From: a virus
IMG/VR virus record: IMGVR_UViG_3300027974_000119
Location: 1-29,340 of that record
Direction: 5' to 3' (one strand)
DNA length: 29,340 nt
Both the position numbers and the translations under genes were made by a program. The notes below the pieces were generated by a model. That model was given only the letters and a program-made list of their open reading frames with translations, had not been told where the DNA came from and made no database searches. Shown piece by piece: positions 1 to 29,340 of the stretch. Every line of letters starts with the position of its first letter. The stretch's first letter is position 1.

Positions 1-645
1 TGTTAATTCGTATTTCTCTATAATATTCTCAACTTGCATCAAAGTTTCTACGTTATTCGCATTCTCGATGTGCTTAATTACACGTTCTTTCTCTTTGCTA
101 TTGTGTATACCTTCAGCGCTTAATAACTCAGCATCGCCTGTAAATTGCACAATATCTTTGCGGTTTAAATTAGCTCCAAATAAATCCCCAAAGTGGTCGC
201 ACGCATCCTTAATGGCAATACTTTTCGCAATTGGTAGCGCCATCATAACTGCACCTTTATTTACATTGCTCATGTCCATGTTAAGATTGCCACTCCCTTT
301 TGTAGTTTGCAATTCTTGAGCTCCTACGCCATCGTGGTACATCATTTCGTTTGTTGCAGGGTTAAGATAGTGTACTCTTACTGTCACTTCAATTGCATTG
401 AATAATTGAGCCGTTTTAATAACCTCAATTTGATACTTTTTAAAGCAACGTCTTAATAGATATTCTACTTTGTCAATCGGCAAGTAATTGTAACCTTTAA
501 TGAATGGGTGTTGTTTTACCCATGTCGCTGGTGGTGGTGTTGATAAGATAACATTTAGTTGCTCTAATGGTACAACGTCTAAATCTAATTGTTTGAATAG
601 GCTTGTTATCGTAGCCTTCGTTTGTTTTGCTAGTTCTTTATTCAT
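1..645 (-). CDS. Rad52-like single-strand annealing protein (3' end cut by window edge)
   Basis: This probably encodes a phage single-strand annealing recombinase of the Rad52/Sak superfamily, which would pair single strands made by the neighbouring exonuclease during replication or repair. The frame starts with ATG at 645 and runs off the left edge after 215 codons. The last 15 codons are supplied by 28994-29038 if the genome is circular, giving 229 residues. Seen: an N-terminal segment with TPPPATWVKQHP and YLPIDKVEYLLRRCF, a beta-rich middle (VTVRVHYLNP, HDGVGAQELQTTKG), then a helical Ala/Lys-rich segment with IKDACDHFGDLFGANLNRKD. That last part resembles the conserved region of Rad52-type proteins annotated in Bacteroidota phages. 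Family assignment is by recalled pattern, not by search. ERF or RecT types are less likely. A second allele of the same gene sits at the right edge. Confidence 0.72.
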   Translation of the reverse strand, partial: MNKELAKQTKATITSLFKQLDLDVVPLEQLNVILSTPPPATWVKQHPFIKGYNYLPIDKVEYLLRRCFKKYQIEVIKTAQLFNAIEVTVRVHYLNPATNEMMYHDGVGAQELQTTKGSGNLNMDMSNVNKGAVMMALPIAKSIAIKDACDHFGDLFGANLNRKDIVQFTGDAELLSAEGIHNSKEKERVIKHIENANNVETLMQVENIIEKYELT

Positions 646-664
646 AATTTATTTTGTTTTTAGT

Positions 665-680
665 GGGGGAGTTACCCCCC
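665..680 (-). other. G/C stem-loop upstream of the annealing-protein gene
   Basis: A run of five G (665-669), a five-base spacer (AGTTA) and six C (675-680) can form a compact GC stem-loop, very unlike the AT-rich surroundings. It sits between the stop of the 690-1061 gene and the ATG at 645. On the minus strand it is followed by an A-rich tract rather than T residues, so it is not a classical terminator. It might stabilise or process the transcript, or affect translation of the annealing protein. Confidence 0.45.
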
Positions 681-689
681 GTTAATTAA

Positions 690-1061
690 TTATCTTACCA
701 TTGATTCAGTTTCTGGATCGTATTCAAAACCTTCTTCATCTTGTTTTTCTGCTGTTTCATCTTCAATTAAACTAGCTTGTAATTCTTCCATATTGTCATA
801 TAATTTGCTTACAATTGCATCGTAATTCTCAAAGAATGTAGCTTTGTCAATAAATTCAAAGCCTTCTTTAAAAGCCTCAAATTTGTTTGAATAATTACTA
901 ATTGTTGCAATTTGAGTGCCATCGTATTGCTCAACTCTAAATATTTCATTCTCACTTTTAATGCAATAAAATGCAGTACTAAGTGGGGTTTTTACTTTAG
1001 TGAATGAAGGGAAATTAATTTCGATTTCTTTTGTTTCTGTTTGTGTTGTTGTAATTTTCAT
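690..1061 (-). CDS. Hypothetical early protein, 123 aa
   Basis: No family was recognised. The N-terminal third is Thr/Glu/Ile rich (KITTTQTETKEIEINFPSF) and beta-like. The C-terminal half is strongly acidic and helical (NMEELQASLIEDETAEKQ), ending in EYDPETESMVR. It has its own promoter-like leader (1093-1122) whose layout copies the one before the 1772 gene. It is separated from the annealing-protein gene by a G/C hairpin. Position just after early-type promoters and an acidic composition would fit a small early host-interaction or DNA-mimic-type protein, but that is inference only. Confidence 0.7.
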   Translation of the reverse strand: MKITTTQTETKEIEINFPSFTKVKTPLSTAFYCIKSENEIFRVEQYDGTQIATISNYSNKFEAFKEGFEFIDKATFFENYDAIVSKLYDNMEELQASLIEDETAEKQDEEGFEYDPETESMVR

Positions 1062-1092
1062 AATTTTTATTTTTTAATTGTTTAATGAATTG

Positions 1093-1122
1093 CAAATATA
1101 TGCTTTTGTTTTGTACTACAAA
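1093..1122 (-). promoter_or_regulatory. Bacteroidota-type promoter P2
   Basis: On the minus strand, TTTG (1119-1122) is followed by an 18-base spacer and TATATTTG (1093-1100). This matches the Bacteroidota primary sigma consensus TTTG / TAnnTTTG. The spacer begins TAGTAC, as in P1. The leader to the ATG at 1061 is A-rich and nearly the same as the P1 leader. Confidence 0.7.
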
Positions 1123-1137
1123 ATTTTTTTTTATTTT

Positions 1138-1344
1138 TTATATAAATAATAATTCGTTAATGGTTTGACTAATGTCTTTACGTTGTTTATCTGTTAGCTT
1201 TTGAGGATTGATTCTGTGTTTGTTTTGGATCAATTTATTGACGATGTCTAACAATTTATGATTATTGCTTCGATACGTTTTTAATGTGTTGTTTTTAGGA
1301 TTGATGTAAATACTTTTACGGCCTAGTTTCTTATTATTTTCCAT
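1138..1344 (-). CDS. Hypothetical basic early protein, 68 aa
   Basis: No family was recognised. The protein starting MENNKKLGRKSIY is basic (many Lys, Asn, Arg) and ends in a helical segment with LTDKQRKDISQTINELLFI, so a nucleic-acid-binding role is possible. An in-frame ATG lies 54 bases further upstream at 1398. The ATG at 1344 is preferred because it follows the A-rich AATAAAAAC context used elsewhere in this genome, avoids a 47-base overlap with the preceding gene, and leaves a 7-base gap. The stop abuts the P2 promoter region, so this gene closes the first early transcription unit. Confidence 0.62.
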   Translation of the reverse strand: MENNKKLGRKSIYINPKNNTLKTYRSNNHKLLDIVNKLIQNKHRINPQKLTDKQRKDISQTINELLFI

Positions 1345-1351
1345 GTTTTTA

Positions 1352-1558
1352 TTATTGGCAATTATCAATGCAATCCGAATGTGGAAATCTATCCACAATA
1401 AAGTCGGGTGCTATTTCTTTACTCGGTTCGCTAACTATTATTCTGCTATCTTCAAAAGTCAAATTAATTTGACTTTCAAAGTTATGTACTAAGCAATATT
1501 GAATAAGCTCTTTTATTTCGCTTACCGATGTTACGATGGTTGTATTTACTATTTGCAT
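1352..1558 (-). CDS. Hypothetical early protein, 68 aa
   Basis: No family was recognised. Residues 1-30 are predicted to form a strand and helix (MQIVNTTIVTSVSEIKEL), followed by a beta-type stretch (INLTFEDSRIIVSEPSKE) and a short tail with two Cys (DCIDNC). The gene starts one base after the stop of the 1560-1772 gene, so it is probably co-transcribed from P1 and translationally coupled. Confidence 0.6.
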   Translation of the reverse strand: MQIVNTTIVTSVSEIKELIQYCLVHNFESQINLTFEDSRIIVSEPSKEIAPDFIVDRFPHSDCIDNCQ

Positions 1559-1559
1559 A

Positions 1560-1772
1560 TTAATTATTTTTTAAGTAGTTTTTTAATTTAACAATATCAG
1601 TTTTTAAGAATGCAATTTTATCCCAATTTTTTACTGGTTGTTGCATCTCAATTTCAAGTCTCTCTAATTGACATGCTAAATGTACTTTCTTAACTTCATT
1701 CATTGTAACCATGTCATAATGGTGTTGAGTTAATGTGTTTTGCTCGCTTGTTTGCTGTGTTAGTGTAATCAT
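1560..1772 (-). CDS. Hypothetical early protein, 70 aa, helical
   Basis: First gene after promoter P1. No family was recognised. The N-terminus is Thr/Gln rich and the rest looks like two long helices (MNEVKKVHLACQLERLEIEM and WDKIAFLKTDIVKLKNYLK), a helical-hairpin pattern. The ATG at 1772 follows the AAAATT context that also precedes the genes at 1061 and 23802. Being first after a strong promoter, it is a candidate for rapid expression after infection. Confidence 0.65.
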   Translation of the reverse strand: MITLTQQTSEQNTLTQHHYDMVTMNEVKKVHLACQLERLEIEMQQPVKNWDKIAFLKTDIVKLKNYLKNN

Positions 1773-1801
1773 AATTTTTATTTTTAATTGTTTTATGAAT
1801 G

Positions 1802-1832
1802 CAAATATATAACCTATTTCCGTACTACCAAA
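1802..1832 (-). promoter_or_regulatory. Bacteroidota-type promoter P1
   Basis: On the minus strand TTTG (1829-1832) and TATATTTG (1802-1809) are separated by 19 bases, an excellent fit to the Bacteroidota sigma consensus. It lies between the terminator at 1896-1926 and the ATG at 1772, so it can start the early block. GTAGTAC follows the -33 TTTG; the TAGTAC core sits 12 bases before the -7 box in both P1 and P2. Confidence 0.75.
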
Positions 1833-1895
1833 TATATTTTCAAATTATTTTTGTTAATTCTCTGAAAGGTGCATGAATAAAGGATATAAATTTTT

Positions 1896-1926
1896 AAAAA
1901 AAAAGCTCAATGTAGAAACATTGAGC
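1896..1926 (-). terminator. Rho-independent terminator after the endolysin gene
   Basis: A perfect 8-bp stem, GCTCAATG (1905-1912) with CATTGAGC (1919-1926), has a 6-base loop. On the minus strand it is followed by nine T (1896-1904). It lies 36 bases after the M15 peptidase stop and before P1, so it separates the end of the late region from the early region. The remaining sequence from 1773 to 1961 holds only this terminator and P1. Confidence 0.9.
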
Positions 1927-1961
1927 CTAAAACACTAAATTTTAATTATGAAAAAAACGAG

Positions 1962-2438
1962 TTAAATCGGTAATCCGTATTGAAAATGCATCCAGTCGTA
2001 GTCTTTTAATCTTCCTAATGAAGCAAATCCATGTTTTTCGAAGATGTCAATCATTGCTTTATAATCAGGTCGTGCAAATCTTGCCGTTGTATGAGTTTCT
2101 TTTAATGTGTTTCTGTTAGGATCCAAATCAATAGCCGTACCCCATGAATGAGCGCTTAACTTAGTCTTTGAACCTCTTATCAATCTGTAATTGAAGCACC
2201 CACCAAAGTCATTAATTCCCAATTCATTTATCTTGCGCTCTCCATAGCTAGCTAACAATTCATTGAATACATTAGTAAACGCCTGTGCTACTTTTTTGTG
2301 ACATCTCATACGCTTAACTGGTTGCCTATCATAGTACATTGTATATGGCAAATCAATCATAACCAAATAACTACCTTCAGGGTTTGCCTTACCAAAGTAC
2401 TTTTCTTGTTCTGCGGGACTAAATATTTTCGGTTTCAT
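1962..2438 (-). CDS. Endolysin, M15-family zinc peptidase
   Basis: This is a peptidoglycan-cleaving enzyme of the D-alanyl-D-alanine carboxypeptidase/endopeptidase M15 family, acting on the host wall at lysis. The three zinc ligands are visible: His97 and Asp104 in SAHSWGTAIDLDP, and His151 in DWMHFQ near the C-terminus. At 158 residues it is a single catalytic domain without a wall-binding domain. It has no signal peptide, so it should need a holin; a small two-helix membrane protein lies two genes upstream. It is the last gene of the late block and is followed by a strong terminator. A promoter-like sequence lies just before its ATG. Confidence 0.92.
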   Translation of the reverse strand: MKPKIFSPAEQEKYFGKANPEGSYLVMIDLPYTMYYDRQPVKRMRCHKKVAQAFTNVFNELLASYGERKINELGINDFGGCFNYRLIRGSKTKLSAHSWGTAIDLDPNRNTLKETHTTARFARPDYKAMIDIFEKHGFASLGRLKDYDWMHFQYGLPI

Positions 2439-2445
2439 GTTGTTA

Positions 2446-2475
2446 CAAATTTAGATATTAAAATTTGACTTCAAA
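2446..2475 (-). promoter_or_regulatory. Possible promoter just before the endolysin gene
   Basis: On the minus strand TTTG (2472-2475), an 18-base spacer and TAAATTTG (2446-2453) match the Bacteroidota consensus. The -7 box ends only 7 bases before the ATG at 2438, so the transcript would have almost no leader. The elements overlap the end of the preceding gene, and chance occurrence in AT-rich DNA is a real possibility. Confidence 0.4.
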
Positions 2476-2679
2476 TTTAATTTTTGCGCTTGTTGAATTA
2501 TCGTTTATCTCGCACCCAATAGAAGCCGTTAAATTCTTTATTTGCGCTTCAATTTCAGCCTTTAAAGTTATGTCGCTATGCTTTACATTAATCGTATTGT
2601 TATCGAGCGAAAACTCGCTATTTTTAGGCAAATTTAAACGCATCAAATCAAACTTAGCGCTAACGATTGAATTAGGCAT
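2458..2679 (-). CDS. Hypothetical protein, 73 aa, beta-rich
   Basis: No family was recognised. The sequence alternates hydrophobic and polar residues (FSLDNNTINVKHSDITLKAE) and ends KIKFEVKF, suggesting a small all-beta protein. It has one Cys and no membrane segment or signal peptide. It overlaps the upstream holin candidate by 8 bases and precedes the endolysin by 19 bases, so it belongs to the lysis-end operon. A lysis regulator or minor structural protein are both possible. Confidence 0.6.
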   Translation of the reverse strand: MPNSIVSAKFDLMRLNLPKNSEFSLDNNTINVKHSDITLKAEIEAQIKNLTASIGCEINDNSTSAKIKFEVKF

Positions 2680-2893
2680 TTCGCTTAATTTTATCAGTAG
2701 ATATAAATCTCAAACCGATATTAATAACATTCGTGATAAATCCTACTAAAACGGTCAATCTTAACGTTATATTTTCATCTAATTTCAAATCCAAAAACAA
2801 TGGCGGTAATAAAGCCATGACCATTGTAATAGATACCAGGATATTCATAACGATTGTTTTACTTTCGTACCAATTTTTAATTTTTTGCTTCAT
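2672..2893 (-). CDS. Small two-helix membrane protein, holin candidate
   Basis: This 73-residue protein has a basic N-terminus (MKQKIKNWYESK), a hydrophobic segment at about residues 14-34 (MNILVSITMVMALLPPLFL), a short charged loop (DLKLDEN) and a second hydrophobic segment at about 44-63. It ends in a basic tail (DKIKRNA). Size, two membrane segments and position two genes before the signal-less endolysin fit a holin that opens the inner membrane. It overlaps its upstream neighbour by 17 bases and its downstream one by 8. The role is inferred; holins are too diverse to assign from sequence alone. Confidence 0.6.
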   Translation of the reverse strand: MKQKIKNWYESKTIVMNILVSITMVMALLPPLFLDLKLDENITLRLTVLVGFITNVINIGLRFISTDKIKRNA

Positions 2894-3179
2894 CGCTTTC
2901 TATTAATGGGTTAAAATTATTTTCGGTAAGGATTGCAGCGCTTTCAACTCTTTCGTAGAAATTACCATTGTTATCCGTCAAAGATTCACTAGTATTGATA
3001 TTCGCAATGATTGTGCTATCTACAATAAATCTTTGAACGTTAACACCGATTGATGTATCTTCTTTGTAGATTGCCGTTGGCATTGGTAAATCTTCGCTAA
3101 CTACTAAAGAAAAGTATTGATTCTCATTATAGTTAATAACGTCAATTAATTGGCCCGCTTGTAATATTATTTTTGTCAT
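2877..3179 (-). CDS. Hypothetical late protein, 100 aa
   Basis: No family was recognised. It begins with beta-type sequence (TKIILQAGQLIDVINY) and continues with mixed strands and an acidic Asn/Ser/Glu-rich end. It lacks Cys, membrane segments and signal peptide. It lies in a series of small late genes between the head-tail connector and the lysis genes. A minor virion or tail-tip component is plausible from context. The stop overlaps the holin-candidate start by 17 bases. Confidence 0.6.
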   Translation of the reverse strand: MTKIILQAGQLIDVINYNENQYFSLVVSEDLPMPTAIYKEDTSIGVNVQRFIVDSTIIANINTSESLTDNNGNFYERVESAAILTENNFNPLIESDEAKN

Positions 3180-3189
3180 GGTTTATAAT

Positions 3190-3477
3190 TTAGTTAGTAA
3201 TTCTATCTAATAATTCATTCAATTTCAAAGTAGGAGTATCAAAGTCATTGCAATTATCAGCTGATAATTCAATGTAAACAGATGGCCCTAAAATTATCAA
3301 ACTTGTATCGGTTGTAAAATAATTACAAAGTGTATAGTTTGCAAAGTAAACCAATCCTACATTGTCTCTTTCAACTTTTAATAAAGCTGGCGTTGCAGTC
3401 ACATCCGTGATAATTCTAACATTGTATTTTTCTGCGGTTGGTTCATTAGTAATAATAAATTTTGAATTGTCAATCAT
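3190..3477 (-). CDS. Hypothetical late protein, 95 aa
   Basis: No family was recognised. Short beta-type stretches (KFIITNEP, YNVRIITDV, SLIILGPSVYIELSA) and a C-terminal helix (LKLNELLDRITN) are visible. It is co-directional with, and 30 bases downstream of, the head-tail connector gene, so it is likely part of the late operon. It could be a small head or neck protein. No catalytic motif is seen. Confidence 0.6.
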   Translation of the reverse strand: MIDNSKFIITNEPTAEKYNVRIITDVTATPALLKVERDNVGLVYFANYTLCNYFTTDTSLIILGPSVYIELSADNCNDFDTPTLKLNELLDRITN

Positions 3478-3507
3478 GTTTTATATTTTTTGTTTTTTAG
3501 TTAAATT

Positions 3508-4089
3508 TTAATAATCGTTGCAATCAGTACAATCGCCTCTTCTACGTCTATACTTGTTAGCTAAATTGAAGCTTGAATTGGTTTGCAATCCACTAAAATA
3601 CGGCGTTCCTTTGTCGGGAGTTATACCATCTAAGAAATCAAAACTATTATACGATGGATAATCGCTTAAATTGTTACGCAAATATGTAGTCATCATTTTG
3701 GTATAATTTTCAGCTACACTACGCACCTCATTTTGTAAGAATTTCAAGGCTTCCAAATCAATAGATTGACCGCTTTCGCTATCATTATTCATGATACTTT
3801 TATTAAATACTTTGTACTTTAAAAACGGCAAAGCATGGTATAAAGCATAATTACAAAGCATCGCACCTATAAAGTCATCAAGTATCTTTTTGTTTGGGAT
3901 TGTTAATGTGTTATTGGTAATTTGAGTTTGTAATTCTTGATAAAACGTAGCTCCTAAGTAATTTTGCAAATAGATATCTTGCGCCTGTAAAATAAACGGT
4001 TGTAAATCGTCAGGGCTTACTGATTGATGAATTGATGTATATGATTTTAGTTTCGTTTCAGAAACAAATAGTACGTTAGTTATTGCCAT
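3508..4089 (-). CDS. Head-tail connector / head completion protein
   Basis: A 193-residue, mostly helical protein directly after the portal gene, sharing one base with it (TAATG junction). The N-terminal part (LKSYTSIHQSVSPDDLQPFI, then AQDIYLQNYLGATFYQELQ) resembles the head-tail adaptor proteins of Bacteroidota phages, which bind under the portal ring. The tail is basic, Cys-containing and Asn-rich (YRRRRGDCTDCNDY). The role is inferred from this recalled similarity and from the portal-adjacent position. Confidence 0.65.
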   Translation of the reverse strand: MAITNVLFVSETKLKSYTSIHQSVSPDDLQPFILQAQDIYLQNYLGATFYQELQTQITNNTLTIPNKKILDDFIGAMLCNYALYHALPFLKYKVFNKSIMNNDSESGQSIDLEALKFLQNEVRSVAENYTKMMTTYLRNNLSDYPSYNSFDFLDGITPDKGTPYFSGLQTNSSFNLANKYRRRRGDCTDCNDY

Positions 4090-5213
4090 TATTCTATTGT
4101 TGAAGTTGTTATTGTTGTAGGTTCGATAATAGTTGTAGGCACAATGTAAAGGTCGGTATTATATCCACTATTTAGCATCAAATTGTTGAATACTCTTAAC
4201 ATGCTTTTCTGAATTGGTTTAATACAAGTCCCAATAAAGTGACCATAGGCCACCGCCAATTCATCTGCATTAGAGCTAAAGCCAGCGCCACCATTGTAAA
4301 GGCCCAATAATAACGGACTTGTAATTCTATGACCTGTTAATATTCTCGTTGTTATTCTAGTTTCTAAAGTAGTGTAATAATTATCGTTAGTACTTGTTAT
4401 CGGAGTAACCTCGGGAGCGTGCTCTTTATCTTGACTAAATGCAACGAATGCCTTACCAGCGTTTTCCGTACCTCTATAAGCCATTGTTAATTCGTCATAA
4501 ATTTCTTTTCTTTCTTCAGGTGCTGGTATTCCATTATTTAAGCTAATAAACAAAGAAGGATTCAAACTATTTGCAAGATTCGAGATGTGAAATTTACTTA
4601 CTTCAATATCTATTTGAATATCATTGATTGAACCAGCATACGTTGGCAAAGGATAATAGATATTGCCAGGTTCATAATCGAACGCATACAATATTTGCGA
4701 AGGTTGTTCGATTGACAATGTAGGGTTGTATGTAGCATATTGTGTTGGCTTATATTTATTAGAGTTTTCCCAATTTGTAGAATAAAAATATTCTTTTGGT
4801 GTATCGTCTCCTGGTTCAATTTTACCGCTTCTTACTTTCGTGAAATCTAAATGATAAATTTCGCTAATTGTATTACCATCGTTGCTCCAAATAATGTTCA
4901 TTGCATACCCACCGAACGTGATATAATCCTGTGCGCATTTCTCAAACACATCGTTCCAACTATCAATCGGATTCGCACGCACTAAAACGTAATTTAAAGC
5001 CTCATCTGTGGTCTTTAATCCGTTTCCTATGGTAGCGTCTATCTTTGATTGTATAGCCGTTCTATTAATCGCTGAACGTAGAAATAAGCTCGCTATAAAT
5101 TGAGGATATAAATTATCCTCTCCGTAGCTTATCCACTTTTTTGAGCCACGCTCCGAGAAGGTCGGTAAATTTATTTGAATTTGTGAAATCGAATTGAATG
5201 CAAAATTGTTCAT
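4089..5213 (-). CDS. Portal protein
   Basis: This 374-residue protein probably forms the dodecameric portal through which DNA is packaged and ejected. Portal-like features are an early WISYGEDNLYPQF segment, AIQSKIDATIGNG, a middle helical and beta stem region with GGYAMNIIW and FHISNLANSL, and a late segment LLGLYNGGAGFSSNADELA with a following helix. This resembles PBSX/SPP1-type portals found in Bacteroidota phages, here somewhat short. The C-terminus is Thr/Ile-rich (TTIIEPTTITTSTIE). It lies after the capsid gene rather than next to the terminase, which is unusual, and is coupled to the connector gene. Confidence 0.8.
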   Translation of the reverse strand: MNNFAFNSISQIQINLPTFSERGSKKWISYGEDNLYPQFIASLFLRSAINRTAIQSKIDATIGNGLKTTDEALNYVLVRANPIDSWNDVFEKCAQDYITFGGYAMNIIWSNDGNTISEIYHLDFTKVRSGKIEPGDDTPKEYFYSTNWENSNKYKPTQYATYNPTLSIEQPSQILYAFDYEPGNIYYPLPTYAGSINDIQIDIEVSKFHISNLANSLNPSLFISLNNGIPAPEERKEIYDELTMAYRGTENAGKAFVAFSQDKEHAPEVTPITSTNDNYYTTLETRITTRILTGHRITSPLLLGLYNGGAGFSSNADELAVAYGHFIGTCIKPIQKSMLRVFNNLMLNSGYNTDLYIVPTTIIEPTTITTSTIE

Positions 5214-5219
5214 ATAGTA

Positions 5220-5417
5220 TTAAATATCTTTTTTAGCGTTTTTTCGCAATGAAATAATTTCGTAAATATACTTAATACTTACTAAAATAGATGCAAAAAT
5301 TGAAACTATGTAGAATACGGACTTTAGAGCTTCTGGTAAGCTAGTCAAACTAACTCCAAAAGTTGTAACATTAAGGATGTTAACAGGTTCTTTTAATGTG
5401 TCGATTATTGTCTTCAT
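5220..5417 (-). CDS. Small membrane protein, 65 aa, upstream of portal
   Basis: The protein has a polar N-terminus (MKTIIDTLKEPVN), one long hydrophobic segment from about residue 34 to 52 (FYIVSIFASILVSIKYIY) and a basic tail (LRKNAKKDI). Residues 15-28 are weakly hydrophobic and may form a second, shorter segment. Small proteins of this shape recur in Bacteroidota phage late operons. A holin-like or membrane-anchoring role is possible. Its ATG overlaps the preceding stop by one base and it ends 6 bases before the portal gene. It competes with the 2672-2893 protein as a holin candidate. Confidence 0.6.
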   Translation of the reverse strand: MKTIIDTLKEPVNILNVTTFGVSLTSLPEALKSVFYIVSIFASILVSIKYIYEIISLRKNAKKDI

Positions 5418-5776
5418 TAGCTTACATAAATTACGCTTTCGCTTTTTTCATTATCAGATATATATTCAATTTTTTGTACTTCTGTATCGCCAGCTAAAAA
5501 TATTTGACCACGATTATAAATTACATTAACACTATTTCTTATTTCATAATCATAATTACCAAATGGTAATCCATTCAAATGATAATCGCCTGTAATTCCA
5601 TCGTTAATATAAATGGTAAATTCTGCAAATCTTGTACTATTTGTTTTGTTTTGTAATTTACAAATGTAATCAAGTCTATCAAATCCATTGAATAAATGAA
5701 TTCGATAGTTATTCATATTTTGTGTGAAATCTCCGTAAATTATAAACTCGTTTTTTCCTTCTATTAGATTAATCAT
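5417..5776 (-). CDS. Hypothetical structural protein, 119 aa, beta-rich
   Basis: The sequence is almost wholly beta-type, with Tyr/Asn/Gly-rich turns (NNYRIHLFNGFDRLDYICKL, GDYHLNGLPFGNYDYEIRN) and a repeated strand pattern ending in VIYVS. It resembles small virion-associated beta proteins common in Bacteroidota phage late operons, but no named family is recognised. Its ATG lies only 6 bases beyond the T-run of a terminator hairpin, so its expression is probably below that of the capsid and tail-tube genes. No signal peptide or membrane segment. Confidence 0.62.
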   Translation of the reverse strand: MINLIEGKNEFIIYGDFTQNMNNYRIHLFNGFDRLDYICKLQNKTNSTRFAEFTIYINDGITGDYHLNGLPFGNYDYEIRNSVNVIYNRGQIFLAGDTEVQKIEYISDNEKSESVIYVS

Positions 5777-5781
5777 GACAT

Positions 5782-5810
5782 AAAAAAAGCGGCACGATTC
5801 CTCGCACCGC
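5782..5810 (-). terminator. Terminator/attenuator between tail-tube gene and next gene
   Basis: A 9-bp stem, GCGGCACGA (5789-5797) with TCGCACCGC (5802-5810), has a 4-base loop and two G-T pairs. On the minus strand it is followed by seven T (5782-5788). It lies 23 bases after the stop at 5833 and 6 bases before the next ATG at 5776. It probably reduces read-through after the abundant structural proteins. Confidence 0.85.
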
Positions 5811-5832
5811 TCGTATTTAAAAGGTTAATTGA

Positions 5833-6408
5833 TTAAAGAGCTGCATTAAATTCAAATCCACCTATTGTCGCAGTGCCACCAGGTTGAACTGAACGAATAG
5901 CATTAGAACTTGTTAAGCTTATTGCTGGCATAGGATCCGCTTCCATAGATTGGAACGTGAATGTATATCCGTTCATATCTCCGATAGCTTGACCGCCTTC
6001 ACCTACCATTGTAGATAAAACCGCACCACGAACATTACCTAATAACCAATATTGATCCATGTTATCTAAAACAATAACACGAATCTCACGATTTTTTGCA
6101 AGTAACATGAATTCGTTTCTTTTTGTAACGTCTCTTTTTGAGATGTTAACGCTTAATTCAGTCGTATAGAAAACAGTTCCATTTGCGTTTGAAATAGTTG
6201 CCGTTTCTGTTAATTTCGCTGTATCTTTTGCGAATTTATATTCAAAGAAATTACCACCAGTTCCATTAGCTATAGTAACCTCACCAGCTATTACTGCTTG
6301 AACATCAAATGGTATATTTGCTCCCTCAGCATAAACATAGATTGAACGCACACCACCTAAGGCATTCATGCAATCTAAAGGGATTGTTTGTAAAATACTA
6401 CAAGCCAT
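5833..6408 (-). CDS. Major tail tube-like protein
   Basis: This 191-residue protein is proposed to be the tail tube subunit. Seen: GNFFEYKFAKDTAKLTET, NGTVFYTTELSVNISKRDVT, REIRVIVLDNMDQYWLLGN and GDMNGYTFTFQSMEADP, a beta-rich pattern found in tail-tube proteins of Bacteroidota siphoviruses (recalled, not searched). It follows the major capsid gene and is followed by a terminator, consistent with a highly expressed virion protein. A decoration or head protein cannot be excluded. Confidence 0.65.
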   Translation of the reverse strand: MACSILQTIPLDCMNALGGVRSIYVYAEGANIPFDVQAVIAGEVTIANGTGGNFFEYKFAKDTAKLTETATISNANGTVFYTTELSVNISKRDVTKRNEFMLLAKNREIRVIVLDNMDQYWLLGNVRGAVLSTMVGEGGQAIGDMNGYTFTFQSMEADPMPAISLTSSNAIRSVQPGGTATIGGFEFNAAL

Positions 6409-6437
6409 AATTTATTTTAAATTTAAAAGTTATAAAT

Positions 6438-6458
6438 AAGGGGCTTTTTACACCCCTT
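6438..6458 (-). terminator. Weak stem-loop after the major capsid gene
   Basis: AAGGGG (6438-6443) pairs with CCCCTT (6453-6458). One extra G-T pair and a 7-base loop are possible. The following minus-strand sequence is ATTTATAAC, not a clear T-run, so termination would be weak. It may instead protect the capsid mRNA 3' end. Confidence 0.5.
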
Positions 6459-6466
6459 GTTTTTGA

Positions 6467-7393
6467 TTAAAGATTTGATACTACTTGTGATGCATAAACC
6501 GCAGTTCCTAATCTGAATTTAGCATTGAAATTCATGATATCATCCGCTTCATTGTAGTAGAATTTGAATGTATCCATTTCATCTAATAAACCAGTTCCAA
6601 AGAAAATGTATTTTTTAGGAGCTAAGATTACACGTGCTGGATCATTGATACCAGGTGCTGCGAAAACTGTGATGTTTGTACCTGGGAAAACGAATGAGCT
6701 AGGAGCATTAACACCACTTGCATTTGATACTTGTGCAAATTGTCCGATAACTGAAGCGCCTGTGTTAATCAATGCAGCAACCAATGCTTGATAGTTAGCA
6801 TATGAAGTATACATGATTAAATCATCTTCAGTTTGTAAAGCTGGCGTTAATGAACCAACGTTTAACCAAAATTCAGCGATAGCTGTTGAAGTTGTCCATT
6901 GTGTGTAAGCACCAGCTGAATTGATTGAACCTTGAGCATTTTCAGTTTGATATAATAAACCTGTTAATGTAGCTCCGTCTCCTTGCCAAATTGTATTCTC
7001 AACATACTTAGCGATATTAGCCATTTTGTTGTTTGCGATTAATTCAGCAAAAGGTACTGTCTCTTGTTGAGCACCCGCACCTAATTGAGAAGATGTCCAT
7101 TTGCTTCTTAAATCTTCAGGGCACATTTGCTCTTTTAACATTTTAGAACCTACAACTAAAGGAATTTGAGAGAATACTGTTGCGTTTGAACCTACTTGGC
7201 CCGCTGCAAATCCACAAGTTGCATCTTTGATGTCAACTGTTGAATTCATTAAGTTAATAGATGAAGTTCCCGCTGTTTTACCCGCTTCGATTGTTACGAA
7301 TTCGGTAGTAAATGATTTTAATAATGCTGCACTAATTAGGTCAGTACTTAATTGGTCAGTATATGCTGGTAATGATGATACGTTAAATGACAT
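6467..7393 (-). CDS. Major capsid protein
   Basis: A 308-residue protein resembling major capsid proteins of Bacteroidota phages (HK97-like fold expected). Seen: N-terminal SLPAYTDQLSTDLISAAL, a G/A/S-rich beta region (GKTAGTSSINLMNSTVDIKD), the segment MCPEDLRSKWTSSQLGAG, then ANIAKYVENTIWQGDG, a central MYTSYANYQALVAAL helix, and a late FFGTGLLDEMDTFKFYYNEA followed by FRLGTAVY. It is preceded by a scaffold-like gene with a 3-base gap and, one gene further, by an XkdF-like protease, a classical protease-scaffold-capsid series. It should assemble the icosahedral head. Confidence 0.82.
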   Translation of the reverse strand: MSFNVSSLPAYTDQLSTDLISAALLKSFTTEFVTIEAGKTAGTSSINLMNSTVDIKDATCGFAAGQVGSNATVFSQIPLVVGSKMLKEQMCPEDLRSKWTSSQLGAGAQQETVPFAELIANNKMANIAKYVENTIWQGDGATLTGLLYQTENAQGSINSAGAYTQWTTSTAIAEFWLNVGSLTPALQTEDDLIMYTSYANYQALVAALINTGASVIGQFAQVSNASGVNAPSSFVFPGTNITVFAAPGINDPARVILAPKKYIFFGTGLLDEMDTFKFYYNEADDIMNFNAKFRLGTAVYASQVVSNL

Positions 7394-7396
7394 AGT

Positions 7397-7900
7397 TTAT
7401 TTTTTTAATTGGTTTTTAATTTCTTTTAATTTTTCTAATCTTGAAAATGTTGTTTCGATAACTTCGTTATCAGTTTTTTTAATTGGTGCAACCGCTGGCG
7501 CTTTTGAAAATGAGTTTACTCTTTCTTTCAAAGTAGCGATTTCAGTTCCTAATTCGCTAATTGATTCATAAACTAATTGCAAAGGATCAACCGATGGAGC
7601 TTCGCTAGATGCTTCAATCGATACTTCTACTGGTGCTTCAGGTGCAATTTCTTCAGGCATTTCAGCTTCTGGCATTCTTACTACTTCAGTAATTACGCCT
7701 AGATCATCTGTCATGAAGATAGTCCCGTCTACTAATGTGTGTTCACCAGCTCCAACTGGGTTATTTTCAGCGTCAAAAACTGGATAACCTACTTCTAATT
7801 TTTCAGTAGATAATTCAGTTCCATCAACTAAAATTAATTTCTCTAAAGACACTTCTACGCCTAGTAGTGCTCTAATTTGGTTTAATTTAATCTTGTACAT
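7397..7900 (-). CDS. Scaffold-like protein ahead of the capsid gene
   Basis: This 167-residue protein has an N-terminal beta-rich half (about 1-75, with DGTELSTEKLEVGYPVFD and HTLVDGTIFMTDD). An acidic Pro/Glu/Ala/Ser linker follows (about 76-105), then a C-terminal coiled-coil-like helix (SISELGTEIATLKERV and later SRLEKLKEIKNQLKK). Acidic linker plus basic C-terminal coiled coil next to the capsid gene fits a scaffolding protein cleaved by the upstream protease. A decoration protein is the alternative. It ends 3 bases before the capsid ATG. Confidence 0.6.
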   Translation of the reverse strand: MYKIKLNQIRALLGVEVSLEKLILVDGTELSTEKLEVGYPVFDAENNPVGAGEHTLVDGTIFMTDDLGVITEVVRMPEAEMPEEIAPEAPVEVSIEASSEAPSVDPLQLVYESISELGTEIATLKERVNSFSKAPAVAPIKKTDNEVIETTFSRLEKLKEIKNQLKK

Positions 7901-7950
7901 ATTGGTATATATTTAATTTAAAGTTTTTAACAATTTATGTGAATAACTAT

Positions 7951-8934
7951 TTATTTATTATCGGGTAAGAAACCATGGTTTGGCTGGTCATATGGAGCCG
8001 TACCCGCAAGCCCTGGCGCTTTACCTTTATTAATTACTTTCTCTTTTGCATTAATGTAATATTTACGCCAAAAATGTTTGCAATTCGCACCACCCGAATA
8101 TTTCCATATATCATAAATATCCGTACCACGTGGCCCGAAGCCAGGGTTAACTGGCGCCTGTGCGATTGCTCTAATTTCCTCAAATGTAAAAAACGTTTCT
8201 AATGATAGCATGGTTCTACAAAAGATTCTTTCTGCAGGTGGCCCATCGTACTTGTAGACCGTCAATCCTTCTTTATATCCTTGTGGTGGGATAAAATTTT
8301 CATCGTATTCTACCACATCAAATTCTTCCATTTCACTTGCTTTGATACCTAAAGTCTTCGCAAGTTCAATGGCTTTATCTTCGTCAAATTCCATGATTCC
8401 TTTTATCTTGTTGAATAACTCTTCATTCTCATATTCTTCAAATACACCTTCAACACTAAAGCCTTTTAACTCTCCGTTCTTAACTCTTTTCCATGTTTCT
8501 TTGTCTTCTACTTGCATGCTTACCATCCACGTTCCAACGGGCACATCGTAGCCATATTTCTGAATAGCCTTATCGTTTTCATCTTCTACTATCCACGATT
8601 CATAAACGTAGGTACCCGTTTTCTTAACATTCTCATGGTCTTGATTGATGTCATTTGTGCGAGCTTCTTTCATGAATTTTTTAGCAATCTTTAAAATAGT
8701 TTCTTTGCTAAATATTACATCGTAGTAATTCCCATTATCGTCAACTCGAATTATTTTTAAATCGGGTATCATTGCTGGCCCAATAACAATTTGCAAATCA
8801 TTATCAAACCTGTATTTTTCAGTTTCTTTTTTGAAGTACATGAAGTCTACTTCGATGGCTGGCTCCTCAACAAGTGAAATTTTATCCACTCCACCTTCAT
8901 CGCTAATTACTAATTCTATTAATTTTCTATTCAT
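7951..8934 (-). CDS. XkdF-like prohead serine protease
   Basis: Probable head-maturation protease of the XkdF/PBSX type. The catalytic-type His is His100 in NQDHENVKKTG, and the nucleophile-type Ser is Ser160 in LKGFSVEG. Between them is the family-typical YVYESWIVED and VPVGTWMVSMQVED sequence. At 327 residues it is long because residues about 220-327 form an extra domain with DIYDIWKYSGGANC and KHFWRKYY, a Trp/Cys/His-rich pattern also seen in minor head proteins. It lies directly after the tape measure (one-base gap) and before the scaffold-like and capsid genes. The C-terminal domain may anchor the protease to the procapsid. Confidence 0.8.
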   Translation of the reverse strand: MNRKLIELVISDEGGVDKISLVEEPAIEVDFMYFKKETEKYRFDNDLQIVIGPAMIPDLKIIRVDDNGNYYDVIFSKETILKIAKKFMKEARTNDINQDHENVKKTGTYVYESWIVEDENDKAIQKYGYDVPVGTWMVSMQVEDKETWKRVKNGELKGFSVEGVFEEYENEELFNKIKGIMEFDEDKAIELAKTLGIKASEMEEFDVVEYDENFIPPQGYKEGLTVYKYDGPPAERIFCRTMLSLETFFTFEEIRAIAQAPVNPGFGPRGTDIYDIWKYSGGANCKHFWRKYYINAKEKVINKGKAPGLAGTAPYDQPNHGFLPDNK

Positions 8935-8935
8935 A

Positions 8936-11362
8936 TTATAAACGTGCTATTTGTTTAAGTTTTAAATTGGCTTCAATTTGACTTGTCATTTCAGAAGCTA
9001 CTACATATGTCTTAAATATAGGATTTGCGTTATTTTGATTGCCAAACGCTACACCGCCACCCGCTTGATTGATATTTGATAATAAATTACCAAACATCGC
9101 AGTCGATTTTGCATTAATTACAGATTCACCATTTGATAAATTTGCAATGATAGAATCACTTGTTGAGGTTCCCATACCTTGAACCAATCCACCCGTTGCG
9201 AATTTGGATGGTGCTGTTTTGCCAGGGCTTTCTGCATCTGATTTTGTATTGTTAATTTCTGCTATACTTTTACTAGCTTGTGCAATGATTGAAGCAATAC
9301 CGATTGCACCGCTTGCCGTATTCAATGCCACTGGTGCGGCTGCTGCCGTACCGAATGAAAGTATAGATGCTGGATGTCCTGTAAACTTAGCGTTTGTTGC
9401 AAATGTAGATGCTATAATTGAAGCTATTGAAGCCGCCTTTTCTAAAACGATTCCACCGATTGCAGCTTCTTTACTATTGCCAGCTATTTGTTGTAAAAGT
9501 TGACCAGCTTGACCAGCTACCTCAATGCCTTTGTTAATCGTATAGTCTTTGTAATCTAATTCAGTTTTGGCAATTAATTTTTTTTGCTCTGCAATTTCTT
9601 TTTCGATTGCAATGGTAGATTCTCCATTTGCTTTTAATTTATCTCGTAAATCTTCATAATGCTTTAATACATTATTTTGCTGGTCTAAATTATCATTATT
9701 TTCTTGTTGAATTATTGCAACCGCCTTATTGTAATTATCCTCTGCAATTTTTTGTTTTGTTTCTGCTATTTGTTTGTCAATCTCAATCGTAGATTTTCCG
9801 TAATCTTCTTGAATAGTTTTTAGATGTTCGTAATGTTCTAATTCTTTTTGCAAACTAACTTCATAATTTGCATCTTCAAGATTCATGAATTCAATCGACT
9901 TATTATATTCAGCTTCTTTGTCGGTTTCAATAGCTTCCGACATTCTTTTTGTATTACTAAGGCTTTCTTCTTCTAATGCTTTTTTTCTTAAATTAAGGTC
10001 TTTTATTTGATTGATTTCTTCAAGCTTTCTTCTATGCTGTAATATAGCTTTTTTAGTAGCACTATCCGCTTCTAAATCTTCACGTTCTTTGATTGATAAA
10101 TTAAGGATATTTTTATCTTTTTCAGCTTGTTCTTTTAATCTTTGTTCTTCTTTTAATTGTGCATCTTTTTTCTTTTGTTGTTCTTCTTTTATTTTTCTAT
10201 CTTGTTCGTCTGCTGCTTCTTTATTTTTTCTTTTTTGTTCATCTGCTGCTTCTTTTTGAGCATTTGTTTTTTCTTGAGCTAATCCTACATTTAAATTCCT
10301 TTCAGCTGCTAAAAGTTGAGCGTTTGCATTTTTAACATCGTCAACTCTTAATTTATTTGTTTCATTATCAACTTTATATTTATTCTCAATAGATTTTAAT
10401 TCCTTTTCATTTTCTTCTATTCTTTTCTCAACATTTAAAGTCCAACCTCCTTGATTTTTAGTTTCTTGTAATTCAGCTTGTAATCTTGCAGCTAATTTTT
10501 TTCTTTCAACTATTTCTAGGTATTCAGCCAATGCAATTTCGTGAGTTGTTTGGTAATTCTTATTTGCTATTGATTGAGTTGCTTTTGCATTTGCAACGGC
10601 TGTTTTTAATATAGTAATTTCACCAATTCCTTGGGCTCTCATTAATCTATATTGATATTCCTCATCTAACTTTTTTGCCTCAATAGATTTCTTTATTTCT
10701 TCATTATTTTTTTTAGTAGCTTCAGTATGTTTTTTCAAAGCTTCAGCCGCTTCGTCAATTTTAGGCTTTGATTTTTGGAACATTTCAATTAACACATAAC
10801 CAGCCGCAACCAATCCCGAAATCGCTAACATTGTAGCACCAAGAGGACTAGCAGCCATTGCCGCATTCCACAGCCTTTGAGCTGCTGCACCTAATTTTTG
10901 TACTATAATGCTTTCTTTAATTACCGTATTTAATCTTTTAAAGCTATCAATACTTTCACCCAATGCTTGAACACCGCTTGCAAATGCCATAGCACTTTGA
11001 ACTTTTAAGATAGCTTGTTCAACATCTTTGCTTTTAGTTCCAAGTAATCCCATTACACCAGTAACCGCACTAAATCCACCAGCCACACCTGTAAGCGCTC
11101 CACTCAATGCTTTGAATTTAGCATCGGGATTGAATGCATCTGTTAATCCTTTAGCATCTCCCATTCTATCTTTTAAGATAGCTGCTGCCTTAGCCGCTTC
11201 TACGGCTTCTTTAGATGTCGCTCCAAACTTTTCTGAAAGTATGGCTACGTTTGCCGTTGCTTCTTTAAGTTGTTGTCGTAAACTCTTTACACTTTCATCT
11301 ACTTGATTCAATCCACTTAGGTCGGATGTGGTATTAATTCCTATATTTATTTCGTTTGCCAT
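8936..11362 (-). CDS. Tape measure protein
   Basis: An 808-residue protein expected to set tail length and help DNA entry. Seen: an N-terminal helical region (VDESVKSLRQQLKEATANVA, then ATSKEAVEAAKAAAILKDRM). A Gly/Ala/Val-rich hydrophobic part follows at about 83-190 (LTGVAGGFSAVTGVMGLLG; MAASPLGATMLAISGLVAAG). Very long Lys/Glu/Gln coiled coils run from about 200 to 610. A second Ala/Ile-rich hydrophobic region at about 620-710 precedes a Gly/Ser-rich end (FATGGLVQGMGTSTSDSI). This layout is typical of siphovirus tape measures. The length would suggest a tail of about 120 nm by the usual 0.15 nm per residue rule. Confidence 0.88.
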   Translation of the reverse strand: MANEINIGINTTSDLSGLNQVDESVKSLRQQLKEATANVAILSEKFGATSKEAVEAAKAAAILKDRMGDAKGLTDAFNPDAKFKALSGALTGVAGGFSAVTGVMGLLGTKSKDVEQAILKVQSAMAFASGVQALGESIDSFKRLNTVIKESIIVQKLGAAAQRLWNAAMAASPLGATMLAISGLVAAGYVLIEMFQKSKPKIDEAAEALKKHTEATKKNNEEIKKSIEAKKLDEEYQYRLMRAQGIGEITILKTAVANAKATQSIANKNYQTTHEIALAEYLEIVERKKLAARLQAELQETKNQGGWTLNVEKRIEENEKELKSIENKYKVDNETNKLRVDDVKNANAQLLAAERNLNVGLAQEKTNAQKEAADEQKRKNKEAADEQDRKIKEEQQKKKDAQLKEEQRLKEQAEKDKNILNLSIKEREDLEADSATKKAILQHRRKLEEINQIKDLNLRKKALEEESLSNTKRMSEAIETDKEAEYNKSIEFMNLEDANYEVSLQKELEHYEHLKTIQEDYGKSTIEIDKQIAETKQKIAEDNYNKAVAIIQQENNDNLDQQNNVLKHYEDLRDKLKANGESTIAIEKEIAEQKKLIAKTELDYKDYTINKGIEVAGQAGQLLQQIAGNSKEAAIGGIVLEKAASIASIIASTFATNAKFTGHPASILSFGTAAAAPVALNTASGAIGIASIIAQASKSIAEINNTKSDAESPGKTAPSKFATGGLVQGMGTSTSDSIIANLSNGESVINAKSTAMFGNLLSNINQAGGGVAFGNQNNANPIFKTYVVASEMTSQIEANLKLKQIARL

Positions 11363-11371
11363 AGTTTAATT

Positions 11372-13546
11372 TTAAGGTATTATTGATATTGATTCTCCCA
11401 CTCTTACTAACTCCACTTTACAACTTGTTTTTTTCCCAACTTGATAATCGGTTATTTTGTTAACCATAAACCAACTATCTTTTATAAATATTTTATCATT
11501 AAATCTTAAATCAAAAATATTACTATAATCTAAAATGATATTCATTTCTAATATGCGCCCAAATGGATCGTATGTGAAGTTGTACCATTTTAGCCAGTAG
11601 TTGTTAAACAAGTCATTAATCGTTCTCATTGGGGGATTTGTAACCACTCCTGTAATAGGCCACAAAGGTGCTGAATTACGCCATGCAAGGTCGTCAAATG
11701 TAGTAGTATTAAAAATACTATATTGACTTACTAAAGGATATTCATTCCAATGAATAGTAGTATTCGCATCGTTTTTAATGTGCCATTCTAAAGGCGCTGC
11801 TACCATTCCATTGTAGTAAACTAATCTCAATTTTGGAACTATCGGAGTGCGCTCCGTGGTTGTATCTTTAGCAATGTGTGGGATTAAAAATTTAGCTGCA
11901 AGTTTTTGGTTTGCACTTGCGCTGGTTTGAGCGCTGGCGTTCCCAATCGGTAGCAATGGCGTAGGCGCAAATAACGATTGCGTTACTTTATTACCAACTA
12001 TATTTTCATTTTGACTATCAATGTCTAATTGTCCAAATGTTCGCTTAGTTGCTAACTGAAAATTGTAATTTACATAGTCACTATCTTCGTCATCTAAAAA
12101 AGTGTTTGACCTAGTTTGACTTTCAAACAATGGTTTACTTTGAATGTCAACATTACCATCTACTAAATCCGTCCAATCTCTTTGCGCTCCTTGTTCTACC
12201 CAATCCACCCACGGCGTAATTATGAAATGTTTTGATTTTGTTTTGGATGGCTCTAATACCAGGTTAAATCGTTCAATTATAGCCTTTAAAAAGTCAATAT
12301 TTTTAACGTTGTTTGGTAGGTAATTATTCAATACATTGATATTGTCAACCGTTGTATTTTGAGTTAGTGTAACATTCTCAATAGATGCAAGTCCTGGTAT
12401 TATTGATGGTGCATTTACTCTAAAAATAAGCTCATCACCAATTGCTGCTTGTGCATTGTAAATATTAAAAGTATGATTAAAAGTATATAGATAGTTTTGT
12501 ACTGGTGGCGTATATGTAAAACTTTGAGTTGCTATTACGGCTGGTATTGGTAAACTTAAATTGAATATTTCAATACTAAATGTAACTGGCGTAGTTGTAG
12601 CAAATTGTCTATAACCGCCTGCAATATTGAATGTAAAATAATCTACTAAAGGAGTTTGAAAGGTTAAAGGAACTGTGAAAACTGATGTGCTATTATTGAA
12701 TGAATTTGCCGTGTCATAAATCTCAAACGGCAATGCAATTTTTGTTATGCCTAAATTCAAACTTTGATTCGCATATCCTTTCGCTTGAAACTTAGGAGTT
12801 TTTCTATCTATCGCCGTATCGGTTTGTTCTGTAATTATATATTGACTTGTAAAGTCTGAACCGCTTAAAAAGTCACTCTCATATGTATATCCACTCCCAT
12901 CAAAAATAGCATCAAGTAAAACCTTAGCACGAATTACGGGCTTAAATTGTTCTACCGATAATGGGTTTAAATTACTTGTAAATCCTTTTTTTGAGTTAGT
13001 ACCATCAAATAAAGACAAAGTACTTTGAACTGGTCTTCCATCTAAGTAATCATAACCCCACTCAATCAAAGGATATATAATGTCTCCTAAAAATAAGTTT
13101 TTACTCCAACTATCTACAACGTTAACATAGCTTTTAACATGATTGTATGCTGTAAGGTTTAAGCTATTCATGAAACTCCCACCAATAGCTGCACTAAAGT
13201 CTGACACCTCTCCAAAAAAAGTAACCTCATATTCAACATTCCTATCACGATTGTTTGTGATTATGTTACTCAATCGAATACTACCAACGGCAATCGTCAC
13301 GTTGCTATCTTCAATGTATGATTCAATCTTTTTAGTTGCATCAAAACTTTGTGCATTGATGTTAAATGCACTCTTAAAAAACAAGTTATTATTTGCCGTG
13401 TTTGGTACTCTGAATGTTTGCGAATATGTCGATGGATTTGCAGTCGGTTCCATTATGTCAGCTACTGACATATTCAATTTTATAGGATTATTCTCGATTA
13501 AATCTAATAAAATAAATCCACTAGTAATTTTAACGTATAATCTCAT
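11372..13546 (-). CDS. Large tail/baseplate structural protein, 724 aa
   Basis: Likely a tail-tip or baseplate protein. It begins MRLYVKITSGFILLDLIENN and then NMSVADIMEPTANPSTYSQ, with FRVPNTANNN, a start seen in large tail proteins of Bacteroidota phages. The whole chain is beta-rich, Asn/Thr/Tyr-rich, with few charged helices. The last 100 residues (SNIFDLRFNDKIFIKDSWFM, VNKITDYQVGKKTSCKVELV) look like a folded terminal domain. It lies between another large tail protein, sharing one base with it, and the tape measure. Hub, distal tail and receptor-binding functions cannot be told apart here. Confidence 0.62.
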   Translation of the reverse strand: MRLYVKITSGFILLDLIENNPIKLNMSVADIMEPTANPSTYSQTFRVPNTANNNLFFKSAFNINAQSFDATKKIESYIEDSNVTIAVGSIRLSNIITNNRDRNVEYEVTFFGEVSDFSAAIGGSFMNSLNLTAYNHVKSYVNVVDSWSKNLFLGDIIYPLIEWGYDYLDGRPVQSTLSLFDGTNSKKGFTSNLNPLSVEQFKPVIRAKVLLDAIFDGSGYTYESDFLSGSDFTSQYIITEQTDTAIDRKTPKFQAKGYANQSLNLGITKIALPFEIYDTANSFNNSTSVFTVPLTFQTPLVDYFTFNIAGGYRQFATTTPVTFSIEIFNLSLPIPAVIATQSFTYTPPVQNYLYTFNHTFNIYNAQAAIGDELIFRVNAPSIIPGLASIENVTLTQNTTVDNINVLNNYLPNNVKNIDFLKAIIERFNLVLEPSKTKSKHFIITPWVDWVEQGAQRDWTDLVDGNVDIQSKPLFESQTRSNTFLDDEDSDYVNYNFQLATKRTFGQLDIDSQNENIVGNKVTQSLFAPTPLLPIGNASAQTSASANQKLAAKFLIPHIAKDTTTERTPIVPKLRLVYYNGMVAAPLEWHIKNDANTTIHWNEYPLVSQYSIFNTTTFDDLAWRNSAPLWPITGVVTNPPMRTINDLFNNYWLKWYNFTYDPFGRILEMNIILDYSNIFDLRFNDKIFIKDSWFMVNKITDYQVGKKTSCKVELVRVGESISIIP

Positions 13547-15009
13547 TAATTTATCTTTTGATTTTGGTTTAAGAATATCTCAAATTCCCCCTGTACTAAT
13601 TTTACTTGTTTTATATTCTTTGTTTTGTAGCTTGTTTGACCTATTCGAACGCTATAAGGTACCGCAACGTTATAAGCGCTATCATTAAAATAAGCAATAA
13701 CATTTGGGCTCTTTTGCAATCCTTCAAGTAAGTTAACTTCATCCTGTGTTAACCAATCCGTGTTCAATGTCCACGATGTCATTGCTTGCTTATTGTAGAT
13801 AACATCACCGCCTTTTGTTTGCAATGTGTATGCTGGTATAGATACGTAGGTAGGCACGGGACTAAGCTCCGACCAATTCATTGTTTCTTGATAGTAGTTG
13901 TCATTCGTAGTCGATGTTTCCTTCTCCATGAATGCAGTAAAGTTCATGTAATCTCGACCGCCTAAGTCATTTAACCAACTTAATCGAACACGAGTGTATA
14001 ACGTATCGCAATCTTCTAGCATTGTAAATCTACTAACTTGTGTAATAGGAATGTCTGGAATGCATCCATTACCACTTGCATGATTATACATTTGAACTTC
14101 AATATATTCACCTTCGCTCATTGTATATGACATACCCGTATTTATGTTAATCATATCCATCAAAGATACCAATCTACATTGCGCATGAAGTATATCAAAT
14201 TCAGCGCTTAATTGGTTACCTACTACGTCACTACATGAAAACTTTTGCGCATATCCCCATTGGGCACTTACTTCAATAGGTAAGTTAGTTACAATCGGAT
14301 TGTCGTACTTATCAAAGTAACTCAATACCATGAATGCAATATAACTATCGTCTAAGTTGTTTGGGTATTGAGTCCAATTTATATAAGACAATACATTCAT
14401 GTCATTATAATAAACCTTTTGTTTTAAAGGTGCATAATTTAACGGATATGCTAAGTCTGAATAAGCTATTGCATCACCCCAATCGTATGATTTTCCACGG
14501 GATGGTAATATCCCATAACCACCACTACCTAAAATTCCGTTTGACATTCCATCCTGTTGAAGTCTGAAATCTAAGCCACTATTCCATACATGCACTGGTA
14601 TGCTAAAATGATTTTGCACCGTTCTTGCAAATAGATAATAGTTTGGATTACCTATGCCACCCGTTCCATTGTATAAGACACCACCATACTCCTCACCACA
14701 AATTACAAACGCTCTTAAACTTGAATTGGTATTATCTGCAAAAATAAACGAATATAAACTTGTGTCAATCGTTGTCTCGGGTATAATATCATTCTTTAAA
14801 TTAGATTGACAAATTTGACTAATATCAACCATACCAGCACCGCTCGGGTTTGGTTTAACTTTTAATCTTATTTGAAATGTTGAATTTATATAAACATCAA
14901 ACACATAACTAAAATTTGGTTGACTTATTTCATCACTAGTAACACTCCATATAATCGGATTGTATGTTCCTTGTAGGTAAGATGGTGCGTAATTAATTGT
15001 TGTTATCAT
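13546..15009 (-). CDS. Tail structural protein, 487 aa
   Basis: A beta-rich protein starting MITTINYAPSYLQGTYNPII, with many aromatic residues (VFDVYINSTFQIRLKV, YLFARTVQNHFSIPVHVWN, GYGILPSRGKSYDWG) and no membrane segment. It ends with VRIGQTSYKTKNIKQVKLVQ and EFEIFLNQNQ. The pattern fits a distal tail, baseplate or adhesin component, but a specific family is not recognised. It directly follows the tail assembly chaperone gene; the -1 frame of that gene overlaps the first 17 bases here. It shares one base with the 724-residue protein gene. Confidence 0.62.
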   Translation of the reverse strand: MITTINYAPSYLQGTYNPIIWSVTSDEISQPNFSYVFDVYINSTFQIRLKVKPNPSGAGMVDISQICQSNLKNDIIPETTIDTSLYSFIFADNTNSSLRAFVICGEEYGGVLYNGTGGIGNPNYYLFARTVQNHFSIPVHVWNSGLDFRLQQDGMSNGILGSGGYGILPSRGKSYDWGDAIAYSDLAYPLNYAPLKQKVYYNDMNVLSYINWTQYPNNLDDSYIAFMVLSYFDKYDNPIVTNLPIEVSAQWGYAQKFSCSDVVGNQLSAEFDILHAQCRLVSLMDMININTGMSYTMSEGEYIEVQMYNHASGNGCIPDIPITQVSRFTMLEDCDTLYTRVRLSWLNDLGGRDYMNFTAFMEKETSTTNDNYYQETMNWSELSPVPTYVSIPAYTLQTKGGDVIYNKQAMTSWTLNTDWLTQDEVNLLEGLQKSPNVIAYFNDSAYNVAVPYSVRIGQTSYKTKNIKQVKLVQGEFEIFLNQNQKIN

Positions 15010-15714
15010 TTTTATTCTTTTGGTGGGCTAAAAAATTATAAGCCGTGATTAATTCTATTTTGGTAACTTCTTCGATTTTGAGGATGTCGTCTTTAGCAAG
15101 GTAGTAAATAAACGCATTCCAACCTCGAGCGCAACGGATGTCAGCACGTTCAAGATTTTCTTTTTCTTCTCCGCTTTCGGTTTCTCCGAAAAGTCCTTTA
15201 TAGCTCCTTTCAAGTTGCCCAATATATTTAAAAAAAAAACTGCCGTGTTTAATGCCACCTTAACTGGCATTTTTTCTGCAAATAATTCAGCACGAGCTTC
15301 AAACGTATCGGGATTAAATGGTTCTACTACGAAAGGTAATTTGCTTTTTAATGGTCTATAAAGTATAGCCATAATCTTATGTAGATTGAAATTTAATTTA
15401 GGATGGTTTTTTAATATGTCAATATCTGCCATCTCTCCAACGCTCAATTTCTTAACGTCTATTAAGCCATACGATATACCTTCAATAGTCACGATGTTAT
15501 CAATCGAACCATCTCCTAAATCAAAACAATTTTTTACAAAGTCATTCCAAATACCATCAAGTACATTCGCTGGTATTATTCTAATTTCTTCTATGTCGCA
15601 ACCACTAACAATACGGATAACTTCCATGCGGTCGTGAATACTTGCATCGTCTTTGATTAAGTCTGAAATCTCAATGAATTTCTTAATTGATATGCTGTTA
15701 ATTTTCTTTATCAT
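14993..15714 (-). CDS. Tail assembly chaperone with candidate -1 frameshift (two products)
   Basis: The zero frame runs 15714-15055 (219 residues). Its first part contains DIDILKNHPKLNFNLHKIMA followed by ILYRPL, and later FAEKMPVKVALNTAVFF, a pattern seen in phage tail assembly chaperones. At codons 159-162 the DNA is G, then ten T (15239-15230), then AAA. The -1 frame is open from 15259 to a TAA at 14993-14995, contains no ATG, GTG or TTG, and would yield a 240-residue product with the new end FKYIGQLERSYKGLFG and AKDDILKIEEVTKIELITAY. In the roughly 60 codons after the run, the -1 frame has about one third G/C at third positions, typical here. The zero frame has about half. Tail chaperones such as lambda G/GT use -1 frameshifting. 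A homopolymer sequencing error is the alternative. Confidence 0.7.
15228..15240 (-). promoter_or_regulatory. Candidate slippery site (G, ten T, A) in the chaperone gene
   Basis: Read on the minus strand the zero-frame codons are GTT TTT TTT TTA. Slipping back by one base on TTT codons keeps perfect pairing. A +1 shift would meet TAA at once (15230-15228), so only -1 slippage extends the protein. Ribosomal slippage and polymerase slippage on the T-run are both possible. Confidence 0.6.
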
Positions 15715-16151
15715 GATGTTGCTCTACTTGTTTTAGTTGTTACGCCTGTTAATAATTCCACTATGTCAGCTCCTACTGTTTTTTCAAGTTTGCTAGCGAA
15801 GTACTCGATTAACTCGGTTGCATCTGCGCTTAACGATGTCCAATATCTTGGCAATATTCCTTTGCCAGTATGACCTGGTTTCGGATTCCATTTAGGCATT
15901 ATAAATTGACTCATTCCATAGCTTGCTTTGTCTGCATTGCTATACGTTCCTAAATCCACGTACACGCCATAATAGATATAGTAAAATGACAATGCAGGGT
16001 TTCCGTTCTTAGTTACTACCTTATATCTTATCGACCGCTTTAGCTTACCAGTTTTTACTGGCGCTTGTGCCTTCATGATATTAAGTATTTCTTGGCCCAA
16101 TGATTCGAGCGCCTTAGTAACTTGTCTAATATATAACTTTTGCGGATCCAT
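15711..16151 (-). CDS. HK97 gp10-like tail/neck completion protein
   Basis: This 146-residue protein has the signature of the HK97 gp10-like family, which helps join head and tail: an N-terminal helix (YIRQVTKALESLGQEILN), then APVKTGKLKRSIRYKV, beta strands with FYYIYYGVYVDLGTYS, and a C-terminal helical part. It overlaps the start of the chaperone gene by four bases (ATGA) and shares one base with the upstream gene. Order gp10-like, terminator-like, chaperone is typical of siphovirus tail modules, although here the terminator-like gene comes first. Confidence 0.78.
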   Translation of the reverse strand: MDPQKLYIRQVTKALESLGQEILNIMKAQAPVKTGKLKRSIRYKVVTKNGNPALSFYYIYYGVYVDLGTYSNADKASYGMSQFIMPKWNPKPGHTGKGILPRYWTSLSADATELIEYFASKLEKTVGADIVELLTGVTTKTSRATS

Positions 16152-16621
16152 TAATTAAAAGGATTTTCGCAAAGTGTGAACGGACTAATAACCTCGATTA
16201 TAATTCGTGTTGTATAACCAGCCACGCTATTCACAAATGATTCGTCAAATATCATTGATGTCGTTGGTAATTGAATGTTATATCTAAATCCTTCCCAATC
16301 GGTAAGGTTAAATTTGCTTATTATGTCTCTTGTAATTTCTAAGCATTGAGATTGCGTTATTACTTGTAATTCTAAGTCATCTTTGCAAAGGTCAAATACT
16401 ACCATGTCAAACTCGAATTTAGTAGATTGACCATTCATTACTGCTGTGGATGGTACTAAGTGAACCGCAATGTATTCGTACGAATTTGTATTTGGCCCAT
16501 CGTTACCAGTCGGTTGCTCAATGGCGCTTATATCACCTACTCTAAACGACTTAACCGCCTTATGAGATAAGCACAATGTTTTTAAATCCTTAATTAATAT
16601 TTCGTATATAGAGCCTTGCAT
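16151..16621 (-). CDS. Tail terminator-like completion protein
   Basis: A 156-residue protein with an N-terminal helix (YEILIKDLKTLCLSH), strands (EYIAVHLVPSTA, KFEFDMVVFDLCKDDLELQV), a middle helix (CLEITRDIISKF) and a last strand (TTRIIIEVISPFTLC). The helix-strand order and the position next to a gp10-like gene fit a tail terminator or tail-completion protein. The family is assigned from context and recalled pattern. It lies 27 bases after the terminase large subunit stop. Confidence 0.58.
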   Translation of the reverse strand: MQGSIYEILIKDLKTLCLSHKAVKSFRVGDISAIEQPTGNDGPNTNSYEYIAVHLVPSTAVMNGQSTKFEFDMVVFDLCKDDLELQVITQSQCLEITRDIISKFNLTDWEGFRYNIQLPTTSMIFDESFVNSVAGYTTRIIIEVISPFTLCENPFN

Positions 16622-16648
16622 GGTTATAAATATATTTTATCTGTAAAA

Positions 16649-17863
16649 TTACATACCTTTTCGATAAAAACCATAAGTTCCTTTACTCGGATTGTCAAGG
16701 TTGTATATCACATTGTATCTAATAGCGTCTATTATGTGATTCCAGTTATCCACATATAGCTTTGAACCTTTGTTCAAATAACAATAATTGTTTAACTCTT
16801 TAGCTATGTTAGTGCTATTCGGTTCAACTATAATTTTCAAATCTTGCATTCGAACAATCCCGCTTTCAATCGTTCCTTTCTTAACCGCTTGGATGTTTAT
16901 CTTCTGAAATCTTAAATCATCAATCAATCTAGGCTCGGCGCTATCTGCTATAATCAAACCGCCTTTTGTCTTTTCAAGTAGCATCTTACTAAGCTCATGA
17001 GTCTTAAGCCCACGTTGGTAAATATGCTCTTTAACATATAGCAATTTGTTTTTAACATCAATAGCCACTTCAGCTAATGCATCAGGATCAATCGAGAATC
17101 CAAAGTCCATACCGAAAGAAGTTTGAAGATAGTTAGGATTGAACGTTCCAAACTCCCAATTAGTAAACACCACTCCATCGGCTTTCTCAAGCCAGCCACC
17201 CAAAATAACATGATTGTATTTGTCGGGATTATGTAACTTAATTTTCTCAACCTCTTGTAAGAAAGAAACGCCTAAATTTTTGATGTTATCCTCGTAGGTA
17301 GTATGTATGTATGTCGTATTGCCTTTCGTTCCGTTAAAGCCTTCTTTGATGCCTTCTTGTTCAAAAAACTTTCTATATATCCAATGTTCTTTTGTGGCAG
17401 GGTTTAAGATTAATATAATCCTATTTTGCTTATCGTTTGAACGTATTGAAAGGTTAATCTTATCAAAGGTCGATTCGTCAACTAACTCCTCGGCTTCATC
17501 TAGTACCCATGTTGTCACGCCTTGCAATGATTTGAGGTTTGCCGTTTGGTCACCACTCGAAGTCTTTAAGCCTTTAAAAAATATTTCACTATTTGAGTTT
17601 TTATTTTTTATTTCACTCTTTGATATACTGAATAGGTCCTCTAATTTTAACAGCTCTATTTTCTCTTTAAATTCAGGAATGATAGACAAGTGTGCCGATG
17701 TCATCGTTTGCCTTGTAAAGAGTATCTTATGTCCTTGTTCGAATGATAATAATGTTATGAACCTACCAACCTCGAATGACTTACCACTACCACGACCGCC
17801 CGTAATTACGAAATATCTACTTTTTGAACCAAGTAAATTCCATGTGTTACTGTGCCTCTCCAT
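16649..17863 (-). CDS. terL: Terminase large subunit
   Basis: The DNA-packaging motor: an ATPase plus headful or site-cutting nuclease. Walker A is TGGRGSGKS (residues 21-29), Walker B is TWVLDEAEEL with Asp122 and Glu123. The RNase-H-like nuclease shows Asp253 in GMDFGFSIDP, Asp307 in IIADSAEP and Asp379 in WNHIIDAIRY. At 404 residues it is of the usual size for the PBSX-type terminase group. Its start overlaps the small-subunit gene by 17 bases. The portal gene does not follow it; tail-completion genes do. Confidence 0.95.
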   Translation of the reverse strand: MERHSNTWNLLGSKSRYFVITGGRGSGKSFEVGRFITLLSFEQGHKILFTRQTMTSAHLSIIPEFKEKIELLKLEDLFSISKSEIKNKNSNSEIFFKGLKTSSGDQTANLKSLQGVTTWVLDEAEELVDESTFDKINLSIRSNDKQNRIILILNPATKEHWIYRKFFEQEGIKEGFNGTKGNTTYIHTTYEDNIKNLGVSFLQEVEKIKLHNPDKYNHVILGGWLEKADGVVFTNWEFGTFNPNYLQTSFGMDFGFSIDPDALAEVAIDVKNKLLYVKEHIYQRGLKTHELSKMLLEKTKGGLIIADSAEPRLIDDLRFQKINIQAVKKGTIESGIVRMQDLKIIVEPNSTNIAKELNNYCYLNKGSKLYVDNWNHIIDAIRYNVIYNLDNPSKGTYGFYRKGM

Positions 17864-18140
17864 TATAGAGTTTACTAATGTCGAATTCTTTTATTGTGAT
17901 GTCATTGTCAATTTGTTGAACTGGTGCGCCATAAGCACTATCTAATACTGCTTTATAAGCATTCGTATCTTTCAGCTCGATTGCCTTCTCGATTTGTGCT
18001 TGGTGCATCTTTAATTCTTGGTCGTTCATGTCTAACAACTCTTTCAATATTGTACTGCGATTGCGCTTACCTTTTGGGCGCCCGTTTGGGTTTGCGACCT
18101 CTCCTTTTTTAAATGGTGTTAAGTTTTCTAAGTTTGGCAT
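17847..18140 (-). CDS. Terminase small subunit (DUF5681-like)
   Basis: This 97-residue protein carries the segment FKKGEVANPNGRPKGKRNRS near its N-terminus (residues 10-29), the hallmark of DUF5681-type proteins found next to large terminases. It is followed by helices (ILKELLDMNDQELKMHQAQI; AIELKDTNAYKAVLDSAYG) and a short tail. By position and motif it should recognise the packaging site and recruit the large subunit. The Arg/Lys/Gly-rich N-terminus would bind DNA. A 22-base gap separates it from the upstream gene; no promoter of the Bacteroidota form is seen there. Confidence 0.78.
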   Translation of the reverse strand: MPNLENLTPFKKGEVANPNGRPKGKRNRSTILKELLDMNDQELKMHQAQIEKAIELKDTNAYKAVLDSAYGAPVQQIDNDITIKEFDISKLYNGEAQ

Positions 18141-18162
18141 ATTTCACTATTTTTTCACTATT

Positions 18163-18378
18163 TTACAATACTTTAGACAATGCCTTTTGAAGTGATATCA
18201 TAACTGAACGTATACATGATCCACACCCATTCGGGCTCTTATTAGTCTTATATATTCGATTATGTATATCATATAATACCTTCAATTCATCCATCTTATA
18301 TCCATGTGTTATATCGAGAATAATCTTCTTATTCTCTAATAATATGTCTTTATCTTCTTGCGTAATTACCATTGTCAT
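18163..18378 (-). CDS. Hypothetical 71-aa protein with CGSC motif
   Basis: A small helical protein with a Cys pair in PNGCGSCIRSVM and a C-terminal helix (ISLQKALSKVL). The CxxC-type pair could bind metal or be redox active. Similar small proteins with a GCGSC segment appear in Bacteroidota phages upstream of terminase genes, but their function is unknown to me. Its ATG overlaps the upstream stop as ATGA, so it is probably translationally coupled with the HExxH protein. Confidence 0.65.
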   Translation of the reverse strand: MTMVITQEDKDILLENKKIILDITHGYKMDELKVLYDIHNRIYKTNKSPNGCGSCIRSVMISLQKALSKVL

Positions 18379-18722
18379 TTTATTTCTACTTTGTTTGTTT
18401 CTAAAAATTTATATATCTCTTGGGTTAGCTTACCACATAGCCAGGCTTGTGCTTCTTCATCTGTTATGTCTCTCGGTTCGGTTACTTTAACTACTAAATG
18501 ATATATCTCATGTGCTAATGTGTTATGGGTTAAATAGTCATCATTAATCAATATGAAGTATTCACTCAAATTAAAATAAAATACTATTCCTTCAACTTCA
18601 TAATCAATCATGAAAGGTTGCTTATTCTTTGTGGATATCCGTTTAATGTCTTTATTGATATCTAATGATAGGATAAAATTTACCTTACAATCATAAATAT
18701 TCAGTTTTATAGTCTTTCTCAT
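18375..18722 (-). CDS. Putative HExxH metallopeptidase-like protein
   Basis: A 115-residue protein with LAHEIYHLV (His71, Glu72, His75), the zinc-binding motif of gluzincin-type peptidases. A possible third ligand lies downstream in DITDEEAQAWLCGKL. The N-terminal half is beta-rich (TIKLNIYDCKVNFILSL; VFYFNLSEYFILINDD). Small phage proteins with an HExxH helix followed by EEA-AWL-G are recurrent; their substrates are unknown. It is coupled by ATGA overlaps to both neighbours. It has no signal peptide, so it should act in the cytoplasm. Confidence 0.68.
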   Translation of the reverse strand: MRKTIKLNIYDCKVNFILSLDINKDIKRISTKNKQPFMIDYEVEGIVFYFNLSEYFILINDDYLTHNTLAHEIYHLVVKVTEPRDITDEEAQAWLCGKLTQEIYKFLETNKVEIK

Positions 18723-18988
18723 GTAGTTAGTCTTTTGAATAACAACTCCCCAAGATAACTAGCGACAAAACTAAACAAAATAATATAAGGTATTTCAGTT
18801 CCATTAATTATCAATACTATCATCGTTATCCAAAATGGGAGGCATGTCGGACACTTTAGTGGTTTTCCTTCTAGGTTTATGTTTGTCAGTATCGACAATA
18901 TCTTCACTACTTTCGAGTATATCGGATTCAGGATTAACGCTATCGTTGCCATCGATATTAGCGCCGTCAATAATAATAATTCTATCAT
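18719..18988 (-). CDS. Membrane protein with CPTC-x2-FW motif, overprinted 5' half
   Basis: An 89-residue protein with hydrophobic segments at about 2-20 (IELLLLTALISMATIALIL), about 51-61 (LPFWITMIVLI) and about 67-80 (IPYIILFSFVASYL). KCPTCLPFW at about 45-53 resembles small phage membrane proteins with a CPxCxxFW sequence. Its last codons overlap the HExxH gene as ATGA, which supports it. The first 185 bases also encode the 18804-19085 gene in another frame; there its codons end mainly in A or G, while in its unique 3' part they are T-rich like the rest of the genome. That pattern suggests overprinting. The function may be in lysis or the membrane. Confidence 0.65.
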   Translation of the reverse strand: MIELLLLTALISMATIALILNPIYSKVVKILSILTNINLEGKPLKCPTCLPFWITMIVLIINGTEIPYIILFSFVASYLGELLFKRLTT

Positions 18989-19085
18989 CTGTATTTAGTT
19001 TATTTCGTGAATAATTGATAGTTCTTTCAAAGTCATCTTCATGACAACTGAATATAATGTCTATGTTTTCAAATTTCCATTTCAT
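18804..19085 (-). CDS. Hypothetical acidic protein, 93 aa, overlapping a membrane-protein gene
   Basis: The N-terminus looks folded (MKWKFENIDIIFSCHEDDFE), followed by an acidic Asp/Ser/Asn-rich stretch (NIDGNDSVNPESDILESSED) and a short basic patch (KHKPRRKTTK). No family was recognised. It starts 17 bases after the metallophosphoesterase stop, fitting the tight packing of this operon. Its codon use in the overlap (third positions T, A and C) is typical of the genome. Both frames therefore appear to be used across 185 bases. Confidence 0.62.
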   Translation of the reverse strand: MKWKFENIDIIFSCHEDDFERTINYSRNKLNTDDRIIIIDGANIDGNDSVNPESDILESSEDIVDTDKHKPRRKTTKVSDMPPILDNDDSIDN

Positions 19086-19102
19086 AGTAGTAAATATATA
19101 TT

Positions 19103-19735
19103 TTAGTGCATTTTAATTATAATCGGTAATTTGCCATCAATAACCACTCCACAAGCTATTTGAGGTGGTGCATAGTTCTTAGCGTATGCCATAGCGTAAG
19201 CCTTAGCATCTACACCGCAACCGACTTGCATTCCGAATACATTGTTAATATATTCAATGTAGCATTTCGTATGTGTATGGCCCGCAACCACTGACCTAAA
19301 TTGGTTCTTTGCCTTCATGATTGCCGTTGCGCCTTCTCCGTGTACGTAGTAAACTCCATCAATTACTTTATCAGTAGTAAAATTCCATGTAGGCACTTCA
19401 AGTACATCTTTGAATTCCTTAATCCACTTTGCGCTTATTCCGTTAGCTAATGCTTTGCGAGCCACTATCCTGTCGTGATTACCGATTATAACTGTTCCAT
19501 TTTGGAACGCCTTGTGCCATTTGCGAAGTTTTTTAATAGAAGCATTGAGCTCATCTATTGCGCTCAAACCATCGGGATCCGTGCTATGAAATGAGCTATA
19601 ATGACTATCAATGATATCTCCTATAAATACTACCTTATCACATTTAAAGTCCTTATATTGTTTTTTACAATGTTCAAGATACCCATCTAAACAAAATGGT
19701 TCATGTATATCTCCGATTACTAATACTCTACTCAT
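19103..19735 (-). CDS. Calcineurin-like metallophosphoesterase
   Basis: All metal-binding motifs of the family are visible in this 210-residue protein: GDIH (Asp9, His11), GDIID (Asp40), GNHD (Asn86, His87), a His in VHGEG (His132) and GHTH (His153, His155). Such enzymes hydrolyse phosphomono- or diesters; in phages the substrate may be a nucleotide signal, an RNA end or DNA. It is coupled by an ATGA overlap to the sigma-like gene upstream. It could act in nucleic-acid end repair or in removing a defence nucleotide, but nothing in the sequence decides this. Confidence 0.88.
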   Translation of the reverse strand: MSRVLVIGDIHEPFCLDGYLEHCKKQYKDFKCDKVVFIGDIIDSHYSSFHSTDPDGLSAIDELNASIKKLRKWHKAFQNGTVIIGNHDRIVARKALANGISAKWIKEFKDVLEVPTWNFTTDKVIDGVYYVHGEGATAIMKAKNQFRSVVAGHTHTKCYIEYINNVFGMQVGCGVDAKAYAMAYAKNYAPPQIACGVVIDGKLPIIIKMH

Positions 19736-20190
19736 AGTTTTCTTAGGATTTTACGTACTTTTTTAATGGTAATGTCAACACTTGAACGAGGTATGCCAGT
19801 CTCTCTAGATAGGCTTGATATCGTATGTTGTTTGTCTGAAAATATCTTGAATAGTTCTTTATCATACCATGCCAGGTCTTCTAATGCTTTGATATATTCA
19901 AGCTCGTTATGGTCGTATTCTTTATAGTCGATTATATCTTCGCTTATCTCATTTGATTTCTGATTAAAAAACATCTTATAAAATGGACCTGTATTCGACC
20001 GCCATTGAGTAAGCATTATTCTGACTACATAAAACCTTACCCCACCACTATTTATAATCTCCTCATAGTTTTTCTTACTATATAGTTCTTCTAAAGCATA
20101 GTGTAACAAATCCATATGTAGCTCATGGTTGTTAGTAATCTTCTTACTAGCTTCGATAAGTATTGGGTACTCTTGTACTATATCAGTCAA
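19732..20190 (-). CDS. Sigma-70-like transcription factor
   Basis: A 152-residue protein with a region-2-like middle (GGVRFYVVRIMLTQWRSNTG, PFYKMFF), an acidic linker and a region-4-like helix-turn-helix at the C-terminus (ISSLSRETGIPRSSVDITIK, then KVRKILRKL). This layout matches phage sigma-like factors of Bacteroidota phages. It could direct host RNA polymerase to late genes downstream. The start is TTG at 20188-20190; the next in-frame ATG would remove 24 residues. A promoter-like sequence lies just upstream, so it may open the middle/late transcription unit running to the terminase. Confidence 0.68.
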   Translation of the reverse strand: MTDIVQEYPILIEASKKITNNHELHMDLLHYALEELYSKKNYEEIINSGGVRFYVVRIMLTQWRSNTGPFYKMFFNQKSNEISEDIIDYKEYDHNELEYIKALEDLAWYDKELFKIFSDKQHTISSLSRETGIPRSSVDITIKKVRKILRKL

Positions 20191-20208
20191 TTAGATTCAT
20201 TTGGAAAA

Positions 20209-20236
20209 CAAAGTTATCGTATTATTAATTGATTAA
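20209..20236 (-). promoter_or_regulatory. Promoter-like sequence before the sigma-like gene
   Basis: On the minus strand TAACTTTG (20209-20216) matches the -7 consensus TAnnTTTG exactly. Seventeen bases upstream is TTTA (20233-20236), one mismatch from the TTTG -33 box. It lies in a 34-base gap, one of few in this operon, directly before the TTG start at 20190. Confidence 0.5.
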
Positions 20237-20431
20237 AATAATATTATGTTCATTCTTAAGCATGAATAACTTTTCTTTAACATCTTCAATATCAACCATG
20301 CCATCAGTATTTTTCCATTGTCTAAAGAAATTATGGAATAAATCGAATAAAAAAGCATCTCTATTTTGCGCTTGAAAGTATGGCATTAATTCGTTTTGGT
20401 CTTCCCCTGTAATTTTAAATTCTATTTGCAT
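20225..20431 (-). CDS. Hypothetical protein, 68 aa
   Basis: No family was recognised. Small, acidic, helix-rich, with aromatic residues (NRDAFLFDLFHNFFRQWKN) and a C-terminal helix (IEDVKEKLFMLKNEHNIILI). No membrane or metal motif. It sits between the replication-linked nuclease and the sigma-like gene and overlaps the proposed sigma-gene promoter at its 3' end. A regulatory or host-interaction role is possible. Confidence 0.55.
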   Translation of the reverse strand: MQIEFKITGEDQNELMPYFQAQNRDAFLFDLFHNFFRQWKNTDGMVDIEDVKEKLFMLKNEHNIILIN

Positions 20432-20484
20432 AATGTGTTATATAATTTACTTGTTAATGATTGTGATGTGTAATATAAGTCACG

Positions 20485-20709
20485 TTATAATTTATACCCT
20501 TTTACCCACTTTCTGTTAATATCGGATTTTTTCCATTGAATGTAATCCCGCTTTGTGAAATACGTATCGTCAAACCAATTATCATACTTTGACAATATTA
20601 TTTCTTTGATGTGCTTTGACTCATTCCAAGATTTTAAATTTACCTTTTCATTGATTGATAAATTTGAAAATAGATTAAATTGTGTTACTATTGGCTTTTG
20701 TTTTTTCAT
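20485..20709 (-). CDS. Hypothetical protein, 74 aa, basic and aromatic
   Basis: No family was recognised. The chain is basic and rich in Trp/Tyr/Phe (LKSWNESKHIKEIILSKYDN, WFDDTYFTKRDYIQWKK), which fits a small nucleic-acid- or protein-binding fold. It starts 3 bases after the nuclease stop and is probably co-expressed with it. A 53-base AT-rich gap without clear signals follows it. Confidence 0.55.
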   Translation of the reverse strand: MKKQKPIVTQFNLFSNLSINEKVNLKSWNESKHIKEIILSKYDNWFDDTYFTKRDYIQWKKSDINRKWVKGYKL

Positions 20710-20712
20710 ATA

Positions 20713-21219
20713 TTAATTTTTAAATGTTTCATCGTACCATTCAATAAAGTCATCAATATTTCGAGCTATAACATAAATACCCCCAGCTTCATTGATTGAG
20801 TGCTCATACTTCTTTTGGTCTTCGCTTTGCCTATCTTTGCCATATTTAACCTCGATTTTGACACTTACTCCAAATTTTATACCATTTACTTGCATCGGGA
20901 TTGTTGCGCTTATATCAGCGCTCCCTTTCGTTCCTGTGCCCTTTTGCCAGCTAACTGAACCAACTACCCTAGTAAATCCTAAAACATCTTTAACTGTCTT
21001 TGTATTGTCAACTCTACGGCCCATTGTGTTTATCCTTTCAGCTTGACCGCCTTTGAATGTTATCCAATCAATAATGCACCTGGTTAATCCATTCGCTCCA
21101 TTATCGGTTTTAGTGTAATGACTAAAACTTTTGATGTCATCTTCCGTCCACGATGGGTACTTTCTGATTAGATGTTCTCGCTTTGCTTGTAGGAATCTTT
21201 TTTTGGTTTCTCTATTCAT
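20713..21219 (-). CDS. VRR-NUC-like PD-(D/E)XK nuclease
   Basis: A 168-residue protein whose C-terminal half has the VRR-NUC pattern: GSADISA with Asp102, KIEVKYGKDRQSEDQ with Glu123-x-Lys125 and Gln131/Gln135, then GGIYVIARNIDDFIEWYDE. VRR-NUC enzymes cut branched or junction DNA, and in phages often act as resolvases in replication and packaging. The N-terminal part is basic and helical (TKKRFLQAKREHLIRKYPSW), useful for DNA binding. It is the first gene after the palindrome-rich intergenic region. Confidence 0.75.
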   Translation of the reverse strand: MNRETKKRFLQAKREHLIRKYPSWTEDDIKSFSHYTKTDNGANGLTRCIIDWITFKGGQAERINTMGRRVDNTKTVKDVLGFTRVVGSVSWQKGTGTKGSADISATIPMQVNGIKFGVSVKIEVKYGKDRQSEDQKKYEHSINEAGGIYVIARNIDDFIEWYDETFKN

Positions 21220-21264
21220 GTTAAAATTTATTTTTATTGATAATCAATGAGTTATATATTATGA

Positions 21265-21521
21265 TTTTAAACTCATTTTAAACTCGGTTTAAAGTTGGTT
21301 TAATGGTTCAAATGTAGTGTAGTAAAGGTTTTCAGCATATTTTTAAACTAATTTTTTAAACTTTTGAAAAAATGATAATTTTTTATTTTTTTAATTTTAC
21401 TTTTTAAATTTTATATTTTTAAACTTGGTTTAATTTTTTGGTTTAAAATTTCTCTAATAATCAATGATAGTGTACATTATATAGGAAAAAATTTTTTAAA
21501 CTCGGTTTAAAATGGTTTAAA
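21265..21521. repeat. Palindrome/iteron cluster in AT-rich region: origin or operator candidate
   Basis: The 303-bp gap between the nuclease start and the primase stop holds repeated TTTAAAC and GTTTAAA half-sites. TTTAAAC-TCG-GTTTAAA occurs perfectly at 21277-21293 and 21495-21511, and as TTTAAACTTGGTTTAAT at 21418-21434. Further half-sites are TTTAAAC at 21266-21272, 21342-21348 and 21355-21361, and GGTTTAAA at 21440-21447 and 21514-21521. The stretch between them is nearly pure A/T, like an unwinding element. The setting beside primase-helicase, SSB-like and DnaA-like genes favours a replication origin. A TACATTTG box (21309-21316, minus strand) between sites also allows an operator-controlled promoter. 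Confidence 0.65.
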
Positions 21522-21522
21522 A

Positions 21523-23802
21523 TTATTCCTTCATGTATTTGTATATCATTTGGAGTGATACGCCTAAAATTTCAGCTATCTTCTTTTTATCCAAATCAGG
21601 ATTCGATGTGTACATTTCTAAAAATTTTTCCTTATTCGTCTTATTTTTAGAATTATAAATTACATCCTTAATCTCTTTATGTTCAATCGAATTTACTTTG
21701 ACTTTCTTTGCCATTTGAATGAAATACTTGGATAACTTCTCAGCCTTTAAAATTGCGTCTTTATTTACAATGTAAGGGTCTTTATGCTTAATATCCATGA
21801 AGTAGTCTAAAATGTGTATTAAAAGCGCAAATCGAGGGATATAACTTTTTTGTTTTGGTAGCATACTTTTCATATACTCGTTTTCGTCGTCTGAATTTTG
21901 CACATTGGTAATGTCGTTGAATATTCTTTGCCACTCAATTTTAGCTTTTGCATCCATTTTAGCATTCTTAACAAGGATTTCAGCATCCTGGTCGTATTCA
22001 ATCAAAGTGAATTTAACATGCTCATATATTCCTATTATAAACGTCTCATACCACAATAACGTAGCTTCATGCATTTCGTTTGTATTATAGCTTTCAATCT
22101 CTAATTCGGGCATACTTACTAACATCCTGTCAACAAATCCATTTTCTTTATTTTCTGCGGTGTAGGATTGCTCTAATATACCAGGTTGAATGCCACCTAA
22201 AACTGGTATAAATGGTTTTTCAACAAACGAGGATTTTGCGGTCTTTCGATTCATGCTTACACTCTTACCACTCCATGAGCTTAACCAAAATTCTAGGTCT
22301 GATCCCGCTCGATACTTATTCATGTCTTTGAACCAGCCAGCAAGTTCATCTTTGAATACCCCGACTGCATTTTTTGATTCTTGATGTAAATCGACTAAGG
22401 CTTCTAAAGTGATATCATTGGCTATGAATTGATTTTTTATAGGCTTTTTGGTTTCTTCTTTTTGCTTTTGTTCATCTGCGGTTAACTTCGAATAGGCTTC
22501 GTATTTATCATATTGCTTAATGTACTCTTTAATTCTCTTTGAATTGATTTTTTGAAGTGGATAAATTATATTGCTAATACTTGGAGTTTTACCTAGGCCC
22601 GCCTTACCAACGATGGCAATCCAAACGTTGCACGTTTCATACCATCCACGCTTAACCTCGATTTGAATTGAATTGCCGACAATAACTGAAAGCAACCATA
22701 ACATTGAACATCCCATGTAATCAATCGAGCTGTCTAAAGTTTTATTACATTCAATCATGTACTCTTGAATATCTTGCGGGAAAATGTCAATAGGGAAATT
22801 CAAATCGTCTGCATTGATATTTATTATTTCTTTATCTTCAATGGCTTTCTTTTTAGTTACGATACGACTTCCAAATCCTTGAATGTATAAATCCTTTGCG
22901 GCTTCTTTATAATTACCATTATGATTCTTTATTGCATAGGCACTGAAAGGACTAATCAGTTTTTCGTTTGGGTATATGGTTCCTGTCGAAAATAAGTACA
23001 TACAATTTGAATTACGATAAACATAACCACTTTGCACACTTGTAGCTCCATGGCGCAAAATAATGTAATGGTTTGCAAGTTTCTTAACTATCTTGAAGTC
23101 ACTACCAATAACATCAAATATGTCGGTTTTATCATTATAGTCTTTCCACGGAGTGATTTCGTTTTCTGCATACTCTTTAACTTGCTTCTTTTCAGGTTGT
23201 ATCGTTTCGCTATCTTCAACATAGTTGTACGTCTTACAAATGTCCCAAAGTATTTGCCTATCACGTTCTGTGATACTCTTAATTTCAAGATAGTCTAATT
23301 TGCTAATTTGATTATCATAAACTACAACATAACCGCCTATTCCACGTGATTCGATTACGCATTCTTTATGTCCTTTTAATTTTGCAATCTTTGAATTACC
23401 TACTATCGTATTGCATTTATAAAGTATATGATAACCTTGGTTTTTAGTCTTGTAAATAACAAACTTCAAATCAAAGTCATCAATGTTTGATTTTAAATAT
23501 TCGTGAAGCTCATTCCAAAAATTAGTTTGTTCCGGCAAAGTTGCAAAAACTTTCAAGTCCACGTCAATTACTTCAATGTTATTGTAGCCAGTAATTAATG
23601 CAATATTAGAAGTCGCTTTCATTTGCTCCCCGCTTTTCAGCATGATACCGCCATTATAGTTGTATCTATTTGCAAATTCCTCTTTTGATAGTGGTGTTTG
23701 TTGGTTTGGTTTCCAACTGAAATTGGCTTGTTTGTTTTCGCTTAAAGTTGCAAGTGATAAACCACTTTCAAGTAATCTAAGACAACGGTCTAATGTAATC
23801 AT
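21523..23802 (-). CDS. Prim-pol / DUF3987 primase-helicase
   Basis: A 759-residue replication protein combining priming and unwinding. The N-terminal archaeo-eukaryotic primase-like domain (about 40-200) shows IEVIDVD (Asp80, Asp82), GYHILY (His125) and IESRGIGGYVV (Arg153). The DUF3987-type P-loop domain (about 335-610) shows Walker A GKAGLGKT (399-406) and a Walker B-like FKDELAGW (Asp485, Glu486). The last 21 residues resemble a helix-turn-helix (KKIAEILGVSLQMIYKYMKE), which might bind the nearby palindromes. The ATG at 23802 is preceded by a hairpin with T-run, suggesting attenuation. The stop lies one base past the last repeat half-site. Being self-sufficient for priming, the phage needs no separate DnaG or DnaB. 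Confidence 0.85.
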   Translation of the reverse strand: MITLDRCLRLLESGLSLATLSENKQANFSWKPNQQTPLSKEEFANRYNYNGGIMLKSGEQMKATSNIALITGYNNIEVIDVDLKVFATLPEQTNFWNELHEYLKSNIDDFDLKFVIYKTKNQGYHILYKCNTIVGNSKIAKLKGHKECVIESRGIGGYVVVYDNQISKLDYLEIKSITERDRQILWDICKTYNYVEDSETIQPEKKQVKEYAENEITPWKDYNDKTDIFDVIGSDFKIVKKLANHYIILRHGATSVQSGYVYRNSNCMYLFSTGTIYPNEKLISPFSAYAIKNHNGNYKEAAKDLYIQGFGSRIVTKKKAIEDKEIININADDLNFPIDIFPQDIQEYMIECNKTLDSSIDYMGCSMLWLLSVIVGNSIQIEVKRGWYETCNVWIAIVGKAGLGKTPSISNIIYPLQKINSKRIKEYIKQYDKYEAYSKLTADEQKQKEETKKPIKNQFIANDITLEALVDLHQESKNAVGVFKDELAGWFKDMNKYRAGSDLEFWLSSWSGKSVSMNRKTAKSSFVEKPFIPVLGGIQPGILEQSYTAENKENGFVDRMLVSMPELEIESYNTNEMHEATLLWYETFIIGIYEHVKFTLIEYDQDAEILVKNAKMDAKAKIEWQRIFNDITNVQNSDDENEYMKSMLPKQKSYIPRFALLIHILDYFMDIKHKDPYIVNKDAILKAEKLSKYFIQMAKKVKVNSIEHKEIKDVIYNSKNKTNKEKFLEMYTSNPDLDKKKIAEILGVSLQMIYKYMKE

Positions 23803-23807
23803 AATTT

Positions 23808-23864
23808 AAAAAAATACCCTCAAATTAAAAATGAACCTGGTACGTTGCATTTAAAAAATGAGGG
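23808..23864 (-). terminator. Attenuator-like hairpin in the primase leader
   Basis: CCCTCA (23817-23822) and TGAGGG (23859-23864) form the base of a long imperfect hairpin with an A/T-rich upper stem. On the minus strand it is followed by TA and seven T (23808-23814), 5 bases before the primase ATG. CTGGTAC in the loop (23837-23843) is complementary to GTACCAG further upstream (23887-23893), so an alternative pairing that breaks the hairpin is possible. Confidence 0.6.
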
Positions 23865-23907
23865 CAGTGAAAAATTTTTAATATAGGTACCAGCTATATT
23901 TTCGATT

Positions 23908-23915
23908 CAAATTTA
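23908..23915 (-). promoter_or_regulatory. -7 box upstream of the primase leader
   Basis: TAAATTTG on the minus strand matches TAnnTTTG. No TTTG is seen at the expected -33 distance, so it is weak or needs an activator. It would give a leader of about 100 bases containing the attenuator hairpin. The 129-bp gap 23803-23931 holds only these signals. Confidence 0.35.
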
Positions 23916-23931
23916 CATATTATTTTTTGAC

Positions 23932-24276
23932 TTAAAACGGCAAGTCATCGGATCCAGCCTGTAATACTCTAACATCTTCAACCTTGCCGCCTTGATATTT
24001 CACTTCGCTGGTTGGTATTGGCTGGTCTTTAGTTCCTACATTTATTTTACCATCCGTCCAAAATACTTTGCCATTACCAAAATAATACTTGTTAACCTTT
24101 GCATCTCGTTGTTCTTTGGTTTGTTCTGCAAAGAAGCTCACATTTTGACCGTATTGGTTTGATTGGTCTGAAATGCTGGCCGTAAATTTAAAGCCTGTTT
24201 CATTTTTGCTTTCGCAAACTTTTATTATCTCTTTCATTTTTTCTAAGGTAATGTAACCGCTAATCATTGTACTCAT
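23932..24276 (-). CDS. SSB-like protein with acidic C-terminal tip
   Basis: A 114-residue protein proposed to bind single-stranded DNA. It ends in GSDDLPF, matching the acidic D-D-x-P-F tip by which SSB proteins recruit repair and replication partners. The rest is beta-rich with a helix (YITLEKMKEIIKVC, GFKFTASISDQ, VSFFAEQTKEQRDAKVNKYY, GKVFWTDGKIN), plausible for an OB-like fold, though I do not recognise a standard SSB sequence. Position just before the primase-helicase supports the role. A second in-frame ATG three codons downstream is possible as the start. Confidence 0.65.
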   Translation of the reverse strand: MSTMISGYITLEKMKEIIKVCESKNETGFKFTASISDQSNQYGQNVSFFAEQTKEQRDAKVNKYYFGNGKVFWTDGKINVGTKDQPIPTSEVKYQGGKVEDVRVLQAGSDDLPF

Positions 24277-24304
24277 TTTTATATTTGTTTTAATTGTTTA
24301 AAAT

Positions 24305-24538
24305 TTAAAGTTTTTCTATTTCGGTTTTAACTTCTTGCCAATATTTTGAATATCTATATCCAATTTCCCTACTCCATTCACCATTGTCATATTGTATTTG
24401 ATATTCTTCTTGCGTTTCTTTTAATTCTAATATTTCATCGACTGCTATTAATGCACATTGTATCCCTTCATTTCTTTGTTGTAATCCTACAAGTGAAAAT
24501 TTATCCACTAACTCTTTTGCTTTCTTTTTTGGTGTCAT
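24305..24538 (-). CDS. Small conserved phage protein, 77 aa
   Basis: Starts MTPKKKAKELVDKFSLVG and contains QCALIAVDEILEL and a C-terminal YWQEVKTEIEKL helix. This start and the CALIAVDEIL segment recur in small proteins of Flavobacteriia and other Bacteroidota phages, but the function is unknown to me. It is all-helical and soluble. Its ATG overlaps the stop of a 47-codon gene as ATGA, suggesting coupled translation. Confidence 0.65.
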   Translation of the reverse strand: MTPKKKAKELVDKFSLVGLQQRNEGIQCALIAVDEILELKETQEEYQIQYDNGEWSREIGYRYSKYWQEVKTEIEKL

Positions 24539-24678
24539 TTCTTTATTAATTTAATTGTTTTTTTATCAATTCTTACCGCTTTCATTTTAGCGACATCGAT
24601 TTCTTTTGTCTCAAATGTTTTTCCTTTGTCGCTTTTAGTTTTACCTAGGTATTCAAACCCTTTTAAATTTTTATTCAT
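24535..24678 (-). CDS. Small basic protein, 47 aa
   Basis: A short frame beginning MNKNLKGFEYLGKTKSDKGK and ending in a Lys/Ile-rich helix (MKAVRIDKKTIKLIKK). It fills the otherwise empty gap between the lipoprotein gene (3 bases before it) and the 24305-24538 gene, which it overlaps by four bases (ATGA). The start follows the A-rich AAATAAAC context typical here. Size, Lys content and lack of Cys suggest a small nucleic-acid-binding protein. No family was recognised. Confidence 0.6.
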   Translation of the reverse strand: MNKNLKGFEYLGKTKSDKGKTFETKEIDVAKMKAVRIDKKTIKLIKK

Positions 24679-24681
24679 TGT

Positions 24682-24906
24682 TTATTTTATTTTTATTATG
24701 CTACAAGTTTGAGGTTCTGAATATATTAAAATAGTAGTTGAGTCATTTAATTTAACTTTACTTAATCCATACTGAACCATTCCCATAATGCTTTCAACCT
24801 CTACGTTATTTTTATATTTAGTAACTTTTAATTTTTCATTATTTTCTATTGTATTATTACATGACATTATAGTAATTATTACTAGCATTAATATTATCTT
24901 ATTCAT
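24682..24906 (-). CDS. Small predicted lipoprotein, 74 aa
   Basis: The first 16 residues form a lipoprotein signal: Lys3, a hydrophobic core (IILMLVIITIM) and a lipobox ending in Ser15-Cys16. Signal peptidase II should cleave before Cys16, leaving an exported, lipid-anchored domain of about 58 residues (NNTIENNEKLKVTKYKNN and later STTILIYSEPQT). It lies among replication genes, not lysis genes. A superinfection-exclusion or envelope-modifying role is possible; a spanin role is less likely from position. It overlaps the upstream gene by 8 bases. Confidence 0.65.
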   Translation of the reverse strand: MNKIILMLVIITIMSCNNTIENNEKLKVTKYKNNVEVESIMGMVQYGLSKVKLNDSTTILIYSEPQTCSIIKIK

Positions 24907-25258
24907 TGTTTCTATTTATTTTTAAAGTGTTATTTAATATTTCGCTCAAGACTTCATCCGCTAAGTTACGTTGTTCATCCGACATTTGACCTATTGTGAA
25001 CATGATATTATCAAATGCACCTGTATCGTAATTGTTAGTAGTTCGCTCATGTATCTCTTTTCGCATTTTGTAATTGGTAATGCTGGCTATAATCTTGTGG
25101 ATTCTAAGCGCTGCATTCATTGAGTCTGTGAAATCCTTTTTAAGATTCTTTGTTAACTGCATATCCAAGATAACATTCTCACAAAGTCTACTAATCTGCG
25201 TTGCATAGGTAAGAATGAGCGTGATGTCGGTATTACTTTTTAAAAATTTCGCATCCAT
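24899..25258 (-). CDS. Hypothetical helical protein, 119 aa
   Basis: No family was recognised. Nearly all helical, with ILTYATQISRLCENVILDM, KDFTDSMNAALRIHKIIASI and QRNLADEVLSEILNNTL. No catalytic motif or membrane segment. It sits one base after the double-HTH gene and overlaps the lipoprotein gene by 8 bases, in the replication cluster. It might be a partner of the DNA-binding proteins upstream. Confidence 0.6.
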   Translation of the reverse strand: MDAKFLKSNTDITLILTYATQISRLCENVILDMQLTKNLKKDFTDSMNAALRIHKIIASITNYKMRKEIHERTTNNYDTGAFDNIMFTIGQMSDEQRNLADEVLSEILNNTLKINRNNE

Positions 25259-25259
25259 A

Positions 25260-25748
25260 TTAGTACATTATTTTAGTGTATTTATCAATATCAAAATAGC
25301 CGTTTCCATTGTCTAAATCGTAGCTATAAAAGTTAACCTTTGATTTCTCGTTATATAACTTCATTTCAATCATTCTAGAACGTAGGATGTTTTTAGTCAC
25401 TCCGATTAATTTTGCGAGCTTATCAATGCTAATCTTATCATAATTTGCCTTTACTATCTTTATTTGTTCGGGATTCAATTCTACTTTTTTATTCATTCTT
25501 TTTTCTTTATTGTTCTTAAATCTTACACATGCAACCAATCTTTGACAGCATTTTAATTCGTTAGCTATCTCGATGTTTCGTTTATCTAACATTGATGCTA
25601 TCTTCTTACAAAGCTCGCCAGTTTCGTGCTTAATTCCAAGCGATTTTCTACGCTTGCTTATTGCACTAACACTAACTCCGTATAACCTAGATATATGCTC
25701 TAATTTCATTTGAGGGTTCTGCTTAATGTATTCGTTTAACTCAATCAT
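25260..25748 (-). CDS. Double helix-turn-helix DNA-binding protein
   Basis: A 162-residue protein with two HTH units. The first is at about 9-38 (NPQMKLEHISRLYGVSVSAI, then SKRRKSLGIKH) and the second at about 92-125 (LNPEQIKIVKANYDKISIDK, then LAKLIGVTKNILRSRMIEM). A short basic segment joins them (RFKNNKEKRMNKK). It likely binds DNA as a regulator of replication or early transcription. The ATG overlaps the DnaA-like gene stop as ATGA. The palindromes at 21265-21521 or the P1/P2 TAGTAC element are possible targets, by inference only. Confidence 0.68.
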   Translation of the reverse strand: MIELNEYIKQNPQMKLEHISRLYGVSVSAISKRRKSLGIKHETGELCKKIASMLDKRNIEIANELKCCQRLVACVRFKNNKEKRMNKKVELNPEQIKIVKANYDKISIDKLAKLIGVTKNILRSRMIEMKLYNEKSKVNFYSYDLDNGNGYFDIDKYTKIMY

Positions 25749-26101
25749 TTGATGTGTTTTAAAGCCGTAAAATCTTGTTTAATTACAACATTGCCTACAC
25801 TATCAACAATGTTCTTAAATAATGGTTCAAATTCGTAGTGATGCTGTGCCAAACGTACATTGTAAATTATACTCGTATGGTCTTTAGGTACCAGGCTTAT
25901 AATTTGACCTATGTTTTGATGGGTATATCCATTCTTTTTAAGAAGATAGCTTGCAATCTTTCGAGCATTCACAAACTTTCGATGTCTTTTTTGCCCTACT
26001 AAGTCATCGAGTTTAATCTTTGAATAGTCACAAATTGTATTCAGCAAAGTATATTCGTATGCTGTTAGTGTTTTAATGTGTTTTTCTATTTCGTTTTTCA
26101 T
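25745..26101 (-). CDS. Stand-alone DnaA domain IV-like protein
   Basis: A 118-residue protein whose centre matches the DnaA DNA-binding domain: NARKIASYLLKKNGYTHQNI (residues 45-64), GQIISLVPKDHTSIIYNVR with the KDHTS signature (73-77), followed by a helix. Domain III (AAA+ ATPase) is absent, so it cannot melt DNA alone. It may bind DnaA-box-like sites to help or redirect the host initiator. It has an N-terminal helical extension of about 35 residues. It lies between the helicase-methyltransferase and the double-HTH protein. Confidence 0.8.
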   Translation of the reverse strand: MKNEIEKHIKTLTAYEYTLLNTICDYSKIKLDDLVGQKRHRKFVNARKIASYLLKKNGYTHQNIGQIISLVPKDHTSIIYNVRLAQHHYEFEPLFKNIVDSVGNVVIKQDFTALKHIK

Positions 26102-26112
26102 AATTATAATTT

Positions 26113-28296
26113 TTAAAATAATGTTAAAATGCTATTTTTTTCCTCTACAAATGATTTATGATTTTGTTCATTTATTTTAAAATAACTTTCTTTTAATTCA
26201 ATAGATATTGATTTTCTATTCATTTTAATAGCACTACAACCTTCACTACCAATACCTCCAAATGGACTTAATACTACATCGCCCTCGTTTGAATATAAAT
26301 GTAATATCCTTTCAATAGTATCTAGTTGTAAAGGACATATATGCTTCTCGTCGTTACCATCTCTGCCACTTCTATATTGTAATGTCCTTGAATAATTTAT
26401 ATCGTCCCAAACTGGAGATGCGTATTTTTGCCACAAATCAACTGGCAAATAATCAAATTTACTTGAATCTGTATCTTGGTGAGTTATTGGAACTTCATTA
26501 TCTCCTTCGTTTCTAAAAAATAATACATAATCAGGAATACCAACTCTAGACATTATACTATCTTTTTTTATAGTTTTATGTAATAATCCTAATGCTTTTG
26601 TTCTTTGCATTTCAGTTACTGGATTTTTCCAAATAGTAACTCTTGAATGATATATAAATCCTTGGTCTTGGAACCAATCAATTAACATCCCAGAGAAATC
26701 ACGAAGTCCAATATATCCTTCTTTTCCTTTTTGTATAGGTAAATCCATACAATGAATAGCACACATTCTACCTGGTTTTAATGTTCTTTTTAATTCAGGA
26801 ATAAGATATTTAAAATGTTGTTCAAATTGTGTATAATCGCTAACATTACCCATGTCTTCTTGTTTATCTGAATATACATATAATTCAGCAAAAGGAGGAC
26901 TAAAAACAACTATATCAGCACAATTATCTGGTAATTTAGATGTTTCTTTTACACAATCACCATTTATTAAATGGTAGTTTTCTGTTTTTATTTCTTTGTT
27001 TTTTATCATAATATTTGTTTTACTTTTTTTATAATCATTATCAGCTGAGTATTTAGCCATTTGGCTTATTCTTTCAAAATGTTGTTTTTGTTTTTCTAGT
27101 ATAGTTTGCCTTACATTAGTTTGGCTTTCAGGTATTAAAATATGAACAATTACTTTGTTTTTTTGACCGAAACGATAACATCTTCTTACAGCTTGATAAA
27201 ATGCTTCAAATTTGAAATCATAAGACATAAATACCATTTGATTGCAATTTTGGTAGTTCATGCCAAAAGAAGCAATGGATGTCTTTGTAATTAAAGTTTT
27301 AAATTCATTATTTGAAAAACCATTTAAATATTTAGCTTTATATTCAGGACTATCCGACCCTTGTACATTTACGCTATTTTGAAGTAATTTCGCAAGTGTA
27401 TCTGTTTCGCTATTTTTTAAGCCCCAAACAATCCATTGATTATCATTTGAGTTTACAAGTTCTAATGTTTTTTTAATTCTTAAATCAAAACTTCTATTTA
27501 AATCTTTATGTAAATCAGTAGCACTTACTGCTACATCGCCAAATAATGTATTAGTTTCATTATCTACTTTTATAATATGTTCAATGTACTCTATTTCTGG
27601 CAAATTATATCCTTCGCTGCAAAAACCTAAACTAGAAGGACTATCAATAGCCATCGACCATGTAGATACATATTTCCAAAAAGTATCTTCAGCATGTTTT
27701 CTTAATCTCCATTTTGAAGTTTCCCCACCATCATGAACAAAAAACATAGCCAATAATTCAGTATATGACATTCCGCCTAAAAACTCGCTATGCTGTCCTA
27801 ATTCCATATGATCATTTGGGCTTGGAGTAGCCGTACATGCTAATTTGTATGGAGTGTTTTTGAAAGTTTCAATTATTAAATTAGATAGCTTTCCGTCTTT
27901 ACCTTTTAATATTGAAGATTCATCTAAAACTACTCCAGCATATTGATTAATATTTTCAATGTTTTTTAATTGGTCGTAATTTGTAATATCAAAGCAATCT
28001 AAAGAAATATTAAATTTATTAGCTTCTTTTTTTGTTTGTTCTACTATTGCTAAAGGTGCTAGTATTAAAACTTTTTTATTAGTTTTTTCATGTACTTGTT
28101 TTGCCCATTCAAGTTGGCAAAATGTCTTACCTAATCCGCAATCAAAGAAAAAAGCAAATTTACCTTTTCTTAAAGCTACTTGTAATCCGTATTTTTGAAA
28201 GTCTTTTAATGAATGATTTAATTTAAGTTCATCAATTTCAAATCCGCTTTCAATAAATGTTTTTTGTTTTTGTTTTAAAAATTGTTCGTAATTCAT
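26113..28296 (-). CDS. SNF2-family helicase fused to DNA methyltransferase
   Basis: A 727-residue fusion. Residues about 25-430 form a SNF2-like SF2 ATPase: Walker A DCGLGKT (52-58), VVLDES (Asp125, Glu126), TATP (155-158), and motif VI QAVRRCYRFGQ (368-378). Residues about 438-727 form a methyltransferase with the catalytic SPPF (466-469) first and the cofactor-binding SPFGGIG (677-683) near the end. This is the beta-class order, and SPPF is typical of N4-cytosine, less often N6-adenine, enzymes. No nuclease domain is seen here or nearby, so it more likely protects phage DNA than restricts. The gene looks richer in T runs than its neighbours, hinting at separate acquisition. Confidence 0.85.
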   Translation of the reverse strand: MNYEQFLKQKQKTFIESGFEIDELKLNHSLKDFQKYGLQVALRKGKFAFFFDCGLGKTFCQLEWAKQVHEKTNKKVLILAPLAIVEQTKKEANKFNISLDCFDITNYDQLKNIENINQYAGVVLDESSILKGKDGKLSNLIIETFKNTPYKLACTATPSPNDHMELGQHSEFLGGMSYTELLAMFFVHDGGETSKWRLRKHAEDTFWKYVSTWSMAIDSPSSLGFCSEGYNLPEIEYIEHIIKVDNETNTLFGDVAVSATDLHKDLNRSFDLRIKKTLELVNSNDNQWIVWGLKNSETDTLAKLLQNSVNVQGSDSPEYKAKYLNGFSNNEFKTLITKTSIASFGMNYQNCNQMVFMSYDFKFEAFYQAVRRCYRFGQKNKVIVHILIPESQTNVRQTILEKQKQHFERISQMAKYSADNDYKKSKTNIMIKNKEIKTENYHLINGDCVKETSKLPDNCADIVVFSPPFAELYVYSDKQEDMGNVSDYTQFEQHFKYLIPELKRTLKPGRMCAIHCMDLPIQKGKEGYIGLRDFSGMLIDWFQDQGFIYHSRVTIWKNPVTEMQRTKALGLLHKTIKKDSIMSRVGIPDYVLFFRNEGDNEVPITHQDTDSSKFDYLPVDLWQKYASPVWDDINYSRTLQYRSGRDGNDEKHICPLQLDTIERILHLYSNEGDVVLSPFGGIGSEGCSAIKMNRKSISIELKESYFKINEQNHKSFVEEKNSILTLF

Positions 28297-28311
28297 AATT
28301 ATTGTTTTTAT

Positions 28312-29004
28312 TTATAATTTTAATGTATTATAATATTCTCTAGCTCTTTCAATTTTTAATTTCAATGTTTCAATGTATGCTGGATCATAATCAAAGGCAA
28401 ATACCTTAACTCTTTTTTCAATTGGTAAATCCTTAATCAAATCGTTATTACGTTGAATTTGTTGCGTTTGTGCGATGTAGTCTTCATTGTCGTAATTCTT
28501 ACCATATTTCCATGCTAGCTTTTCACATTCATTTAGGACCATGTGCTGTGGTGTTGGCACTAAAGCATAGATTAAACGATACTTTTCTTTACCTGTAAGC
28601 CACATATAACATTGGGCTTGTGCAAAGTACATCTTTGATAATTCAGCATTAAAAAACGTCTTAAGATTCCATGAAGTTTTAATATCTTCAACACAATCTT
28701 GTAACACGATGTCGGGAGTTCCTATAACATATTCGTTTTGTAGCTTTGTATTGTATCGTGAACGAAAGCCACCTGGTACAACTTGGCTAACTAAATCCAT
28801 TGAGTCCTGCTCGCATTCGTTTCCTTTGTCCATGTAATCGTTTTTGAGTTGTTCGGCAAATCCGAACATATCAAATAACCATTTATCTTCTACGAATGTT
28901 TTGGCTGTTTCTGAAAGGTTGCCAGCTTCTTTGTCGGCTTTTAATTTTGGTTCGGTCATTAATGAACCTGTGCCACTGCATCTAAATAATATTTTATTTT
29001 CCAT
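28312..29004 (-). CDS. YqaJ/Cas4-like PD-(D/E)XK exonuclease
   Basis: This 230-residue protein probably resects double-stranded ends to give single strands for the annealing protein. The PD-(D/E)XK core is visible: Glu65 in GNECEQ, GTPDIVL with Asp98, and EDIKTSW with Asp107-x-Lys109. The YqaJ-type QxxxY motif appears as QAQCYMW (Gln129, Tyr133). The start overlaps the annealing-protein stop by 11 bases, as in lambda Exo/Bet-type pairs. The start MENKILFRCSGTGSLMTEPK with RCSG is characteristic of this group in Bacteroidota phages. Confidence 0.82.
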   Translation of the reverse strand: MENKILFRCSGTGSLMTEPKLKADKEAGNLSETAKTFVEDKWLFDMFGFAEQLKNDYMDKGNECEQDSMDLVSQVVPGGFRSRYNTKLQNEYVIGTPDIVLQDCVEDIKTSWNLKTFFNAELSKMYFAQAQCYMWLTGKEKYRLIYALVPTPQHMVLNECEKLAWKYGKNYDNEDYIAQTQQIQRNNDLIKDLPIEKRVKVFAFDYDPAYIETLKLKIERAREYYNTLKL

Positions 29005-29340
29005 TTTGTAAAGTTTGTTTTTTATTGTTATAAATTTCTGTTAATTCGTATTTCTCTATAATATTCTCAACTTGCATCAAAGTTTCTACGTTATTCGCAT
29101 TCTCGATGTGCTTAATTACACGTTCTTTCTCTTTGCTATTGTGTATACCTTCAGCGCTTAAAAGCTCGCTATCGCCTGTAAATTGCACAATATCCTTTCG
29201 GTTTAAGTTAGCTCCAAATAAATCACCAAAATGGTCGCACGCATCCTTTATGGCAATCGATTTCGCAATTGGTAGCGCCATCATAACTGCACCTTTATTT
29301 ACGTTTGACATATCCATATTAAGATTGCCACTACCTTTCG
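28994..29340 (-). CDS. Rad52-like annealing protein, second allele (5' end cut by window edge)
   Basis: This is the C-terminal half of the same gene as at 1-645, here joined to the exonuclease gene. Over 302 bases (29039-29340 against 1-302) I count 22 differences. None occur in the first 123 bases; all lie in the remaining 179. The protein differs by one residue only (Ser here, Ala in the other copy, in QFTGD-S/A-ELL). Two serines use different codon classes (TCA versus AGC, TCG versus AGT), so the alleles diverged long ago under strong purifying selection. The stop is at 28994-28996. Confidence 0.75.
   Translation of the reverse strand, partial: KGSGNLNMDMSNVNKGAVMMALPIAKSIAIKDACDHFGDLFGANLNRKDIVQFTGDSELLSAEGIHNSKEKERVIKHIENANNVETLMQVENIIEKYELTEIYNNKKQTLQNGK
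29039..29340. repeat. Imperfect terminal repeat of window bases 1-302
   Basis: Direct repeat of bases 1-302: the first 123 bases are identical, then about 12 percent differ. It indicates a circular or permuted genome whose two contig ends come from different alleles of the annealing-protein gene. A true direct terminal repeat would normally be identical, and a tandem gene duplication is the other option. Confidence 0.85.

Follow-up and report, generated by a model that had tools for sequence, protein, structure and literature searches.

A putative tail assembly chaperone gene in a viral sequence of 29,340 nucleotides (IMG/VR record IMGVR_UViG_3300027974_000119, positions 1 to 29,340; this whole stretch of DNA is called the window below) very probably carries a programmed -1 frameshift with two selected C-termini, a judgement that leaves aside which machine slips. 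On comparative evidence, the frameshift is real and conserved, and its kind is already known from lambda G/GT. As far as aligned relatives can tell, the variant features are an invariant run of nine or ten T (T9/T10) and a stretch that codes in two frames for two tails, both under selection. The points that come from comparison are the invariant run, the invariant -1 relation, selection on both frames and the lack of an internal start in the -1 frame.

The G/GT frameshift is among the most widely conserved phage recoding events. In the usual picture, a G protein is accompanied by a version with an added T domain, the ribosome shifting near the end of G. The lambda-type gene lies between those for the major tail protein and the tape measure, and its two proteins, made in a fixed ratio, bind the tape measure and the tail tube and are absent from virions. 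The gene described here would encode a chaperone of this kind. Most products would be G-like, 219 aa long and ending in the zero-frame tail, and a fraction would shift by -1 at the T9/T10 run and end in the -1 tail, giving in the window a GT-like fusion of the N-terminal part and the -1 tail of about 240 aa. The -1 tail would be the conserved T-like part, while the zero-frame tail, kept open and constrained, would be more than filler. Both proteins would be made, and the tape measure and tail tube would be the targets of their chaperone activity.

The locus and its relatives

The gene lies on the minus strand at 15055-15714, with an ATG at 15714 and a stop at 15055-15057. Its 219-aa zero-frame product consists of a shared N-terminal part (residues 1-159) and a tail of about 58 codons after the T run. 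Codons 159-162 read GTT TTT TTT TTA and so place ten T at 15239-15230, where the first-pass annotation had reported them. An in-frame heptamer T_TTT_TTT, a candidate ribosomal slip site, occupies 15232-15238 and is overlapped by a second candidate, T_TTT_TTA, at 15229-15235. The -1 frame, which follows a TAA, is open from 15259 for 88 codons to a stop at 14993-14995, with no ATG, GTG or TTG anywhere within it. Its tail (14993-15238, minus strand; 81 codons and the stop) belongs to a conserved family (alignments A4 and A9). It spans the gap between 15055 and 15009 and runs 17 bases into the start of the next gene (13546-15009, minus strand, 487 aa), which has no family match among the Pfam and PHROG profiles. 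A slip into the +1 frame would end at once at a TAA on the run edge (15230-15228). At third codon positions, the G+C fraction of the -1 frame is 0.33, compared with 0.54 for the zero frame within the overlap and 0.29 for the upstream part. The start-less frame, the filled gap and overlap, the immediate +1 stop and the AT-rich third positions of the -1 frame relative to the zero frame had all been proposed from the sequence of the window, and each is borne out by the coordinates and counts.

In the direction of transcription, the gene order is terminase large subunit (16649-17863, minus strand; PF04466, E 2.5e-35), an unknown gene, an HK97-gp10-like tail completion or neck protein (15711-16151, minus strand; PF04883, E 1.8e-6; phrog_5, E 6e-10), the frameshift gene, two unknown genes and the probable tape measure (8936-11362, minus strand; 808 aa), the third gene downstream, which PHROG tape-measure profiles match weakly (E 5.5e-5 and 9.6e-4). 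The module order across window 4089-17863 is unusual: terminase, neck, chaperone and probable tape measure are transcribed ahead of the protease and portal. Positions 448-517 of the portal-like phrog_33693 match the end of the protease-like gene, and the front of the profile hits another gene, about 2.7 kb farther along (window 7951-8934 and 4089-5213); the portal may thus be split, with its end fused to the head protease. Elsewhere, a 727-aa ORF at window 26113-28296 matches helicase profiles in its front and DNA methyltransferase profiles in its rear, and is possibly a helicase-methyltransferase fusion.

A search of IMG/VR with the ORF returned 28 loci, most of them 76-100% identical. All 23 that span the site have exactly T10, with 81-83 codons in the -1 frame; T10 is also present in L028, a partial locus. 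Alignment-based searches reached relatives at about 20-30% identity, with 80 matches kept per scan; one scan matched at least 588 stretches. A Winogradskyella MAG supplied two further relatives and Flavobacteriaceae genomes another two; genes of the isolated Nonlabens phages P12024L and P12024S are direct sequence relatives with T9. In total, profile searches with the N-terminal part and the -1 tail yielded 311 fetched loci with both parts, drawn from metagenome phages, Nonlabens phages and bacterial genomes and reaching down to about 20-25% identity, with some contigs fetched twice. A set of 174 representatives (T9 in 151, T10 in 23) was obtained by removing near-duplicates from the first 290 loci. 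One match in a Flavobacteriaceae genome (L310) was false, the sequence being an M23-peptidase-like protein.

In all 311 loci, the two parts stand in the -1 relation, with T9 at the junction in 238 and T10 in 73. Neither in-frame joining, nor any other slip site, nor a run of 8, 11 or 12 T was found among them. Reads with 8 or 11 T in the run, or homologues with the -1 end encoded in frame and no slippery run, had been named beforehand as observations that would speak against a frameshift. An in-frame version would have been expected to surface, because 80 of the loci were fetched with the -1 tail itself as the query (patterns for W-G-W and C-terminal parts), and these too contained none. A stop is reached in the +1 frame within 3-10 codons at 311/311 loci. 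The closing stops vary by clade, being TAG in TTTAGG, or TAA or TGA at the run edge.

The carrier group is a large, unannotated set of phages of Flavobacteriaceae-type bacteria, with host links given by the Nonlabens phages and a few Flavobacteriaceae genomes only. The annotation of P12024L (locus L062, 7001-7695) overlooks the frameshift: it lists gp40 and gp41 as separate hypothetical proteins and so leaves the -1 tail as a fragment of 55 aa. The P12024S counterparts, gp38 and gp39, are likewise annotated as separate hypothetical proteins.

Selection on the T run and the slipping machine

In a sequence this rich in A and T, composition by itself makes such a run unremarkable: 4.1 T10 or A10 runs are expected from dinucleotide shuffles of the window, and one is found. 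Other coding sequence gives a different picture. In 305 kb of other ORFs of these phages, with synonymous codons shuffled within each ORF for the expectation, T9 occurs 0 times vs 4.6 expected, T8 or longer once vs 13.8, and A9 runs 7 times vs 27.6. The run therefore stands above chance, being conserved as T9/T10 at the same place in 311/311 loci when T8 or longer is nearly absent elsewhere. Codon choice can also be compared. Immediately ahead of the two Phe codons, 127 of the 174 representatives have GTT, 38 CTT, 5 ATT, 3 TTT and 1 AGT, and in the same genes GTT makes up 36% of Val codons and CTT 16% of Leu codons. At 13 other [VLI]FF[YWFLS] sites, a run of 9 is present in two. Taken across the relatives, these patterns indicate that the T run is under selection. 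As a separate observation, the coding sequence contains fewer A and T homopolymers of at least 8 than its synonymous shuffles do, the deficit being about 14-fold for T8 and about 3-fold for A8.

Slippage by polymerase or by ribosome would give nearly the same protein. The evidence leans slightly towards RNA polymerase slippage, with one extra U in the mRNA, and ribosomal -1 slippage is almost as likely; the two may also act together.

Slippage by RNA polymerase alone, which has a little less than an even chance of being the whole explanation, would produce transcripts with 10 or 11 U instead of 9 or 10, from which the -1 product arises by ordinary translation. The run has at least nine T in every one of the 311 loci, within the range for transcriptional realignment, which takes a homopolymer of at least 8-9 A or T. 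RNA polymerase slippage has been published on runs of 9 A or T (PMC5009743) and at Tn with n > 8 (PMC3711429), and reaches 20-30% at Shigella mxiE, as quoted in PMC4256274. Like the present gene, Shigella mxiE, Thermus dnaX (A9) and Citrobacter tssM (A11) have a homopolymer of at least 9 A or T and give two C-termini from one gene (PMC5009743, PMC3711429, PMC4256274). Unlike in those cases of realignment, an in-frame ribosomal heptamer is also always present here. Polymerase slippage is also favoured by two loci, L197 (AGT) and L309 (GGT), whose preceding codon has a base other than T in second position and whose run reaches further at the 3' side, making up for the T missing at the other end (Fisher p 0.014, from two events). 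The avoidance of T8 or longer runs in other genes and the lack of detected stimulators point the same way. Closure of the +1 frame would cut short the products of other slips, although this closure is perhaps a by-product of the conserved TTTAGG. Against polymerase slippage, the direction is always -1, which such slippage need not keep; dual coding would, however, also fix the direction. A literature search of titles and abstracts returned nothing on whether the RNA polymerase of Bacteroidota slips at runs of this kind.

The competing account, in which the ribosome alone shifts by -1 at U_UUU_UUU (or U_UUU_UUA in the window's clade) and the outer T follow from the amino acids, is itself somewhat below even probability. 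It is possible because every relative carries T_TTT_TTT in frame, a heptamer of the X_XXY_YYZ form of -1 ribosomal frameshifting. This heptamer covers all silent sites of the T9 run, which would make polymerase slippage unneeded. The flanks are nearly always a hydrophobic xTT codon before and a T-starting Tyr, Trp, Leu, Phe or Ser codon after, and an invariant -1 relation is what ribosomal shifting predicts. For an HK97-like chaperone cluster, measurements put -1 frameshifting at 6-7% (PMC3711429), and its conservation among long-tailed phages has been described (PMC5009743). Ribosomal slippage alone fits less well with a run that is never shorter than nine, with the compensation in two lineages described above, and with the scarcity of stimulators. 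Folding of 70-base windows detected no downstream hairpin, with a mean z of about -0.2 as in control windows (pseudoknots lie outside such folding), and an SD-like upstream motif was present in only 14/174 representatives. Frameshift stimulators are usual but not essential, and SD sequences are used only weakly by Bacteroidota.

Two reading frames after the run

Past the run, both frames are selected over about 60 codons, in the window the dual-coded stretch at 15058-15229 (minus strand), as indicated by the openness of the zero frame and by synonymous differences. In a close set of relatives, pN/pS in the overlap is 0.22 for the -1 frame, 0.62 for the zero frame and 1.97 for the +1 frame, and synonymous diversity is 0.21 in the overlap vs 0.55 upstream. 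Across 2161 pairs of 60-90% identity, codons for the same amino acid differ at a frequency of.421 in the N-terminal part,.206 in the overlap and.322 after the zero-frame stop, and the overlap has less synonymous change than the upstream part in 99.6% of pairs; as pairs and representatives share descent, such counts are non-independent tests. A wobble-position change in the -1 frame falls on the second position of a zero-frame codon, so a constraint of this kind is what a coding zero frame would produce. Selection for RNA structure is the less probable cause, given that folding revealed none. The -1 tail is conserved around a W-G-W-Y core, and its conserved part starts right at the run.

The zero frame stays open for at least 50 codons past the run in 173/174 representatives. 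If only the -1 protein were kept, 10 would be expected to do so under the codon usage of the N-terminal part, or 39 under the -1 frame's own usage. Two C-termini under selection are thus indicated by a zero frame that is kept open and by synonymous change that is halved in the overlap, and the overlap would code for two tails at once. The earlier proposal of two alternative C-termini agrees with this. Its contrast with lambda holds in part: the zero frame does run on for about 60 codons under selection, but the -1 product also adds a conserved tail, as in lambda.

That only the -1 tail matters, with the zero-frame tail open by accident, is unlikely. The zero-frame tail does evolve faster, as its higher pN/pS shows; it is predicted only as a low-confidence helix, and it shortens to 27 codons in the Nonlabens phages and 42 in L309. 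Such accidental opening is contradicted by the excess of open zero frames over either expectation and by a synonymous constraint that is strong in the overlap and relaxes past the zero-frame stop. A combined reading, in which RNA polymerase slippage makes the GT-type chaperone, the zero-frame tail has a function and a partner of its own and the slip switches between two dual-coded C-termini, is tentative, with the balance of probability somewhat against it.

It is very improbable that the -1 frame is a separate gene reached by an internal start or by re-initiation. Part of it is annotated as a short gene in the Nonlabens phages, but the window's -1 frame offers no start codon, ATG, GTG and TTG are absent through codon 40 in 119/174 representatives, and conservation begins right at the run. 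Phase variation or an assembly error, with a true or alternating gene of 8 or 11 T in one continuous frame, can practically be dismissed: homopolymers are prone to both, but lengths of 8, 11 or 12 T are missing from 311 loci from many independent assemblies, including P12024L/S and bacterial genomes, and both frames are selected.

Identity of the protein and meaning

The zero-frame product and the -1 tail were folded separately. The N-terminal part is predicted at a pLDDT of about 90, with a helix at residues 151-177 that passes through the slip point and continues into the zero-frame tail, where confidence falls to low. The -1 tail model is helical, with a pLDDT of 85-90 around and after the W-G-W-Y core and modest confidence overall. 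Among solved structures, no sequence relative was found. The HK97 tail assembly chaperone 2ob9 is the highest-ranked in the VIA fold comparison, though the match is weak and a hint only (Z 3.0 over 60 residues at 12% identity, model residues 1-68), and Foldseek of the zero-frame model against the PDB gave nothing significant. Matches in BFVD are unnamed phage proteins, a Nonlabens protein and, lower down, a 'tail assembly chaperone' of ctCpR1 (E 0.046, probability 0.99). For the -1 tail model, no PDB match with Z of at least 2 was found among the 5 chains compared, and other fold matches were non-significant and to unnamed viral proteins only.

Profile libraries give no relevant Pfam match for the product, and no Pfam or PHROG family names it a chaperone. 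The window's product matches PHROG 32199 (E 1.2e-5), a group of unknown function, as do 89/90 members of the gene family described here. The frameshift is unannotated there and in the related Nonlabens genes P12024S/L gp38/gp40, which have T9. A match of the DnaD-like PHROG 2514 to the -1 tail (E 0.007) was judged to be chance. Gp10 of Flavobacterium phage 6H, a weak fold match to the N-terminal part, showed no run of this kind; its frame seems to be broken, or its organisation different. Its gene (L328, 10352-10927) ends beside a 300-base stretch without an annotated gene, in which other frames continue, which may point to another frameshift chaperone or to an indel from sequencing.

Tail assembly chaperone is the best inference for the frameshift gene product, because it lies before the probable tape measure, has the frameshift architecture and shows the weak fold match to the HK97 chaperone. 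The first-pass annotation had used this name outright; position, architecture and fold are in its favour, but a library match is absent.

As in lambda gpG/gpGT and its counterparts in long-tailed phages, a common N-terminal part is followed by a -1 shift that adds a C-terminal part, the gene lies upstream of the tape measure (a probable one here), and the -1 frame has no start of its own. The lambda slip sits near the 3' end of G (PMC5009743). Unlike in lambda, the slip site here is an invariant T9/T10 run and the zero frame continues for about 60 codons under selection, giving products of similar length with different tails. A description of the frameshift in this group was not found in the literature searched, which mostly left out subscription papers.

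In summary, the family comprises at least several hundred phage contigs and is without a name in the libraries searched. Its annotation loses the T-like part, which in the Nonlabens phages is reduced to a fragment. The group is a natural setting in which polymerase and ribosome slippage could be cleanly told apart in Bacteroidota phages, and raises the question of what role the G-type tail plays.
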